Shown here one piece after another: positions 1 to 64,000 of a stretch of DNA of 64,000 bases (positions are counted from its first letter, which is position 1; every line of letters starts with the position of its first letter). Below the pieces are notes generated by a model. That model was not told the DNA's origin and did not search any database. It saw only the letters and a program-made list of their open reading frames with translations. The DNA is from Lacunisphaera sp. GTDB lineage: Bacteria > Verrucomicrobiota > Verrucomicrobiia > Opitutales > Opitutaceae. The stretch covers positions 232,985 to 296,984 of the forward strand of contig JAQSCO010000057.1 in the NCBI GenBank assembly GCA_029945445.1, in the 5' to 3' direction. The translations under genes were made by a program, and so were the position numbers.

Positions 1-837
1 ATCCACCCGGGTGAAAAGCGTCCTGAGGTCAGGCCGCTCCACCCAACGATCAATATCGTCCTAAGCCACACCGGCATCGCCGCCGACAAGCAGCTGCTCG
101 CGCTGGTGCCGGACGGCACGCTCTTTGCCGGAGCGCACGACCATGTGCGCTTCGTGCAGCCGTCCGGCCGCACGGTGTATTTCCATTCGGGCTCCTGGGG
201 CGAATACCTCTCGCTGGCCTGGCTCTGCCGCGATGCCGCCGGCGCGCCGCGCTGGGTGGTTGAGCAAATCCACCTCGCGACCGATGGCCCGGCTGAGGCC
301 GCGCTGGCCGCGCTCATTCGGGAGACCAAAGCCAAATACCTGACACCCGAGGACACCGCCGTGGTCGGCCGGGTCGCGGTGGCGATGTCCACCGCCGAAG
401 CGGCGAAGTTTGCGGCCGGTGCGCTGGCGGACGCCGCCAAGGTTGACGCCGCCTTCATCGGCAACACCACCTTCGGTGCCGGCCTGCCGGCGGGCGGCGT
501 CACCCGCACGGAATTTGATTCCTGTGTGCGCTTCGACGGGACCCTTTGCACGGCGGAGGTTGGCGGCGCGAGGTTGCAGCAACTGTTGGCTGCAGCCAAC
601 CAAGGGCCAGACACGCCGTTCGAGCAGCGGCATGGCGAGTTCTGCTTCGCCGCCGGCCCGGGGGTCATCGACCCTGCAAAAACCTACCGAATTGCCACGA
701 CGGACTGGGGCGCAAAGAACAGCGTACGCTACTTCGGCGAGCCGGTCATCGTCTGGTCGGAGCAGCCGGCACTGAAGCTGAAGGCGGCGGTGCTGGCCAA
801 GCTGGCGGGCACCAACGCCGCGCCGGCGGGTCGTTGA
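1..837 (+). CDS. 5'-nucleotidase / metallophosphatase, C-terminal part (5' end outside window)
   Basis: The reading frame is open from base 1 to a TGA at 835-837, so the 5' end is cut by the window edge. The first residues contain the end of a calcineurin-like phosphoesterase domain: LSHTGIAADKQLL, then AGAHDHV, the second being a typical GxHDH metal-binding signature. The remainder (about residues 100-265) matches the 5'-nucleotidase C-terminal substrate domain, with a GAGLPAGGVTRTEFD stretch and a GVIDPAKTYRIATTD stretch. Members hydrolyse nucleotides or other phosphate esters, usually outside the cytoplasm. Odd point: bases 16-44, in frame just before the LSHTG motif, are a 29-bp repeat that recurs between genes at 15062-15090 with one mismatch. 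The encoded peptide EKRPEVRPLHP looks foreign to the fold. Substrate is unknown. It lies 4 bases before the transglycosylase gene. Confidence 0.75.
   Translation: MHPGEKRPEVRPLHPTINIVLSHTGIAADKQLLALVPDGTLFAGAHDHVRFVQPSGRTVYFHSGSWGEYLSLAWLCRDAAGAPRWVVEQIHLATDGPAEAALAALIRETKAKYLTPEDTAVVGRVAVAMSTAEAAKFAAGALADAAKVDAAFIGNTTFGAGLPAGGVTRTEFDSCVRFDGTLCTAEVGGARLQQLLAAANQGPDTPFEQRHGEFCFAAGPGVIDPAKTYRIATTDWGAKNSVRYFGEPVIVWSEQPALKLKAAVLAKLAGTNAAPAGR
16..44 (-). repeat. 29-bp interspersed repeat, copy 1, inside a coding frame
   Basis: This is identical, except for one base, to the reverse complement of 15062-15090. Here it lies in frame within the 5'-nucleotidase gene, while the other copy is between genes. 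The core GAGGTCAGGCCGCTCCACC is shared. Confidence 0.75.
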
Positions 838-841
838 TGGG

Positions 842-1798
842 ATGAAACATCGCGTTTGGGGGCTGCTGCTGGTTGGCGGGGTGGTGCTGTCGGCCCAGAC
901 GTCCGCCCCGCCGCCCAAGCCCGCGTCCGAGCCGGAACTGGAAATCGACCTGCACGAGACGGCGAAACAGCTGTTCGACGCCTACGCGCCCGCGGAAATC
1001 AAGGCGCAGTATGATTTCCCCTCGCGCCAGCAGTGGGACGAATTTGCCGCGCGGCTGCAGCACGCGCTGGAAACCGAGGACCTCGGCGCGCTCGCGGCCT
1101 ACGAGCCGGAGGCCCGTGCCGCGCTCGCCGCCCTGCGGTTGTTTCCGGATTACGCCGACCAAGCCGAGTGGCTCGCGGAGCGGCTGGATTACATCGAAGC
1201 CGCGAAGGAAGCCGTGCGCCTGCCGCCACCGGTGGTGCTTCCGCCGAAGCCCGGCGCCAAGCCCGCGCCCCCGCCTTATTACGACCTCTGGCTGCGCCGC
1301 CTGCAGTCGCGGCCGGTTCCGGCGCTCGCCGCCGGGCTTTTCCCGGTGGTGAGCCGGGCGTTTGCGGCCGAGGGTGTGCCCCCGCAACTCGCCTGGATCG
1401 CGGAGGTGGAGTCCACCTTCAACCCCGGGGCGCGCAGTCCGGTCGGGGCGAAGGGACTTTTTCAATTGATGCCCGCGACGGCGAAGGGACTCGGCCTGAG
1501 CACGTTCCTGCCCGACGACCGCACCGACCCGGAAAAATCCGCCCGGGCCGCGGCCCGCTACCTCCATGAGCTGCATGACCAGTTCGGCGACTGGCCGCTG
1601 GCGCTGGCGGCCTACAACGCCGGGCCGGGCCGCATCCGCCGGCTGCTCACCGGGCGCAAGGCCACGACCTTCGCCGAGATCTCCCCCGCCCTTTCCGCCG
1701 AGACCCGCATGTATGTGCCGAAGGTGCTGGCCGCCGTGCGGGTCCGCACCGGGCTGGCGCCGGACCAGCTGCCCGCGCCGACCGTCCGGCGCACCTGA
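842..1798 (+). CDS. Lytic transglycosylase, SLT domain
   Basis: A 318-residue exported murein hydrolase. Residues 1-18 form a signal peptide ending near SAQ, followed by a Pro-rich linker and a helical region. The SLT (goose-lysozyme-like) domain covers about residues 160-300. The catalytic glutamate is E190 in AEVESTFNP, followed by GLFQLMPATA (205-214) and the conserved AYNAGPGR (257-264), which are the three hallmark motifs of the MltD/Slt group. Such enzymes cut the MurNAc-GlcNAc bond of peptidoglycan with formation of the 1,6-anhydro product. No LysM repeats are visible, unlike MltD proper. It starts 4 bases after the nucleotidase stop and may be co-transcribed with it. Confidence 0.9.
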   Translation: MKHRVWGLLLVGGVVLSAQTSAPPPKPASEPELEIDLHETAKQLFDAYAPAEIKAQYDFPSRQQWDEFAARLQHALETEDLGALAAYEPEARAALAALRLFPDYADQAEWLAERLDYIEAAKEAVRLPPPVVLPPKPGAKPAPPPYYDLWLRRLQSRPVPALAAGLFPVVSRAFAAEGVPPQLAWIAEVESTFNPGARSPVGAKGLFQLMPATAKGLGLSTFLPDDRTDPEKSARAAARYLHELHDQFGDWPLALAAYNAGPGRIRRLLTGRKATTFAEISPALSAETRMYVPKVLAAVRVRTGLAPDQLPAPTVRRT

Positions 1799-1843
1799 AC
1801 AAGAATCGCTCGCCAGAACGCGGCGACTCGTTTTGCTTCCGGC

Positions 1844-3211
1844 ATGGGATTCTTCGACCGCCTCAGCCCGAAAAAACCGGACCAAACGCCTGCCGCCATC
1901 CCGGCCGAGTCTGCGCCCGCGCCAGAGAAAACCGCCGCCGCGGGTGGCGTCCTGCCCAAGCTGACCGAGGCCCGCGCCAAGCTGAAGGCGAAGGATCTGC
2001 CCGCCGCCCTCGTCCTCTATGAGGAAGTGCTCGCTGGCGCCGCCGACCGCTCCGATGTGATGGTCACCATCTCCGCCGACCTTGGCACCAACGGCCATGT
2101 GCGCGAGATCATCGAGCTGCTCGCCCCGCGCTACGACGTCGAGAAGCACGGCGCCGCCGCAGGCATCAACCTGCTCCAGGCTTATCTCGCCACGCGCAAC
2201 CCCGAAGCCGCCCAGCACTTGCTCGACCTGCTCTTTTCACTGCAGCAGCCTGCGCTCGAGTCGCGGCTGGTCGGTTTTTCCAAGGCCATCGCCGAGATCT
2301 ACGTCACCGAGGTCGAGTCGGAGCACCTCGCGCCGATGCCCGAGGAGGAAAAAAAGATCAGCCTCGTCAGCATCAGCAAGCCCATCTGGTTCTACGGCCT
2401 CGAGGCCGGTGCGCCGCACCTGCTCCCGCGCAAGGAGGGCCGCGTGCGCCGCCTCGCGTTCGCCCACCTCGCCCTGCCCGGCCTCGCCGATGGCGCCGCG
2501 CGCGCCGCGCGGCCGGAGGACGATCTCGGGCGCCTGACCCGCGGCTTTCCCTTGTGGCTCGCGGAGACCTTCGCCAGCAGCAACGGCTACGAGTCGATGG
2601 CCGCGGTCGGCGTCATGGGCACCGACCATTACGCGCATTTCCCGACCGAGTGGACGTCGGAAAACATCCGCCAGCTCAACGAGAGCGTCGCGGGCGGGCT
2701 CGACTACGTCGTCACCGGGGCGGTGCGCAACCGCAACGACGACTTCGAGCTCAGCGTCCGCATCTGGGAGGTAAAGAAATTCCGCGAGCTGAAGGCGTTC
2801 ACGGCCAAGTGGACACCCTCCACGGTCAATGAGGAGCTCGCGAAGTTCCACGAGCTGCTCCGCACCTACCTCGAGTGGTCGGCGCTGCCGGTGGGCTACG
2901 GGCTCGCCTACACGCCGCCCGCCGCCCCTGCCGCCTATGTGCAGGGGCTCGGCTCGCTCCTCACCGATTTCCTCGCCGAAAAAGGCGTGCTGCCCGCCGC
3001 GCAAGCGCCCGGCGCGGCGGTCCTGCTCGCGGCGGCACAGGCCAACCCCGACGACGCGCGCGCGCAACTGGCACTGGTGGCGGCCGTGTTCCGGGGCAAG
3101 GCGCGCGGCGTGATGCCCGAGCCGGCCGTCCTGGACTATGCGAAAGCCTGGCTGGCCTCGGACAAGGCACAGGCGGCGGATGCCGCGGCGCTGATCATGA
3201 AACTGGCCTGA
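1844..3211 (+). CDS. Unrecognised protein with TolB-like and helical-repeat regions
   Basis: A 455-residue protein that I cannot assign to a named family. There is no clear signal peptide; the first residues, MGFFDRLSPKK, suggest a cytoplasmic or membrane-edge protein. About residues 20-60 are Ala/Pro-rich. Residues 40-120 look like TPR-type helical hairpins (ARAKLKAKDLPAALVLYEE). A stretch around residues 285-315 (LDYVVTGAVRNRNDDFE, then LSVRIWEVKKFRE) resembles the TolB/FlgO-like fold in which a protein reports 'the system is X, output Y'. The C-terminal 100 residues are again Ala-rich helices. It stands alone, 45 bases after the transglycosylase, and is followed by a hairpin repeat. The codon pattern matches its neighbours, so it is a genuine gene of unknown role. 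Confidence 0.8.
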   Translation: MGFFDRLSPKKPDQTPAAIPAESAPAPEKTAAAGGVLPKLTEARAKLKAKDLPAALVLYEEVLAGAADRSDVMVTISADLGTNGHVREIIELLAPRYDVEKHGAAAGINLLQAYLATRNPEAAQHLLDLLFSLQQPALESRLVGFSKAIAEIYVTEVESEHLAPMPEEEKKISLVSISKPIWFYGLEAGAPHLLPRKEGRVRRLAFAHLALPGLADGAARAARPEDDLGRLTRGFPLWLAETFASSNGYESMAAVGVMGTDHYAHFPTEWTSENIRQLNESVAGGLDYVVTGAVRNRNDDFELSVRIWEVKKFRELKAFTAKWTPSTVNEELAKFHELLRTYLEWSALPVGYGLAYTPPAAPAAYVQGLGSLLTDFLAEKGVLPAAQAPGAAVLLAAAQANPDDARAQLALVAAVFRGKARGVMPEPAVLDYAKAWLASDKAQAADAAALIMKLA

Positions 3212-3215
3212 GGAA

Positions 3216-3260
3216 GGTGGTCGCCGATGTCCCCATCGGCGACAGGCGCGCCGGCGTCGG
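3216..3260. repeat. Hairpin repeat family A, copy 1
   Basis: It contains a perfect 10-bp stem (3220-3229 with 3234-3243, arm GTCGCCGATG, loop TCCC), then GGCGCGCCGGCGTCGG. In reverse complement, the order of blocks CCGACGCC, TCGCCGA, GGGACATCGGCGACC is the same as at 14768-14827, and a related version lies at 27054-27107. Confidence 0.7.
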
Positions 3261-3282
3261 GGTGGAACCCGCCGCCCACCCC

Positions 3283-3311
3283 AAAAAAGAGCCCGGGGAT
3301 TAGCCGGGCTC
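3283..3311 (-). terminator. Rho-independent terminator of the OmpH-like gene
   Basis: On the minus strand an 8-bp stem (arms GAGCCCGG and CCGGGCTC, 7-base loop) is followed directly by six T residues, 29 bases after the ompH-like stop codon. This is a canonical intrinsic terminator. Confidence 0.85.
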
Positions 3312-3339
3312 GGAGGTGACCAAAATACAGGCGGCCCGC

Positions 3340-3912
3340 TCAGGGGTGCCGCGCGTTGAAATAAGAGATGAACTCGCCGGTCAGGTCGAGCTCTGGTTTG
3401 GCGTCAAGGATGGCCTCGCCGAGCTTGGCTATGTCGAAAATCATGGCGAGGTCGCGTTCCTTGCCGAAGTTGCGCAGCTCCTTGCCGATGTCGGCTCCGA
3501 TGGGCCCCTGCACTTCCTGGGCGCGCTTGCCATAGGCCTCCTGAAAGGCTTGGCCCTTGGCCTGCAGTTCCTGCTGCATCTGCTGGCCGGTGGCCTGCTT
3601 GTCGGCGATGGCCTTGGCGTTGGCGACCGGATCGGCGCCGAGCTTCTGCAGCTCGCCCACGAGGGTGCGGAGTTTCTCCTGAAGCAGGGACAGCTCGCTT
3701 TTGGTGTTGCTGAACTCCAGGTCGAGGCCCTGCGCGGCCTTAACGAGCTGCTTGATGCCGGTGGCCGGGTCGAGGAAGGCGCCGGAATTGATGTAGGCCA
3801 GGCGGGCGGGCTCCACGATCTTGAGCACGGGCGTTTTGGCGGGCTGGGCGGCCAAAGGAGCGACGAGCGCGGCAGCCAGCAGGGCAAGACAGAGGGGACG
3901 AAGTGATTTCAT
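3340..3912 (-). CDS. OmpH/Skp-family periplasmic chaperone
   Basis: A 190-residue exported protein. Residues 1-22 form a Sec signal peptide ending AAQ. The mature part has a short beta segment (PVLKIVEPARLAYIN) and then a long charged, Gln/Lys/Glu-rich coiled coil at about residues 55-150 (EKLRTLVGELQKLG, QQMQQELQAKGQAFQE), followed by a closing helix. This is the architecture of Skp/OmpH, a trimeric chaperone that holds unfolded outer-membrane proteins in the periplasm. It is usually next to bamA, which is not in this window, so this may be a paralogue or a dispersed copy. It ends with a strong terminator. Confidence 0.8.
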   Translation of the reverse strand: MKSLRPLCLALLAAALVAPLAAQPAKTPVLKIVEPARLAYINSGAFLDPATGIKQLVKAAQGLDLEFSNTKSELSLLQEKLRTLVGELQKLGADPVANAKAIADKQATGQQMQQELQAKGQAFQEAYGKRAQEVQGPIGADIGKELRNFGKERDLAMIFDIAKLGEAILDAKPELDLTGEFISYFNARHP

Positions 3913-3944
3913 GGACGTCCAGACGTAGAGCTCCCGGGGGCTTT

Positions 3945-3971
3945 GGCAAAGGCAAAAATAACCCCTTTGCC
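3945..3971. repeat. Hairpin between rlmN and the ompH-like gene
   Basis: 8-bp arms GGCAAAGG and CCTTTGCC enclose an AT-rich loop. It lies 17 bases past the rlmN stop, and could end rlmN transcription, although the T tract is in the loop rather than after the stem. Confidence 0.4.
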
Positions 3972-3987
3972 GGGGCGCCGGCCGGGC

Positions 3988-5079
3988 TCAGGCCCGGGTG
4001 ACCGCCAGCTGACCGCAGCCGGCGGCGATGTCGATTCCCCGCCGCTGGCGCACCGTGCAGGGCAGGCCGTATTCCGCGAGGATGTGCTGGAAGCGCCGCG
4101 CCGCCTCCCGGCCGGTCGGTTCGCCACCGTAGCCGGCCGTCGGGTTCAAGGGAATGAGGTTCACCTGCGCCTCCTGGCCGTGCAGCAACCGGCCGACGGC
4201 ATGGGCGTTTTCCGCGGCGTCGTTTTTGCCCTCGATCAGGGTCCACTCGTAGAAAATCCGGCGCTGCTGCTTTTCTATATAGTAGCGGCACGCGTCCATC
4301 AGGTCGGCGAGCGGCCATTTCCTGGCGACGGGCACGAGCGCGGCGCGCTCTTCCTGGGTCGCCCCGTGCAAGGAGACGGCGAGATGGATCGGGCGAGCCT
4401 CATCGGCCAGGCGGATGATGCCCGGAATGACGCCGACGGTGCTGAGCGTGATTTTCTTCGTGCCGAGGGAGAGTCCCGCGGAATCGCACACGATGTCCAC
4501 GGCCTTCATGACGGCGTCGTAATTGTGCAGCGGCTCGCCCATGCCCATGAGCACGAGGTTGCGCAGGCGTTCACCGCCGTTCTCCGCCCGCAGCGCCCGG
4601 TCCACGTGCACGGCCTGCGCGACGATCTCGCCGGGCGTCAGATGGCGCGCGAACCCCATCTGGCCCGTCGCGCAAAAGACGCAGCCCATGGCACAGCCGG
4701 CCTGGCTGCTGATGCACGCCGTCACGCGACCGGTGTAGCGCATCAGGACGGTCTCGATGCGCCGGTCGTCGGTGAGCGACAGCAGGAATTTGCGCGTGAA
4801 ACCGTCGGAGCTGTGCGTGTCCAGCGCCACCGGCAGCAGGGCGAGGGCAAGCTCGGCCTCGGCCCGGGCGCGGAATTTCGCGGGCAGCTCCGGCATCCGC
4901 GCCCAATCGCCGACCCCGTCGACATAGGCATACCGCCACAGCCGCGCCGCGTGCACGGAACTGAAGCCCCAGCGGACGGCGAGCACGCGCAGCTCCTCGC
5001 GGGTGAGGTCGTGGAGGTTGACGGCGGCGGGTTTCAAGAAAGGAGAGCTAGGTAATCGCGAGGATTTGCCACAAGCCAC
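3988..5079 (-). CDS. rlmN: 23S rRNA (adenine2503-C2)-methyltransferase RlmN
   Basis: A 363-residue radical-SAM dual-specificity methyltransferase that methylates A2503 of 23S rRNA and A37 of some tRNAs. The [4Fe-4S] cluster motif CAMGCVFC supplies C129, C133 and C136. The methyl-carrying and resolving cysteines are present: C122 in ACISSQAG and C355 in AAGCGQL. The GMGEPLHNYD and SLHGATQEER stretches, typical of the family, follow. Length is normal. The start taken is a GTG at 5079, since no upstream in-frame option aligns better; a TTG about 15 codons downstream is also possible. It is divergent from the epimerase gene that follows, with about 20 bases between starts. Confidence 0.95.
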   Translation of the reverse strand: MACGKSSRLPSSPFLKPAAVNLHDLTREELRVLAVRWGFSSVHAARLWRYAYVDGVGDWARMPELPAKFRARAEAELALALLPVALDTHSSDGFTRKFLLSLTDDRRIETVLMRYTGRVTACISSQAGCAMGCVFCATGQMGFARHLTPGEIVAQAVHVDRALRAENGGERLRNLVLMGMGEPLHNYDAVMKAVDIVCDSAGLSLGTKKITLSTVGVIPGIIRLADEARPIHLAVSLHGATQEERAALVPVARKWPLADLMDACRYYIEKQQRRIFYEWTLIEGKNDAAENAHAVGRLLHGQEAQVNLIPLNPTAGYGGEPTGREAARRFQHILAEYGLPCTVRQRRGIDIAAGCGQLAVTRA

Positions 5080-5101
5080 TTTTTAACCCACCGTGCGACG
5101 C

Positions 5102-6019
5102 ATGGCAAAAGCCGTTCTTGCGGGGGGTCGGGGTTTTCTCGGGCAGGCACTGGCCCGCGCACTGACCGCGGCCGGCTGGGAGGTTGTGGTGCTCAGCCGC
5201 GACGCGCGCACCGACGCCCCGTTCCGCGAGGTGCAGTGGAACGGCGAGACCGGCGGGGCCTGGGCCGCGGAACTCGAGGGTGCGGCCACGCTGGTGAACC
5301 TTGCCGGCCGCAGCATCAACTGCGTGCACACGCTGGAAAACAGCCGCGCGATCGTGGATTCGCGGCTCGGCGCCGTGCGCGCGCTCGCCAAGGGCTGGGC
5401 CCGCGCCAAGCACCCCCCGGCGGCCTGGGTGCAGGCCAGCGCCACGGGTTTCTATGGCAACGCCGGCGACCGCTTCTGCGAGGAAACGTTGCCGCCCGGC
5501 CCGGGCTTTCTCGCCGAGGTCTGCCGGCTGTGGGAGGAGGCCTTTGCGGCGGTTGATCTGCCGGAAACGCGCCGCGTGGTGCTGCGGCTCGGGCCGGTGC
5601 TCGACCGCCAGACCGGCCCGTTTCCTGCGCTGCTCGGGCTGACGCGCAAGTTTCTCGGCGGCGCGGCCGGCACCGGCCGCCAGTATATGAGCTGGGTGCA
5701 CCGCGACGATGCGGTGGCGATGCTGGCGGCCGCGGTCATGCAGCCGGAGCTGTCCGGCACCTACAACGCCTGCGCGCCCGGCGCGGTGACGAATGCGGAA
5801 TTCATGCGCGAGCTGCGCGCCGCGGTGGGCCGGCCGTGGTGCCCGGCCGCGCCGGAGTTCGCGGTGCGGATCTTTGCGGATAAATTTTTCCACACCGACG
5901 CCAACCTCGCACTGCACGGGCAGCGCTGCGCGCCGCAGAAATTTCTCGCGACCGGCTTCAAGTTCAAGCACCCGGCCATCGGCGGCGCGATCCGCGACCT
6001 GACGTTCAAGGAATTCTAA
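5102..6019 (+). CDS. TIGR01777-family NAD(P)-binding epimerase-like protein
   Basis: A 305-residue atypical extended SDR (SDR39U1/YfcH-like). The Rossmann motif GGRGFLGQALA is at the N-terminus, and LVNLAGRSINC, the family-typical segment, is at about residue 60. ASATGFYGNAGDRFCEE and YMSWVHRDDAV (the conserved W-V/I-H-x-D-D block) follow. The C-terminal FKFKHPAIGGAIRDL is the usual DUF1731 tail. Substrate is not known for the family. I prefer the ATG at 5102 over the GTG at 5093 because it places the Rossmann glycines at the usual distance. Confidence 0.85.
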   Translation: MAKAVLAGGRGFLGQALARALTAAGWEVVVLSRDARTDAPFREVQWNGETGGAWAAELEGAATLVNLAGRSINCVHTLENSRAIVDSRLGAVRALAKGWARAKHPPAAWVQASATGFYGNAGDRFCEETLPPGPGFLAEVCRLWEEAFAAVDLPETRRVVLRLGPVLDRQTGPFPALLGLTRKFLGGAAGTGRQYMSWVHRDDAVAMLAAAVMQPELSGTYNACAPGAVTNAEFMRELRAAVGRPWCPAAPEFAVRIFADKFFHTDANLALHGQRCAPQKFLATGFKFKHPAIGGAIRDLTFKEF

Positions 6020-6060
6020 CGCACGTTGCCTTTTCGCGCGCCGGCCCCCACCCTGCCGGC

Positions 6061-6645
6061 ATGACTGAATGGGCGACCAGGTTTCTGCAGGCGTTTATCC
6101 CGCTGTTCGTGGCGATCGACCCGATCGGGCTGGCGGCCATCTTCCTCGGCCTCGGGCAGAGCATTGCGCCCGAACGCCGCCAGCAGATCGCCAAACAGGC
6201 GACGTGGACCGGCGGACTCGTGGCCTTGGGCTTCCTGTTGCTCGGGCAAAGCGTCTTCACCGCCGTCGGCATCTCGGTGAGCGACTTCCAGATCGCGGGC
6301 GGACTCATCCTTTTCATCCTCGCCGCGAAGGACCTGATCCAGTCGGCGGCCGAGCCGGAGAAACTGCCGGAGGATTTCGGCGTCGTGCCGCTCGGCATGC
6401 CGCTCATCGCCGGGCCGGCGTCGATCACCACCTTGCTGGTGCTGGCTCAGGCCCACGCCATCGGGCTGGTGGTCATCCTGGTCGCGCTGGCCGCCAACCT
6501 CGGCATCGTGGTGCTGGCGCTGCGCTACAGCGACTGGCTCGGGCGGAAAATCGGCCCGACCGGCCTGCGCGCCATCTCCAAGATCATCGCCATGCTGCTC
6601 GCGGCCATCGCGGTAAGCATGATCCGGCAGGGACTGAAAAACTAA
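6061..6645 (+). CDS. MarC-family (UPF0056) integral membrane protein
   Basis: A 194-residue, mostly hydrophobic protein with about six transmembrane segments. FIPLFVAIDPIGLAAIFLGL near the N-terminus and GMPLIAGPASITTLLVL in the middle are the two conserved MarC motifs. The family was once linked to multiple antibiotic resistance but its transport role is unproven. Its stop is separated by one base from the start of the next gene, so the two are probably one transcript. Confidence 0.9.
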   Translation: MTEWATRFLQAFIPLFVAIDPIGLAAIFLGLGQSIAPERRQQIAKQATWTGGLVALGFLLLGQSVFTAVGISVSDFQIAGGLILFILAAKDLIQSAAEPEKLPEDFGVVPLGMPLIAGPASITTLLVLAQAHAIGLVVILVALAANLGIVVLALRYSDWLGRKIGPTGLRAISKIIAMLLAAIAVSMIRQGLKN

Positions 6646-6646
6646 A

Positions 6647-7558
6647 ATGAAGCACGCCTGCCTGCTCCTCCTGCTATTGCCGGCTTTGGGCCGGGCCCAG
6701 CCGCCGCCGCTGCAGTTGGCCGTGGACGCCGCGGTGAAGGAAACCTGCGCCGAGTGCACGACGCCCGCGCTCAAGCCGGACCAGCTTGGCGTAACCGTGG
6801 TCGACCTGCGCGGCCCAACCCCGGTGCGCGCCAGTTACCGCGGCGGGGAAAAGTTTTATCCGGCGAGTGTGATCAAGCTCTTCTTCCTCGCCTACGCCCA
6901 CCGCCTGATGGAGGACGGCAAGCTTGCCGACACGCCGGAGCTGCGGCGCGGGATGCGCGACATGATCGTCGATTCCTACAACGAGGCGACCAGTTACGTG
7001 GTCGACGCGGTCACCGGCACCACCAGCGGCCCCGAGCTGCCCGCGGCCGAGCTCGCCGTGTGGCACGAGAAGCGCGGGGTCGTCACGCGCTATTTCCAAG
7101 GGCTCGGCTACCCGGACGTGAACGCCCAGCGCAAACCCTGGGGGGAGGGGCCGTATGGCCGCGAGAAACAGGACCTGACGGCGAATCCGCCGGCGCGGAA
7201 TTTCCTGACGACAAACGATACCGCCCGCCTGCTCGAGGAAATCGCCACCGGCCACTGCGTCACGCCCGCCCGTTCGGCGCAGATGCTGGAACTGATGGCG
7301 CGCGATCCGTTCACCCCGACCAAGGATCCCGACGATCAGGCCACGGGTTTCACCGGGCCGGCGCTTTCACCCGGGATGAAACTGTGGTCCAAGGCCGGCT
7401 GGGTCAGCTGGGCCCGGCACGACGCGGCGCTCATCGAGCTGCCCGGCGGCGGCCGCGTCATTATCGTGGTGTTCACCGATGGCCGGGAACACGCCAACAA
7501 TCGTGTCATCATCCCGGCCGTGGTCCGGCGCATCCTCGCCTGCCTGCCGCAGCGCTAG
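6647..7558 (+). CDS. Exported class-A beta-lactamase-like serine hydrolase
   Basis: 303 residues with a signal peptide (1-17, ending GRAQ). The active-site SxxK tetrad is SVIK at 74-77, and the SxN-like motif is S110-Y-N112 in DSYNEAT. The KTG box is replaced by KAG in SKAGWV near residue 250. This layout belongs to the beta-lactamase/D-Ala-D-Ala transpeptidase fold. The altered third motif and a 40-residue insertion before it argue against a typical resistance beta-lactamase. A murein-related or esterase role is equally possible. It starts 1 base after marC. Confidence 0.75.
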   Translation: MKHACLLLLLLPALGRAQPPPLQLAVDAAVKETCAECTTPALKPDQLGVTVVDLRGPTPVRASYRGGEKFYPASVIKLFFLAYAHRLMEDGKLADTPELRRGMRDMIVDSYNEATSYVVDAVTGTTSGPELPAAELAVWHEKRGVVTRYFQGLGYPDVNAQRKPWGEGPYGREKQDLTANPPARNFLTTNDTARLLEEIATGHCVTPARSAQMLELMARDPFTPTKDPDDQATGFTGPALSPGMKLWSKAGWVSWARHDAALIELPGGGRVIIVVFTDGREHANNRVIIPAVVRRILACLPQR

Positions 7559-7561
7559 ATT

Positions 7562-7584
7562 CTTGCGGGCTCCCCGCCCACAAG
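7562..7584. terminator. Weak hairpin between convergent genes
   Basis: Arms CTTGCGGGC and GCCCACAAG pair with one mismatch around a 5-base loop, between the ends of the serine hydrolase and M20 peptidase genes. There is no strong T tract, so termination is only suggested. Confidence 0.3.
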
Positions 7585-7593
7585 CGCGGAATC

Positions 7594-8829
7594 CTAGCCC
7601 TGAAACGTCGTCAGCAGGTCGGCGTAGATCTTGGCGGAGTCGGTGAGGTCCTTGATCTTGGCGCGTTCATTTACCGCATGGAAGTCGCGGCCGCTCGGGC
7701 CGTAGCCGATGGTGGGAATCTTCAGCACCGACGCGAAGTAGTGCATGTCGTTGAATCCGCTCGACACCGTGAACCGCGCCGGCCGGCGGCGGGTGCGCGC
7801 GACGCATTGCCGCATCGCCCCGAACAGCGGGTGCCGCGGCGGGGTGTAGCACGAGTGGTTCTCGGAGATCTTCTCGATCGTGATGCGACACTGCGGGATC
7901 CTGGCCGCGGCCTTCTGGAGAAAAGCGCGGAGCTCGCGCTCGGCGGTGCGGACGTCCTCGATCGGCAGCACGCGGCGGTCGATGGAGAAACTGGCGGCCG
8001 CGGGCACGGTGTTGACCTTGCCGCCCTCGCCGGAGGCAAACACACCGCCAAGGTTCAGCGTCGGCGTCATGCGCCGGCCGTCGGGCGAGCGGAAGACCCG
8101 GCGGGCGAGCAGCTGCTTGTAGCCATCGAGGGCGAGGACCAGCGCGGACATTTTCTCCAGCGCGTTGACGCCGGCCTCGGGCGTGGAGCCGTGCGCGGCC
8201 CGGCCGTGCACGCGGACGTTGAGCCAGACGACGCCGTTGTGGCCGCAGCACACGAGGTCACCCTCGCCGCCCTCGCCCACCAAGGCGTAGTCGGCGCGGA
8301 GCTTGCCGTGGTCGACGATCCAGCCGGCGCCGAGCGCGCTGTCGGTTTCCTCGTCGGCGGTAAAGGAGACCTCGACGTTGAAGTTGGGCTTGGTGCCCGT
8401 GGCGCGGAGCGCCTTGAGGGCGAAAATGATGCTGGCGATGGCGCCCTTCATGTCGGCGGTGCCGCGACCGTAGACCCAGCCCTTTTCCACGACGGGATTA
8501 AACGCACGGCCGTGCTTCCACGTGCCCGAGACCGGCACGACGTCGTAGTGGGCGTTGAAATGGAGGGTCTTTTTCGCGCCGGTGTCCCAGAAGCCGATGA
8601 CGTTGTAGCGCGGGTAGTCGAGCAACTCGGGTTGCGTCTTTTTCTGCAGGCTGCGCGGGACGGGCACGCGGCGCACCTCGAGGCCGGCCACGCGCAGGGT
8701 CGCGGCCAGCAGCGCGGTCATTTTCCCGTAGTTTTCGCCCGGCGGATTAACGGTCCGGAGCCGGATGATCTTTTGCAGGAACGCGACCAGGTCGGCGGCG
8801 TGGCGGTCAAGGTAGCGGGCGGGCGACAT
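7594..8829 (-). CDS. M20-family metallopeptidase (ArgE/DapE/CPG2-like)
   Basis: A 411-residue cytoplasmic zinc hydrolase. The metal-site motifs appear in order: HFNAHYDVVPV (H and D), GRGTADMKGA (bridging Asp), SFTADEETDS (catalytic Glu pair), and a late histidine in GRDFHAVNER. A lid/dimerisation domain lies between about residues 200 and 310. These enzymes remove N-acyl groups from amino acids or cut small peptides. The substrate cannot be read from the sequence; succinyl-diaminopimelate desuccinylase or acetylornithine deacetylase are possible. It is followed 10 bases upstream on the same strand by the TSUP permease gene, so the two may be co-transcribed. Confidence 0.85.
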   Translation of the reverse strand: MSPARYLDRHAADLVAFLQKIIRLRTVNPPGENYGKMTALLAATLRVAGLEVRRVPVPRSLQKKTQPELLDYPRYNVIGFWDTGAKKTLHFNAHYDVVPVSGTWKHGRAFNPVVEKGWVYGRGTADMKGAIASIIFALKALRATGTKPNFNVEVSFTADEETDSALGAGWIVDHGKLRADYALVGEGGEGDLVCCGHNGVVWLNVRVHGRAAHGSTPEAGVNALEKMSALVLALDGYKQLLARRVFRSPDGRRMTPTLNLGGVFASGEGGKVNTVPAAASFSIDRRVLPIEDVRTAERELRAFLQKAAARIPQCRITIEKISENHSCYTPPRHPLFGAMRQCVARTRRRPARFTVSSGFNDMHYFASVLKIPTIGYGPSGRDFHAVNERAKIKDLTDSAKIYADLLTTFQG

Positions 8830-8839
8830 CAGGGTGGGA

Positions 8840-9622
8840 TTATGAAGTGCGGGTCAGGCTGGCGTAAATGAGTTTCGCCGCCACCAGGGAGGCCATGACC
8901 AGAAAGATGGGCCGCACGAAGCGGGCGCCGCGGGTCATGGCCAGGTGGGCGCCGAGGCGGCCGCCGAGGAGCTGGCCCGCCCCCATGGCCAGGCCGGGCA
9001 GCCAGACCACAGTGCCGGCCACCGCGAAGAAGGCCAGGGCCGCGAGATTGCTGGCGAAGTTCATGACCTTGGTGTGGCCGGCGGCCCGGACAAAGTCGTG
9101 GCCCAGGGTCGTGACGAAGGCGATGGTCCAGAACGAGCCGACGCCCGGCCCGAAGAAGCCGTCGTAGAAACCCAGCACCAGGCCGAACAGCACGTAGAAG
9201 GGAACAGCTTCCAGCCGGTGGTGGCGGCTGGTTTCCCCCAGCTTCGGCCGGAAGATCATATAGACCACGATGGCGCCCAGCAGCCACGGAATGAGCGCGC
9301 CGAGAAACTGCGGATCCAGCCACCGCACGGTGAACGCGCCACCGACCGCCCCGGCGGCGGTCAGCGCAAAGCCGAGGCGGCAGTCGCGGAGGTTCACCGC
9401 GCCGCGCCGCGCAAAACTCCACGCCGCCGAGCCCGAGCCGAAGGTGCCCTGCAGCTTGGAGGTCGCGAGGGCTTGCGGGGCCGGCAGCCCGCAGGCCAGC
9501 AGCGCCGGCAGGGTGATGAGGCCGCCGCCGCCTGCGAGGGCGTCGACTGTGCCGGCGACCAGGCCGGTCGCGGCCAGTACCGGATAGGCCCAGAGGGGAA
9601 GAGCGGAGGCGGGTGGCAGCAC
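8840..9622 (-). CDS. TSUP (TauE/SafE) family membrane transporter
   Basis: A 260-residue permease with about eight hydrophobic segments. The duplicated family motif is visible: VAGTVDALAGGGGLITLPAL in the first half and LGFYDGFFGPGVGSFW in the second. TSUP proteins export or import sulfite, sulfoacetate or other organosulfur anions. No sulfur-metabolism genes are adjacent, so the substrate is unknown. The start is about 65 bases from the divergent pdxH start. Confidence 0.88.
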   Translation of the reverse strand: MLPPASALPLWAYPVLAATGLVAGTVDALAGGGGLITLPALLACGLPAPQALATSKLQGTFGSGSAAWSFARRGAVNLRDCRLGFALTAAGAVGGAFTVRWLDPQFLGALIPWLLGAIVVYMIFRPKLGETSRHHRLEAVPFYVLFGLVLGFYDGFFGPGVGSFWTIAFVTTLGHDFVRAAGHTKVMNFASNLAALAFFAVAGTVVWLPGLAMGAGQLLGGRLGAHLAMTRGARFVRPIFLVMASLVAAKLIYASLTRTS

Positions 9623-9687
9623 GGGACGCCAGCGTGCAGTTCGCGGATGATTTTGACAGCGCGGAGTGCAGGCTCACCATTACAGCC

Positions 9688-10326
9688 ATGGCATTGTCGG
9701 ACATGCGCAAGGATTACGGGCTGGCGGGGTTGCTTGAAAAAGACCTTGCGAAGAACCCTTTCCAGCAGTTCGAAAAATGGTTCCAAGAAGCCGCGGCCGC
9801 GAAGGTCACCGAGCCCAACGCCATGACGCTGGCCACGACCGGCCGCGATGGCCGGCCCGCCGCGCGCACCGTGCTGCTCAAGGGCTGCGACGGCCGCGGC
9901 TTTGTCTTCTACACCAACTACGAGAGCCGCAAGGGCCGCGAGCTCGACGCCAACCCGCGGGCCACGCTGCTTTTCCCGTGGGTGGCGATGGAGCGGCAGG
10001 TGACCGTCGAGGGTCCGGTGACGCGCGTCACGCGCGAGGAGTCCGAGGCCTATTTCCACAGCCGGCCGCGCGCGAGCCAGCTGGCCGCGTGGGCCTCGCC
10101 GCAGAGCACGGCCATCGCCGGCCGCGCGGTCATCGAGGAGAGCTACCGGGTCGTGGAAAAAAAATACGAGGGCCGTGATGTGCCGCTGCCGCCCAACTGG
10201 GGCGGGTTCCGGCTCGCGCCCGAGACCGTGGAATTCTGGCAGGGCCGCCGCAGCCGGCTGCACGACCGCCTGCGCTACCGCCGGGAGACGAACGGCGACT
10301 GGGTGTTCGAGCGGCTCGCCCCCTGA
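9688..10326 (+). CDS. pdxH: Pyridoxamine 5'-phosphate oxidase
   Basis: A 212-residue FMN enzyme that oxidises pyridoxamine- or pyridoxine-5'-phosphate to PLP, the last step of vitamin B6 synthesis and salvage. Family blocks are present: NAMTLATTGRDGRPAARTVL, FYTNYESRKGRELDANPRA, ERQVTVEG, SRPRASQLAAWAS (FMN/PLP site) and the C-terminal RRSRLHDRLRYRR. The ATG at 9688 is chosen because translation from there begins with MALSDMRKDYGLAGL, which aligns with PdxH N-termini. An earlier in-frame ATG at 9613 would add 25 residues unlike the family and would overlap the divergent permease start. Confidence 0.95.
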   Translation: MALSDMRKDYGLAGLLEKDLAKNPFQQFEKWFQEAAAAKVTEPNAMTLATTGRDGRPAARTVLLKGCDGRGFVFYTNYESRKGRELDANPRATLLFPWVAMERQVTVEGPVTRVTREESEAYFHSRPRASQLAAWASPQSTAIAGRAVIEESYRVVEKKYEGRDVPLPPNWGGFRLAPETVEFWQGRRSRLHDRLRYRRETNGDWVFERLAP

Positions 10327-10328
10327 CC

Positions 10329-11891
10329 ATGGCAACCAAGAAACCAAAGCGCGTCCGCCCGAAATCCGGCGGACCCAAGGTGCCGCCGGTCATCCGGATG
10401 CTCGCCGGCACCCTCGAGGGGTTCGGCGAGGCCGCGGTGGTCACGGATGAACGGTGGCAGGGGGGCGGGGTCCAGATCATCACCGTCAACTCAAAATTCA
10501 CCCAGCTGACCGGTTACGCGAAGGCGGAACTGATCGGCCAAAACACCCGGTTGCTCCACGGTTCCCGCACCAACCTGCTGGCCCCAAGTGACCCCGTGCG
10601 CCGCCGCCACACGGCCGGGGAAGATTGGCTTTACCGGAAGGACGGAAGCGAATTTTACGGGGCCTGGAGCTTTTCCCCGGTCTACTACAAGGGCAAACCC
10701 AACGGCACGCTGCTGGGTTTCTACCGGGATGTCAGCGAGGGCCGGCGGCTGCGCGAGGCGCTGAAGCAGTCGCAGAAACTCGGCACGGTCGGCCTGCTGG
10801 CGAGCGGGGTCGCGCATGATTTCAACAACCTGCTCTCGGTCATCAACGGCTACTGCGAGATCATGGCGGCCAAAATCGCGGACGTGCCCGCGGCCCAGAA
10901 GGACCTGCAGGAGATCCACCGCGCCGGGCTCAAGGCCGCGGCGATCGCGCGGCAGATCCTCGAGTTCAGCCGCCGGCAGGAGACCGAGATCAAGGTCATC
11001 AACTTCAACACGCTCATCCGCGAGATCGCCGAGATCCTCCGCCGCGTCGCTGGCGACAACATCAACCTCGAGCTCCGCCTCGCCTCCGACCTCGGCAACG
11101 CCCGCATGGACCCGACACAGTTCCAGCAGGTGCTCCTCAACCTCTGCTTCAATGCCCGCGACGCCATGCCGCAGGGCGGCAAGCTCACGATCCGCACCTA
11201 CAACCACCAGGTGGCCGCCGCCGCCGACCGCCGCGCCCCGGGGATGGTCGACGGGCTCCATGCCGTCCTGCGCGTCAGCGACACCGGCCTGGGCATGGAA
11301 CCCGCCGTGCGGGACAGCATCTTCGAACCGTTCTTCACCACGAAGCCGCACGGCACCGGTCTCGGGCTCGCCACAGTGCTCGGCATCATCCGGCAGCACG
11401 ACGGCCAGATCACCGTGCAAAGCGCGCCCGGTCAGGGCACGACGTTCGAGATTTTCCTGCCGGAGACGCCCGAACCGGAGCAGACGTCGGTGACCAAGCT
11501 CGGCACGTTGCCCGCCGTGCGCGGCACCGAGGAACTGCTCATTGTCGAGGAGGACGTGGTCCTGCGCAAGATGATCGCCGGCATCCTGGCCACCGACGGT
11601 TACTCGGTGACCGCCGCCGCCACGCCGGCAGAAGCATCCGCCCTGGTCAAGGAAACCGGCTTGCGGCCGCAGTTGGTGCTCGCCCAGAGCTGCACGAAGG
11701 ACGGCGCGGCACTGGTGCGGCAGCTGCATGCGGGTCGTCCCGGGATCCGCCTGATCTGCACCTCGCCGGCCCTGTTGGCCGTGAATCTGCACGAGGTCCC
11801 GCGCTCGGCCACCATCCACCTGCCCAAGCCTTTTGCCCTGAGCACGCTGTTGCGCGGCGTGCGGACCCTGCTCGACGCGCGGGCGCGCTGA
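10329..11891 (+). CDS. Hybrid sensor histidine kinase with PAS domain and degenerate receiver
   Basis: 520 residues, soluble, with no transmembrane helix. Residues 20-140 are a PAS domain (ITVNSKFTQLTGY, ending FYRDVSE), residues 150-220 a HisKA-type dimerisation helix pair with phospho-accepting H163 in ASGVAHDFNNLLSV, and residues 260-380 the HATPase domain (N box LLNLCFNARDA, G boxes DTGLGM and GTGLGLATV). A receiver-like domain fills about residues 401-515. Its acidic pocket is partly kept (VEEDVV) and the late Lys is kept (LPKPF), but the phospho-acceptor Asp position reads LVLAQS, with no Asp. The receiver is therefore probably not phosphorylated on the usual residue. The gene starts 2 bases after pdxH stops. 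No partner regulator is adjacent. Confidence 0.88.
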   Translation: MATKKPKRVRPKSGGPKVPPVIRMLAGTLEGFGEAAVVTDERWQGGGVQIITVNSKFTQLTGYAKAELIGQNTRLLHGSRTNLLAPSDPVRRRHTAGEDWLYRKDGSEFYGAWSFSPVYYKGKPNGTLLGFYRDVSEGRRLREALKQSQKLGTVGLLASGVAHDFNNLLSVINGYCEIMAAKIADVPAAQKDLQEIHRAGLKAAAIARQILEFSRRQETEIKVINFNTLIREIAEILRRVAGDNINLELRLASDLGNARMDPTQFQQVLLNLCFNARDAMPQGGKLTIRTYNHQVAAAADRRAPGMVDGLHAVLRVSDTGLGMEPAVRDSIFEPFFTTKPHGTGLGLATVLGIIRQHDGQITVQSAPGQGTTFEIFLPETPEPEQTSVTKLGTLPAVRGTEELLIVEEDVVLRKMIAGILATDGYSVTAAATPAEASALVKETGLRPQLVLAQSCTKDGAALVRQLHAGRPGIRLICTSPALLAVNLHEVPRSATIHLPKPFALSTLLRGVRTLLDARAR

Positions 11892-11925
11892 CGGCTCAAG
11901 GCGCCGCACCGATCTTTCCCCGGCC

Positions 11926-12624
11926 ATGAAGCTACATCTCCTGCCCACGCGCACCGCCGGCGCCGCCGAGAACATGGCGCTGGATTTCCTGCTGCTGCAA
12001 CGCCACCCGGCGGCGGTGCCGCGCTTCCGGCATTACGAGTGGCGCGGACCGGCGTTCACCTTCGGTTTCAGCCAGAAGATCGAATTTGTCCGCGCCAACC
12101 TGCCGGCGGGCGAAACCTTCGACCTCAGCCGCCGGCCCACCGGCGGTGGCCTCGTCGACCACCGCAATGACTGGACCTACGCGCTCGTGCTGCCGCGCGG
12201 CCTGCCGCTCTACGACGAGCGCGCGCCGCAATCCTACCGCATCGTGCACGAGTGCCTGGCCGGCGCCCTGGCCGCGCTCGGCCGGCCCGCGACAGTGAAG
12301 ATGGCATGCGACCCGTGCGAGACCGGCCCGGGCATCTGTTTCCAGCGCGGCGAGCTCTACGACGTGATCAATCCGCAAACCGGGGCGAAGATCGCCGGCG
12401 CCGCCCAGAAACGGAACAAGCACGGGCTGCTCTTCCAGGGCTCGATCGAGAAATCCGCCGTCGGCCCCGTGGACTGGGATGATTTCGCCGGCAAGTTTTC
12501 CGCCGCGCTGGCCCGGGTGCTCGGCGCGGTCGCGGCGGAGACCCCCTGGCCGGACCTGGATGAGGACGAGGTGTCCGGGCTGGTCGAGCAGTATTCGTCG
12601 CCGGAATGGTTGGAATATCGCTGA
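11926..12624 (+). CDS. Lipoate-protein ligase A / octanoyltransferase-like protein
   Basis: A 232-residue member of the biotin/lipoate protein ligase fold (cofactor transferase). Visible features are WRGPAFTFGFSQ, the acyl-binding RRPTGGGLVDH stretch, and the conserved lysine segment KIAGAAQKRNKHGLLFQGS. These enzymes attach lipoyl or octanoyl groups to E2 and H-protein domains. A CDPCETGPGICFQ insertion with two Cys is unusual and could bind metal or be structural. Whether it is a true ligase or a LipM/LipL-like transferase cannot be decided from sequence. It follows the kinase gene by 34 bases. Confidence 0.8.
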   Translation: MKLHLLPTRTAGAAENMALDFLLLQRHPAAVPRFRHYEWRGPAFTFGFSQKIEFVRANLPAGETFDLSRRPTGGGLVDHRNDWTYALVLPRGLPLYDERAPQSYRIVHECLAGALAALGRPATVKMACDPCETGPGICFQRGELYDVINPQTGAKIAGAAQKRNKHGLLFQGSIEKSAVGPVDWDDFAGKFSAALARVLGAVAAETPWPDLDEDEVSGLVEQYSSPEWLEYR

Positions 12625-12666
12625 GTCTTTGACTCCGGGCGGGCGCCGGCCCAGGCTCCGCGCCCT

Positions 12667-14740
12667 ATGAAATCCCCTCGCGTCGTTGCGTTTCTCCTCA
12701 CGCTGGCGCTGTCCGTGACAGTGTTCGGTGCGGACAAGCGGCCCCTCACGCCGCAGGACCTCTGGGCGATCAAGCGCCTGGGCGGCCCTGCGCTCTCCCC
12801 CGACGGCAAGACCGTCGTGTTCACCGTCCAGGACTGGTCCATCGAAAAGAACAAGAGCACATCCAGCCTCTGGCTCGTGGACACGGCCGGCGGCGCCCCG
12901 CACCGACAGCTCCGCGACGTGGAGCCCCGACGGCGCCCGCCTCGCCTTCCTGTCGAAACGCGGCGACGACGAAACCGTCTCGCTCTACGTGATGAACGTG
13001 GGCGGCGGCGAACCGGAGAAGATCCTCGAGCTGCCCTACGCCGTCAGTAACCCCCGCTGGCTCCCGGACGGCACGGTGATCATCGTCGCGACCACGGTCA
13101 TTCCCGAGCTGGCCGGCTCGCTCGGCAAGGCCGACCTTGCCGCGATGAAGAAGGAGATCAAGCGCCGCAAGGACTCCAAGATAACCGCCCGGGTCACCGA
13201 GAACCGCCAATACCGCTATTTCGACCACTACCTGACCGACAACCTCGCCAGCCGCCTGCTCCGCGTCGAGGTGGGCACGCACGCGGTCAGGGATCTCACG
13301 CCGAAGTCCACCCAGCTCTTCAGCAGCAGCGGGGAAGTCGACTACGATATCTCGCCCGACGGGACCGGCATCGCGCTGGTCATGAATTCCACGCCACCGC
13401 CCTACCGCGAGGAGAACAACGCCGACATCTACCTCGTGCCCACCGACGGTTCCGGCGCGCGGCGGAACCTCACGGCCGAGAACAAGGGCACCGACTCGGC
13501 GCCGGTCTTCGCGCCCGACGGCAAGTCGCTGGTCTATGCGCACACCCGCACGACGATCCACAACGGCGAGTCCGACAAGCTCTGGCGCCATGATTTCGCC
13601 ACCGGGAAGAACACGCCGGTCACCGAGACGCTCGACTGCGCCCTGAGCGGCGCGAAGTTCGCGCCCGACGGCCGCACCCTCTGGGTCACCGCCGAGCAGC
13701 GCGGCCACGTGCCGGTTTTCCGGCTGAACGCGGACGGCTCCGGCTTCGCGGCCGTTTTCTCCGAGGGCACGTCCTCCGCGCTGGACGTCGGCCGCGCCGG
13801 CGTCGTGTTCCTCAACGACACCACCAGCCGGCCGAACGAGCTCTTCTACCTCGATGCCGCCACCGGCGCCGTGCGCCAGCTCACCCACGTCAACGATGCG
13901 TTCATGGCGCAGATCGACCTCGGGCGCGTCGAGGAATACACCTTCCCGGGCGCGAACAACGAGACGATCCACGGCTGGCTCGTCTACCCGCCGGGCTACG
14001 ACGCGAACAAACGCTACCCGCTCGTCGAGCTGATGCACGGCGGCCCGCACACGATGAACCGCGACAGCTGGAGCTACCGCTGGAATACGCAGTGCTTCGC
14101 CGCGCCGGGCTACATGGTCACCTGGGTCAACCGCCACGGGTCGACCGGGTTCGGGGAAAAGTTCGCCATGAGCATCATCAACCAGTGGGGCGACATGCCG
14201 TTCGAGGATATCATGAAGTCGGCGGACTACCTGCTGAAGCGTTTCCCGAACCTGGATCCGGAGCGCACGGCCGCGGCCGGCGCCAGCTACGGCGGCTACA
14301 TGGCCGCGTGGGTGCTCGGGCACACCGACCGCTTCAAGGCCATCATCGATCACGCCGGCGTCAACGACTCCTACGCCCAATACGCCACGGATGTCCCGCA
14401 CGGCTTTCCGCAGGTGATGGGTGGCACACCCTGGGGCGACGTCGCCGGCCTCCAGAAGGAGAACCCGATGTTCTACGCGAGGAACTTCAAGACGCCGACG
14501 CTCATCCTGCACGGCGAGATCGACTATCGCGTGCCCTACGGCAACGGCCTCGTGCTCTACGGCGTGCTGCAGGCGATGGGCGTGCCGTCGCGCCTCGTGG
14601 TGTTCCCCGACGAGAACCACTGGGTCCTGCACCCGCAGAACGCCATCTATTGGCACTGGGAGATGCAGAACTGGCTCAGCCGTTACATCGGCGGCAAGCC
14701 GGTGCTGGAGAAGCCGGTCTTCGACGCGGAAGCAAAGTAG
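12667..14740 (+). CDS. S9-family (prolyl oligopeptidase/DPP-IV-like) peptidase with an apparent frameshift
   Basis: The signal peptide and first propeller strands (from ATG 12667: MKSPRVVAFLLT, then LSPDGKTVVFTVQDW, up to SSLWLVDTAGGAP) are in one frame. From about 12905 on, the family alignment continues in the next frame (TDSSATWSPDGARLAFLSKR) through to the TAG at 14738. The two frames overlap between 12728 and 13050, and the switch lies near 12895-12925. A strand linking GGAP to TDSS is short, so a small deletion of a non-triplet length is likely. The catalytic alpha/beta-hydrolase domain is intact: nucleophile in GASYGGYMAAW, Asp in HGEIDYRVP, His in DENHWV. It is either a recent frameshift, a sequencing error, or a protein restarting in frame 2 without its signal peptide. 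Confidence 0.75.
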
Positions 14741-14767
14741 GGGTGCAGCCTTGCGGCGCCCTCGGTG

Positions 14768-14827
14768 GGCGTCGGTTTCCATACCGACGCCTTTTGATCG
14801 CCGAGAGGGACATCGGCGACCGCCCAC
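14768..14827. repeat. Hairpin repeat family A, copy 2
   Basis: A 9-bp stem (arms GGCGTCGGT and ACCGACGCC, loop TTCCAT) is followed by TTTT, then a 7-bp stem (TCGCCGA, TCGGCGA) around GAGGGACA. It matches copies near 3216-3260 and 27054-27107. Confidence 0.75.
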
Positions 14828-14835
14828 AAAAAACA

Positions 14836-14866
14836 GGCACCGGTGTTTCCACCGGTGCCCTTTTTT
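14836..14866 (+). terminator. Rho-independent terminator after the S9 peptidase gene
   Basis: A 10-bp stem GGCACCGGTG / CACCGGTGCC with loop TTTC is followed by C and six T. It is also preceded by an A-rich run, so it may work in both directions. Confidence 0.85.
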
Positions 14867-15061
14867 ATGGCCAGCGATCGCCGGAGCGGTCGGGGGTCAC
14901 AGCGCTGGATGGCGTTGTTTATGCGCTGCGCCGCGGTGCGGCTGGCAGCGTAAGGAGATCATCCAGAGGTCAATCATCAGGGTAATATCGCACATCTCCG
15001 CGAAAAATCCACGGGAGGTTATTCACCAGCCTTTGCCAAGGCTACGGCTGGCAAGCCGGCC
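14867..15061. other. Non-coding remainder of a 368-base intergenic region
   Basis: No gene is supported here. It contains a short hairpin (GCCAGCC paired with GGCTGGC, about 15026-15053) close to the 29-bp repeat. Nothing else was recognised. Confidence 0.5.
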
Positions 15062-15123
15062 GGGTGGAGCGGCCTGACCTCAGGGCGCTTGCAGGAAACG
15101 CGCTGGGGTCAGCGCGTTCCACC
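15062..15123. repeat. 29-bp repeat copy 2 with adjacent 9-bp stem hairpin
   Basis: Bases 15062-15090 are the reverse complement of 16-44 with one mismatch. The adjoining part forms a perfect 9-bp stem, AACGCGCTG / CAGCGCGTT (15097-15105 with 15110-15118). The unit ends at both sides with GGTGGA or its complement, so the whole element looks like a palindromic REP-type repeat. Confidence 0.7.
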
Positions 15124-15657
15124 CACCTTCGGTGCCGTCAGGCTGTAGACGTGATGATCCACGTGGTGATCGTAGAGCCACTCGGCTTTCTTGAGCGTGC
15201 TCACCTGCTTGAAGCCGAGCTTGGCCGGCAGCCGCTGCGCGCGGAGGTTGCCTGTCGCGACGGCGATGACGACCTGCTTGACCTGCAGTTGGGCGAAAGA
15301 GTCGTCGATCACGGCGCGGAAACACTGGGTCATGATGCCCCGGCCCTCGCGGTCCGGCGCCAACCAGTAAAAAGGGAAGGCGATCCGGTGAGCCCAGTCG
15401 ATCCGGTTCTGCCCGATCACGCCGACCAGCCGGTTGTCGGACCAGATACCGCAAGTGTAGGCACGCGTCGCCGTGAAATCGCGCAAGGTGTCCGCGATGT
15501 ATTTTTCGGTGTCGGCCAGTTTGACCGTGGCGTCGACCCACGGGAGCCACTCGCGCAGTTTAGCCCGGTGGGCGTCGATGACCGCGAACAGCGCGGTGGC
15601 ATCCGCGGGCTGCAGCTGCCGCAACTCCAGGCCGGGCTTGATGCGATGGCGGAGCAT
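15109..15657 (-). CDS. GNAT N-acetyltransferase, RimJ/RimL type
   Basis: A 182-residue acetyltransferase. LELRQLQPADATALF opens the domain, and the acetyl-CoA pyrophosphate loop is in PDREGRGIMTQCFRAV (RxGxG-like). NLRAQRLPAKLGFKQV is the canonical N-x-x-S/A-x-x-x-x-x-x-LGF segment of RimJ/RimL enzymes, which acetylate N-termini of ribosomal proteins, other proteins or small molecules. The start at 15657 gives the usual family length; the reading frame continues upstream into the next gene without homology. The end runs into the edge of the hairpin repeat at 15062-15123, so its last codons (about PKVGGTR) derive from repeat DNA. Confidence 0.85.
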   Translation of the reverse strand: MLRHRIKPGLELRQLQPADATALFAVIDAHRAKLREWLPWVDATVKLADTEKYIADTLRDFTATRAYTCGIWSDNRLVGVIGQNRIDWAHRIAFPFYWLAPDREGRGIMTQCFRAVIDDSFAQLQVKQVVIAVATGNLRAQRLPAKLGFKQVSTLKKAEWLYDHHVDHHVYSLTAPKVGGTR

Positions 15658-15668
15658 GGGATCAGGCG

Positions 15669-16949
15669 TTACGCCGGTTTCACCAGCGTGAGCACGCACT
15701 CGAGGTGGCGGGTCTGCGGAAAGAGATCGAACGGCTGCACGGCCGTGAGCTGGTAACCGGCGGCGAGGAAGCCCTTCAGGTCGCGCATCTGCGTCGCCGG
15801 ATCGCACGACACGTAGACCACAGCACGCGGGCTGAACGCGAAGAGCTGATGGAGAAAAAGCTCGTCGCAGCCCTTGCGCGGCGGATCGATGACGACCGCC
15901 GTGTCGCCGGGCGGGAAGGTGAGCCCGGCGAAGATCTGCGGCGCGTCGGCCGCGAGGAAGGTGGCGTTGGTGATGCCGTTGGCGGCGGCGTTCTCCGTGG
16001 CGAATTTAACCGAGGTGGTGCTCAGCTCCACGCCGGCCACGCGCGCGAAGGCCGGCGCGCAGCTCAGGGCGAACAGCCCGCTGCCGCAGTAGGCGTCGAC
16101 CAGGAACTTGGCGCCACTGCCGGCCGCCTGTTCGCGCACATAGCCGGTGAACGCGGGCAGGATGAACGGGTTGTTCTGAAAAAAGTCGCGGGCGAGGAAG
16201 TGCAGCTTGAGCGCCCCCACCTGCTCGTGGATGACGGCGTCGTAGTCGGTGATCACACCCTCTTGGGCGTGCCGCAGCAGCAGCGTGGCATCGCGCTTAT
16301 ATTCCCCAGCCGCGAGACGGACCTGCGTCCTGGCACGAACCTCGGGCAGCTTGGCGTTGATCTCCGGCGTGGCGATGGGGCAGGCCGGCACATCCACGAT
16401 TTCAAAGCGCGAGCCCTGCTTGAGGAAGCCAATGGCGGCGGGCTCACCGATCGCGCGGTCCCTACTCCAAGCCTGGAAGTGCGGCGTGATCTTCGAACGG
16501 TAATTGAACTCGCGCGGTGAGCCGATGACGGCGTTCACGGAAAATTCCACCCCAGCCATGTATTTCAGGAGCTCCTCCACCTGCTGGCGCTTCCACTTCA
16601 GCTGCTCGGCGTAGGTCAGGTGCTGGTATTGGCAGCCGCCGCAGCGGCCGAAGAGGGGGCACTGCGGGGCGATGCGGTGCGGCGAGGGGGTCAGGACGGC
16701 GAGCAGATCGGCCTCGGAGTAGTTCTTGTGGTTGCGGTAGACCCGCGCCTTCACCTGCTCGCCCGGCAGGGTGAATGGCACCATGACGACCCAGCCGCCG
16801 GACGGCGGAGAAACCTGAGGGCTGAGACCTGAAACCTGAGGAAAAGCGACCCGGCCGAGGCCCACGCCGAGGTTGGTCAGCGTGGAAATCTCCAGCTCCA
16901 GCTCGTGATGGTAGGGAAACGGTTGGTCGTTGAATTTATTTTTGGCCAC
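15669..16949 (-). CDS. TrmA/RlmD-family class I 23S rRNA/tRNA (uracil-5-)methyltransferase
   Basis: 426 residues. The N-terminal TRAM-like beta barrel is followed by the iron-sulfur cluster cysteines in CPLFGRCGGCQYQHL, then the SAM-binding domain with DAYCGSGLFAL. The catalytic region has DPPRKGC and the VYVSCDPATQMRDL motif with the nucleophilic Cys. It makes 5-methyluridine in rRNA or tRNA; whether RlmD-like or TrmA-like cannot be fixed. Residues about 36-47 (PQVSGLSPQVSPP) come from a CCTGAGG/CCTGAAAC degenerate repeat inserted in frame into the TRAM domain (16810-16845). The only available start is the GTG at 16949, inside an inverted repeat shared with the divergent neighbour. Confidence 0.85.
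   Translation of the reverse strand: MAKNKFNDQPFPYHHELELEISTLTNLGVGLGRVAFPQVSGLSPQVSPPSGGWVVMVPFTLPGEQVKARVYRNHKNYSEADLLAVLTPSPHRIAPQCPLFGRCGGCQYQHLTYAEQLKWKRQQVEELLKYMAGVEFSVNAVIGSPREFNYRSKITPHFQAWSRDRAIGEPAAIGFLKQGSRFEIVDVPACPIATPEINAKLPEVRARTQVRLAAGEYKRDATLLLRHAQEGVITDYDAVIHEQVGALKLHFLARDFFQNNPFILPAFTGYVREQAAGSGAKFLVDAYCGSGLFALSCAPAFARVAGVELSTTSVKFATENAAANGITNATFLAADAPQIFAGLTFPPGDTAVVIDPPRKGCDELFLHQLFAFSPRAVVYVSCDPATQMRDLKGFLAAGYQLTAVQPFDLFPQTRHLECVLTLVKPA
16810..16845. repeat. Degenerate CCTGAGG/CCTGAAACC repeat inserted in coding sequence
   Basis: Two near-copies, separated by GCTGAGA, of the AAACCTGAGG type occur in about 35 bases. The encoded peptide FPQVSGLSPQVS is itself repetitive and interrupts the TRAM barrel of the RNA methyltransferase. 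Confidence 0.6.
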
Positions 16950-17024
16950 GAAGAGTCACAAAAAGTCACAAAAACAAAAGGTTCCCAATCCTTTTCGTGT
17001 CTCTTAGTGACTCTTTGTGGCCAC
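16944..17024. repeat. AT-rich inverted repeat carrying the start codons of two divergent genes
   Basis: Left arm begins GGCCACGAAGAGTCAC and continues as degenerate AAGTCACAAAAAC. The right arm, reversed, begins GGCCACAAAGAGTCAC and continues AAGAGACACGAAAAG. The 16-base outer parts differ at one base. The outermost GTGGCC of each arm is the GTG start of one gene (16949 minus, 17017 plus). Confidence 0.8.
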
Positions 17025-17826
17025 ACCCCCGGAAAAAATCACCAGCCTGCAGAATCCCCGCGTGAAGACGCTCGTGAAGCTGCGCGAGCGCCGCGAGCGC
17101 GATGACGCGGGCGTGTTCTTCATCGAGGGCTACCGCGAGGTCCGCCGGGCGCTGGAGAAGGATGTCCGCCTGAAGGAACTCTATTTCTGCCCCGAGTGGT
17201 TCCTGGGCGAGAACGAGCCGGCGTTGATTGAGCAGGCAAGGCAGGCCGGCGCGCAGTTATTCGAACTGTCCAAGGACGCCTTCGCCAAGGTCGCCTACCG
17301 CGAGCGTCCCGACGGCCTGCTCGCCGTGGCCCCGCAATGGAAGCACGCGCTCACCGACCTCAAGCTGAGCCCCCACCCTTTCCTGCTGGTCGTCGAGGCC
17401 ATCGAGAAACCCGGCAACCTCGGCACCATCCTGCGCAGCGCCGACGCCGCGGGCTGCGATGGGGTGATTGTATGCGATGCGGTGACCGACATTTTCAACC
17501 CGAACGTCGTGCGCGCTTCGACCGGTGTGCTCTTCTCGGTGCCGGTGGTTGTGGCGGACAGCGCGTCGGTGCACGCGTTCCTCGTCGAGAAGGGCATCCG
17601 GGTCGTCGCGACGACGCCCGATACGCCGAACATCTACACGAAGGCCGACCTGCGCGGCGCGCTGGCGATCGTGATGGGCAGCGAGCAATACGGCCTGAGC
17701 GATTTCTGGCTCAAGGAAAGCAACCTGCTCGTGCGAATTCCCATGGCCGGCCAGGCCGACTCGCTCAACGTCGCCATGGCGACGATCATCACGCTCTTCG
17801 AGGCGGTCCGGCAGCGGAACGGTTAG
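17017..17826 (+). CDS. SpoU/TrmH-family RNA 2'-O-methyltransferase
   Basis: 269 residues. An N-terminal substrate domain opens with ITSLQNPRVKTLVKLR, as is typical of RNA 2'-O-methylases (TsnR/RlmB group). The SPOUT knot domain has VVEAIEKPGNLGTILRSADAAG, IVMGSEQYGLSDFW and RIPMAGQADSLNVAMA, the three SpoU motifs. It methylates a ribose in rRNA or tRNA. An in-frame TGA at 17008 leaves the GTG at 17017 as the only sensible start, and that GTG is inside the inverted repeat. Its stop overlaps the stop of convergent oleD by three bases. Confidence 0.88.
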   Translation: MATPPEKITSLQNPRVKTLVKLRERRERDDAGVFFIEGYREVRRALEKDVRLKELYFCPEWFLGENEPALIEQARQAGAQLFELSKDAFAKVAYRERPDGLLAVAPQWKHALTDLKLSPHPFLLVVEAIEKPGNLGTILRSADAAGCDGVIVCDAVTDIFNPNVVRASTGVLFSVPVVVADSASVHAFLVEKGIRVVATTPDTPNIYTKADLRGALAIVMGSEQYGLSDFWLKESNLLVRIPMAGQADSLNVAMATIITLFEAVRQRNG

Positions 17827-18818
17827 GCAAGGGCCGATTTTAGGTGTTCGATTAGTTCCGCCGTGCCGGTGGCCATCGTGACACGCGGCGCATAGCCGAG
17901 GTCGCGGCGCGCCGCGGAAATATCGAACCAGTGGTCGGTGGCCATTTCCTTGGCGACGAAACGCGTCATCGGCGGCTCGCCTTTCAAAGGCAGGACGCTC
18001 CACAGCGCCTCGAGCACGCCGCCGGCGGCGTAGGCGGTGTGGAGCGAGACGTGCTTGGTTATTTCCGGTGCGCCGATGCCGCGCAGCAGCTGGTTGATCC
18101 AGTCCCAGAGGACGACGGGCTCACCGTTGGTGATGAAGTAGGCCTTGCCGCCGGCCGTGTTCGCCGGCGCGGACTCGGCGAGGAGGTGGGCGTCGACGAC
18201 GTTGGTGATGTGCGTCACGTCCACTTTGTTTTGGCCGGAGCCGATGATCTTCAGGCGGCCTTCCTTCGCCAAGGCCAGCACGCGCGGGACGACGTTCTTG
18301 TCGCCGGGGCCCCACACGAGGTGTGGGCGCAGCGAAACGGTCGTGAGCGCCGGCCCGTTGGCGCCGGCCACGATTTTTTCGGCGGCGGCCTTGCTGGTCG
18401 GGTAGGCGCACGGCGCGACGGTGCAGAGCGGCGCGGACTCGTTCACGCCGGCCAGGTCCTTGCCGTTGTAGACCACGCTGGGCGAACTCGTGTAGACCAG
18501 CCGCCGCACGCCGGCCTCCCGGCAGGCGAAGACCACGTTGAACGTGCCGGTGCCGTTGATGCGGAAGAACTCAGCCGGCGGGCCCCAGACACCGACGCGG
18601 CCGGCGACATGGAACACGGTGGTCGCACCCGCACAACCCCGGCGAAGGGCGGTGATGTTCTCCAGGTCCCCCAGCATGATCTCCGCGCCGAGTTTTTCCA
18701 GGGCCGGCAGCGGCCGGCGGGCGAGGACCCGCACCTTGCGGCCGGCGGCCAGCAGGCGTTCGGCGAGCTTACCGCCGATAAAACCGCTCGCGCCGGTGAT
18801 GAAGACGGGGCCATTCAT
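17823..18818 (-). CDS. oleD: OleD-like NADP-dependent 2-alkyl-3-ketoacid reductase (3-beta-HSD-type SDR)
   Basis: A 331-residue extended SDR with GASGFIGGKLAE at the N-terminus, VFHVAGRVGVWG, VYTSSPSVVYNG and the YPTSKAAAEK catalytic YxxxK motif. In the olefin pathway OleD reduces 2-alkyl-3-keto fatty acids to 2-alkyl-3-hydroxy acids, the substrate for OleC. The ATG at 18818 overlaps the TGA of oleC in an ATGA arrangement, which implies translational coupling. The SDR type alone is generic; the call rests on the fused arrangement with oleC. Confidence 0.8.
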   Translation of the reverse strand: MNGPVFITGASGFIGGKLAERLLAAGRKVRVLARRPLPALEKLGAEIMLGDLENITALRRGCAGATTVFHVAGRVGVWGPPAEFFRINGTGTFNVVFACREAGVRRLVYTSSPSVVYNGKDLAGVNESAPLCTVAPCAYPTSKAAAEKIVAGANGPALTTVSLRPHLVWGPGDKNVVPRVLALAKEGRLKIIGSGQNKVDVTHITNVVDAHLLAESAPANTAGGKAYFITNGEPVVLWDWINQLLRGIGAPEITKHVSLHTAYAAGGVLEALWSVLPLKGEPPMTRFVAKEMATDHWFDISAARRDLGYAPRVTMATGTAELIEHLKSALA

Positions 18819-20530
18819 CGCTTCAGGTCCGATTGGGAGACCTCGCGCTTGTCCGATTCGTAGCCGTGCTCGCCGACGGTCCACGCGGCCAGGGCCAGGC
18901 GGTGGATTTTCGCGTTGTGCCGGACGTCGACGGGGAAATGCGGATGCAGGTAAGTCAGCCGGATCCGCTCCGTGTGCGCATGGGCCGCCGCGAGGACCCG
19001 CAATTCGCGCACGAGTTTCCGGCGTAGCGAGGGCGTGGCCACCGTCTCGCGCGACACGGGCTCGATCACCATGGCCGGCCGGTGGCCGTCGTGGCCGGTG
19101 CCAACCAGCGCGGACCGGGCCACGCCCGGGTGGGCGTTGAAGATGGGCTCGACTTGTTCGGTGTAGAGTGGGCCCGCGGTGGTCTCCACCCGCTCGGCCT
19201 TGCGACCGCAGAACCAGAGGCGGCCAGCGGCATCCAGATAACCTACATCGCCCATCCGATGCCAGGGAGAGGAGGCCGCATTTTCGATTTCTGATGCTCG
19301 ATTTCTGATTTTCGCCAGCGCGACGGCTTCCGGCAGCGAATCATATTCCTTGGTCACGACCGGGCCGCGGACGATGATTTCGCCGATCTCGCCGGCGGGA
19401 AGCTCGCGCACGTCGGCCAACGAAGCAATGGGCGCGTCGGTGATGGCGATGATCTTGATTTCGATTTCGCGCACCGGCCGGCCGACGCAGGTGCCGGCGC
19501 CGGCGGCGGTTTTCGCGGCGGTGTCAGAGAGGACCTCGGCGGCGCTGATGCTGGCGATGGGCAGGGACTCGGTCGCACCGTAGGGGCTGTGGGCGGTGCC
19601 GTTGGGCAGGATTTTCTGCAGGTCGGCGAAGAGCGCGGGCGGCACGGGGGCGCCGGCCATCAGCACGCGCTTCACCGACGGCAGCGTGAGATGGTTCGCG
19701 AGGCAGTGCCTGGCGATCTTCCGCCAGAGCGTGGGCGAGCCGAAGGAGCTGGTGACTTTCTCCTGCTGGATGGCGCGCACGATTTTCTCCGGGTCAACAC
19801 TCGCCGGCCGGCTCGGGTCGAGCTCGGGCACGATGGTCGTCAGGCCCAGCGCGGGATTGAACAGCGCGAAAATGGGCAGCATGGGCAGGTCGATCTCGCC
19901 GGGCGCGATGCCGTAGGTGTCGCGCACCAGCCGGACCTGGGCGTCGAACATGCCGTGCTCGTAGCACACGCCTTTCGGTGCGCCGGTGGAGCCGGAGGTG
20001 AAAAGGATGGCGGCGAGGTCGCTCGCGGCGCTCGCGACAATTTTTGATTGTTGATTCTCGATTTTCGATTGGGCGGACCCAAGTCGCGCCGTGGATGAAC
20101 CGGAGGCCCACACGCGGATTTCGATCGAGGCGAAGGCAGGGCGGAAGAGATAGCTGGCCAGCTGGGCCGGCGGGATACCCAGCAGCACACGAGGCTTCGA
20201 GCGGGCGACGCAGGCAAGGAAGCTTTTCCGTCCCATGCCGGGATCGATGATCACCGGCACGGCGCCAAGCTTGAAGAGGGCGAACGCCGCGGCGATGAGC
20301 GGCAGGCCCTGCCGGACCATCACGAGCACGCGGTCACCGGGGCGCACGCCGCGGGATTCCAGTTTCGCCACCCAGGCGTTCACCTCGGTGTCGAGTTCGG
20401 CAAACGACAGCGTCAAGTAATCGATGTCGCCGGCGCCGGTGCGGCCGCGGGGAATTTTTACCGCGGGCGTGTCCGGCTGACGCGCCGCCATCAGCGGCAG
20501 ATGGCGGGCGATGTTGGCGGATTCAGACAC
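18815..20530 (-). CDS. oleC: OleC-like beta-lactone synthetase (AMP-dependent synthetase family)
   Basis: About 571 residues from a GTG at 20530 (SESANIARHLPL), which fits the family. A start at 20602 would add 24 residues read through hairpin repeats. Adenylation motifs: ILFTSGSTGAPKG, YGATESLPIAS, MGDVGYLDAAGRLWFCGRK and HNAKIHRLAL with the late Lys. The PVIIDPGMGRKSFLACV stretch is typical of OleC, which converts a 2-alkyl-3-hydroxy acid to a beta-lactone with ATP. Two AT-rich degenerate repeats are embedded in frame, at about residues 153-165 and 405-417 (SKIENQQSKI, EIENA peptides). oleA and oleB are not in the window. Confidence 0.78.
   Translation of the reverse strand: MSESANIARHLPLMAARQPDTPAVKIPRGRTGAGDIDYLTLSFAELDTEVNAWVAKLESRGVRPGDRVLVMVRQGLPLIAAAFALFKLGAVPVIIDPGMGRKSFLACVARSKPRVLLGIPPAQLASYLFRPAFASIEIRVWASGSSTARLGSAQSKIENQQSKIVASAASDLAAILFTSGSTGAPKGVCYEHGMFDAQVRLVRDTYGIAPGEIDLPMLPIFALFNPALGLTTIVPELDPSRPASVDPEKIVRAIQQEKVTSSFGSPTLWRKIARHCLANHLTLPSVKRVLMAGAPVPPALFADLQKILPNGTAHSPYGATESLPIASISAAEVLSDTAAKTAAGAGTCVGRPVREIEIKIIAITDAPIASLADVRELPAGEIGEIIVRGPVVTKEYDSLPEAVALAKIRNRASEIENAASSPWHRMGDVGYLDAAGRLWFCGRKAERVETTAGPLYTEQVEPIFNAHPGVARSALVGTGHDGHRPAMVIEPVSRETVATPSLRRKLVRELRVLAAAHAHTERIRLTYLHPHFPVDVRHNAKIHRLALAAWTVGEHGYESDKREVSQSDLKR
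19280..19314. repeat. AATCGAAAATC-type repeat in oleC, copy 1
   Basis: A run of TTTTCGATTTCTGAT followed by CTCGATTTCTGATTTTCG, AT-rich in a GC-rich gene. On the coding strand CAGAAATCGA occurs twice. Confidence 0.65.
20037..20071. repeat. AATCGAAAATC-type repeat in oleC, copy 2
   Basis: On the coding strand it reads as degenerate tandem copies of AATCGAAAATC, then GAATCAACAATCAAAAAT. It encodes SKIENQQSKI in a loop before the adenylation P-loop. Confidence 0.7.
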
Positions 20531-20559
20531 GAGGAGGAGGGCTGGTTTATGGAGGGCTC

Positions 20560-20640
20560 GCGTCCCGGCGAGCCACGGTCCGCAGGGACGCGGACCCGCC
20601 AAGCTTCAGCTTTGCCAAGCGGGCTCGGCCTTGAGCAACT
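20560..20640. repeat. Cluster of palindromic repeats between oleC and rnd
   Basis: Two 7-bp hairpins in a row: GGCTCGC/GCGAGCC around GTCCCG, then GGTCCGC/GCGGACC around AGGGAC, followed by CCGCCAAGC...GCTTTGCCAAGCGGG. The last codons of RNase D (EPAWQS) are encoded by the repeat. Confidence 0.65.
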
Positions 20641-21745
20641 GGGCCTGCCAGGGGAGCAGGACGGTGTCGATGCTCGCCGGTTCGCGGGCGATCAGCACCA
20701 GTTGCGAGCGGGTGGCGATGAGCGTCGGGTCCAGGTTCAGCCCATGGGCGAGGCGATCGCGGTCGGCCTTGATGCGGTCCTGGCGCGCGAGTTCCTCGGG
20801 GCGCATCGGCGCGTAGTCCCGGCGGCGTTCCCGCCGCGGGAGCGTTTGGGGGTCGAGGGCGTAGCCTTGCCGCACGGCCTCGGCGAGGGACGGATATAGC
20901 CGGTCCTGGCGGCGGCCGAGGTTGACGCGCAGCAATTCCTCGGGTGGTGCGCCGTCGTCGGCGGTGCGGGCGAGGCGGAGGAGCAGCTCGTTGCCGGTGA
21001 CCTTGAAGGGCGGGGTATTGAGTTTTTCGGCCCAGCCCTCGCGCCAGTGCCAGAGGGCGTGCAGGACGGCGAGACCGCGGCCGGAGAGCTTCTCGGTGCC
21101 GCCGATGCGCCAGTCGTTCTCGTCCGACGGGGCGAAGCCGTCGCGGGCGACATCGATCTGCCAGCGACATTTCTGCTCCATCCATTCCAAGCGGCCGAGG
21201 CGCACCAGTTCGGCGCGGAGCTGATCGCGCAGACCCAGCAGGTGATGGACGTCCATCGCGGCGTAATCCAGCATGTCGCGGTCGAGCGGGCGCTGCGACC
21301 AGTTGGCCTTCTGGTGATCCTTGTCGAGTTTGACGCCGAAGTGCTGCTCGAGGAGCGCGGCGAGGCCGAAGCGCGGGATGTTCAGCAGCTGCGCGGCGAA
21401 CATGGTGTCGAACAGGTTGAGCGGCTGGAAGCGGCAGAGCTCCCACAGCAGCCGCAAATCGTAGTCGCTGCCGTGCATGATAAGCGGCTTGGCGGCGAGG
21501 CGCGGCCAGAGCTCGCCGAGCGGCAGGCCGGCCAGCAGGTCGACCAGGTAGATCTCGCCGTCGGCGAGAATCTGGAGCAGGCAGACCTGCGTCTGGTAGC
21601 GGAAGAGATTGTCGGCCTCGGTATCGAGGGCGATTTCGGTGCAGCGGTCCAGCGCCGCGAAGAGCGGCGGCAGCTGGTCCGGCTGGTTGATGAGTTGGTA
21701 ATGGGGCCCGGTGTTGTTCAAAAGAAGTGGGGTCAATTCTCCCAA
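20606..21745 (-). CDS. rnd: Ribonuclease D-like DEDDy exonuclease with HRDC region
   Basis: A 379-residue 3'-5' exoribonuclease for tRNA and other RNA 3' processing. The acidic residues are in ALDTEADNL (D-x-E), HGSDYDLRLL and the YAAMDVHHLL segment that gives the DEDDy Tyr and Asp. An HRDC-like helical region follows at about residues 210-290 (LHALWHWREGWAEK). The TTG at 21745 is the start taken; it overlaps the end of the histone-deacetylase-like gene by 13 bases, so the two are likely coupled. Its last residues come from a palindromic repeat. Confidence 0.87.
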   Translation of the reverse strand: MGELTPLLLNNTGPHYQLINQPDQLPPLFAALDRCTEIALDTEADNLFRYQTQVCLLQILADGEIYLVDLLAGLPLGELWPRLAAKPLIMHGSDYDLRLLWELCRFQPLNLFDTMFAAQLLNIPRFGLAALLEQHFGVKLDKDHQKANWSQRPLDRDMLDYAAMDVHHLLGLRDQLRAELVRLGRLEWMEQKCRWQIDVARDGFAPSDENDWRIGGTEKLSGRGLAVLHALWHWREGWAEKLNTPPFKVTGNELLLRLARTADDGAPPEELLRVNLGRRQDRLYPSLAEAVRQGYALDPQTLPRRERRRDYAPMRPEELARQDRIKADRDRLAHGLNLDPTLIATRSQLVLIAREPASIDTVLLPWQAQLLKAEPAWQS

Positions 21746-22581
21746 GCGGAGAGGAAGGCGTCAATCAGCTCCGGCAGGTCGGGGCTGTAGCCGCCCTCGA
21801 GGACGGCCGCGGCGGGGAGGCCGGCGGCGCGCAGCCAGCGGCCGAGTTCGGCGAAGTCGTCGCGCTCCAGCGTCAGGGCCGTGATCGGGTCGCGGGCGTA
21901 GGCGTCGAAACCGGCGGACACGAGCACGAGGTCGGGCTGGCCGGCCAGGACCGCCTCCCAGGAGCGGGCCAGCTCCGCCAGGTGCGTCGCGCGCGGCGTG
22001 TGCGGGGCGACAGGAAAATTTTGGCAATTGCCGGTCGAGCGCTGCCCGGTGCCCGGATAGCCCGGCGACTGGTGGACCGAGGCGAACAGCAGGTTGGGCC
22101 GGCCTTGGAGGATGTCCTCCGTGCCGTTGCCGTGGTGAGCGTCAAAATCCCACACGGCCACGCGGCGGGTGGCGGCGTGGTGCAGCGCGGTGATGGCGAT
22201 CTGGTTGAGGTAGCAGAAACCCATCGCCTGGTCGCGGGTGCAATGATGGCCCGGCGGCCGCATGAGCGCGAAGGCCTTGTGCCCCGCCAAGGCGAGTTCC
22301 GCGGCGGACAACGCGGCCCCGACGGCGCGGCGCGCATGGACTGCAATGCCCGGGAAGTGCGGCGTGTCCTCGTCGAGGTCCGGCGGCACCGCGATACGCC
22401 GGAGGAGTTCCGGGGAGTGGGCGGCCAGCAGGGCGGATTCGGGCGCCGCGCCCGGGGCCCGCCACTCCCACGACGGATGCGCGGCCTGCAGGTGTGCCGC
22501 GCTGCGCAGCACGCGGGCCGGCTGTTCGGGCCGCATGGCGGAGCCGTATTCAGCGCATTGGGAATCGTGGAGAATGATCAT
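21733..22581 (-). CDS. Histone deacetylase-family (HDAC/AcuC/AphA-like) amidohydrolase
   Basis: 282 residues from the ATG at 22581 (MIILHDSQC). Zinc-site and catalytic motifs are all present: RPPGHHCTRDQAMGFCYLNQ, WDFDAHHGNGTEDI, SAGFDAYARDPI and the closing LEGGYS. Bacterial members deacetylate polyamines (acetylpolyamine amidohydrolase) or protein lysines such as Acs (AcuC). Substrate is not decidable. It overlaps rnd. Confidence 0.9.
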   Translation of the reverse strand: MIILHDSQCAEYGSAMRPEQPARVLRSAAHLQAAHPSWEWRAPGAAPESALLAAHSPELLRRIAVPPDLDEDTPHFPGIAVHARRAVGAALSAAELALAGHKAFALMRPPGHHCTRDQAMGFCYLNQIAITALHHAATRRVAVWDFDAHHGNGTEDILQGRPNLLFASVHQSPGYPGTGQRSTGNCQNFPVAPHTPRATHLAELARSWEAVLAGQPDLVLVSAGFDAYARDPITALTLERDDFAELGRWLRAAGLPAAAVLEGGYSPDLPELIDAFLSAWEN

Positions 22582-22624
22582 TAACAAAGGTCCGCCCACG
22601 GACGACTGGGGACAAAAGGCGAAA

Positions 22625-23341
22625 CTAAACCATGCGCCTCAGCAAGGCCGGATTGTCGCTGAGGATCGCGTCCACCCCCCACCCCGCCAGCCGGCGCATC
22701 GTCGGGGCCGCATTGACGGTCCAGCACCACACGGTGCCGCCGTGCCGGTGGATCTTTTCCACGAGGGCCCGGCTGTGCACGGCCCGATAATTCAAACTCA
22801 GTCCGGCGGCGCCGAGCGCGGACCTGGTGCGCAACAGTCTTGGCAAGCCGCGACCTTCCGCGATGAGCAGGCGGGGAATCCCCGGCGCGAGTCGCTGGGC
22901 GTCGCGGACCAGTTGGGCCTCAAAGGAGGCGAGGATCACCCACTTGGCCGCCTTCGCCTTCCGGATCACGCGGACCACCGGGGCGACGTTCGCGCCGCGC
23001 TTCAGTTCGATTTGGACAACGGCCCGGCCGCGCACCAGCGCGAGCACCTCCGCCAGCCGCGGGATGGGCGCAGTGCCGTGCACGCGGAGTTTTTTCAACT
23101 CAGGCCAGGTTTTCGTAACCAGGCGTCCTGGGGTGCGGGTCAGCCGACGCAGGGTGTCGTCATGAAAGACGACCGGCACACCGTCGCGGGTGACCTGCAC
23201 GTCGAGTTCGATGCCATCCGCCTTAAGCGCGAGGGCCCGGCGAAACGCGGCGAGGGTATTCTCAGGTTTTTCCGCCGAAGCGCCGCGGTGGGCAATGACA
23301 AGCGTGGGCACGGCTCCTTTTTCCTTGGCCAGCGCCACCAC
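22625..23341 (-). CDS. Glycerophosphodiester phosphodiesterase
   Basis: A 238-residue GDPD TIM-barrel protein. IAHRGASAEKPENTLAAF and DGIELDVQVTRDGVPVVFHD contain the HR, E-x-D and H residues of the active site. No signal peptide, so it is presumably cytoplasmic and recycles glycerol-3-phosphate from deacylated phospholipids. The first Met lies 19 bases from the divergent queC start, so the two share a very short promoter region. Confidence 0.9.
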   Translation of the reverse strand: MVALAKEKGAVPTLVIAHRGASAEKPENTLAAFRRALALKADGIELDVQVTRDGVPVVFHDDTLRRLTRTPGRLVTKTWPELKKLRVHGTAPIPRLAEVLALVRGRAVVQIELKRGANVAPVVRVIRKAKAAKWVILASFEAQLVRDAQRLAPGIPRLLIAEGRGLPRLLRTRSALGAAGLSLNYRAVHSRALVEKIHRHGGTVWCWTVNAAPTMRRLAGWGVDAILSDNPALLRRMV

Positions 23342-23360
23342 GCCAATGCTAAATACAGGG

Positions 23361-24062
23361 ATGAAGGTCGTTGTGCTCTGTTCCGGCGGGATGGATTCGG
23401 TGACCGCGCTCCATTGGGCGCGGTGGCGGCACGACGTGCGGGTGGCGCTGAGCTTCGACTACGGGGCGAAACACAACCACCGCGAGATCCCGCTGGCGGC
23501 CGCGCAGGCGAAGCTCATCGGCGTGCCCCACCAGGTCATCCGGCTTGATTTCATCGGCCAGCTGTTCGCGTCGGACCTGCTCAAGACCGGCGGCGAGATT
23601 CCCGAGGGGCATTATGCCGACGCCAACATGCAGCGCACCGTCGTCCCGTTCCGCAACGGCATCATGCTGGCTGCGGCCACGGGGCTGGCCGAGAGCGTGG
23701 GGGCCGAGGGACTGGTCATCGCCGCGCATACCGGCGACCACACGATCTATCCGGACTGCCGCGAGGATTTCATGAAGGCCATGGGCGACGCCATGCGGTG
23801 CGGCACCTACGCGGGCGTCCAACTGCTGCGGCCGTTCATCGCGATGGCCAAGGCCGCCATTGCGGCCGAGGGCGCGCGACTCGGCGTGGATTTTTCCCAG
23901 ACTTGGTCGTGCTACAAGGGCGGCGCAATCCACTGCGGCAAGTGCGGCACCTGTGTGGAGCGCCGCGAGGCGTTTCTGGACGCCGGCGTGCCCGACCCGA
24001 CCGTCTACGAGTCCCAGCCCCCGTTGCCGGCCAAACCGGGTGAACACAAAGGAGCAAAGTAG
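23361..24062 (+). CDS. queC: 7-cyano-7-deazaguanine synthase QueC
   Basis: 233 residues. The N-type PP-loop SGGMDS binds ATP, and the zinc ligands are near the C-terminus (SCYKGG, HCGKCGTC). It converts 7-carboxy-7-deazaguanine to preQ0 in queuosine synthesis. The ATG at 23361 gives the family start MKVVVLCSGG. The last six residues (GEHKGAK) come from an AT-rich AACACAAAGGAGCAAAG sequence of the same style as repeats elsewhere in the window. queE follows 38 bases on. Confidence 0.95.
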   Translation: MKVVVLCSGGMDSVTALHWARWRHDVRVALSFDYGAKHNHREIPLAAAQAKLIGVPHQVIRLDFIGQLFASDLLKTGGEIPEGHYADANMQRTVVPFRNGIMLAAATGLAESVGAEGLVIAAHTGDHTIYPDCREDFMKAMGDAMRCGTYAGVQLLRPFIAMAKAAIAAEGARLGVDFSQTWSCYKGGAIHCGKCGTCVERREAFLDAGVPDPTVYESQPPLPAKPGEHKGAK

Positions 24063-24100
24063 CCAAGAAGACTTAGCCGCTTCGCGGCTTGGGGTTTAAA

Positions 24101-24793
24101 ATGCTAATCGCTGAAATTTTTTATTCTCTGCAGGGCGAGGGCGAGCTGACCGGCGTGCCGTCGGTCTTTGTGCGGACGAGCGGCTGCAACCTGCGCTGCA
24201 ACTGGTGCGACACGCCGTATGCGTCATGGGCGCCCGAAGGCACGCCGCTGCGCGTGGACGAGATTGTCGCCGAGGTGCGGCGGAGCCCGACCCGGCACGT
24301 CGTGCTGACCGGCGGCGAACCGATGATCGCACCGGGGATCCGCGAACTGGCGGCGGAGCTCAAAAAATCCGGCTACCACATCACGATCGAGACGGCCGCG
24401 ACCATCGCGCCCGACGGCATTGCCTGCGACCTTGCCTCGCTCAGCCCCAAGCTGAAAAACTCCGCCCCGGATGCGCGGTTGGATGAGGCCTGGCGAAAAA
24501 AGCACGAGGCGCTGCGCTGGCAGCCCGACGTCGTGAAAGCGTGGCTGGCCGGGCACGGGTTCCAGTTGAAGTTTGTCGTCGCCGAAGTTGCGGACGTGGA
24601 CGAGATCGAGGCGATGCTGGCGCAGCTCGGACGCGACATTCCACGCGCCAAGGTGCTGCTGATGCCCGAGGGCACGACGGTCGAGGCGCTGCGCGCGAAG
24701 GCCGGCTGGCTCGGTGAATTATGCAAGGTCCGCGGCTACCGCTACGCGCCGCGGCTGCACATCGAACTCTACGGCAACCAGCGCGGGACATGA
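24101..24793 (+). CDS. queE: 7-carboxy-7-deazaguanine synthase QueE
   Basis: A 230-residue radical-SAM enzyme that makes 7-carboxy-7-deazaguanine from 6-carboxy-tetrahydropterin. SLQGEGELTG and the cluster motif CNLRCNWCDTPYA (C-x3-C-x2-C) are at the N-terminus, and VLTGGEPM is the SAM-binding GGEP-like motif. The ATG at 24101 starts MLIAEIFYSLQGEG, the family form. A 6-bp hairpin (AGCCGC/GCGGCT) lies just before it. Its TGA overlaps the ATG of the next gene (ATGA). Confidence 0.95.
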   Translation: MLIAEIFYSLQGEGELTGVPSVFVRTSGCNLRCNWCDTPYASWAPEGTPLRVDEIVAEVRRSPTRHVVLTGGEPMIAPGIRELAAELKKSGYHITIETAATIAPDGIACDLASLSPKLKNSAPDARLDEAWRKKHEALRWQPDVVKAWLAGHGFQLKFVVAEVADVDEIEAMLAQLGRDIPRAKVLLMPEGTTVEALRAKAGWLGELCKVRGYRYAPRLHIELYGNQRGT

Positions 24794-25437
24794 AAATCCA
24801 ACTGCTACCCATCCTCCGGCCGCCCAAGAAACTTTCGGTGGAACTCACCCACCTGCGGCTCCGCGTCGCGCAACGCGCCGTGACCATCCGGGAGCTGCTC
24901 TACGTGCTGCGGGGCCGGGCCTACATGCTGCTGGTGATCCTGCTCACCCTGCCGTTTTTGCTGCCGCTGCCCTTGCCGGGATTGTCCACGCCCTTTGGCT
25001 TTGCGATCATCGTGATCTGCCTGCGCCTGGCGCTGGGCCAGCGTCCGTGGCTGCCCATGAGCATCCAACGCCGGGAACTGCCGGCGGGGTTCATCCCGCG
25101 GCTGCTCGACCTTGCGGCGAAGATCATCGGCTGGCTGGAGCGGGTGCTGCGGCCGCGGTGGCTCGTGCTCACCGAGCACGCCCTGATCCGCCAGCTGCAC
25201 GCCCTCGTGATGGTTGCCGCCGCCGCCATCCTGTTGCTGCCGCTGCCCATCCCCTTTTCCAACGGCCTGCCGGCGTGGTCGATATTGCTCGTGGCCAGCG
25301 GGCTGCTGGAGCGCGACGGTCGCGCCATCACCCTCGGTTACGTGATCTTTGCGCTGAGCGTGGTCTATTTATGGCTTTTCGGCGAGGCCGCTCAGGAACT
25401 GGTGGAAGCAGGCCTGGGGTGGTTCCGGGGCGGATGA
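24790..25437 (+). CDS. ExoD-family exopolysaccharide synthesis membrane protein
   Basis: A 215-residue protein with about four to five hydrophobic stretches. TIRELLYVLRGRAYMLLVIL, the P-x-x-L-P-L-P-x-G repeats (PFLLPLPLPGLSTPFG, LPLPIPFSNGLPAWS) and EHALIRQLHAL are characteristic of ExoD. The family is needed for exopolysaccharide or alkaline tolerance in rhizobia; mechanism unknown. It is translationally coupled to queE, with no clear functional link. Its 3' end overlaps the convergent terC gene by 46 bases. Confidence 0.85.
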   Translation: MKIQLLPILRPPKKLSVELTHLRLRVAQRAVTIRELLYVLRGRAYMLLVILLTLPFLLPLPLPGLSTPFGFAIIVICLRLALGQRPWLPMSIQRRELPAGFIPRLLDLAAKIIGWLERVLRPRWLVLTEHALIRQLHALVMVAAAAILLLPLPIPFSNGLPAWSILLVASGLLERDGRAITLGYVIFALSVVYLWLFGEAAQELVEAGLGWFRGG

Positions 25438-26441
25438 CCCGGACCGGACCGGGCCGGAATCAACAGCGAGGCCAGCACCGAGAGGCTGAGCACGGCGCCG
25501 ATGAGGCCCAGCGACCAACTGATGGGGAACTTGCCGCCGAAGGCCTCGTTGAGCCAGACCATTTTGAGGCCGACGAAGACCAGCACAATCCCGAGGCCGT
25601 ATTTGAGGAGGCGGAATTTGTGCATGACGCCCGCCAGCAGGAAAAACAGCGACCGCAGCCCGAGGATCGCAAAGGCGTTGGAGGTGAAGACGAGCAGCGG
25701 CTCGCGGGTGATGGCGAAAATGGCGGGCACGGAATCGACGGCGAAGACGATGTCACTGATTTCAATGAAGGCCAGGCACACCAGGAGCGGCGTGGCGGAC
25801 CAGACGCCGTCGAGGCGAACGAGGAACTTGTCGCCGTGCAGGGCAGGCGTCACCGGCATGAGCTTCCGTAGCAGCCGCAGCACGGGGTTTTTCTCGGGTT
25901 CGATCGGCTTTTCCGGCGCGAAGAGCAGCTTGATCCCGGTCAGTATGAGGAAGCCGCCGAAGAGCCAGATGACCCAGTGGAACTGCATGAGCACGGCGCC
26001 GAGGGAGATGAAGATGGCGCGGAAGATCAGCGCCCCGAGGATGCCGTAAAACAGGACGCGGTGCTGGTAGTGCGACGGCACGGCGAAATAGCCGAGTACG
26101 ACCACGAACACGAAGATGTTGTCAACGGAGAGCGAGGCCTCGATGACGTAGCCGGCAAGGAATTCCAGCGCCGTCTGGGTCGCCAACGCGGCGTGGTTCA
26201 ATCCGGCCAGGCGTGGATCAAGCGGGAATTTCCACTGCGCGTAGAAGTAAAGCGCCGCGCAGAAAGCCAGCGCCAGGCTGACCCAGACCAGGGTCCAGAC
26301 AAACGCCTCCTTGACGCTGACGGCGTGGGCGTGGCGGTGAAAGACGCCGAGGTCGAGCGCGAGCAGGCCGAGCACGAAGAGCGTGAAGCCGCCGTAGAAC
26401 CACCAATAGTCGGCGAAGGGGAAAAGAGTCACGTAGTCCAT
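25392..26441 (-). CDS. TerC/Alx-family membrane protein
   Basis: 349 residues from the ATG at 26441 (MDYVTLFPFADYWW). About nine transmembrane helices. The conserved acidic motifs are EASLSVDNIFVFV and FIEISDIVFAVDSVPA. Family members (TerC, Alx) affect tellurite resistance or pH-dependent Mn homeostasis, often as Mn exporters for secreted metalloproteins. No tellurite cluster is present. The last 20 residues are Pro/Arg-rich and overlap exoD in antisense. Confidence 0.9.
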   Translation of the reverse strand: MDYVTLFPFADYWWFYGGFTLFVLGLLALDLGVFHRHAHAVSVKEAFVWTLVWVSLALAFCAALYFYAQWKFPLDPRLAGLNHAALATQTALEFLAGYVIEASLSVDNIFVFVVVLGYFAVPSHYQHRVLFYGILGALIFRAIFISLGAVLMQFHWVIWLFGGFLILTGIKLLFAPEKPIEPEKNPVLRLLRKLMPVTPALHGDKFLVRLDGVWSATPLLVCLAFIEISDIVFAVDSVPAIFAITREPLLVFTSNAFAILGLRSLFFLLAGVMHKFRLLKYGLGIVLVFVGLKMVWLNEAFGGKFPISWSLGLIGAVLSLSVLASLLIPARSGPGHPPRNHPRPASTSS

Positions 26442-26485
26442 GGGCAGGGGATGATAGGTTGGCGGGGCCGCGGGCACGCCCGCGG

Positions 26486-26923
26486 TCAGACAATTTCCGG
26501 CCAGTCACGCCCTCGGGCCGTCCAGTGCGAGCTCAGCGCATGCTGGTTCCGCCGGAGGACGGATTCCACGAGCAACGCATCATCCAGCAGGCCGATCTCG
26601 GGGATGGAGTCGGGGATGAGATCATAGCCTTTGAGAAAATAGTAGAGCACAAAGGCGATTTCCCGCCTGACGGGCGAATCGCCCGCGGAGGATTCCTGAT
26701 AGTAATCCGCCAGCACCACCAGGCGGCGGCGCAGGCGATCGGAATCGGTGATGGCCGCGGTTTTTTTACGGACCTGCGGCAGCAGCCGGTGCAGGCCGGA
26801 CAAGTCGTCGGTGTTTACGCAGGCGGCGCCATCGACGAGATAGTTGGTGGGATTCCGGGGTTTGCCGGTATCGGGCTGCAGAGAGAGGTAGCGGCTGAGC
26901 GGAGCGGAGGGAGAGGTTTTCAT
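26486..26923 (-). CDS. DUF1232 (YkvA-like) domain protein
   Basis: 145 residues from 26923. The C-terminal half holds the DUF1232 signature IAFVLYYFLKGYDLIPDSIPE followed by GLLDDALLVESVL. A short amphipathic part precedes it. Function unknown; several members are membrane-associated and small. Upstream are the palindromic repeats at 26980-27107. Confidence 0.75.
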   Translation of the reverse strand: MKTSPSAPLSRYLSLQPDTGKPRNPTNYLVDGAACVNTDDLSGLHRLLPQVRKKTAAITDSDRLRRRLVVLADYYQESSAGDSPVRREIAFVLYYFLKGYDLIPDSIPEIGLLDDALLVESVLRRNQHALSSHWTARGRDWPEIV

Positions 26924-26979
26924 TGGAGCAGTGGGTTTGCCCCCGCAGGCAAACACCCGGAGAAAATCTCACAAGCCAG

Positions 26980-27107
26980 ACTGGATTGGAAATCCCGGCG
27001 GCGTTTCCAACCGCCGCAACGCCGCCGCGGCCGCCAACGTCCCCGGCCGGGACGGCCGCCGGTTTCCAAACCGACGCCTGTCGCCGAGAGGGAAACCGGC
27101 GGCCACC
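26980..27107. repeat. Palindromic repeat region, family A copy 3
   Basis: Several dyads in about 130 bases. The last is a perfect 14-bp inverted repeat, GGCCGCCGGTTTCC at 27054-27067 and GGAAACCGGCGGCC at 27091-27104, with a 23-base loop that contains ACCGACGCCTGTCGCCGA, the block seen in the other family A copies. The first part holds GGCGGCGTTTCCAACCGCC. It lies 10 bases past the stop of the amidohydrolase gene, so it may act as a terminator or RNA stabiliser. Confidence 0.75.
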
Positions 27108-27117
27108 TTTGGTTGAC

Positions 27118-28368
27118 TCAGTGCGGGCCGTCGGCGAAGACCTGACCACCGACGATGGTGCCGATGCAGTGGTTGGTGTATTCGAACGGATCGCCGTCGT
27201 AGAGGGCCACGTCCGCGTCCTTGCCGGCCGCGAGGGAACCGGTGCGGTCGGCGATGCCGAGAAGCTTCGCGGCGTCGGAGGTGACGCTGGCGAGCGCGGC
27301 GTCGAAGCCGAGACCGTTGGCGGCGGCCACGGCGGCCTCGAGCAGCACGACGCGGGTTTTCGGCACGTAGCCCTCGAAGCTGCTTTGTAGCGCGATGGGC
27401 ACGCCGGCGGCGTGCAGCTTGCCGGCGGTCTCGACGCTGAGGTTCTCCATGTCCTCATAGCTGCGCTGCATCGTCGGGTGGACGATCACCGGAAAACCGC
27501 TGGCCTTGATCTGGTCGAGCACCGCCGGCGCATCGGCGCAACCGTCGAGGACGATCTTCAGGTTGAACTCCTTGGCGAGGCGGAGCGCCGAGATGATGTC
27601 CTGCTGACGGTTGGCGGTGATGAGGAGCGGCTGTGTGCCGTCGAGGGCGCGGAGCAGCGTCTCATACTTGAGGTCGCGGCCGGGGCGCTTCGTCTCGTCC
27701 TTCCCGTCGCGCTTCCGGGCGTATTCCTGCGCCTTGATGAGTTCGGCGCGCAGCATGGCGACGGCCTTGGAGCGGTTGCCGGGCGACTTGCTCGCGGACG
27801 GCCCACCCTGCCCCGGCGGGCCCTCGGCGACCGTGAGGCCGTTGCGGCCGAGCGTGACGGTGGTCATCGCGGCTGGGTTGATCACGTCCTCGTCGGCGGT
27901 GCGGCCGAAGGTCTTTACGATCATCGTCTGGCCGGACATAAGCGCGGTGGGCGCGTGGCCGGTGTTGACGGTGGTCACGCCGTAGGAGCGCACCCAGGCG
28001 ACGAGCGGGTCCTTGGCGTTGTAGGCGTCGATCGCGCGCAGTTCGGGCTGCACGGAAGCGGACTTCTCCGACTGATCCTGGTCCTGGGCTTGGTTCAGCA
28101 AGCCTGAGAGACCGACTGTGGCGTGGGCGTCGATGAGGCCCGGCGTGACGACCGCAGCCGAGAGCACGCGGTAGCCGGCGGGAATCTTCACGGTGTCGGC
28201 CGAACCGACGGCCTCGATCTTGCCGTCGTGGATAAGCACGACACCGTGCTTGAGCGGGGCGCCGGCCATGGTATAGACGGTGTCACCCGTGACGGCGATA
28301 TTCCCGGCGCGCAGGGCAAACGGCGCGGCGACGAGCGAGAGAAGAAGGAAGCGGGTAATATTTTTCAT
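27118..28368 (-). CDS. Exported amidohydrolase-like protein lacking the HxH metal motif
   Basis: 416 residues with a signal peptide (MKNITRFLLL...ALRAG). It has the amidohydrolase fold of the next gene: a composite beta sandwich, VVTPGLIDAHATVGLSG, and a C-terminal FSxG-like GSLAAGKDADVALYDGDPFE. The strand-1 motif that should be HxH reads H-A-T, and no replacement histidines are seen in the usual places. It may be non-catalytic, a partner of its neighbour. The ATG overlaps the upstream stop by 4 bases (ATGA), giving strict coupling. Confidence 0.8.
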   Translation of the reverse strand: MKNITRFLLLSLVAAPFALRAGNIAVTGDTVYTMAGAPLKHGVVLIHDGKIEAVGSADTVKIPAGYRVLSAAVVTPGLIDAHATVGLSGLLNQAQDQDQSEKSASVQPELRAIDAYNAKDPLVAWVRSYGVTTVNTGHAPTALMSGQTMIVKTFGRTADEDVINPAAMTTVTLGRNGLTVAEGPPGQGGPSASKSPGNRSKAVAMLRAELIKAQEYARKRDGKDETKRPGRDLKYETLLRALDGTQPLLITANRQQDIISALRLAKEFNLKIVLDGCADAPAVLDQIKASGFPVIVHPTMQRSYEDMENLSVETAGKLHAAGVPIALQSSFEGYVPKTRVVLLEAAVAAANGLGFDAALASVTSDAAKLLGIADRTGSLAAGKDADVALYDGDPFEYTNHCIGTIVGGQVFADGPH

Positions 28369-29705
28369 TGGTCGGCTCCGTTGGCGGCGGCGATGAGGTC
28401 CCAGGCGCTGGTGAAGCAGCAGAGCTGGGCGCGGCGGGAATCGCCGGCGCCCGCGCCGCCGACGGCGTAGAGGTGGTCTTCAGGCCGGGAGCGGTCGAAG
28501 ACCTTCTTGCCCTCGACCCAAGTCTGCTCGACGTGCGTGTAGACGCTGAGCGGGTCGCCGGAGAGGAGGATGAAGTCGGCGTCCTTGCCAGCCTCGAGCG
28601 TGCCCGTGCGGGCCTCGAGGCCGAGGATCTTCGCGTTGGCGATGGTGACGGCCTCGAGTGCGCCCTTGCGGGTCATGCCCGCACGCACCGCGAGGGCGGC
28701 GGAGCGGATGAAGAGGCGGGAGTCGCAGATTGGGTCGTCGGTGTGGAAGCCGACGAGCACGCCGGCTTTTTCCAGGATGGCGGGCGTGCGCCAGTCGGCG
28801 TCGCGTGTCTCAAGCTTGCCGCCCGGGGAGTCGATCATGATGACGGAGCACGCGACGTGTGCCGCGGCGATCTCGTCGGCGACCTTCCAGCCCTCGCTGA
28901 CGTGGTGCAGGACGACCTTGAAGCCGAACTCCTTGGAGAGGCGCAGCACAGTGAGGATGTCGTCGTGGCGGTGCGTGTGGTTCTGGACGATGCGCTTGCC
29001 GTCGAGGATCTCGACGATCTCCTCGAGGCCGAGGTCGCGCGGCGGCATCTTTTCCGCGTCGCCATTGGCGCGCTTGATCTTGTCGCGGTATTCCTGCGCC
29101 TTGATGTATTCCTCGCGGACGAGGGCGGCGGACTTGGCGCGGGTGCCGGGGAAGCCGTTGGCGCCCTTCATGGAATTGGTGCCGTTGGCCATCTTCAGAC
29201 CGCCGGCGTTGGTGCCGTCGGGGAGTTTGATCAGCAGGTCGTCGACGATGCGCGCCTCGCGCAGCTTGAGGTAGAGGGTCTGGCCGCTGATGAGGTGGCC
29301 GGAGCCGGGCATGACGTTGACGGTCGTGATGCCCCCGGCGCGGGCCTTCTGGATGGAAGCGTCGCGGGCGTCGAGCGAGTCGAGCACGCGGGCGTCGGGC
29401 TGGATCGGGCCCGAGCCGTCGCCGCCGGAGCCGCTGCCGATGTGGCTGTGGGAGTCGACGAGGCCAGGCATAAGGACCTTGCCGGTGGCGTCGTGCAGTT
29501 CGGCCCCGGCGGGGATGACGACCTTATCGGCCGCGCCGACGGCAACGATCTTGCCGCCTTGGACAACAAACACGCCGTGAGCGATGGGCTCGCCGGCGAT
29601 GGGGATGATCTGCGCGCCCGTGAAGACCTGGGGTTTCTCCTGCGCGCTCAGACCGGCGGCCAGACCAACCAGGGCCGCGCAACCTAGCAGTTTTCGATAA
29701 CGCAT
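28365..29705 (-). CDS. Exported amidohydrolase (imidazolonepropionase-like)
   Basis: 446 residues from the ATG at 29705, with signal peptide MRYRKLLGCAALVGLAAG. VLMPGLVDSHSHIGSGSGG holds the intact HxH; later metal-site residues are in IVQNHTHRHDD, KVVLHHVSEG and FHTDDPICDS. GTLEAGKDADFILLSGDP is the closing sandwich. Relatives are periplasmic dipeptidases or cyclic amide hydrolases. It forms a two-gene operon with the degenerate paralogue downstream. Confidence 0.85.
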   Translation of the reverse strand: MRYRKLLGCAALVGLAAGLSAQEKPQVFTGAQIIPIAGEPIAHGVFVVQGGKIVAVGAADKVVIPAGAELHDATGKVLMPGLVDSHSHIGSGSGGDGSGPIQPDARVLDSLDARDASIQKARAGGITTVNVMPGSGHLISGQTLYLKLREARIVDDLLIKLPDGTNAGGLKMANGTNSMKGANGFPGTRAKSAALVREEYIKAQEYRDKIKRANGDAEKMPPRDLGLEEIVEILDGKRIVQNHTHRHDDILTVLRLSKEFGFKVVLHHVSEGWKVADEIAAAHVACSVIMIDSPGGKLETRDADWRTPAILEKAGVLVGFHTDDPICDSRLFIRSAALAVRAGMTRKGALEAVTIANAKILGLEARTGTLEAGKDADFILLSGDPLSVYTHVEQTWVEGKKVFDRSRPEDHLYAVGGAGAGDSRRAQLCCFTSAWDLIAAANGADQ

Positions 29706-29844
29706 GGCGCCGACGCTACGTTCCGGGCGACAGCCCGCAAACCCAAAGCGGCCGCACAGTGGTGCGCTAATTCCGGCTGAACACGCGGTCGCCATTTAAC
29801 CCGGAGCTTTTCAGGCAAAAGGGCACAGCTTCATGCCGGCCTAA

Positions 29845-29865
29845 GGGCGGTTGGAGCAACCACCC
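29845..29865 (-). terminator. Hairpin just after the Feo accessory gene
   Basis: On the minus strand an 8-bp stem, GGGTGGTT / AACCGCCC (one GT pair), with loop GCTCC, starts directly after the TAG stop. There is no T tract, so rho-independent action is uncertain. Confidence 0.4.
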
Positions 29866-30033
29866 CTACCTTTTCAGGCGGGCCTGCAATTTCTTCACCT
29901 CGGGGCTGACAGCTCCGCAGCCCTCGCTGCTACAGCCGGGCCGCTTGCCCTTCCGGAGCCACGAGCGCACCAGCAGCGTCGCGGCGAGGGCGACGAGGGC
30001 GAGGGCGACGATGGTCTGGAGAGAGGAGGACAT
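29866..30033 (-). CDS. FeoB-associated Cys-rich small membrane protein
   Basis: A 55-residue protein, starting one base after the feoB stop. Residues 6-22 (TIVALALVALAATLLV) form one transmembrane helix. The part after it is basic (RSWLRKGKRPG), then has two cysteines (CSSEGC) and a charged tail. This matches the small FeoC-like / Cys-rich accessory proteins often downstream of feoB, which may help Fe(II) transport. It is too small for most gene finders. Confidence 0.75.
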   Translation of the reverse strand: MSSSLQTIVALALVALAATLLVRSWLRKGKRPGCSSEGCGAVSPEVKKLQARLKR

Positions 30034-30034
30034 A

Positions 30035-32173
30035 TTAATAGCCGAGCGCGCGACCGGCCTGGTAGATGACGAAGCACACGAGCCACGCGGTGCCGGTCAT
30101 GTAGGCGATCTGGAACAGCGGCCAGCGCCACGAGTTCGTCTCGCGCTTCACCACGGCGACGGTGCTCATGCATTGCATGGCGAAAACATAATACACCATC
30201 AGCGTGAAGCAAACGAGCGGGGTGAACAGCACGGCGCCGGACGGCCAGTGCGCGGCCCGCAGGGCATCGCGGAGCGGAGCGGGGTCGTTGTCCGTGCCCT
30301 CGACCCCGAAGATGACACCCATGGAGCTGACGAAGACCTCGCGCGCGGCGAAGGAGGTGACGAGCCCGATGCCGATGCGCCAATCGAAACCCAGCGGCTT
30401 GATGACGGGCTCGAGGAGATGGCCCGTGCGGCCGGCGAAGCTGTGGGCGATCTGCTCGGTGGGCGTGGCGGCCGGGTCGGGGTGCTTCGGGTAGGTCGTG
30501 AGGAACCAGAGCACGATGGAGATCGCGAGGATGATGGTGCCGGCGTTTTTCAGGAAGAGCCACCCGCGCTCGAGCATGTGGCGGGTGATCTCCTTGAAAC
30601 GTGGCGGCTGGTAGGCGGGCAGCTCCATGATCATGTGCGGCACGCCGCCCTGGAAGAGGTAGCGCTTGAAGAGCCACGCGAAGCCGAACGCGCCCAGCGT
30701 GCCGAACGCATACATCAGCAGCATGATGCCGGCCTTGGTGCTGGTGGGCACGGTGGTGCTGGGCAGCAAGGTCGCGATCATCAGCAGGTAGACCGGCAGG
30801 CGCGCGGAACAGCTCATCAGCGGCGCGACGAGGATGGTGACGAGCCGGTCCTTGGCGTTCTCGATCGTGCGGGTGGCCATGATGCCCGGGATGGCGCACG
30901 CGTAGGAGCCGAGCAACGGGATGAAGGAGCGGCCGTTGAGGCCGACCTTGCTCATCGGGCGGTCCATGATGAACGCGGCACGCGCCATGTAGCCGGTGCT
31001 CTCGAGCAGGCCGACGAAGAAAAAGAGGATGAGGATCTGCGGGAGAAAGACCACGATGCCGCCCACCCCGCTGATGATGCCGTCGGTGATGAGATCGCGG
31101 AGGTCGCCGGGCGCCATGGCGCCCTTCACCCAGGTGCCAAGCGCGGCGACGTGCGCGTCGATCCAGTTCATCGGGTATTCGGCGAGGCTGAAGATGGAGA
31201 AGAACATCACCGCCATGATCGCGGCAAACACCAGCCAGCCCCAGACGGAGTGGCAGAGCACGGCGTCGAGGCGGTCCGAGGTGGACGGGCCCTGGTCCCG
31301 CCCGCGCAGGATCACGCCCGTGCAAAGCGTGTTGATGGCGGCGTAGCGGCTGTGGATGAGCGCCCCGGACCAGTCGGTCTTTTCCGCGGACCAGCGTTCG
31401 CGCCACTGGGCGAGGACCCCGAGGGTGCGTGCGCTGAGTGGCCGGGAGCCGGCGACGCGGATGGTGTCAAAGTCAGTGAGAAGCAACAGGGCCTCGGCGC
31501 GCGCGACCAGCGGGGGGCGCTGGTCGTTGCCGGTGAGCGAGGCCTGCAATTCGGCGACCGCGGGGGCGACAGCCGCGGGCACATCCCAACGATGGCGCGC
31601 CAGCGGCAGCTCGATGCGGCTCATCGCGAGCTTCAACTCGACGAGCCCGCGGCCGTTGACGGCCTCGCAGGGGATGACGGGGACGCCGAGCGAGCGTTCG
31701 AGGGCCTTGGCGTCGATCCGCATGCCGGCGGTCGCGGCCATATCCATCATGTTAAGCGCAATGATGAGCGGCCGACCAAGATCAAGGAGTTGGTGGACGA
31801 GGTAGAGGTTGCGCTCCAGGTTGGAGGCGTCGACGACGCAGATGATGCGGTCAGGCTGCGGTGTGTCCTCGCGGCGGCCGAGCAGCACGTCGCGCAGGAC
31901 GGCCTCGTCCGGTGAGCGCGCGGCGAGCGAATACGCGCCCGGCAGGTCGATGAGCTGGATCGGCCGGCCGTGCTGCGAATACGTGATGCCGATTTTCTTT
32001 TCGACCGTGACGCCCGGGTAGTTGCCGACCTTCTGGCGGAGGCCGGTGAGCGCGTTAAACAGCGTGGTCTTGCCGCAGTTGGGGTTGCCGACCATCGCAT
32101 AGATCGGCGTGCGGTCGGGCCCCTTGGCCGGCCGCTTGCCGGCGGGCAGCGTGATGTGGTCAGGCAGCTTCAC
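30035..32173 (-). CDS. feoB: Ferrous iron transport protein B
   Basis: 712 residues. The N-terminal G domain has GNPNCGKTTLF (G1), GNYPGVTVEKK (G2), DLPGAYSL (G3), NMMD (G4). The membrane part (from about residue 300) contains FVGLLESTGYMARAAF, SYACAIPGIMATRTI and SFAAREVFVSSMGVI, with the core CxxP-like and E-x-x residues of FeoB. It imports Fe(II) across the inner membrane with nucleotide binding. feoA lies 12 bases before it, and the small Cys-rich gene follows 1 base on, so the three form an operon. Confidence 0.97.
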   Translation of the reverse strand: MKLPDHITLPAGKRPAKGPDRTPIYAMVGNPNCGKTTLFNALTGLRQKVGNYPGVTVEKKIGITYSQHGRPIQLIDLPGAYSLAARSPDEAVLRDVLLGRREDTPQPDRIICVVDASNLERNLYLVHQLLDLGRPLIIALNMMDMAATAGMRIDAKALERSLGVPVIPCEAVNGRGLVELKLAMSRIELPLARHRWDVPAAVAPAVAELQASLTGNDQRPPLVARAEALLLLTDFDTIRVAGSRPLSARTLGVLAQWRERWSAEKTDWSGALIHSRYAAINTLCTGVILRGRDQGPSTSDRLDAVLCHSVWGWLVFAAIMAVMFFSIFSLAEYPMNWIDAHVAALGTWVKGAMAPGDLRDLITDGIISGVGGIVVFLPQILILFFFVGLLESTGYMARAAFIMDRPMSKVGLNGRSFIPLLGSYACAIPGIMATRTIENAKDRLVTILVAPLMSCSARLPVYLLMIATLLPSTTVPTSTKAGIMLLMYAFGTLGAFGFAWLFKRYLFQGGVPHMIMELPAYQPPRFKEITRHMLERGWLFLKNAGTIILAISIVLWFLTTYPKHPDPAATPTEQIAHSFAGRTGHLLEPVIKPLGFDWRIGIGLVTSFAAREVFVSSMGVIFGVEGTDNDPAPLRDALRAAHWPSGAVLFTPLVCFTLMVYYVFAMQCMSTVAVVKRETNSWRWPLFQIAYMTGTAWLVCFVIYQAGRALGY

Positions 32174-32185
32174 GCTCCGACAACC

Positions 32186-32440
32186 TCAGCGGGCGCCCGC
32201 GGGCAGGCGCTCGACCAGGATGCTCATGGCGGCGCAATGGTTGAGCGCGATCCGGGTGCCGTTGACGAGGCACAGGCTGGTGGTGGTGCCGGAAATCTTG
32301 GTGACAAGGGAAGCCTCGCCGAAACCCATCTCGCGGACGCGCTGGCAGAAACTTTCGTCCCCCCGTAGTTCGCACACGCGACCGGTCAGGCCGGCCGGCA
32401 GCAGGCAGAGGGCATGTAAATTTGGGCGGGAGTTGGGCAC
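32186..32440 (-). CDS. feoA: Ferrous iron transport protein A
   Basis: An SH3-like cytosolic protein that assists FeoB. LCLLPAGLTGRVCEL, REMGFGEASLVTKI and TRIALNHCAAMSILVERL match the FeoA fold. The start may be the GTG at 32440 (84 residues) or the TTG at 32461; I prefer the GTG because the Fur-like box lies between them. Confidence 0.85.
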   Translation of the reverse strand: MPNSRPNLHALCLLPAGLTGRVCELRGDESFCQRVREMGFGEASLVTKISGTTTSLCLVNGTRIALNHCAAMSILVERLPAGAR

Positions 32441-32445
32441 GTGAA

Positions 32446-32460
32446 TGAGACTGAGTATCA
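32446..32460 (-). promoter_or_regulatory. Candidate Fur box upstream of feoA
   Basis: TGATACTCAGTCTCA (minus strand) is a 7-1-7 inverted repeat with six of seven arm positions paired, and it agrees with 11 of 14 non-central bases of TGATAATGATTATCA. Position just before the feoA start is expected for iron control. One site only, so this is a suggestion. Confidence 0.4.
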
Positions 32461-32522
32461 AGACTCAATCAGCAAAACTCGCTGGGTCAACCAACTATCG
32501 TAATAACCCTGGGCCGGAGCGA

Positions 32523-32930
32523 CTAGCGCTTGCGGCGTTTGACGGCCAACTGGACGCCTGAGTAACGCACGAGGCTTTGCAGATGCTCGTATTGCTGCGG
32601 GTCCATGTCCTTGGCGGCCTTGAGTTCGTCCTCGGCGCGCTTCATCGCGGCCTCGACGGCGTTCTCGTCGATCTTTTCCTCGCTGATGGCGTGCTCGGCG
32701 AGCACGCGCACGCGGTCACCATCGATCTGCGCGAACCCGCCGCCGACGGCGAGCCACTGGGTGGCGGCGCCCTTCGTGACGCGGAGTTCGCCGTGCGCGA
32801 CCTGCGTGAGCAGGGGGATGTGGCCGGGCAGCACGCCGATCTCGCCCTCAACGGTCGGGACGACGACGGAGTCGATGGTGTCGGAATACACCTTCGCCTC
32901 GGGCGTGACGATTTCGAGGGTGAGCGGCAT
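32523..32930 (-). CDS. atpC: F1F0 ATP synthase epsilon subunit
   Basis: 135 residues from the ATG at 32930 (MPLTLEIVTPEAKVY). N-terminal beta sandwich (VPTVEGEIGVLPGHIPLLTQV) followed by the helical hairpin (EAAMKRAEDELKAA). It joins the central stalk and inhibits ATP hydrolysis. Last gene of the atp operon, 56 bases after atpD. Confidence 0.95.
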   Translation of the reverse strand: MPLTLEIVTPEAKVYSDTIDSVVVPTVEGEIGVLPGHIPLLTQVAHGELRVTKGAATQWLAVGGGFAQIDGDRVRVLAEHAISEEKIDENAVEAAMKRAEDELKAAKDMDPQQYEHLQSLVRYSGVQLAVKRRKR

Positions 32931-32986
32931 TTTGTGGGAAGGATTAAGCGACAAGTTTCAAGTGGCAGGAAGGATCGATCGTCTTG

Positions 32987-34411
<1,425 letters not shown>

Positions 34412-34438
34412 TTAAACGGGTGTGGGGTTGGTAAGTGA

Positions 34439-35311
34439 TCAGGCCGTGCTGAAGGAAGCGGCGGCGATTTCGAGAATTTCCTGCGTGATGCCGGCCTGGC
34501 GGGCCTTGTTGTATTCCAGGGTGAGATCACCGAGGAGCTTCGTGGCGTTGTCCTTGGCGGTCTTCATCGCGACCATGCGGGCGCTCTGCTCGGAGGCCTT
34601 GGCCGAGAGCACGAGCTGGTAGATGTAGCGGTTGACGTAGAACGGCAGCAGCGCGGCGAGCACGGCGTCGGCACTGGGCTCGAACAGCATGTCGCGGTCG
34701 TCGGTGAATTTCCCGGCGCCGCTCTCAGTGCGGAGATGAACAACGAAGTCCTTCACGTTGCTGAGCGGGAGCACGGGGCGGACGAGGGCCTCCTGCACGA
34801 GCGTGTTCTTGTAGCGCGGGTAGATGACCTCGACGGTGTCGATCGTGCCCTCGAGGAACAGCTTCACCATGAACTCGACCGGCGCTTTCACCTCGTTGAA
34901 GCCGGCGCGGTCGGTGACGGTGAAGTCGGCGAGCACGTCGCGCTTGGTGCGGGCGAGGAACTGGGTGCCCTTGCGGCCGATGGCCACATACTTGGCGGGC
35001 GTCTTGATCTCGGTGACGAGCTTGAAGAGGTTGGCGTTGAGCGGTCCGCAGAGGCCCTTGTCGGTCGTGACGAGCAGAATGCCGCGGACCTTGACGTCGC
35101 GGCGGACCAGCAGCGGATGCTGGGCCTCGCCCACGCGCGGGGCGAGGGCGGCGAGCATGTCGGCCATCAACTGGGCGTAGGGCCGGCCCGCGAGCGCGGC
35201 GGCCTGCGCCTTCTTCATCTTCGAGGCGGCGACGAGCTCCATCGCCCGCGTGATCTGGCGGGTGTTCTTGACCGACTTGATGCGCCGGCGGATGTCGCGG
35301 GTTGAAGGCAT
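34439..35311 (-). CDS. atpG: F1F0 ATP synthase gamma subunit
   Basis: 290 residues. STRDIRRRIKSVKNTRQITRAM and ELVAASKMKKAQ form the N-terminal coiled-coil helix, LVTTDKGLCGPLNANLFK the conserved central loop, and ARMVAMKTAKDNATKLLGDL the C-terminal helix. It is the rotating shaft. Sits between atpA and atpD in standard order. Confidence 0.98.
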   Translation of the reverse strand: MPSTRDIRRRIKSVKNTRQITRAMELVAASKMKKAQAAALAGRPYAQLMADMLAALAPRVGEAQHPLLVRRDVKVRGILLVTTDKGLCGPLNANLFKLVTEIKTPAKYVAIGRKGTQFLARTKRDVLADFTVTDRAGFNEVKAPVEFMVKLFLEGTIDTVEVIYPRYKNTLVQEALVRPVLPLSNVKDFVVHLRTESGAGKFTDDRDMLFEPSADAVLAALLPFYVNRYIYQLVLSAKASEQSARMVAMKTAKDNATKLLGDLTLEYNKARQAGITQEILEIAAASFSTA

Positions 35312-35355
35312 TTAGTTAAGGCGAGAGGTCTGAGGCTAGAGGCGAGAGCGCGGGA

Positions 35356-36885
35356 TTACTTGGCGGCGAAGGTGGCCTTCCACTCGTCGACGGCGGCCTT
35401 GAGGCCGGCCTCGATCTCGTCGCTGAGCTTGGCCTCGGTGCGGATCTTGGTAAGGAGGGCGTCCTTCCGGCTCGTGAGGTAGTCCTTCAGCGAGTTGGCG
35501 GCGCCCACGATGTTCTTCACCTCAAGGGAATCGAAGTAGCTCTTCTGAAGCGTCCAAAGGACGGCAGCCTGCACCTCGATCGAAACGGGGTTGAGCTGCG
35601 GCTGCTTGAAGAGCTCCACGATACGCGCGCCGCGCTCGAGCTGGGACTTGGTCTTGGCGTCGAGGTCGGAGCCGAACTGCGCGAAGGCCGCGAGCTCGCG
35701 GAACTGGGCGAGTTCGCCCTTGAGTTTGCCGCCGACCTGCTTGGTGACCTTGATCTGCGCGGAGGAACCGACGCGCGACACGGAGAGACCGACGGACACC
35801 GCGGGGCGGATGCCCTGGTTGAAGAGGTCGGTCTCGAGGAAGATCTGGCCGTCGGTGATCGAGATGACGTTGGTCGGGATGTAGGCGGACACGTCGCCGG
35901 CCTGCGTCTCGATGATGGGCAGGGCGGTGAGCGAGCCCTTGCCGTCGAGGCGCGCGGCGCGCTCGAGGAGGCGGGAGTGGAGGTAGAACACGTCGCCCGG
36001 ATACGCCTCGCGGCCGGACGGGCGCTTCAGGATGAGCGAAATCTGGCGGTAGGCGACGGCGTGCTTGGAGAGATCGTCATAGACGATCAGCGCATCCATG
36101 CCGTTTTCCATGAACCATTCGCCGATGGAGGCGCCGGAGAACGGGGCGAGGTATTGGTTGGCCGGGTTGTCGGCGGCGGGCGCGGCGACGATGACGGTGT
36201 ATTCGAGCGCGCCGGCGGCCTCGAGGGCCGAGATGGTGCGGACGATGTTCGACTGCTTCTGGCCGACCGCGACGTAGATGGAATACATCGGGCGGAAGCT
36301 CTTGTCGCCCGAGGCGAGGCCGACCTTGTTGATGCGGGCCTGGTTGATGATCGTGTCGATGCAGATCGTGGTCTTGCCGGTGCCGCGGTCGCCGATGATG
36401 AGCTCGCGCTGGCCGCGGCCGATCGGGATCATGGAGTCGATCGCCATGATGCCGGTGAAGACCGGTTGCGAGACGGACTTGCGGACGATGATGCCGGGGG
36501 CGATCTTCTCGACAGGGTAGAATTCCTTGGAATCGATCGGGCCCTTGCCGTCGACGGGGCGGCCGAGGGCGTCGACCACGCGGCCGAGCAAAGCGCGGCC
36601 GACGGGGACGGAGAGGAGCTTGCCGGTCGTCTGGACCTCGTCGCCTTCCTTGAGGGAGGAGATGTCGCCGAGAACGACGCAGCCGACCTCGTCCTCCTCA
36701 AGGTTGAGCGCGATGCCGATGGCACCGCCGGGAAACTGGACCATCTCGTTATACATGACGTCGGAGAGACCGTCGAGTTTGGCCACGCCGTCGGCGACGG
36801 TGCGAATGGTGCCGGTGTTTTTCTTGATGGCCTTGCTGGAGAGCTTGGCGATCTGCTGTTCGATCTGGTCGATGACGTTGCTCAT
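35356..36885 (-). CDS. atpA: F1F0 ATP synthase alpha subunit
   Basis: 509 residues. P-loop [15 protein letters not shown], and [17 protein letters not shown]-like [35 protein letters not shown], arginine finger region [15 protein letters not shown]. Regulatory, non-catalytic nucleotide subunit of F1. Confidence 0.99.
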
Positions 36886-36918
36886 CTTGGTAGTGATTTA
36901 AAGCGGGGACGTGGGGTG

Positions 36919-37311
36919 TTAGACGGCGGAGGAAAGGGCGGCCAGCTGGCCGGAGACGCTGGACTCGTAGACATCGGAGCCGACGCGGACGCGGAGGCCG
37001 GCGAGGAGCTTCGGGTTGGGCGCGGCGGTGGCGGTGACCACGCGCGAATATTTTTTGGACATGGCGGCCTCGATGGCCTGCAGGGTCGCCGCGGTGACCG
37101 GGCCGGCGTGCTCGACGAGGGCGCGCGACTTGGCGAACTCGGCGGCGATGGCGCGGTGGTAGAGCTTGAGCAGCGCGAGCCCCTGGCGCGGGGCGGTCTT
37201 CTCGAGATAGCCGAGGACGCCGGTGACCTGCTCGGGCGAGATGACGCCGTTGACGACACTCAGCTTGAAGAGCCGTTTCGCGAGGAGCTTGGTCTTTTTG
37301 TTGCCGCGCAT
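36919..37311 (-). CDS. atpH: F1F0 ATP synthase delta subunit, unusually short
   Basis: 130 residues, when the family is usually about 170-185. The C-terminal half is recognisable: ALVEHAGPVTAATLQ, then PNPKLLAGLRVRVGSDVYESSVSGQL, the OSCP/delta C-terminal beta domain. The N-terminal six-helix domain that caps alpha subunits is reduced to about 65 residues (LAKRLFKLSVVNGVISPEQV). Gaps to atpF (8 bases) and atpA leave no room for more coding DNA, so the shortening is real unless a frameshift is present. Order and strand are standard. Confidence 0.85.
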   Translation of the reverse strand: MRGNKKTKLLAKRLFKLSVVNGVISPEQVTGVLGYLEKTAPRQGLALLKLYHRAIAAEFAKSRALVEHAGPVTAATLQAIEAAMSKKYSRVVTATAAPNPKLLAGLRVRVGSDVYESSVSGQLAALSSAV

Positions 37312-37319
37312 TTTCTAAA

Positions 37320-37892
37320 TCAGCTGACGGAGAGTTCCTTGCTCGCGGCGTCGTTGTAGGCGGCACGGTCGGCCTCGGAGAGCTTCTTGGCGAGGACCTG
37401 CTCGGTGGTCTTGACGACGAGGCGGGCGATCTCGCTGCGGGCCTCGTTGAGCATTTTCTTGTGCTCAAGCTCGATGGCCTGCTGGGCCTTGGCGAGGGTG
37501 TCGGCGGCGCGGGCGGTGGCCTCGGCGTTCTGCTTCTCGCCGAATTCCTTGGCGGCGCGGCGGGCCTCGTCGACGACCTTCTGGGCTTCCTGCTGGGCGG
37601 TCTTGATGAGGGTGGCGCTCTCCTGGTGGGAGGCGGCGAGCTTGGCCTGCATCTCCTCGGTGTATTTGAGGCCCTCACCGATCTTCTTGTTGCGCTCTTC
37701 CATCGTGGCGATGGTGGGCTTGATGCCGAACTTGTAGAGGACGCCGAAGAGGATGAGGAAGCTGATGACCTGCATCACAAGGAACTTCGGCTCGACGCCG
37801 AAGTGAGCGAAGGTCTGCTTCAGGCCCTCGATGGGACCGGCGTCCGCGGCGTGGGCAGCGGGTTCAGTGACGGCGAGCAGGAGTGTCAGCAT
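37320..37892 (-). CDS. atpF: F1F0 ATP synthase b subunit
   Basis: 190 residues from the ATG at 37892. An N-terminal segment with a signal-peptide look ([19 protein letters not shown]) precedes the single membrane helix ([20 protein letters not shown]), then a long charged coiled coil ([12 protein letters not shown] onward) that forms the peripheral stalk. The extra 30 residues before the membrane helix are longer than usual. Confidence 0.95.
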
Positions 37893-37955
37893 GGCGGGAA
37901 AGGGATGGGCGGCGCGGCGGGTTGAGGCGGCGCGCCGCCGGTTCAAACGGGATGA

Positions 37956-38165
37956 TTACTTCGCGAGGAACAGCGCGAGGATGCCGAGACCTTCGGCGAG
38001 CGCCATACCGATGATGGCCTGGACGAGGATCTTGCCGGAAGCGCCGGGATTGCGGCCGACGGCTTCGGCGGCTTTCTGGCCGATGAGGCCGACGCCGATG
38101 GCGCCGCCGAGGAGACCGAAGGCGCTGGCGATATTGCCGGTGAGTTCAGCGAGGAGGAGGTTCAT
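37956..38165 (-). CDS. atpE: F1F0 ATP synthase c subunit
   Basis: 69 residues from the ATG at 38165. Two membrane helices joined by the polar loop RNPGAS. The ion-binding carboxylate is the Glu in MALAEGLGI. The residue after it is Gly, and the helix-1 position that is Gln in Na+-type c subunits is hydrophobic here, so this ring is probably proton-coupled. Confidence 0.96.
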   Translation of the reverse strand: MNLLLAELTGNIASAFGLLGGAIGVGLIGQKAAEAVGRNPGASGKILVQAIIGMALAEGLGILALFLAK

Positions 38166-38234
38166 GTGGTGGTGGGTGGTTTTGGTTGCGGTTGCCGCCG
38201 TGCGCACGCGAGGCACGCTCCCGGCGGTAAAGTT

Positions 38235-39128
38235 TTAGTGGGGGGTCTCGGCCGCGTGGCCCTCGCCGGGCGCGTGATCATGGTCGTGATCGTCGCCATG
38301 GTTGCAGATGAGGCCGATGTAGACCGAGGAGAGGAGCGTGAAGACAATGGCTTGGATGAGGCCGACGAGCAGCTCCATGAAATAGAACACAAAGATGAAG
38401 CCGGTGCCGTGCAGCAGATTTTCACCGCCGAAGACGTTGCCGAAGAGACGGACCGAAAGCGTGAAAGGCCGGATCATGATCGAGAAGATCTCGATGAAGC
38501 CGACGATCAGGAAGACCAGCGAGAGGAAGGGGTAAAGCCAGGCCGGGGTCTCGGCTTTGTCAGCCTTGTTGCCGAAGAGATCCCAGAGGATGAGCTTGGG
38601 GCCGGCGTATTTGAAGATGATGATCAGGTAGGCGCCGAAGGAAACCAGCGCGAGGGCGAGCGTGCCATTGAAGTCGGCGTTGAACGGACGGATCCAGGGG
38701 ACGAATTGATGGCTGCCGTCGCTAAACCCCTTTTCCCAACCGATCGTGCCGACACCCGGCAGCAGGCCCATCCAATTATTGATGAGAATGAAAATGAACA
38801 GGGTGACGAGCAGGGGAAACGCGGCGGGGAAGGCCTTTTTGCCGACGATGGGCTCGAACAGGTCGCGCAACGCTTCCAGCAACGACTCAAAGACCGCCTG
38901 GCTCTTCGTGGGCAGCAGCTGCGGCTTGCGCACGGCGAGGAGAATCACCGCGATAAGGATGGCCGAAACGACCCAGCCGGTGGCCATGCTGTTGGTGATC
39001 GCCCAGCCGTTGCCAAAATCAACCAGATGGGCGGCGGCCGGCGCCACGCCCTCACCTTCGTTCGCGAACAGCGCAGCCGGCAGCGCAAGAACGGAGGCAA
39101 AACCAAGGAGTTTTTTGACTGACGGCAT
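38235..39128 (-). CDS. atpB: F1F0 ATP synthase a subunit
   Basis: 297 residues from the ATG at 39128. Five to six membrane segments; the essential Arg lies in IMIRPFTLSVRLFGNVFGGE. An N-terminal stretch (MPSVKKLLGFASVLALPAAL) looks like a cleavable signal peptide, as in many a subunits. The C-terminal tail is His/Asp-rich (NHGDDHDHDHAPGEGH), which could bind metal ions. First gene of the operon; atpI and atpZ are not seen upstream. Confidence 0.97.
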   Translation of the reverse strand: MPSVKKLLGFASVLALPAALFANEGEGVAPAAAHLVDFGNGWAITNSMATGWVVSAILIAVILLAVRKPQLLPTKSQAVFESLLEALRDLFEPIVGKKAFPAAFPLLVTLFIFILINNWMGLLPGVGTIGWEKGFSDGSHQFVPWIRPFNADFNGTLALALVSFGAYLIIIFKYAGPKLILWDLFGNKADKAETPAWLYPFLSLVFLIVGFIEIFSIMIRPFTLSVRLFGNVFGGENLLHGTGFIFVFYFMELLVGLIQAIVFTLLSSVYIGLICNHGDDHDHDHAPGEGHAAETPH

Positions 39129-39158
39129 GGGTTCGAAATGGTCTTTCCAAGAGCGGAA

Positions 39159-39194
39159 AGGGCCAATGTCGTAGGGGGGGGGCTCGGGGGGCGT
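39159..39194 (-). promoter_or_regulatory. Possible atp operon promoter
   Basis: Minus strand TTGACG, then about 18 bases with a C9 tract, then TACGAC, ending about 35 bases before atpB. An AT-rich stretch (AAAATTATTTTAGAAGG) lies just upstream. The -10 match is poor, so confidence is low. Confidence 0.25.
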
Positions 39195-39316
39195 CAACCT
39201 TCTAAAATAATTTTTGGACAGGGCGACCTGAAATTAGCCCGAACGGGCGATTCGGTCGGGACGCCCAAAGGCGACACGGCTCTTGCGCCGGCCACTGAAA
39301 ACCGAAGACTCGGGGG

Positions 39317-39487
39317 GTGGACACCCCGAAAGGCCTTGAACTATTGACGCGCACCGAGCCCGGCCGCCGCCCGAACGGCGAGCGCAAGCTGGCGCACAAT
39401 GTCTTCATGCAGGTCACCTGGGGCCTACTCGGGGCGGCGGCCTTGGGGCAGCTGTTCCTGCTGGTCTGGCTGGATGTGATGTCCTGA
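39317..39487 (+). CDS. Small single-pass membrane protein, unrecognised
   Basis: A 56-codon frame from a GTG at 39317 to TGA at 39485. It encodes an Arg/Glu-rich N-terminus (LLTRTEPGRRPNGERKLAHN) followed by one hydrophobic helix (VTWGLLGAAALGQLFLLVWL) and DVMS. Third-position GC is high, as in real genes here. It is divergent from atpB and its 3' end overlaps convergent trmB by 74 bases. No homologue recognised. Confidence 0.4.
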   Translation: MDTPKGLELLTRTEPGRRPNGERKLAHNVFMQVTWGLLGAAALGQLFLLVWLDVMS

Positions 39488-40073
39488 CCGCCACGAGCGA
39501 CTGGTAGGCCGGGGCCCGGGCCTGAAAGACGGTCTCCTGCTCCAGCGGCCAGGCGGCGGCCGGATCCAGCCGCCAAGTTTGCAAGTTGGAAAGCAGGGCC
39601 GTGACCGCCTGGAAGTATTCGGCGTGGTCCGTGCGCAAATAAAGCCGAGTGCCCTCCCCTGCCCGGCCGGCGAGGGCTTCGAGAAACCCCGCCTGTAAAA
39701 TGCGGTTCTTGTGATGACGCTTTTTGGGCCACGGATCAGGAAAGAGCACCCAAATCTCCTCAAAGGACACCCCCACGGGCAGGGCGTCCAGAAATTCATG
39801 GGCCTCGGCCTGCACGAAGTGGCAGTTGGACAACCGGGCCCGGTCGCGCTTTTTGCCGCTGCGGTTCAGGCGGTCGCGGATGATATCCACGCCCACACAA
39901 TACTTCGCGGGAAAGGCCTGCGCGTATTGCACGAGGAAGTGGCCGTGGCCCGAGCCGATTTCCCAGACGAGGGCCTGGCGGGCCGGCAGTGACGACGCCA
40001 GCTCCGCGCGCAGGGCGGCGCGGCGCTCCGTGATGCGCGCGAGGAACTCGGGTTTATACGGCACGCGTCCCAT
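39414..40073 (-). CDS. trmB: tRNA (guanine-N7-)-methyltransferase
   Basis: 219 residues. SAM motif WEIGSGHGHFLVQYA, DIIRDRLNRSGKKR, and the family signature LFPDPWPKKRHHKNRIL. It makes m7G46 in tRNA variable loops. The last about 20 residues (HPARPAGTAAPRPPPRVGPR) extend past the usual end and are antisense to the small membrane-protein frame. Confidence 0.93.
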   Translation of the reverse strand: MGRVPYKPEFLARITERRAALRAELASSLPARQALVWEIGSGHGHFLVQYAQAFPAKYCVGVDIIRDRLNRSGKKRDRARLSNCHFVQAEAHEFLDALPVGVSFEEIWVLFPDPWPKKRHHKNRILQAGFLEALAGRAGEGTRLYLRTDHAEYFQAVTALLSNLQTWRLDPAAAWPLEQETVFQARAPAYQSLVAVRTSHPARPAGTAAPRPPPRVGPR

Positions 40074-40109
40074 TGGCGCGAAGCGGACGCGCGGTGCAAC
40101 CTTGAAGCG

Positions 40110-41384
40110 TCAGGCTTTCCGGGTGCGGGGCAGACGCAGGATGATGGCCAGTCCCCCGCCCTCCCGGTTTTCCGCCCAGACACGGCCGCCGTGCAGCTGG
40201 ACGATGTGCTTGACGATGCTCAGGCCCAAGCCAGTGCCGCCGGTCTCGCGGGAACGGCCCTTTTCCACCCGGAAGAAGCGCTCAAAGATGTGCGACAGGT
40301 CCTCCGGCGGGATGCCGGGGCCGTTGTCGCGGACGTAGCATTCGATCTCGTTTGCCATCGTGGCGAAGGCACCCAGCTCCACGCGCGAATCGCCCGGGGT
40401 GTATTTGAGCGCGTTCTCGAGCAAATTACCGAACACCTGCGTGAGTTTCTCGGCATCGCCCTCGAGCGGCCCCAACTCGGCGGGCACGGAAACGACGATC
40501 TCGCGACCGACGCCCTCGGGCCGGCCGCGGCAATCGTCGGCGAGGTTTTGGAGAAAGGAGGCGAGCGGCAGCGGGGTAAATTTCAGCCCGGGCGTGGCGG
40601 ACTCCAGCCGCGACAACACCAACAGGTCGTCGATGATGGATTTCAGCCGATCGCTGTGCCGCTGGATGGTTTTCAGGAATTTAGTCCGATCCTCGAGCAG
40701 CATGGACTCGTGCCCGTCGACGAGGGTCTCGATGTAGCCCTTGATGATACTCAGCGGTGTGCGCAGCTCATGCGAGGCGTTGGCCACGAAGTCGCGGCGC
40801 ACGCGCTCGAGCTTCCGCTCGTTGGTGAGGTTGTGGATGACGAACAGGGCCCATTGGGATTTGCCGTCGGGCGAAGCGATGGGCGCGCCGGAGGCCTCGA
40901 TCCAGATGGTGTGGGCACCGTCGACGATTTCGAATTCCTGGCGCGGCAGCGGCTGGCCGGCCCGGGTGGCGCGGACATACTCGATGAACGGCACGCTGCG
41001 GATGATGAGCTCGAGCCGCAGGTTCACGAGGTCGCGCGAAGAGGGAAAAATCTCGCGGAGCGCGCGGTTGGCCAGGTGAATGTAGTTCTCCTCGTCGACA
41101 ATCAGCACAGCCTCGCGAAGATTGCCCAGTGTGGCCTCCAGTTGGGTCAGCTGGTCGCTGCGCTGCTGCTGCAGAGTGGAATTTTCCGCGATGAGCTGGT
41201 TTACGGACTCCACCAGCCCGCTCCAGTCGGGAAGGAAGCTGTCCAGCGACTCGGCATGCAGGAACGGCTGCTGTCGCTTTGCGGCGGCCCGTAATTCGCG
41301 CAGCGCCCGGTTCTGCCGCCAGATCAGGCGCAGCAGAAACACCAGGGCCAGCGCGAGGCCGGCAAAAAAGAGCAGGGAAATCAT
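40110..41384 (-). CDS. phoR: PhoR-type sensor histidine kinase
   Basis: 424 residues. One N-terminal membrane helix (MISLLFFAGLALALVFLLRL), a short linker, a PAS domain at about 90-180 (LREAVLIVDEENYIHLANRA), HisKA with the phospho-accepting His in FVANASHELRTPLSIIKGYIE, and HATPase (NLLENALKYTP, NGPGIPPED, GTGLGLSIV). The single helix and PAS fit PhoR, which senses phosphate through the Pst-PhoU system (not in the window). Coupled to phoB by a 4-base overlap. Confidence 0.85.
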   Translation of the reverse strand: MISLLFFAGLALALVFLLRLIWRQNRALRELRAAAKRQQPFLHAESLDSFLPDWSGLVESVNQLIAENSTLQQQRSDQLTQLEATLGNLREAVLIVDEENYIHLANRALREIFPSSRDLVNLRLELIIRSVPFIEYVRATRAGQPLPRQEFEIVDGAHTIWIEASGAPIASPDGKSQWALFVIHNLTNERKLERVRRDFVANASHELRTPLSIIKGYIETLVDGHESMLLEDRTKFLKTIQRHSDRLKSIIDDLLVLSRLESATPGLKFTPLPLASFLQNLADDCRGRPEGVGREIVVSVPAELGPLEGDAEKLTQVFGNLLENALKYTPGDSRVELGAFATMANEIECYVRDNGPGIPPEDLSHIFERFFRVEKGRSRETGGTGLGLSIVKHIVQLHGGRVWAENREGGGLAIILRLPRTRKA

Positions 41385-42082
41385 GCGGACAGCTTTTTGT
41401 CCGCAATCCGGTAGCCGACGCCGCGGATGGTTTCAATCCACCCCGCTTCCGGGCCGAGCTTTTCGCGCAAACGCCGGACATGGGTGTCGACGGTGCGGGT
41501 TTCGATCTCAGTCGAGTAATTCCAGACGTTGAGCAGGAGATGCTCGCGCGTCTGCACCCGGCCCTGGCGCTCCATCATCAGGCGGAGAAGTTTGAATTCC
41601 GTGGCGGTCAGTTCCAGCGGCACACCACGCACGGTCACGCGGTGGGTATCGCTGTCGAGCAGGATCTCACCAATATGCAGACGGGCCGAAACAGGTTCCT
41701 TGGGCGCGGCGAGGCGGCGCAAGATGGATTCCACGCGCAGGACGAGTTCCTTCGGGCTGAAGGGCTTTCCCATGTAGTCGTCGGCGCCCGACTCCAGTCC
41801 CTCGATGCGGTCGTGCGGCTCGGCCTTGGCCGTGAGGAAAATGATCGGGACCCTGGAGAGTTTGCTGTCAGAACGGAGAATCCGGCAGATCTGGATGCCA
41901 CTCAGGTGCGGCATCATTATGTCTAAAATAAGGAGATCAGGTTGATAATTTCTTGCCTTGGAAATACTCGCAGTCGCGTCGTTGACCGCTTCCACGTGGA
42001 ACCCTTTTGCCCTCAGGTGATACGCGACGAGATCGGTGACGTCAGGCTCGTCATCGACGACGAGAATCTTTTTCTTCTCCAT
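41381..42082 (-). CDS. phoB: PhoB-type OmpR-family response regulator
   Basis: 233 residues. Receiver: VVDDEPD acidic pair, phospho-Asp in LLILDIMMPHL, Lys in MGKPF. The winged-helix DNA-binding domain includes LTATEFKLLRLMMERQGRV and TVDTHVRRLREKLG, with GVGYRI at the end. A Pho-box-like direct repeat lies about 52 bases upstream, suggesting autoregulation. A parS-like palindrome is inside the coding region at 41990-42001. Confidence 0.87.
   Translation of the reverse strand: MEKKKILVVDDEPDVTDLVAYHLRAKGFHVEAVNDATASISKARNYQPDLLILDIMMPHLSGIQICRILRSDSKLSRVPIIFLTAKAEPHDRIEGLESGADDYMGKPFSPKELVLRVESILRRLAAPKEPVSARLHIGEILLDSDTHRVTVRGVPLELTATEFKLLRLMMERQGRVQTREHLLLNVWNYSTEIETRTVDTHVRRLREKLGPEAGWIETIRGVGYRIADKKLSA
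41990..42001. other. parS-like palindrome in phoB
   Basis: TTCCACGTGGAA, a perfect 12-bp palindrome matching the centre of ParB-binding sites (TGTTCCACGTGGAACA type). Within phoB, so codons FHVE are also used. Confidence 0.5.
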
Positions 42083-42133
42083 GTAGGGCGGGAATTATCG
42101 TCGGGGGCGTGGGCCTTTCCAGTGAATTAACCC

Positions 42134-42151
42134 ACGTCACCAGAATGTCAC
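42134..42151 (-). promoter_or_regulatory. Pho-box-like direct repeat upstream of phoB
   Basis: GTGACAT and GTGACGT are 11 bases apart start to start, as in a PHO box of two 7-bp repeats with 4-base spacers. The match to CTGTCAT is 5/7 and 4/7. It lies 52 bases upstream of the phoB start. Confidence 0.4.
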
Positions 42152-42179
42152 ATCATCCTGACCTTGGGCAGGGCAGAAC

Positions 42180-44066
42180 TCATCCCGCAGCCGGCGGGCG
42201 TGATTGGGAGCGGTTGGCGGCAGCGATCAAAACCATGAGAATACTGATATCGGCGGGATTTACGCCGCTGATGCGTGCAGCCTGGCCAAGGTTTTCGGGG
42301 CGGAACTGGTGAAGTTTAAGGGCGCTTTCGCGGCGCATTCCCGGGATAGCCAAGTAGTCGATCGAGGAAGGGATTTTGATTTTTTCGACATCCTTCAGTT
42401 TTTCGATCTGGCGCTGCTCGCGTTCCAAATAGCCTCGGTAACGCACGCGATAAAGTGTTTCCTCACGGACTTCTTTGGGTTGCGCAAGAAAACCTGCCGG
42501 CAGTTCGTTTAGTGGTTCAGAGCGGCGAATTTTTTCCGCCCAAATACCGCCGGCGGTTTTCATGGTTTCAATGTAATTTTCCCAGTATTCAATAGCCAAA
42601 GCCTTTTGTCTAATTCTTCCTAATCTACTTAATGATAATAAGTTACAGTTTAGTGAATGTTGATATAAGCGCAGTTCTGCGCTACCATGGTTAAAAAGTA
42701 AACGGTGCTCTGCCCGGCTAGTGAACATCCTGTAGGGTTCAGTTGTGCCCTTGGTGACGAGATCGTCGATGAGAACCCCAATGTAGCCCTCGTGGCGTTG
42801 GATGATCATCGGGTTTTCTCCCCTCACCTTTCGCACTGCGTTCACTCCGGCAACCAAACCTTGGGCAGCAGCTTCTTCATAACCAGAGGTGCCGTTGATT
42901 TGGCCGGCCAGGAAGAGGTTCTCGACTTTGCGCGACTCAAGCGATGGAAACATCTGGGTGGGTGGTGCAAAGTCATATTCCACCGCATAAGCCGGTCTGA
43001 GCAATGCAGCCTGCTCTAGGCCCGGGATGCTATGAACCAGATCAACCTGCACGTCGAATGGCAGGCTCGTCGATAGGCCATTAATATAATACTCGTTCGT
43101 GCTGCGGCCTTCCGGTTCGAGAAACAATAAATGGCGTGGCTTATCGGCGAACCGCACGAACTTGTCCTCGATACTTGGGCAATACCGGGGCCCCACCCCC
43201 ACTATTTCGCCCGAATACATGGCGGATTTATGGAGATTTTCTCTAACAATTCGCTCAGATTCAGGGGTTGTGTAAGTCATCCAGCAGGAAATTTGTTCAC
43301 TTCCAGGCTTCCAGCCTAGACGGCGCTCGCCGGTAGGTTCCACGTGGAACAAGTCCTCCGGATCTCGCGTGTCGTGGAATGCAAATAAAGTTGGCGCTAA
43401 ATCGCCCTTCTGTTCCTGAAGGCCGGTAAAATTGATGCTCCGGCCAAGTATACGTGGCGGGGTGCCGGTCTTTAGGCGCTGCAGCTCAATTCCAGCCTCC
43501 AGCAAGCTGCTAGAAAGGGATTTGGCGCTGAAGTCTCCCAATCTGCCGCCTTCGTTTTTGTTTTGGCCGACGTGCATTAACCCCCTTAGGAACGTGCCGG
43601 TAGTAATGATAACCGTCTGGCCAAGAAACTCGATATCGAGACTGGTCTGGCAGCCAACAACCTTACCCGCTGCAAAAATCAGTCCAGTCACTGTGGCCTG
43701 AAAGACCTGCAGGTTTGGCTGGAGTTCAAGCGTGTGCTTCAGGCGGAATTGGTAAGCCTTTTTATCGCACTGTGCCCGGGGCGACTGAACCGCTGGACCT
43801 TTGGATTCATTAAGCAGCCGGAACTGAATTCCTGTGACGTCAGTATTAATGGCCATCTCGCCACCGAGGGCATCAATCTCGCGCACGATCTGACCTTTGG
43901 CCTGGCCGCCTATCGCCGGATTACAACTCATCTGCGCAATTGTGTCGATATTCCCGGTCAGAAGCAGGGTGGAGGCACCCATTCGCGAAGCTGCTAAGCT
44001 CGCTTCAACTCCAGCATGGCCAGCTCCGCAAACGATTACATCAAACGGTGTTTTATTAAAAATCAC
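42180..44066 (-). CDS. mnmG: tRNA uridine-5-carboxymethylaminomethyl modification protein MnmG (GidA)
   Basis: 628 residues, normal length. FAD-binding DVIVCGAGHAGVEASLAAS at the N-terminus, the GidA signatures GGQAKGQIVREIDALGGEM and FTSRAEHRLLFNHGSAELRL, and a C-terminal helical domain. It works with MnmE to form cmnm5U at wobble U34. The base composition is clearly lower in GC than neighbours. The start taken is GTG 44066. It carries a parS-like palindrome at 43337-43350. Confidence 0.97.
   Translation of the reverse strand: MIFNKTPFDVIVCGAGHAGVEASLAASRMGASTLLLTGNIDTIAQMSCNPAIGGQAKGQIVREIDALGGEMAINTDVTGIQFRLLNESKGPAVQSPRAQCDKKAYQFRLKHTLELQPNLQVFQATVTGLIFAAGKVVGCQTSLDIEFLGQTVIITTGTFLRGLMHVGQNKNEGGRLGDFSAKSLSSSLLEAGIELQRLKTGTPPRILGRSINFTGLQEQKGDLAPTLFAFHDTRDPEDLFHVEPTGERRLGWKPGSEQISCWMTYTTPESERIVRENLHKSAMYSGEIVGVGPRYCPSIEDKFVRFADKPRHLLFLEPEGRSTNEYYINGLSTSLPFDVQVDLVHSIPGLEQAALLRPAYAVEYDFAPPTQMFPSLESRKVENLFLAGQINGTSGYEEAAAQGLVAGVNAVRKVRGENPMIIQRHEGYIGVLIDDLVTKGTTEPYRMFTSRAEHRLLFNHGSAELRLYQHSLNCNLLSLSRLGRIRQKALAIEYWENYIETMKTAGGIWAEKIRRSEPLNELPAGFLAQPKEVREETLYRVRYRGYLEREQRQIEKLKDVEKIKIPSSIDYLAIPGMRRESALKLHQFRPENLGQAARISGVNPADISILMVLIAAANRSQSRPPAAG
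43336..43351. other. parS-like ParB-binding site in mnmG
   Basis: GGTTCCACGTGGAACA differs by one base from the parS form TGTTCCACGTGGAACA. The inner 14 bases are a perfect palindrome. Confidence 0.7.
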
Positions 44067-44108
44067 AACACGTTAAATTAGATATATAATTAATATTTTG
44101 ATATAGTA
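44067..44108. other. Very AT-rich mnmE-mnmG spacer
   Basis: 42 bases made almost entirely of A and T (12 G+C of 60 in the line 44041-44100). No DnaA box of TTATNCACA type is present. Confidence 0.5.
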
Positions 44109-45458
44109 TTATTTACCGATACAAAAAGAAGAAAACAACCGATCGAGAATCTTCTCATTATCGATCTTACCGGAAATCTGGCCAAGAGCGTCAAGGGAAA
44201 CGCGCAAGTCACTTGCTACCAGCTCACTGGTGATGCCCAATGATAATTTCTGGTGAGCCGCCTCAAGCGACTGTTTGGCCTGCTCCAGAGCATGAGCGTG
44301 TCGAACGTTAATCGCAATCAACTCATCGCCGACCCCAACTTTGAAGCCATCAGCGAGCCGCGAGATCTCAGCCTGCAAGGCCTCAAGACCGCGTCCGGTT
44401 AGCGCGGAGATTTTCACGCTCGAAAAATTATAGGGCAGTAGATCAGGGGACACAGCAGGCAAATCGCATTTGTTGAAAACGGCGATCGTGTTTGCTGCCG
44501 AAAGCCGGGCGGCGACAACCGGCGGCAAGACGGGCAGGGGGCGCGTCGTATCGATCACCCAGAGGAAAAGATCGGCCTCCGCTGCTTGCTCGAGGGATTT
44601 TTCAATCCCGCGTTTCTCGAGCGGAGAAGGAGACAAATTGAGTCCCGCCGTATCGATCAGCCGCAGCGCGTGCGGTCCGGCAAGGATGAGTTCCTCAAGG
44701 TAGTCGCGGGTTGTGCCAGGCTCTGGGTCGACCAGTGCGCGCTCGTGTCCCACGAGCCGGTTGAGCAGGCTGCTCTTGCCCGCATTAGGTTCGCCGAGAA
44801 TTACGGTCTTGATGCCTTCGCGCAGCAACTGCCCGTAATGGCAGGTTGCCAATAGTCGGCTAGTGGCGGTCGTCAGGACGTCCAGATCGCGCAGCACAGC
44901 CTTCCGATCCGCCGTAGGCAAATCCTCATCCGGAAAATCGATGTAGGCCTCTACTTCTGCCAAGATGTTGATTAATTGCGAGATAAGCGAATTCATGTGG
45001 CGTCCGAGCGAGCCTCGTAATTGCAGATTCGCCGCCGCAAGGGCGCGCTCACTACGGGCGTGGATCAAGTCCATCACGGCCTCCGCTTGGCTGAGATCCA
45101 TGCGGCCGTTCAGGAAGGCCCGCTTGCTGAATTCGCCCGCCTCGGCGGCACGGCAGCCGCGGGCGAGCAGGTCCTCAAGGATTTTTTGCACGATGAACGG
45201 ATTGCCGTGACAGGAAATTTCCAGCGTGTCCTCGCCCGTGAAGGAATTGGGCGCGGCAAAATAAGTGAACAGCACATCGTCGACCAACTGCCCGCGCGCA
45301 TCCCGGTAGTCCGCATGACGCACAGTGCGGGGCAGGGGAGTCGCACCGAAAATCTCCGTCGCCAACGTCGCGACCTGCGCACCGCTGGCTCGCACCATCG
45401 CGATGGCGGAAGTGCCCACGGGCGTGGCGAGAGCGGCAATGGTATCCGACGGAAACGA
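44109..45458 (-). CDS. mnmE: tRNA modification GTPase MnmE (TrmE)
   Basis: 449 residues from the ATG at 45458 (MSFPSDTIAALATPVG). N-terminal tetrahydrofolate-binding domain with TGEDTLEISCHGNPFI, a helical domain, and the G domain: GEPNAGKSSLLNRL, DTAGL, NKCD. The C-terminal catalytic FCIGK is intact. Its 5' part is GC-rich, the 3' part AT-rich. Confidence 0.97.
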   Translation of the reverse strand, partial: SFPSDTIAALATPVGTSAIAMVRASGAQVATLATEIFGATPLPRTVRHADYRDARGQLVDDVLFTYFAAPNSFTGEDTLEISCHGNPFIVQKILEDLLARGCRAAEAGEFSKRAFLNGRMDLSQAEAVMDLIHARSERALAAANLQLRGSLGRHMNSLISQLINILAEVEAYIDFPDEDLPTADRKAVLRDLDVLTTATSRLLATCHYGQLLREGIKTVILGEPNAGKSSLLNRLVGHERALVDPEPGTTRDYLEELILAGPHALRLIDTAGLNLSPSPLEKRGIEKSLEQAAEADLFLWVIDTTRPLPVLPPVVAARLSAANTIAVFNKCDLPAVSPDLLPYNFSSVKISALTGRGLEALQAEISRLADGFKVGVGDELIAINVRHAHALEQAKQSLEAAHQKLSLGITSELVASDLRVSLDALGQISGKIDNEKILDRLFSSFCIGK

Positions 45459-45503
45459 CATCCGCCCCACGCAAGCGAACGCCTCGGTGAACGCAAAGGG
45501 AAA

Positions 45504-45989
45504 TCAGGCGCGGTTGAACAGCTCGTCCACCCGGCGAAAACGATAATCGAAGACGTGCTCGAGCTGCCGGCGCACCCAGAGTTTTTCCGCCAGCCAGCCG
45601 AACGGGCCCCAGCCGAGCTCATAGGTCACACGATCGACCATCCGGACCCCGCCGGGCTCGGCGTGGAACCGGTGCTCATGCGACCAAAGCTTATAAGGTC
45701 CGGCGCGCTGCTCATCGACGAAGGCGATCCCGTCCCGGACCTCGCGGATTTCCGTCACCCAGCGCAGCCACACGCCAGGCAGGGGTGAAATTTTGTATTC
45801 GATGATCTGCCCCGCCGTCATGCGGTCGGGCAAGTCGCTCATGATGCGGAAGCGCAGGTTGGGCGGGGTCAGCTCGTTCAGGTTGCGGGGCGTGGCAAAA
45901 AATTCCCAGACCCGGGCCGGGTCGGCGCGGATAAATTGCTCGCGGTGCAGATGGCGGATCATGTGGGCGGGATCGTAAAATATACGCAT
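45504..45989 (-). CDS. SRPBCC-fold ligand-binding protein
   Basis: 161 residues from the ATG at 45989 (one further downstream, 45962, is possible). HLHREQFIRADPARVWEFFA is the usual first strand and helix of the START/Bet v1-like fold; the DEQRAGPYKLWSHEHRF segment and MVDRVTYELGWGPFG are typical of the SRPBCC group linked to TIGR01777 epimerases (YfcH/CDI-like). Ligand unknown. It begins close to the recA terminator. Confidence 0.75.
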   Translation of the reverse strand: MRIFYDPAHMIRHLHREQFIRADPARVWEFFATPRNLNELTPPNLRFRIMSDLPDRMTAGQIIEYKISPLPGVWLRWVTEIREVRDGIAFVDEQRAGPYKLWSHEHRFHAEPGGVRMVDRVTYELGWGPFGWLAEKLWVRRQLEHVFDYRFRRVDELFNRA

Positions 45990-46008
45990 GGTGCGGCCCG
46001 CCGGACGC

Positions 46009-46038
46009 AAAAAACGCGCACCCTGGTGGAGGCGCGTT
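46009..46038 (-). terminator. Terminator of recA
   Basis: Minus strand stem ACGCGC / GCGCGT with an interior CCT/AGG pairing, followed by T6, about 22 bases past the recA stop. Confidence 0.75.
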
Positions 46039-46059
46039 TCGGGGAAAAAGTCCGCCGGC

Positions 46060-47142
46060 TTACTCGGGGGTCTCGGCCGTGACGGATTCGCCGCCCTTGA
46101 CCGTCACCTTTTCCATAATGGCGGCCGTCACCTTGGCCGCGAGGGCGGCATTCGTGCGGAACGCCTCCTTGGCGGCCTCGCGGCCCTGGCCGACGAGCTC
46201 GCCGTTGAAGGCGATCCACGCGCCCTTCTTCTCGAGCACCTTGTGGTCGAGGCCGAGGTCGATGAGCGAGCCGCTCGTCGAGATGCCTTCGTCATACATG
46301 ATATCGAACTCGACCTCGGTAAACGGCGGCGCGACCTTGTTCTTCACGATCTTGATCTTGGTGCGGTTGCCAATGACCTTGCCGTCGGGCGTCTTGAGCT
46401 GGTCCTTGCGCCGGATGTCGATGCGGATCGACGAGAAGAACTTCAGCGCGCGGCCACCGGAGGTCGTCTCGGGGTTGCCGAACATGACGCCGATCTTCTC
46501 GCGGATCTGGTTGGTGAAAATACACACGCAGTTCGTCTTGCTGACGACGGAGGTGAGGCGGCGCATGGCTTGGCTCATGAGGCGGGCCTGGCTGCCCATG
46601 GTCATGTCGCCCATCTGGCCGTCCAGTTCGGCCTTGGTGATGAGGGCGGCGACGGAATCGAGCACGATGATGTCGATGCTGTTGGAGCGGATGAGGGTCT
46701 CCATGATATTGAGCGCGTCCTCACCGGAGTCCGGCTGCGAAACAAGCAGGTCGTCGAGGCTGACGCCGACGACGCGGGCGTATTTCGGGTCGAGGGCGTG
46801 CTCGACGTCGATGAAGGCGGCGAGGCCACCCTGGCGCTGGGCCTCGGCGATGACACTCAGGCAGAAGGTGGTCTTGCCGGACGACTCCGGGCCGTAGATC
46901 TCGATGATGCGGCCCTTAGGCAGGCCGCCGACGCCGAGGGCCAGATCGATGGCGAGCGAGCCGGTCGAGAGTGTCTCGACCTTCATTTTGGTATTGCTGC
47001 CGAGGCGCATGATCGAACCCTCGCCGAACTGCTTCGTGATCGAAGAGACGGCGAGCTCGATGTTTTTCTCGCGGGCGGGGTTGGCAGACTTCTCGGCGGG
47101 AGCGACGCGCGAGTCGGACTTGGACTTATCGGCTTTGGACAT
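46060..47142 (-). CDS. recA: Recombinase RecA
   Basis: 360 residues from the ATG at 47142 ([17 protein letters not shown]). Walker [16 protein letters not shown], LexA co-protease and polymerisation core, [20 protein letters not shown] and the L2 loop area. Strand exchange and SOS activation. The upstream region carries an 18-base palindrome. It ends in a good terminator. Confidence 0.98.
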
Positions 47143-47190
47143 GGTGGGTGGGTATCGTGTGTGGTTAAAAAGACAGATTAACAGAGGGGA

Positions 47191-47208
47191 CTGACAACGG
47201 TATGTCAG
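47191..47208. promoter_or_regulatory. Palindromic candidate operator upstream of recA
   Basis: CTGACA-N6-TGTCAG, 49 bases upstream of the recA ATG. Position suits a repressor such as LexA, but the sequence is not the E. coli CTGT-N8-ACAG motif nor the TGTTC-N4-GAACA form that I recall for Verrucomicrobia. Confidence 0.4.
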
Positions 47209-47284
47209 GAGACTTTGCCCGGCGCCCCAACCCGGCAAGCGCGGAGTGGACGAAAAACGGCCTAAAATCAGGCTGCAAATCGGA

Positions 47285-47638
47285 TCAGGCCGCGGGCACC
47301 GCCGGCTTGCTGAAACCGAAGGCGAAGAACACCGCCAGCGCGATGAAGAGCAGGCTCACGGCGTAGTTCCACTTCAGTTTCTCCCCGAGCACCAGCGAGG
47401 CGAAACCCACGAACACCACAAGGGTGATGACCTCCTGGATGATCTTCAGTTCGTAGCCGGTGAAGCGGCCGTAGCCGATCCGGTTGGCCGGCACCATCAG
47501 GCAGTATTCGAAGAAGGCGATGCCCCACGAGAGGAGGATCGCGGCCCAGAGCGGCTTGTCGCCGTGGTATTTCAAATGTCCATACCAGGCGTAGGTCATG
47601 AAGATGTTCGACAGCGCGAGCAGGAGGATCGTGGTCAT
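47285..47638 (-). CDS. DMT-superfamily small membrane protein (DUF486)
   Basis: 117 residues, four hydrophobic segments. [40 protein letters not shown] and [19 protein letters not shown] are the DUF486 pattern. Function unknown; related to half-size drug/metabolite transporters. Confidence 0.85.
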
Positions 47639-47743
47639 GCGCCGCCTCCTGCGCCGCCCCTACGCCGTCGCTAGAGCAAATTTAGCCGGGCGACCGGCCC
47701 GGACAAACACCGGGCTGGCCGCCGCCCGCGACGGGGCTCCGCG

Positions 47744-48757
47744 TCACTCCGTCAGCGCATACACGGCGAACGACGCCAGCCAGTGCGCGCGGTTGAAATC
47801 CTCTGCGTTGAGTAATGGCATGGCCGCCTCCAGGTGCCGGACGGCCGCCTCGCGGGCCCGGGCGTGACGCGGATCAGACTCGGCGAGCGCCAGCGCCAGG
47901 CGCCGCCAACACCAGGCGCGGTTGAGGTTGAGGCCGATGAGGTGCGCAATCTTCGGGTCGGTGGGATTGCTCACGCGGACCGGGGTGAAGAGCTTGACCG
48001 GCTCGCCAGTGTGGAGATTAGGCAGGAAACGGCTGAGCCAGCGGCTGAAGTTCTCCGGCGGCAGCACCGCGGCCATCACCTCGGCCTCGGTCAGCGCCGG
48101 CGAGAGAAAATCCTCGCCCGAGGGTTCCCATTGCGCGGAGTAGTTGGCGTCGTGGCCGAACCAGAACGCCATGCGGCTCGTGCAGAAAAGCTTCAGCTCC
48201 TGGTCGTCGGCCGCGCGGGTGTAGTCGAGCGCCAGCTTGACCGCGAAGGCGGTGTTGTTGTGCACGCCGTGCCGCACGGGGTGGGTGAGCGCCGCCAGGT
48301 AGGCGAACAGGCCTTCGCGCATGACCGTGACGAGCGGGGTGAGGTTGGCCGCCAGCAGGCGGTCGTAGCGCAGGAGTTCCTCCGCCAGCTTCAGCAGCCA
48401 CGCCCAGCCGTAGGGCCGCTCGAAAAATCCTCGCCCGGGCGCCTGGAAGTAGGCGGTCTCGGTCGCGATGTTTTCCGCTGTGAGATGCTCGCGCAGCAAG
48501 CGGTCGATCTCGGCGCGTTCGGGCAGGTCGGGAAAAAGCCGCGCCAGCCGCGCCAGCATGCAAAACTGGTGCACGCACGAGTGCCAGTCATAGCTGCCGT
48601 AGAACGCCGGGTGCAGCTCGCGCGGGCTCCGCACATCCGCCGGTCCGTTCAACTGGTGCTGCAGCAGGTGCGGATATTCGCGGCGGACGTTGGCCAGGCC
48701 CAGGCGGGCGAAGGCGGAGGCCTGAGCGGTCAAAAGCGTGGAAAACACAGCGGTCAC
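47744..48757 (-). CDS. DUF2891 family protein
   Basis: 337 residues, mostly alpha-helical. HPAFYGSYDWHSCVHQFCML and GVHNNTAFAVKLALDY match the DUF2891 signature (an (alpha/alpha)6-barrel like sequence). No signal peptide. Function is not known; a glycoside-processing or metal role is possible from the His residues but unproven. Confidence 0.8.
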   Translation of the reverse strand: MTAVFSTLLTAQASAFARLGLANVRREYPHLLQHQLNGPADVRSPRELHPAFYGSYDWHSCVHQFCMLARLARLFPDLPERAEIDRLLREHLTAENIATETAYFQAPGRGFFERPYGWAWLLKLAEELLRYDRLLAANLTPLVTVMREGLFAYLAALTHPVRHGVHNNTAFAVKLALDYTRAADDQELKLFCTSRMAFWFGHDANYSAQWEPSGEDFLSPALTEAEVMAAVLPPENFSRWLSRFLPNLHTGEPVKLFTPVRVSNPTDPKIAHLIGLNLNRAWCWRRLALALAESDPRHARAREAAVRHLEAAMPLLNAEDFNRAHWLASFAVYALTE

Positions 48758-48844
48758 GTTCGGCGGGAGGATGAAAGTTTAAGTTGAAGTGGACAGACTG
48801 CCGCATAAGTTGTGCCGACTTCAAGATTTGCCGACAACCCACCT

Positions 48845-49180
48845 ATGAAAATCAAAGCCTATCTTAAACCGCATTGCGGCTGGTCCAACGGCGTGCGCGC
48901 CATCATGGGCAAATACCAGCTGGAGTTTGAGGACATCGACATCATCAACAACCGCGCCAACTACGAGGAGATGGTCCGCAAGTCCGGCCAGCCGCTTTCG
49001 CCCTGCGTCGAGATTGACGGAGTGATGCTCGCCGATATCTCCGGCGAGGAGGTGGAAAACTACCTGCAGGCGAACAACCTCGTGAAAGCGAGCGGCGCCA
49101 AGGTGGACATCGCGCTCAACACCGGCTGCTCCGCCGAGGAGCACGAGAAGATGGCCGCCAAGCCCGTGCGCTTCTTCTGA
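48845..49180 (+). CDS. Glutaredoxin-like protein (CxxS type)
   Basis: 111 residues from the ATG at 48845. KAYLKPHCGWSNGVRAIM holds a CGWS active site, with only one redox Cys, followed by a thioredoxin-like fold (SPCVEIDGVMLADISGEEV). An extra 25-residue tail has a second Cys in NTGCSAEEHEK. Likely a monothiol glutaredoxin. A clear terminator follows. Confidence 0.8.
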   Translation: MKIKAYLKPHCGWSNGVRAIMGKYQLEFEDIDIINNRANYEEMVRKSGQPLSPCVEIDGVMLADISGEEVENYLQANNLVKASGAKVDIALNTGCSAEEHEKMAAKPVRFF

Positions 49181-49204
49181 GTAGGGCCGAACCCCTTTAA
49201 CCAT

Positions 49205-49231
49205 GCCGGACTCACCCGCGTCCGGCTTTTT
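49205..49231 (+). terminator. Rho-independent terminator after the glutaredoxin gene
   Basis: Stem GCCGGAC / GTCCGGC, 8-base loop, then T5. Confidence 0.85.
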
Positions 49232-49242
49232 CTTGGCCGCGC

Positions 49243-50067
49243 TCAGCCGTTGAGCTTGGCCATTTCGTCTTCCTTGGCGTTGTCGACGTCTGTGCGGCGG
49301 GCGTTAAACTTGGCGCGCAGCTCATCGAGCGCGGTTTCCAAGGCGCTCCGGACAGCGTCGCGCACGGCAGAGAGCTTGGTGAATTCCGGATCGGCGGCCG
49401 GATTGTAGGCGGCGGCCGAGCCTTTTTGGGTCTGCTCCATGAGGTGCTTGCCGGTCAGGGCGGCGAGATCGCGCTCCGCGGCGTTGATTTTGGTCGTATG
49501 GGCGAAACGCAGCTTGGCCTCCTCGCCCGCCTGTTCGACGGCGAGGTCATCGGTCTGCTCCTGGAACTTGGCGCTGAGTTCGGCGGTCTTCACCGCGCGG
49601 TCGCGCTGCTTGGCGGCATCCTCACCCTCGGTGATCTGCTGCGCGTCGAGCTTGGCGCGCTCAAGGGTGAATTTCCGGCTGACCGCGTTGCGCTCGCGCT
49701 GGAACCGGGCCGTCATCTCGGGCGTGAGCTGGTTCTGGATGAGGTTGCGCACCTCGTCTTCGGCAAACTTGAGCTGGGCAAATTTGGTCATATCGGCCGC
49801 CATCAGGCTGCCGGTGGCGATCACGGCGGCCGTGGCCGTGCCGGCGGCCACGGTGCCCTCGCGCTGGACCTTGGCGAGTTCGTCGCGCTCGCGGGTGCGG
49901 AGCTTGATGCGCTCCTGCTCCTCGGCCTGATCGATCTTCTGGGTCTCGCGGCGCTCGCGGCGCTCGAGATCCTGCTGTTGTTTTTGCCCTGCGGCCGGAT
50001 CGGTCTGGGCCGCGGCGAGGACGGTGAGCAAGAGGAACAACGGGGCGGTTTTTCCAAGGGTCAGCAT
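49243..50067 (-). CDS. Exported coiled-coil protein, unrecognised
   Basis: 274 residues. Signal peptide of about 20 residues (MLTLGKTAPLFLLLTVLAAAQ), then an extreme charged region (DLERRERRETQKIDQAEE) predicted as coiled coil, a short hydrophobic stretch near 75-90 (GTVAAGTATAAVIATGSL), and further long helices (RFQRERNAVSRKFTLERAKL). No family recognised. It may be a periplasmic structural protein. Between glutaredoxin (convergent) and serA. Confidence 0.7.
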   Translation of the reverse strand: MLTLGKTAPLFLLLTVLAAAQTDPAAGQKQQQDLERRERRETQKIDQAEEQERIKLRTRERDELAKVQREGTVAAGTATAAVIATGSLMAADMTKFAQLKFAEDEVRNLIQNQLTPEMTARFQRERNAVSRKFTLERAKLDAQQITEGEDAAKQRDRAVKTAELSAKFQEQTDDLAVEQAGEEAKLRFAHTTKINAAERDLAALTGKHLMEQTQKGSAAAYNPAADPEFTKLSAVRDAVRSALETALDELRAKFNARRTDVDNAKEDEMAKLNG

Positions 50068-50122
50068 GCCGCCAGCCTAGGAGGGGTGAAGCGCTTGGCG
50101 AGCCCGGACCGGCCGTTCCGGC

Positions 50123-51358
50123 TCAATAGAGCAGCCGCGCCCGGATGGTGCCGGGCACGCTCTGCAGCTCGTCGATCGCGATCTCGCTGGCCGCGGCATC
50201 CACGTCCATCACGCAGTAGCCGAGGTGCTCGTTGGTCTGCAGGTATTGGGCGGAGATGTTCACCTTGTGCTGGCTGAAGCGCTCGTTGATGTGCGCCAGC
50301 ACGCCGGGGATATTGCGGTGGATGTGCAGCAGGCGGCTCTTGCCGGTGCCGGCGTGCTCGGGGAGCGTGACCTCCGGGAAATTGACCGCAGTCACGGTCG
50401 AGCCGTTGTCGGAGTAGCGTGTGAGTTTTTCGGCGACCTCGGTGCCGATGTTCGCTTGGGCCTCGAGGGTGGAACCGCCGATGTGCGGCGTCAGGATGAC
50501 CTGGTCGAATTTGCGCAGCGGCGAGACAAACTCCTCGTCGTTGCCCTTGGGCTCGGCGGGAAACACGTCGATCGCCGCGCCGGCGAGGTGGCTGCGCTCG
50601 AGGGCGTCGGTCAGCGCGTCGATGTCCACCACCGTCCCGCGGGCGGCGTTGATGAGGTGCGAACCCTTCCTCATGGCGGCGAGCTGGGCGCGGCCGATCA
50701 GGTTCTTCGTCTGCGGGGTCTCGGGCACGTGCAGCGTGACGACGTCGCTCTCGGCCAGCAGGGCGGCAAGTTTGCCCACGGCGCGCGCGTTGCCAAGCGG
50801 AAGCTTGCCGGCGATGTCGTAGAAGAGCACGCGCATGCCGAGGTGCTCCGCCATCGTGCCAACCTGCGTGCCGATGTGGCCGTAGCCGACGATGCCGAGC
50901 GTTTTGCCGCGGACCTCGACGCTGCCCTCGGCGCCCTTGGCCCAGCCGCCGCGGTGCACGAGCGCGTTTTTCCCCGGGATGCCGCGGAGCAGCATGATGA
51001 TCTCGCCGAGCACGAGCTCGGCGACGCTGCGGGTGTTGGAGTAGGGGGCGTTAAAGACCGGGATGCCGCGCTTCGCGGCGGCGGCGAGGTCGACCTGGTT
51101 CGTCCCGATGCAGAAGCAGCCGATCGCGGCGAGTTTGGGCGCGGCGGCGAGCACTTCCTCCGTGAGCTCGGTGCGCGAGCGGATGCCGAGGAAGTGGGTG
51201 TCCTTCAGCGCCGCCTTGAGTGCGTCGCCCGTGAGCGACTTGGGCAGCGACCGCACGGTGGTGTAGCCGTCATCGGTCAACGACTCGACGGCCTTCCCGT
51301 GGATGCCCTCGAGGAGGAGGAACTTGATGCGACGTTTGTCGAAGGAGAGCTTTTGCAT
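50123..51358 (-). CDS. serA: D-3-phosphoglycerate dehydrogenase
   Basis: 411 residues from the ATG at 51358. NAD-binding GYGHIGTQVG, catalytic Arg in NAARGTVVD, Glu and His in TPHIGGST, and a C-terminal ACT domain (NIPGVLAHINERFSQH, GYCVMDVD). It starts the serine pathway. This is the E. coli-like short form with one ACT domain and no intervening domain. Confidence 0.93.
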   Translation of the reverse strand: MQKLSFDKRRIKFLLLEGIHGKAVESLTDDGYTTVRSLPKSLTGDALKAALKDTHFLGIRSRTELTEEVLAAAPKLAAIGCFCIGTNQVDLAAAAKRGIPVFNAPYSNTRSVAELVLGEIIMLLRGIPGKNALVHRGGWAKGAEGSVEVRGKTLGIVGYGHIGTQVGTMAEHLGMRVLFYDIAGKLPLGNARAVGKLAALLAESDVVTLHVPETPQTKNLIGRAQLAAMRKGSHLINAARGTVVDIDALTDALERSHLAGAAIDVFPAEPKGNDEEFVSPLRKFDQVILTPHIGGSTLEAQANIGTEVAEKLTRYSDNGSTVTAVNFPEVTLPEHAGTGKSRLLHIHRNIPGVLAHINERFSQHKVNISAQYLQTNEHLGYCVMDVDAAASEIAIDELQSVPGTIRARLLY

Positions 51359-51449
51359 CGGACGGCCAGCATGGGGCGCAACGGCCCGGGCGGGCAAGGC
51401 CGCTCTGTGTCTTGCGTCCCGGCCCGGGGTGGGCTTCGCTCGCGGGGCG

Positions 51450-51911
51450 ATGCCCTCGAAACCCATTCCCGGCTCCTCGGGCGAAGTGCTGACCAGCCTG
51501 CCGTCGGCCTACCTGCCGCATGCCGCCACCGGCCTGCTGCACCTGCCGCGGTTTCTGGCAAAGTGCCGCCACGTCAAGGCGCACGGCGCGCTGCCGGCGA
51601 GCTACGCCAAGAACTTCAAGCGCGGCATGGACCGCTTCCTTTGCCAGCACCTCGGCATCGAGCCGGCCGCGGTGGAGCAGATCGTCTTCGAGTCCGTCAC
51701 CGACGAGGAAGTCGAAACGAAATTGAAAGAGCTTCTGCCTGCCGACGTGCGCGCCGCGAAATGGAACCGCGACTACGTGCAGAAGGGCATGACGCCGAGT
51801 GGGCAGGAATTCCTAAAGGAGGCGCTGACCAACATGGGCTGTGCCGACCGCCTGGACCAGATCATCAGCGTGGTGGACCTCATCGAGTTCGACGAGGGCC
51901 GCATCGACTAG
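51450..51911 (+). CDS. DUF5069 domain protein
   Basis: 153 residues from the ATG at 51450. LPHAATGLLHLPRFLAKCR followed by MDRFLCQHLGIEP and SGQEFLKEALTNMGCADR matches the DUF5069 pattern, which I associate mainly with Planctomycetes and Verrucomicrobia. Function unknown. Its stop overlaps the convergent methyltransferase stop. Confidence 0.8.
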   Translation: MPSKPIPGSSGEVLTSLPSAYLPHAATGLLHLPRFLAKCRHVKAHGALPASYAKNFKRGMDRFLCQHLGIEPAAVEQIVFESVTDEEVETKLKELLPADVRAAKWNRDYVQKGMTPSGQEFLKEALTNMGCADRLDQIISVVDLIEFDEGRID

Positions 51912-52429
51912 CGCAAGCGGGCGTCAAACGGCGCGACGGTCTCCAGCCGTGGCTTGGGGGTCCGCGGCAGCCAGCGGTTCGTGACGTTGCAGTAGTCCGA
52001 GTAGATCGCGCCGAAACGCCGGCGCAGCGCGTCCTCCTCCACCGCCACGACGAAGACCTGGAAGGCGGACGCGAGGAAGACGAGGTAGAGGGCGAGGGTG
52101 AGGTGCCAAAAAAAGACGACCTCCCCGAGCACGAAGAGCAGCACCGCCAGATACATCGGGTTGCGCACCCAGCGGTAGGGGCCGCGCATCACGAGCCTTT
52201 TCGGCGGGTCGATCGGCGCCGGGGTGCCGCGGCCGTTCGTGCCGAACAGCCAGAGGCAGGCGAGGTAGAACGCCGCGCCCGTCACGAACAGCGGCAAGGC
52301 GGCGTAGTGGCGGAGCGTCCAGGCGGCGGGCAGGCCCGCCCGGCGCAGGAGAAAGACCCAGGGCACCCAGCCGGCGACGAAGCCGGGCACGAGCACGGTG
52401 AAGAGCAGGTTTTTCAGGAAGAGCCACAT
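51908..52429 (-). CDS. Isoprenylcysteine carboxyl methyltransferase-like membrane protein
   Basis: 173 residues, four to five membrane segments. GPYRWVRNPMYLAVLLFVLGE is the ICMT/phospholipid methyltransferase signature; EEDALRRRFGAIYSDYC is the second conserved block. Methyl-acceptor unknown. Confidence 0.88.
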   Translation of the reverse strand: MWLFLKNLLFTVLVPGFVAGWVPWVFLLRRAGLPAAWTLRHYAALPLFVTGAAFYLACLWLFGTNGRGTPAPIDPPKRLVMRGPYRWVRNPMYLAVLLFVLGEVVFFWHLTLALYLVFLASAFQVFVVAVEEDALRRRFGAIYSDYCNVTNRWLPRTPKPRLETVAPFDARLR

Positions 52430-52447
52430 GGAAAAAAACAGCGGAGG

Positions 52448-53533
52448 TCAGGACGCCGGGGAAAAGGGCGGAACCGTCGCGTGGCCGAGGGTGCGCCGGA
52501 GTGATTTGAGGTTTTCGCGGACGAGCGCGCCCATGGTCTCGCAGCCGAGGTAGCTGGGGGACTTGAAATGATCGGCCAGGCCTTCGCGCAGGGAAACGAC
52601 GTTCTCCGGTGGCGCGAGGGTATCCAGCCCCATCGCGTCGAGCAGCAGGCCGAGCCGCGTGGTGGACAGCTCGGCGCGCTGGAGGATGAGGGTCTGCTCC
52701 TCGCGCTGGTATTGTTGCGCCGTCTTCACGTGCAGGTGCTGGGCGCAGAAGAGCGTGAGCGGCGTGTTGTCCTTGAAATACTGCGGCAGGTAGAAGCTTT
52801 TCCGCCCGTGGTAGCTCTGCTGGTCAAAATCCATCGCGCGGATGCGGATCTGGGAGTCCTCGAAGTCCGGCGTGATGACGACGACGAAGTTGTAGCTGCG
52901 CATGTCGCCGAGCAGGCGAACGAAGCAGCGCTCGTTGAACTTCACCAGTTCCTTGGCGATGCGGATGGGCTTGAGTTCCTTGTTCCGTAGCCAGCGCTCG
53001 ATGAAGATGTCGCCGGGGATGCCGGCGATGTGCTCTTCAATGAGGGTGTTGCCGGAGGTGAGGAAGTTGAGCCGGTTGGGCGAGAGGAGGTGCTCGAGTT
53101 CCAGGCCGTAGACGCGCGAGGCGTCGGCTTTCTTCACGTAGAAGTAGTCCTGGTTGTCGTTGTAGGCATTGACGATCCGGATGCGGAACGGCGTCGAGTT
53201 GCCAAAGGCGCAAAAGTCCACGCGGTCGATGAACAGGTGCTCCATGACGGAGGCGTCGCCGTCGACCCGCAGCAGCGCGTAGATGCGCTTGAGGCCCTCG
53301 TTGAGCGCGTTCATCTCGGCGGCGGGATAGATCACGGTTTCCCAAAGGGTGTTGCGGCCGGCGGCGTCCGTGAGCGGGATCGTATCCTGGAAATGCCGCA
53401 ACTGCTCGTAGGTGACCGGCAGCTGGCGCTCGCGGCGGTATTTCCGCAGGTAGTCGCGCAAGTCGTCGCCGATGGGGTAACTCGGTTTTTTCAGCATGCG
53501 CTCCAGCGCGGAAGGGTCGGTGGGGGCGTCCAT
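52448..53533 (-). CDS. Unrecognised protein with kinase-like catalytic motifs
   Basis: 361 residues, no signal or membrane part. The region around residues 205-245 reads FVRLLGDMRSYNFVVVITPD followed by IRIRAMDFDQQSYHG. The D-x-x-x-x-N pattern in GDMRSYN and the following DFD match a catalytic loop and a Mg-binding DFG-like motif of the protein-kinase fold (as in HipA/aminoglycoside kinases). The first 100 residues show LRKYRRERQLPVTYEQLRHF and a hydrophobic core typical of an N-lobe. I infer a kinase-like fold; no family name. Confidence 0.65.
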   Translation of the reverse strand: MDAPTDPSALERMLKKPSYPIGDDLRDYLRKYRRERQLPVTYEQLRHFQDTIPLTDAAGRNTLWETVIYPAAEMNALNEGLKRIYALLRVDGDASVMEHLFIDRVDFCAFGNSTPFRIRIVNAYNDNQDYFYVKKADASRVYGLELEHLLSPNRLNFLTSGNTLIEEHIAGIPGDIFIERWLRNKELKPIRIAKELVKFNERCFVRLLGDMRSYNFVVVITPDFEDSQIRIRAMDFDQQSYHGRKSFYLPQYFKDNTPLTLFCAQHLHVKTAQQYQREEQTLILQRAELSTTRLGLLLDAMGLDTLAPPENVVSLREGLADHFKSPSYLGCETMGALVRENLKSLRRTLGHATVPPFSPAS

Positions 53534-53613
53534 CCGCCGGCACCATGATGCCGGCCGGGCGGCGTGGCAATAGCGCGCCTTGTCAAGGTCCGGAAACTCC
53601 GCTGAATCACGCC

Positions 53614-55185
53614 ATGACCACCGGTCGCCCCGCCTTGGGCTGGCTGCGCCAGCCCGAAAACCTCCAGCGCCTCGCGCGCGCGGTGCTGCTGCTTTTTTTC
53701 GTGTGGCTCGCCGGGCGCTTCTGGCACCCGTATTACGGCTTCACGCGTTTCATCCAGCTCGACGAGTCGGATGCCGCGGTGATGCTGCCCGAGCTGCGCG
53801 ACGCACCCATCTATGTCTACCATTACGCCGGCGGCTACGACGGCGCGGCCTACGCCCAGCTCGCCGCGCGGCCCGCGGCCCGCGGTCCCGAGCTGGCGCA
53901 CGCGCTGGACAGCCTGCCTTACCGCGCCCGGCGGATCCTGCTCAGCTGGACGGCGCACGTGCTCGCGTGGGGCGACCCGGTGCGCGCCGTGCAGATTTAC
54001 GCCGGGCTGAACCTCGCGGGGTGGGGCGCGCTGGCCTGGCTGCTGGCGAAAATATTTCCGCCGCAGAACTGGCGCAATTTCACCGCGTGGGCTGGCCTGC
54101 TGTTTTCCGCGGGGGTGCTGCACAGCGTGCGGCTGGCGCTGACGGACCTCGCGGCGTTTGCGCTGCTGGCCGCGGCGGTTTGGTCGGCGGAGGCCGGCCG
54201 CCGGAACCGCCCGGTGGCACTGCTGGCGGCAGCCGGGCTGGTGCGCGAGACCGCACTGCTCGGCGCCGTCGGGCTGTGGCGGGGCTCATGGCGGGATGAT
54301 TGGCGGGGAAATATTTTCCGGTTGGTGCTGGCGGCGGTGCCGCTCGGCCTCTGGCTGCTCTACCTGAAAGCCAACAGCGGCCCGGTGGGGCAGGGCCTGG
54401 GCAACTTCAACTGGCCGGTGCTCGGTTGGGTGGAAAAGCTCGCGGCGTCGGTCGCCCAGCTCCGCGCCGAGCCTGACACGTGGCTGGCGCTGACGACGCT
54501 GCTGGCCTTCGGCGCGATCACGGTGCAGTTCGCCTACCTGCTGCTCCGCCGGGAGCCGGGCAATCCGTGGTGGCGGCTCGGCGCGGTGTATGATGTGCTG
54601 TTGCTGAGCCTCGGCACGGCCGTGTGGGCGGGCCACCCGGGTGCGGCGACGCGCATCCTCCTGCCGCTCGCGCTGGCGTTCAATGTGCTGGCCGTGCGCC
54701 GCCGCGCCGGCCCCGCCTGGCTGCTCGCGGGCAACGCGACCGTTTTTGCCGGCGTCCTCGCGCTCTGGCAGGTGCCGCAGGATGCGCACGAGCTGGCCGC
54801 GGGGCGCACGTCGGCCGGGGCCTGCGTCGTGCGCACGGACAACCGCTGGCAAGGCGTGGAGCACGGCCGCAACCGTGCTTGGGCTTGGTGCGCGCAGGCG
54901 GGCGGATTGGAAATCGATTGCTGGCCGCGCCGCGCGGACGCGGTGAAGGTGCAGGTGGAAGTGCGCGGCATCACGCCGCGGCAACTGGAAATCCGGCACG
55001 CCGGCCAACTCCTCTGGCAGGGCGAGATCGGCGCCAAGCTCCAGACCATTTCGCTGCCGGCGTTCCCGCTGGAGAATGGCCGCGGCCAACTCGAGCTGGC
55101 CAGTCCCGCGGACCCGGTGCCGGAGGGCGCAGAGGCCGGCGCGCGCCAGCTGGGCTTCGCCGTCTACGGCGTGCGGGTCGATTAA
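53614..55185 (+). CDS. Large polytopic membrane protein, unrecognised
   Basis: 523 residues from the ATG at 53614. About ten to eleven hydrophobic segments up to residue 400, interrupted by polar loops (FTRFIQLDESDAAVMLPEL, YAGGYDGAAYAQLAAR). The last about 120 residues are soluble beta-rich (VKVQVEVRGITPRQLEI). The D-x-D/E-like loop near the N-terminus and its helix count resemble GT-C glycosyltransferases, but I cannot confirm. It ends exactly at the convergent permease stop. Confidence 0.65.
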   Translation: MTTGRPALGWLRQPENLQRLARAVLLLFFVWLAGRFWHPYYGFTRFIQLDESDAAVMLPELRDAPIYVYHYAGGYDGAAYAQLAARPAARGPELAHALDSLPYRARRILLSWTAHVLAWGDPVRAVQIYAGLNLAGWGALAWLLAKIFPPQNWRNFTAWAGLLFSAGVLHSVRLALTDLAAFALLAAAVWSAEAGRRNRPVALLAAAGLVRETALLGAVGLWRGSWRDDWRGNIFRLVLAAVPLGLWLLYLKANSGPVGQGLGNFNWPVLGWVEKLAASVAQLRAEPDTWLALTTLLAFGAITVQFAYLLLRREPGNPWWRLGAVYDVLLLSLGTAVWAGHPGAATRILLPLALAFNVLAVRRRAGPAWLLAGNATVFAGVLALWQVPQDAHELAAGRTSAGACVVRTDNRWQGVEHGRNRAWAWCAQAGGLEIDCWPRRADAVKVQVEVRGITPRQLEIRHAGQLLWQGEIGAKLQTISLPAFPLENGRGQLELASPADPVPEGAEAGARQLGFAVYGVRVD

Positions 55186-56144
55186 GCCGCCGCGCGGCCC
55201 TGCCGCAGGCGGTCGAGGAAGACCGCGACAATGATCACGAGACCGATGATGATTTCCTGGAAATACGTCGGCCAGCCCATCTGCTGCGAGCCGTTGCGGA
55301 GCACGGCCATGATGAGCGCGCCGATCATCGAACCGAGGATCGTGCCCACGCCACCGCTCAGGCTGGCGCCGCCGATGATGACCGAGGCGATGATGTCGAG
55401 TTCGAGGCCGACCGCGACCGTCGGGTCGCCCTGCCGCAGGCGCGAGAGCTGGAAGAGACCCGCCAGTCCGAAGAACAGGCCGGCGATCACGTAGATGAAG
55501 ACCTTGAGCCGCGTGGTCGGGATGCCGCAGAGCCGCGCGGTCGCCTCGTTGGAGCCCAGCGCGAAGACATGCCGCCCGAAGACCGTGTTGCGCAGCAGGA
55601 GCGAGGTGAGGATCGCCAGGCCGATGGCCACCCACACGCCCGCCGGCAGCGCGTGGCTGAACGGGTCGGCGGTCGTCATCCAGCCGTTGATGGGCGAGCC
55701 GTCGTAGTTGACGGTCTGGTTGTCCGCGAGCCACTTGGCGCCGCCGCGGGCCACGCCGAGTGTGCCGAGCGTGATGATGAAGGGCGTCATGCGCAGCCCG
55801 GCGATCGCCGCGCCGTTGAGCAGGCCGATCAGCCCGCCCGACGCGACGACGGCGATCAGCACCGGCATGGGCCCCCAGCCGTGCTGGATGAGCAGCGCGC
55901 CGACGACACTGGTCAGCGCGATGGTTGAGCCCACCGAGAGGTCGATGCCGCCGCTGACGATGATCAGCGTCATGCCGAGCGCGCCGATGGCGACGATGAC
56001 GGTCTGCGTGAAGATGATCTTGAAATTATTGTAGGTGAGGAAAAATTCCCGCGTCTCCCCGGGGATCGCGAACAGCACGATCACGAGGATGAGCCCGATG
56101 AACGGGCCGCCCTTGGCGAGGATGGTTTTCAGGTTTTTTTTCAT
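55182..56144 (-). CDS. Ribose-type sugar ABC transporter permease
   Basis: 320 residues from the ATG at 56144. About eight to ten membrane helices; SGGIDLSVGSTIALTSVVGA is the RbsC-type family motif, with IIGGASLSGGVGTILGSMIG near the end. It works with the upstream ATPase and the two binding proteins. Confidence 0.93.
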   Translation of the reverse strand: MKKNLKTILAKGGPFIGLILVIVLFAIPGETREFFLTYNNFKIIFTQTVIVAIGALGMTLIIVSGGIDLSVGSTIALTSVVGALLIQHGWGPMPVLIAVVASGGLIGLLNGAAIAGLRMTPFIITLGTLGVARGGAKWLADNQTVNYDGSPINGWMTTADPFSHALPAGVWVAIGLAILTSLLLRNTVFGRHVFALGSNEATARLCGIPTTRLKVFIYVIAGLFFGLAGLFQLSRLRQGDPTVAVGLELDIIASVIIGGASLSGGVGTILGSMIGALIMAVLRNGSQQMGWPTYFQEIIIGLVIIVAVFLDRLRQGRAAA

Positions 56145-56154
56145 CGGGAAAATC

Positions 56155-57645
56155 TCAGGCGCTGCCGGTGGCGACGCGTATGATGTCGGGTTCGTTCCAC
56201 TCGGCGCGCGGGCGCACGGCGGAGAGTTCACCGCGGCACATGACGCCGATGGTGTCGCACAGTCCGAGGAGCTCGGGGAGGTAGGAGCTGACGACGACCA
56301 CGGCCTTGCCCGCGGCGGCGAGTTCACTGACTAGCTGGTAGATCTGCGCCTTGCTGCCGACATCGATCCCGCGCGTGGGCTCGTCGAGCAGGAAGATCCG
56401 CGCCGGGTGCTCGAGCAGGCGGGCGAGGGCGACCTTCTGCTGGTTGCCGCCGGATAATTCCCCGATGCACTGCGCGGTGTCGCGGCATTTCACCCGCAGC
56501 TCGCCGACCCAGCGCTGCGCGGCCTGCTGCTGCCGGCCGCGGCCGATCCAGCCGAGTCGGCCGAAGCACTCCATCTTGGTCAGCGTGAGGTTGTCCGCGA
56601 TGGACTGGTTGAGCATCAGGCCCTCCTCCTTGCGGTTCTCGCTTAAAAACCCCACGCCCTGCGCCCAGCGGCTGCGCGGGCTGGCCGCGCCGGCGGGCGC
56701 ATCGAGGATGCACACCTCGCCGGCCTCGAGGTCGTCGAGGCCGAAAACGGTGCGGAGCAAATCCGTGCGGCCCGCGCCGATCAGGCCGGCCAGGCCGAAG
56801 ATCTCGCCGGCTTTCACCTGCAGGCTCGCGCGCTTGAGCCGCGGGGCCCCGCCGGCGGACTTCACCTCGAGGACGACACGACCCGGTGCGTGCGCGGTGC
56901 GGGGATAAAGGTCCTTCACCTCGCGGCCGGTCATCAGCGTGACGATGTGGTCGAGGCTGGCGTCCTTCATCTCGCCCGAGCCGACGGTCTCGCCGTCCTT
57001 GAGCACGGTGTAGCGGTCGGCGATGTGGCGGCATTCCTCGAGAAAATGGCTGATGTAGATCACGCTCACGCCCGAGGCGCGGAGCCGGCCAATGGTGGCG
57101 AAAAGTTTTTCGGTGTCGGCCTGCGTCAGGCTGCTGGTCGGCTCGTCCATGATGAGCACTTGCGGTTGGATGAGCAGCGCGCGGGCGATCTCGATGACCT
57201 GTTGCTCCGCAATGGAGAACGCGCCGGCCGGCTGCGCGAGGTCGAGCGTCTCGTGCCCGAGCAGGGCGAGCGCCGCGCGGGCCCGGTCGCGTGAGGCGCG
57301 GCCGTCAACCCAGCCGAGGTTCGCGGACTCGGCGCCGAGCAGGATGTTCTCCTGCGCGCTGAGGTGCAGTGCGAGGTTCAGCTCCTGGTAGATCATCGCC
57401 ACGCCCTTGAGCCGCGCGTCGTGCGGGTTCTCGGGCAGGTAAGGCGCGCCGCCGAGTTCCATCGTGCCGGCGTCGGCGGCGTGGGCGCCGCTGAGGACCT
57501 TCATGAGCGTGCTCTTGCCGGCGCCGTTCTCACCGATGAGCGCGTGCACCTCGCCCGGGGCGATGGCCAGAGAGACGCTTTTCAGCGCGCGCGTCGCGCC
57601 GAAGCTTTTCTGGATGCCGGTGAGGCGCAGGCGGACGTCGGACAT
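56155..57645 (-). CDS. Sugar ABC transporter ATP-binding protein, RbsA type
   Basis: 496 residues with two nucleotide-binding domains. First: Walker A GENGAGKSTLMKVLSG, signature FSIAEQQVIEIARAL, Walker B LIMDEPTSSL. Second: degenerate P-loop GLIGAGRTDLLRTVFG, signature LSGGNQQKVALARLL, Walker B LLDEPTRGIDVG. Start overlaps the previous stop (TAATG). Confidence 0.95.
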   Translation of the reverse strand: MSDVRLRLTGIQKSFGATRALKSVSLAIAPGEVHALIGENGAGKSTLMKVLSGAHAADAGTMELGGAPYLPENPHDARLKGVAMIYQELNLALHLSAQENILLGAESANLGWVDGRASRDRARAALALLGHETLDLAQPAGAFSIAEQQVIEIARALLIQPQVLIMDEPTSSLTQADTEKLFATIGRLRASGVSVIYISHFLEECRHIADRYTVLKDGETVGSGEMKDASLDHIVTLMTGREVKDLYPRTAHAPGRVVLEVKSAGGAPRLKRASLQVKAGEIFGLAGLIGAGRTDLLRTVFGLDDLEAGEVCILDAPAGAASPRSRWAQGVGFLSENRKEEGLMLNQSIADNLTLTKMECFGRLGWIGRGRQQQAAQRWVGELRVKCRDTAQCIGELSGGNQQKVALARLLEHPARIFLLDEPTRGIDVGSKAQIYQLVSELAAAGKAVVVVSSYLPELLGLCDTIGVMCRGELSAVRPRAEWNEPDIIRVATGSA

Positions 57646-58613
57646 TACTTCAGATACTGGTCGAGCGGCGGGGTGACCAGGTCGTGGATGGCGGGCTGGT
57701 CGATGTTCTCGCGGGTGACGACGGTCACGCCGGTGTCGATCAGCTTTGGCACGCTTTCGCCGCGGAGGACGGCCACGGCGTTCTTCACCCCGAGGTAGCC
57801 CATGCGGAAGGGGTCCTGCACCATGAGGGCGGAGATATCGCCGGCTTTGAGCGCCAGCAACTCGACGGCACCGGAATCGAAGCCGACGAAATTGATCTTG
57901 CCGCCCGCGAGGCCGGCGTCGCGCAGCGCGAGCAGCAGGCCGGCGGTCGTGGGCTGGTTGCAGGCAAAGACGCCGTCCAGCTCGCGGCCGAAGCGGTTGA
58001 GGAGGTTCTGCGACGTGCGGTAGGCGTTGTCGCGGGACACGCCGCCGTGCTGGTCGGTCGAGACCAGCTTGATGCCGGGGAATTCCTTTTTCATGACCTC
58101 GAGGAAACCCTCCTCGCGCTCCTCGGTGTTGGCGGAGCCGACGGCGTTGCGCAGCATGAGCACGCGGCCGTGCGAGCCGACGAGTCCGGCCAGTGTGCGC
58201 GCGGCGACGCGGCCGCCCTCGCGGTTGTCGGTGGCGATGTAGCAGGACGCGAGCGGCGAGTTGACGCCCGAGTCGATGGTCAGGACCGGGATATTGCCCT
58301 GCACCGCGGTGGCCAAGGGCGCGATGAGCGCGTTGGCGTCGAGCGGGGAGATGACGATGGCGCTGACGCGGCGGCCGATGAAATTCTCGACGACCTGCAC
58401 CTGCTGTTCACGGTCATCCTCCTTGAGCGGGCCCTTGTAGATGACGTTCACGCTGACACCGGCGGCGGCGAGCTCACGCTGCGCCTTCACGGTGCCGGCC
58501 TGGACGGCCTTCCAATATTCGTGTGTCGTGCCCTTCGGGATGACGGCGATGGTGTAGGTGTCGGCTGCGCTGGCGGTGAGCGCGGCGAGCAGGAAAAGGG
58601 CGAGGGAGTTCAT
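57645..58613 (-). CDS. Periplasmic sugar-binding protein 2
   Basis: 322 residues. Signal peptide MNSLALFLLAALTASA, then type-I solute-binding fold of the LacI/RbsB family (TYTIAVIPKGTTHEYWKAVQ, IVISPLDANALIAPL, VLTIDSGVNSP, FDSGAVELLALKAGDI). About 60% like the preceding gene by eye. The ATG overlaps the previous stop (ATGA). Confidence 0.9.
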   Translation of the reverse strand: MNSLALFLLAALTASAADTYTIAVIPKGTTHEYWKAVQAGTVKAQRELAAAGVSVNVIYKGPLKEDDREQQVQVVENFIGRRVSAIVISPLDANALIAPLATAVQGNIPVLTIDSGVNSPLASCYIATDNREGGRVAARTLAGLVGSHGRVLMLRNAVGSANTEEREEGFLEVMKKEFPGIKLVSTDQHGGVSRDNAYRTSQNLLNRFGRELDGVFACNQPTTAGLLLALRDAGLAGGKINFVGFDSGAVELLALKAGDISALMVQDPFRMGYLGVKNAVAVLRGESVPKLIDTGVTVVTRENIDQPAIHDLVTPPLDQYLK

Positions 58614-59590
58614 TTTAGGTATTTGGCGAGGGGCGGGTTCACGATGTCGGCCATGGCCGGATCGTCGAAATTCTCGCGGGTCACAAAGCCAACGCCGGTG
58701 TCGATGCGGGCGGGGACCTTTTCACCGCGGAGGACGGCGACCATCGTCTTCACACCGAGGTAGCCCATGTTCATGGGATTCTGCACGACGAGGCCGTCGA
58801 TGTCGCCCTTCTTGAGGCCGGCGTTGAGGGTCTCACCGGAATCGAAGGCCACGAACTTCACCTTGCCGGCGAGGCCGGCGTCGCGCAGGGCGAGCAGCAT
58901 GCCGGCGGCGGAGGACTCGTTGGAGGCGAAGACGCCGTTGACCACGGTGCCGTATTTGGCGAGCAGGGTCTCGGCGGCACGCTTGGCGGTGTCGCGGGTG
59001 GCGCCGGCGTGCTGGTCGATGGAGAGCAGCTTCATGGCGGGAAAATCCTTCTGCATGATCTCGACGAAGCCGGCCTCGCGCTCCTCGGTGCTGTTGGAGC
59101 CGACCATGAGGCGCAGCATGATGATGTTGCCCTTGCCGCCGAGCAGCTTGCCGAGGTTGCGTGCGGCGATACGGCCGCCTTCGCGGTTGTCGGTGGCCAC
59201 AAAGCTGGAGTAAGCGTCGGACTGCAGGCCGGAGTCGATGATGACGACGGGGATCTTGCCCCGCACGGCGGTCTCGACCGGGGCGACGAGCGCCCGGTTG
59301 TCAAGTGGCGCCAGCACAATGCCGCTCACCCGGCGGCCGATGAAGTTTTCGACGACCTGCACCTGCTGCTCGCGGTCGTCCTCCTTGAGCGGGCCTTTCC
59401 AGATGATGTTTACGCTGATGCCGGCGGCGGCGAGCTCGAGCCTGGCCTTCTCCGCACCGGCGTGGATGGATTTCCAGAACTCGTGCGTCGTGCCCTTTGG
59501 GATGACGGCGATGGTGTAGGTGTCGGCGGCGTGGACCGCAGTGGCGGCACCGGCGACAAACAGGAGTGTCTTGAGCCAGGAGTTTTTCAT
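58610..59590 (-). CDS. Periplasmic sugar-binding protein 1
   Basis: 326 residues from the ATG at 59590. Signal peptide MKNSWLKTLLFVAGAATAVHA, then the same fold with TYTIAVIPKGTTHEFWKSIH, IVLAPLDNRALVAPV and VVIIDSGLQSDA. A tandem duplicate of the next gene that serves the same transporter, so the two may bind different sugars. Confidence 0.9.
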   Translation of the reverse strand: MKNSWLKTLLFVAGAATAVHAADTYTIAVIPKGTTHEFWKSIHAGAEKARLELAAAGISVNIIWKGPLKEDDREQQVQVVENFIGRRVSGIVLAPLDNRALVAPVETAVRGKIPVVIIDSGLQSDAYSSFVATDNREGGRIAARNLGKLLGGKGNIIMLRLMVGSNSTEEREAGFVEIMQKDFPAMKLLSIDQHAGATRDTAKRAAETLLAKYGTVVNGVFASNESSAAGMLLALRDAGLAGKVKFVAFDSGETLNAGLKKGDIDGLVVQNPMNMGYLGVKTMVAVLRGEKVPARIDTGVGFVTRENFDDPAMADIVNPPLAKYLK

Positions 59591-59684
59591 GAGGGGTAAG
59601 CGGACAGGAAAACCGGGAGGGGAAACGAAAACCAGCAGTGGGAAGAAAATATCGTCAACCCGCCGCCGGCGGGCGTCAACCCGC

Positions 59685-60707
59685 CTAAGCGTCGGCGGGG
59701 ACTTCGATGACAGTTTTGATGACGGCGGGATTGGCGGCGACCTCGGGGAAGCGCTGCGGCGTGTCGGCGAGCGCGAAGCGGTGCGTGATCCAAGGCGTCG
59801 TGTCGATGCGGCCGGCCTCGATGAGCCTGATGATGTCGCGAAAAGTGCCGGGCAGGGCATTGCGCGAGGCGAGCAGGGTGAGCTCGCGGCGGTGGAAGTT
59901 CGGGTCGTTGAACGTGACGTCGCCTTGGAACAGGCCGACGAACACGATCCGGCCGCCGGGCGCGGGCAGGTCGAAGGTGCCGGCCATCGACTTTGGGTTG
60001 CCGGTGGCGTCGATCACGACGGTCGGCAGATCGCCGCCGCCGAGGGCACGGAGCTTCACCGCGGCCTCGGGGCCGGCGGAGAGAGTGTTCTTCACCCCAA
60101 GCTGTTTATGGCAAAACTCCAGGCGAGCCTCGCTCATGTCCATCACGGCGAGCGTGGCGCCGCGCACCTGGACAAACTGGATGACACTCAGGCCGATCGG
60201 GCCGGCGCCGATGACGAGCACGAAGTCGTCGGCCGTGAGGTCGGCGCGCTCGACCGCATGGGCGCCGATGCCGAGCGTCTCGACGAGCGCGAGCTGGTCG
60301 AAGGTAAGCTTGGACGATTTGTGCAGCTTGCGCGCCGGGACGTTGAACACCGGGCGCATGCCGCCGTCAGCGTGGACGCCGAGGACCTTGATCTCGGCGC
60401 AGCAGTTGGGCTTGCCGCGGCGACAGGCGATGCAGCGGCCGCAATTGATGTAGGGCTCGACCGAGCAACGGTCGCCGGCCTTCAGGCCGTGCGGGTCGCT
60501 GCCGGGGTCAATCACCTCGACGCCAAGTTCGTGACCGAGGATGCGCGGGTAGGAGAAAAAGGGCTGTTTGCCGGCGAAGGCGTGGAGGTCGGTGCCGCAG
60601 ACGCCGATGCGATGGACGCGCACGAGTGCGTCGCCGGGAGCCGCTACCGGCGGCGGGCCGTCGTTGGCGCTGAACTGACCGGGCTTATCGAGGACGATCT
60701 GGAGCAT
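59685..60707 (-). CDS. Zinc-dependent alcohol/polyol dehydrogenase
   Basis: 340 residues from the ATG at 60707. Catalytic zinc ligands in GVCGTDLHAF and ILGHELG; structural zinc cysteines CGRCIACRRGKPNCC. Rossmann IGAGPIGLSVIQF. Related to sorbitol and L-galactonate dehydrogenases. In this operon it probably oxidises a sugar acid or alcohol intermediate. The 10 codons upstream come from the 60719-60795 repeat, so the true start is the ATG after it. Confidence 0.85.
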   Translation of the reverse strand: MLQIVLDKPGQFSANDGPPPVAAPGDALVRVHRIGVCGTDLHAFAGKQPFFSYPRILGHELGVEVIDPGSDPHGLKAGDRCSVEPYINCGRCIACRRGKPNCCAEIKVLGVHADGGMRPVFNVPARKLHKSSKLTFDQLALVETLGIGAHAVERADLTADDFVLVIGAGPIGLSVIQFVQVRGATLAVMDMSEARLEFCHKQLGVKNTLSAGPEAAVKLRALGGGDLPTVVIDATGNPKSMAGTFDLPAPGGRIVFVGLFQGDVTFNDPNFHRRELTLLASRNALPGTFRDIIRLIEAGRIDTTPWITHRFALADTPQRFPEVAANPAVIKTVIEVPADA

Positions 60708-60718
60708 GGAGATTTTTT

Positions 60719-60795
60719 TAACCACTAATGACCAGTAATGACTCATTAATCCGGATCCTCTGAAATTAGTGAGGTATTAGTGTGGATTAGTGGTT
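60719..60795. repeat. ACTAATG-type AT-rich inverted repeat
   Basis: Left arm AACCACTAATGACCAGTAAT and a right arm, reversed, AACCACTAATCCACACTAAT. Each arm is about 30 bases of degenerate ACTAAT units; about 14 bases separate them. Same layout as the repeat at 16944-17024. Confidence 0.75.
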
Positions 60796-60801
60796 CAAAA
60801 G

Positions 60802-61755
60802 TCAGGGAATTATGGCGTCACGGTTCTCGGGGCGGCCGCGCGTGAAGTTGTGGTTGTGGATCGGCTTTAACACCGCGAGCACCTTGGCCATCAGCTCAAA
60901 ATCGATCGGCTCCTCAATGTAGGCGACGTTCTTACGGATGTTCTCCGGACTCGCCGTGCCGACGAGCGTCGTGGCGATGCCGGGGTGGTGGACGGCGAAC
61001 TGGATCGCGAGCTTCGTGATGTCGGCGCCGACGGATGCGCAATACTCCACGGCGCGGCGGCAGCCGTCCATGATCGGTTTCGGTGCGGGATGCCAGACCG
61101 GCGCGCCGCGCTCCGTGAGTAGGCCCATGCCAGTGGCTGAGGCGTTGATGACGCCGATGCCCTTTTCGTGCAGATACGGCAGCATCGGCTCGAGGCCGGT
61201 GTCGTTGAGGCAATAACGGCAGAACGACAAGATCGCCTCCACCGTGCCCGACGGCACGCAGTCGAGAACAGCGGGAAAAACCTTCAGCGGCAGTCCGGTG
61301 ATGCCGAGGTGCCCGATGCGGCCGGCCGCCTTGAGCTTGGCGAGCGCGGGCAGGGTCTCGCTCACGATCTGGTTCAGGTCGGCAAACTCGATGTCGTGGC
61401 AGTGCAGGACATCGATGTAGTCCGTGCCGAGCCGCTGGCAGCTCTCGTTGAAGCTTTCCGTCACGCGCTTGGCCGAGAAGTCGAAGTTACCCTCGCCATA
61501 CTGGCCAACCTTGGTCGCGAGGTAATAGCTGTCGCGCGGCACACCCGACAACGCGCGGCCGAGCACGGTCTCGGACTTGGTGGTGCCGTAATGCGGCGAG
61601 GTGTCGAGGAAGTTGATGCCGAGGGCGAGCGCGGTGCGCACGGTGCGAATGCCCTCGCCGTCGTCGATCGTGCGGAAGGCGTTGCCAAGCGGCGAGGCGC
61701 CGTAGCTGAGGACCGAGACTTTGAGGCCAGTGCGGCCGAGTTGGCGGTAATGCAT
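60802..61755 (-). CDS. Aldo-keto reductase, probable L-fucose/L-galactose dehydrogenase type
   Basis: 317 residues. Catalytic tetrad: Asp and Tyr in NFLDTSPHYGTTK, Lys in YYLATKVGQYG, His in IDVLHCHDIEF. C-terminal FVGTASPENIRK-like GTASPENIRKNV binds NAD(P). The AKR subgroup with SFCRYCLNDTGLEP is close to L-fucose / D-arabinose dehydrogenases. Three bases before the lactonase start. Confidence 0.85.
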   Translation of the reverse strand: MHYRQLGRTGLKVSVLSYGASPLGNAFRTIDDGEGIRTVRTALALGINFLDTSPHYGTTKSETVLGRALSGVPRDSYYLATKVGQYGEGNFDFSAKRVTESFNESCQRLGTDYIDVLHCHDIEFADLNQIVSETLPALAKLKAAGRIGHLGITGLPLKVFPAVLDCVPSGTVEAILSFCRYCLNDTGLEPMLPYLHEKGIGVINASATGMGLLTERGAPVWHPAPKPIMDGCRRAVEYCASVGADITKLAIQFAVHHPGIATTLVGTASPENIRKNVAYIEEPIDFELMAKVLAVLKPIHNHNFTRGRPENRDAIIP

Positions 61756-61757
61756 GG

Positions 61758-62588
61758 TCAGCGGGTAAGACGGTAGAACTTCGCGGCGGTGTCACCAAGG
61801 ATCGCCTTGCGCTCGGGGGGCGCGAGCCCGGTCACACAGCTTTCCACGAAGCGATCCCAGCGCGAATACTCCGTGGCGACAAGGCAAACAGGCCAGTCCG
61901 ACCCGAACATCAGCCGGTCGGCACCGAACGCCGTGAGCACCACGTCGAAGTAGGGCCAGAGCAGCTCGGGTGTCCACTCAAGGCCCAGCACCTCAGTGAC
62001 GACGCCGGAGAACTTGCAGCAGACGTTCGGCCGGCGCGCGAGTTCGGCCAGGTCGCGGCGCCACTCAGCCGGCGGCCTGCCGGTGATCACGGGTTTGGCG
62101 AGGTGGTCGAGCACGAAGGCCAGGTTCGGGTGCCGGTCGACGAGCGCGATGGCAGCGGGCAGCTGCGGGGCCTTCACGAGCAGGTCGTAGCTGAGGCCGT
62201 GCGCGGCCACGGCGCGCAAGCCGGCGTTGAAGGCCGGTTCCGCCAGGTAGGCGTCGGGTTCGTCCTGCAGGACGTGGCGCACGCCCTTGAGTTTTTTCTC
62301 CTCGCGCAACTCGTCGAGGAGGTTGGGGATTTTAGGATCGGTGAGCGGCACCCAGCCGACGACGCCCTTGATGAACGCGTGGCGGTGCGAATGCTCAAGC
62401 AGCTGCATCGTCTCCTCGAGCATCTGCCGGGCCTGCACCACGACGGTGCCGTCAACGTTGGCGGCGGCCAGCACCGGTGCGAGGTCGGCCGGATAGAAAT
62501 TGCGCCGCAGGGCGCCCAGGTCGTCGCTGATCCAGCCGAACTCCTCCGGCGTGTAGCGCCAGAAGTGATGATGGGCGTCGATCTTCAT
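61758..62588 (-). CDS. Amidohydrolase, L-fuconolactone/L-rhamnono-lactonase type
   Basis: 276 residues of the COG3618 TIM-barrel hydrolase group. IDAHHHFWRY carries the HxH, with MFGSDWPVCL the late Asp motif. These open the lactone made by a sugar dehydrogenase such as the AKR next door. Adjacent in operon order to AKR and zinc dehydrogenase. Confidence 0.87.
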   Translation of the reverse strand: MKIDAHHHFWRYTPEEFGWISDDLGALRRNFYPADLAPVLAAANVDGTVVVQARQMLEETMQLLEHSHRHAFIKGVVGWVPLTDPKIPNLLDELREEKKLKGVRHVLQDEPDAYLAEPAFNAGLRAVAAHGLSYDLLVKAPQLPAAIALVDRHPNLAFVLDHLAKPVITGRPPAEWRRDLAELARRPNVCCKFSGVVTEVLGLEWTPELLWPYFDVVLTAFGADRLMFGSDWPVCLVATEYSRWDRFVESCVTGLAPPERKAILGDTAAKFYRLTR

Positions 62589-62656
62589 GCGGTCACGCCG
62601 ATCAGGTTGGCAATCAGACCGGGCACGGCGGGACGGAAGAGGCCGGATTTAAGCAT
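62585..62656 (-). CDS. 23-codon leader-like ORF overlapping the lactonase start
   Basis: From an ATG at 62656 to a TGA at 62585, encoding MLKSGLFRPAVPGLIANLIG plus VTA. The TGA overlaps the lactonase ATG (ATGA). The MLKSG start faintly resembles the RbsD/FucU mutarotase N-terminus, so it may be a remnant of one. It may simply be chance. Confidence 0.3.
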   Translation of the reverse strand: MLKSGLFRPAVPGLIANLIGVTA

Positions 62657-62730
62657 GGCGGGGCAAGGAGTCGGTTAACGGCAGGGTCGCCGGGCCGATG
62701 GCACGGGGCAAGGCCGGGTTATGTGATGCG

Positions 62731-63612
62731 TCAACCGGGGGCCAGCAGCCGCTCGCACAGCGCCACGAGCCGCGCCCGCAGGGGCTGGCTGCGCTCGGCG
62801 AAGTCGCGTTGGTGTCGCTCGTATTCGGCGCGGCCCTCCGGTGTTTCGATGCGGATCGGAGGGAAGCCGAGTTTTTCGAGATCGTAGGGACTCGCGCGCA
62901 TGTCGACCTCGCGGATGTGGCGGGCCAGGGCAAAGCAGTCGGCGATGAGTTCGCTCGGCGTGAACGGCGCCAGTTTGAACGCCCACTTGTACAGATCCAT
63001 GTTCGCGTGCAAGCAGCCGCGCTGCTCGAACTGCGCGGCGGTGGCGCGTTCCGGCTGGAGCTTGTTCAGTGGCCGGGCCGGCGCCGTGAAAAAACGGAAC
63101 GCATCGAAGTGCGAGCAGCGCACCGGCTGGGCCTCGACGATGCGCGCGAGCTCGTCCGGGGCGAAGCGCAGCGGCCAGGCGTTGTGCCGCACCTCGTCCG
63201 GCGTCTGCCGGTAGACCATCGCCCACTCGTGCAGGCCGTAGCACGCGAAGAGCGGCGGCCGCTCGACCGTGGCGCGCAGCAGCGCCAGCATCCACGCCAC
63301 GCTCTCGCGCCGGGGCAGCGCCGCGACGTTCAGCACGACGCCGCCGTCGAGCTCGTGGTATTCGGACCAGCGGAGAAACTCCCGCGCGGCCGCGCCCTGC
63401 AGCATGACGTCCGGCCCCGGATGCCAGCGGCGCAGCCACGCCGGACGGAAACGGTAGTATTCAAACAGGAAATCATGGACCGGGTGTTTCTCGCCGCGGG
63501 CGGCGCGCGCCTGGTGCGGATCGGTCCAGGCCCGGACGCGCGCTTCATGCGCGCGCTGGCGCGCCTGCCACTCGGGTTCCGCGAGGATCGCCGGCTGGAC
63601 CGTCGAGATCAT
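62731..63612 (-). CDS. 3-methyladenine DNA glycosylase-like protein
   Basis: 293 residues. RVRAWTDPHQARAARGEKHP followed by VHDFLFEYYRFRPAWLRRWH is the characteristic N-terminal block of actinobacterial proteins annotated as 3-methyladenine DNA glycosylase. RCSHFDAFRFFTAPARPLN and CLHANMDLYKWAFKL follow. The glycosylase function is by annotation habit; no helix-hairpin-helix is seen. It may not belong with the sugar genes. Confidence 0.7.
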   Translation of the reverse strand: MISTVQPAILAEPEWQARQRAHEARVRAWTDPHQARAARGEKHPVHDFLFEYYRFRPAWLRRWHPGPDVMLQGAAAREFLRWSEYHELDGGVVLNVAALPRRESVAWMLALLRATVERPPLFACYGLHEWAMVYRQTPDEVRHNAWPLRFAPDELARIVEAQPVRCSHFDAFRFFTAPARPLNKLQPERATAAQFEQRGCLHANMDLYKWAFKLAPFTPSELIADCFALARHIREVDMRASPYDLEKLGFPPIRIETPEGRAEYERHQRDFAERSQPLRARLVALCERLLAPG

Positions 63613-63613
63613 C

Positions 63614-64000
63614 TCAGAAGCCCTTCGTCAGCAACCGGCGCACGCCCTCGATCGGGGCGAGCGCGATGAAGCGCAGTTCCACCGGCCAGTTGAGCTTGCT
63701 CGCGAGCGAGCGCAGGGCGAAGGCCGCGGGGGCGCTGTTGAGGATCCGGCCGCTTACGCCGCACGGGAGCTTGGCGGCGGGCTGCGGGAAAAGCCGGTGG
63801 ATGACCTCGTCGGCCTGCCGCGCGAGATCGGTGAGGGAATCCGCCAGCACCTGCTGCGCGGGCCCGCAATCCTGCGCGGCCAGTTCGATGACGCGCGGAG
63901 CGAAGGCGGCGATCTGCGCATTGGCCGCCGGGTCGTTATAGAAGAAATGCGAGTTCGCCGAGTAGTCGGCCAGCCCGGTGTGGGCGCGCAGGGCCGCGAC
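63614..64000 (-). CDS. BadF/BadG-type N-acetylglucosamine kinase-like protein, C-terminal part (5' end outside window)
   Basis: The frame is open to the window edge. About 128 residues are visible, ending EGVRRLLTKGF. NDPAANAQIAAFAPRVIEL, ADEVIHRLFPQPAAKLPCG and GRILNSAPAAFALRSL resemble the end of the BadF/BadG/BcrA/BcrD ATPase family used by N-acetylglucosamine kinases. Stops 1 base before the glycosylase-like gene, so the two may be coupled. Confidence 0.65.
   Translation of the reverse strand, partial: VAALRAHTGLADYSANSHFFYNDPAANAQIAAFAPRVIELAAQDCGPAQQVLADSLTDLARQADEVIHRLFPQPAAKLPCGVSGRILNSAPAAFALRSLASKLNWPVELRFIALAPIEGVRRLLTKGF

Follow-up and report, generated by a model that had tools for sequence, protein, structure and literature searches.

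An in-frame pair of inverted REP-like palindromes in a nucleotidase-family gene of Lacunisphaera sp.

The stretch of DNA analysed here, referred to as the window, comprises 64,000 nucleotides (C57:232985-296984) of the 4.17-Mb, 66-contig genome of Lacunisphaera sp. (GCA_029945445.1; genome G000). A nucleotidase-family gene carrying a palindromic element crosses its left edge, and a second copy of the element is found further to the right. The features concerned are listed below, with negative positions lying upstream of the window.

-617 to 837 (L013:7368-8822), plus strand: whole nucleotidase-family gene, 484 codons, GTG start
1..837, plus strand: 3' part of this gene (open reading frame list, Pfam, and AlphaFold2 model of the G007 orthologue)
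-33 to 43 (G000:C57:232951-233027), no strand: in-gene REP pair of 77 bp, encoding VERADPSALNDIHPGEKRPEVRPLHP
C57:232951-232970 (plus) and 233008-233027 (minus): core pair of the in-gene element, from the core search
1..43, no strand: part of the in-gene 77-bp REP pair inside the window; the left arm lies just beyond the window edge
16..43, minus strand: right arm of the REP pair inside the gene, from the sequence match
12728..14740, plus strand: gene of the prolyl oligopeptidase family, to the left of the second pair (Pfam PF00326)
15063..15123, no strand: second REP pair, also complete (61 bp), lying between convergent genes for a peptidase S9 and a GNAT protein
15109..15807, minus strand: gene for a GNAT acetyltransferase, to the right of the second pair (Pfam PF13302)

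The initial annotation had described positions 16-44 as a 29-bp repeat shared with an intergenic element at 15062-15090. The match itself was confirmed (97%, one mismatch, opposite strands), but the extent of the unit had to be revised. The 28-29 bases at 16-44 belong to a 77-bp unit of two inverted REP-like palindromes, whose right arm they form, and the other copy, although intergenic as described, is not an isolated 29-mer but the left arm of the 61-bp pair at 15063-15123. The stop codon of the minus-strand GNAT gene (15109-15111) comes from the TGACC motif of this second pair. The right arm at 16..43 shares all of its 28 nt with one arm of a different G000 pair (L002). REP arm stems are 8 bp long, and the arms begin with GGTGGA, i.e. 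they have a GTGG end; judged by the ends described for most O. terrae GTAG-20 elements, they may belong to the GTAG family.

When the window was searched with a 28-mer containing one degenerate base, at most three mismatches being allowed, two places only were found, and 100 shuffles gave none. A genome-wide count of the repeat, which had been proposed as a check, returned 39 copies of the core GGTGGARCGNNNTGACCNCA at no more than one mismatch (28 of them exact), against 0 for a reversed-pattern control. Together, the shuffles and the genome count rule out a chance repeat. The listed cores lie mostly in inverted pairs. With arms accepted at no more than two mismatches and pair lists taken from the fetched loci, G000 gave 17 inverted pairs, 48-83 bp in length, and all loci fetched together gave 52 distinct pairs. 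The G000 loci cover 30 of the 39 cores; outside them are a likely pair at C61:46733-46852 and single cores at C18, C51:96916, and C57:62384. For the same-genus genomes G007 and G003, the loci are those of the first 30 cores each. The arm and frame statistics of all three genomes are thus samples. At L086:4454-4534, the loop motif is altered in both arms of a REP pair, with the letters still matching (TGTCC, GGACA).

After upstream sequence had been added, the nucleotidase open reading frame was found to be open across the entire element, and the repeat lies in frame and upstream of the LSHTG motif, as first proposed. Pfam analysis of the protein gave 5_nucleotid_C (5'-nucleotidase C-terminal) and Metallophos (calcineurin-like phosphoesterase), both over cut-off; an NCBIfam search with the same protein gave no match, and a sequence search against PDB chains gave a single short match that looked unrelated. 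The G007 orthologue, which bears the insert, was modelled by AlphaFold2 with a mean pLDDT of 92.5; the best match of this model in the PDB is E. coli 5'-nucleotidase (E 3e-25, TM about 0.5), and it also matches CD73 (TM about 0.6). In this model the insert is placed between a helix ending at residue 180 and a strand at 209-215, where three blocks covering 181-210 have pLDDT values of 60, 57, and 67 and two short low-confidence helices are drawn. The insert is thus predicted to be a low-confidence loop in a confident nucleotidase fold. The LSH motif on the strand that follows is presumably metal-binding, by analogy. The structure alignment used 52 of 67 loci, 53 having been tried and one with an internal stop left out.

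The repeat at this locus is very probably explained by the insertion of a REPIN-like REP pair into the nucleotidase loop with the frame kept. An inverted REP pair would be a small repeat that does not move autonomously, and one copy of 77 bp would have entered the loop between the helix and the LSH-bearing strand of a 5'-nucleotidase-family enzyme, adding a loop of about 27 residues. Each arm, read directly, is stop-free in two of three frames, and the remaining frame reads TGA. The coding frame would have survived because two of the three arm frames are open and because small length differences at the junctions keep the total in frame.

Filled and empty sites were then compared among relatives. 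The nucleotidase gene was present in 14 of 21 same-genus genomes. The full 77-bp pair was found in three of the 14 (G000, G003, and G007), with base, frame, and length identical; two others (G016 and G001) had short insertions, and the site was empty, with a short linker, in nine. At the family scale, a nucleotidase match was obtained in 68 of 252 genomes; 38 of these matches had no locus of their own, and four (G002, G009, G011, and G017) were read via other loci. For G012, L125 was used. The matches of G250 and G216, also among those without a locus, reach slightly into the linker. The short linker was likewise found in alphaproteobacterial homologues and in nearly all other Opitutaceae rows. 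Conservation of the peptide in other nucleotidases, which had been named as the result that would speak against an insertion, was therefore not general. Although a related peptide occurs in G003 and G007, the view that these nucleotidases carried it ancestrally is extremely improbable, given the short linkers outside these species and the fact that the DNA of the insert is a genome-wide repeat. The empty sites in relatives suggest that the element may be mobile. In G194 (L123 / L214), the extra length of the linker comes from a proline-rich stretch, which was rejected by eye as a palindrome. The alphaproteobacterial homologues (L138-L144) are 35-42% identical, raising the possibility of gene transfer from one phylum to another.

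A second insertion in the same nucleotidase loop was observed in G222, a genome of another genus, in which GGAGACGCGGCGCCCTCGCCGCG forms an in-frame inverted pair. Searched in a slightly looser form, this core occurs 69 times in G222 at no more than two mismatches (control 0). The G222 palindrome is unrelated to the G000 family and begins 7 bases later in the loop, indicating an independent event.

The REP-pair insertion explanation is compatible with either repeated or single insertion, and the history of the in-gene copies was evaluated using a nucleotidase tree of 67 rows with the linker removed (from 80 rows, 9 duplicate and 4 incomplete ones had been dropped). G000 joined the empty L080 (100/95), and G003 and G007 grouped with the empty L084, L056, and L087 (96/97); the deeper forks of the group of G000, G003, and G007 fell below the strong-support mark. 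Both in-gene arms of G000 were identical to arms elsewhere in G000, and for the arms of G003 and G007 the closest arm in the pool of the same genome was 2-4 bases away. The empty sister together with arms identical to the current G000 pool favours a recent event in G000. With the unrelated element of G222, these observations point, with a probability slightly above even, to repeated independent insertion into a tolerant or attractive loop, at least once each in G000, in the G003/G007 line, and in G222. This history is opposed by the spacer and exact base position that are common to the copies within the genus.

Those shared features are instead expected from a single insertion in the ancestor of the genus-level group, passed down to G000, G003, and G007, shortened in G016 and G001, and cleanly lost elsewhere via empty-allele recombination or transposase excision, a history that we consider a serious possibility, if somewhat short of an even chance. 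It would account for the common base, frame, and 77-bp length, and for the likeness of the inner spacers. The similarity between the G000 and G007 spacers (score 7) was reached in none of 102 comparisons against other, similarly long pairs; scores as high as those observed were reached in 1 of 102 for G000 and G003 and in 6 of 102 for G003 and G007, and the summed score of the three species was reached by 0 of 2000 shuffles. The pattern of the three spacers matched only one further place in the 21 genus genomes, where REP arms do not adjoin it. Furthermore, the short insertion of G016 scored as the remnant of an arm (2 of 1000 shuffles reached its score), but that of G001 was unconvincing as one (33 and 45 of 1000 shuffles reached its score in two runs). 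Spacer sharing is also not peculiar to these copies, as spacers are shared among other REP pairs too (20 of 272 with a score of 7 or more). In addition, the position of G000 beside an empty L080, and of G003 and G007 among empty species, means that many clean losses would be needed, and the match of both G000 arms to arms elsewhere in that genome is unlike an old copy. Local transfer of insert and flanks from the G003/G007 line into G000 was rejected, since sliding identity gave no signal of it. We therefore lean slightly toward repeated insertion over a single ancestral one.

The element also occurs within other genes. Five of the 17 pairs read in G000 lie in open reading frames with domain support, and in-frame pairs were found in G007 and G003 as well:

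G000, nucleotidase: in-gene pair, with domain support
G000, M20/carbamoylase-like enzyme: in-gene pair, with domain support
G000, methylmalonyl-CoA-mutase-like protein: in-gene pair, open reading frame cut by the locus edge
G000, kinase-TonB and kinase-PEGA proteins: in-gene pairs, in linkers
G007, MnmA and amidase: in-gene pairs, in frame
G003, QueA and Dus (the latter at the end of the domain match): in-gene pairs, in frame

Across the 13 in-ORF elements, two of which (L012 and L086) lack domain support, one open frame yields a VERADPSAL-like peptide class (8 of 13) and the other a WSGLTSGRS-like class (5 of 13); that the stop frame is used by 0 of 13 follows from the choice of open reading frames. 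Because unrelated genes contain the pairs in frame, peptides such as VERADPSAL recur in proteins with no relation to one another. The two kinase proteins and the mutase-like protein of G000 (L041, L043, and L026) have VERADPSAL-like peptides from REP pairs, and three tRNA-modification genes contain in-frame pairs: MnmA (L155), QueA (L190), and Dus (L177). In-gene status was not accepted for L002, L012, L086, L149, L151, L162, L176, L189, and L197, whose spanning open reading frames have no Pfam domain, nor for L022, whose only Pfam domain begins after the element. Of the spanning frames with at least 200 codons, the Pfam check covered all but that of L168 and the minus-strand one of L197.

The effect of the insert on the gene was assessed from substitution patterns. 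The dN/dS of the insert was about 0.5 to 1.3, compared with 0.2 to 0.34 upstream, a comparison of low power because the insert has 27 codons. The enzyme probably tolerates the loop of about 27 residues; the peptide may be neutral, and the insert-bearing enzyme would still work. In all three species pairs, the insert showed less synonymous difference than the upstream sequence, which, with the frame open in three species, makes constraint on the insert DNA possible. The stems remained paired in 46 of 48 cells of the three in-gene copies, and in 4 of the 16 pairs both sides had changed; 5 of 500 shuffles scored as high. This pairing and the lower synonymous difference would fit a hairpin kept for a function of the RNA or DNA within the gene, such as translation pausing or mRNA stability. 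Such a function is nevertheless improbable: REP variants are themselves palindromic, so that separate insertions or gene conversion would give the same pattern; the pairing comes from three sequences; the long-range hairpin gave no covariation signal (298 of 500 shuffles as high); and 9 of the 14 genus orthologues do without the element.

Candidate transposases were searched for in the same genomes. Three of five G000 proteins tried exceeded the NCBI REP_Tyr_transpos cut-off (REP-associated tyrosine transposase, RAYT). A RAYT gene is usually flanked by REPs of its own family. Here, the fetched flanks of 36 Y1_Tnp loci (6 in G000 and 30 in six other genomes; 14 further transposase matches without a locus stand outside this count) contained no REP core at one mismatch or fewer, and we therefore call the element REPIN-like. 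L077 has one loose match to the core, with two mismatches, inside the transposase open reading frame. REPINs were reportedly described by Bertels and Rainey in 2011 as paired inverted REPs that occur in many copies together with RAYT transposases. The present element resembles them in its many-copy inverted REP pairs and in the RAYT genes of G000, but differs in the absence of a core at one mismatch or fewer beside those 36 loci. RAYTs may mobilise the REP pairs in trans, the link between element and transposase being an indirect one.

Rickettsia palindromic elements are in-frame palindromic repeats in unrelated genes that give recurring peptides. The likeness to them suggested in the initial annotation applies to the mechanism, the present element being a palindrome that adds peptides in frame and is also found in unrelated genes. 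It does not extend to identity: the element is a GTGG-ended REP pair of another sequence in Opitutaceae relatives, i.e. in another phylum, whereas RPE-4 and RPE-6 are CGTC-type REPs according to Di Nocera et al. (2013; PMC3733652). The same paper reports GTAG REPs in Opitutus terrae, with in-frame copies in genes, dimers or groups adding 20-30 residues, and most GTAG-20 elements ending in GTGG, as well as two recB genes of Xanthomonas in which REPs occupy roughly the same position. Small mobile repeats have been reviewed (PMC10969869 and PMC2229807), and the abstract of the latter notes that they occur within genes too. A literature search of partial coverage found no further paper with REPs of this bacterial group as the topic of its title. 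The element described here is like the O. terrae repeats in its host group, inverted pairs, GTGG ends, and in-frame in-gene copies, to the extent that the available text of PMC3733652 describes them; a nucleotidase is not named in that text, and the sharing of one site among species and a second palindrome family in the same loop are added here. In-gene REPs are thus already published for O. terrae, and the noteworthy part is the recurrence in one loop.

A broader reading, offered tentatively and with some doubt, is that the loop before the LSH motif may be a recurrent landing site, entered independently by unrelated palindrome families in different Opitutaceae genera and kept in frame, and that the same elements may seed a VERADPSAL-like peptide into many unrelated enzymes. 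If true, this would be a natural experiment on mobile DNA making new protein segments. The locus provides a clean filled- and empty-site case of palindromic repeats lengthening proteins outside Rickettsia, and the occurrence of at least two palindrome families in one loop allows chance plus tolerance to be weighed against targeted insertion.

At the family level, exact cores were present in 52 of 200 genomes. The highest count among the 200, 174 exact cores, was obtained in the 8-Mb genome G062 of another genus, followed by 173 in G132.
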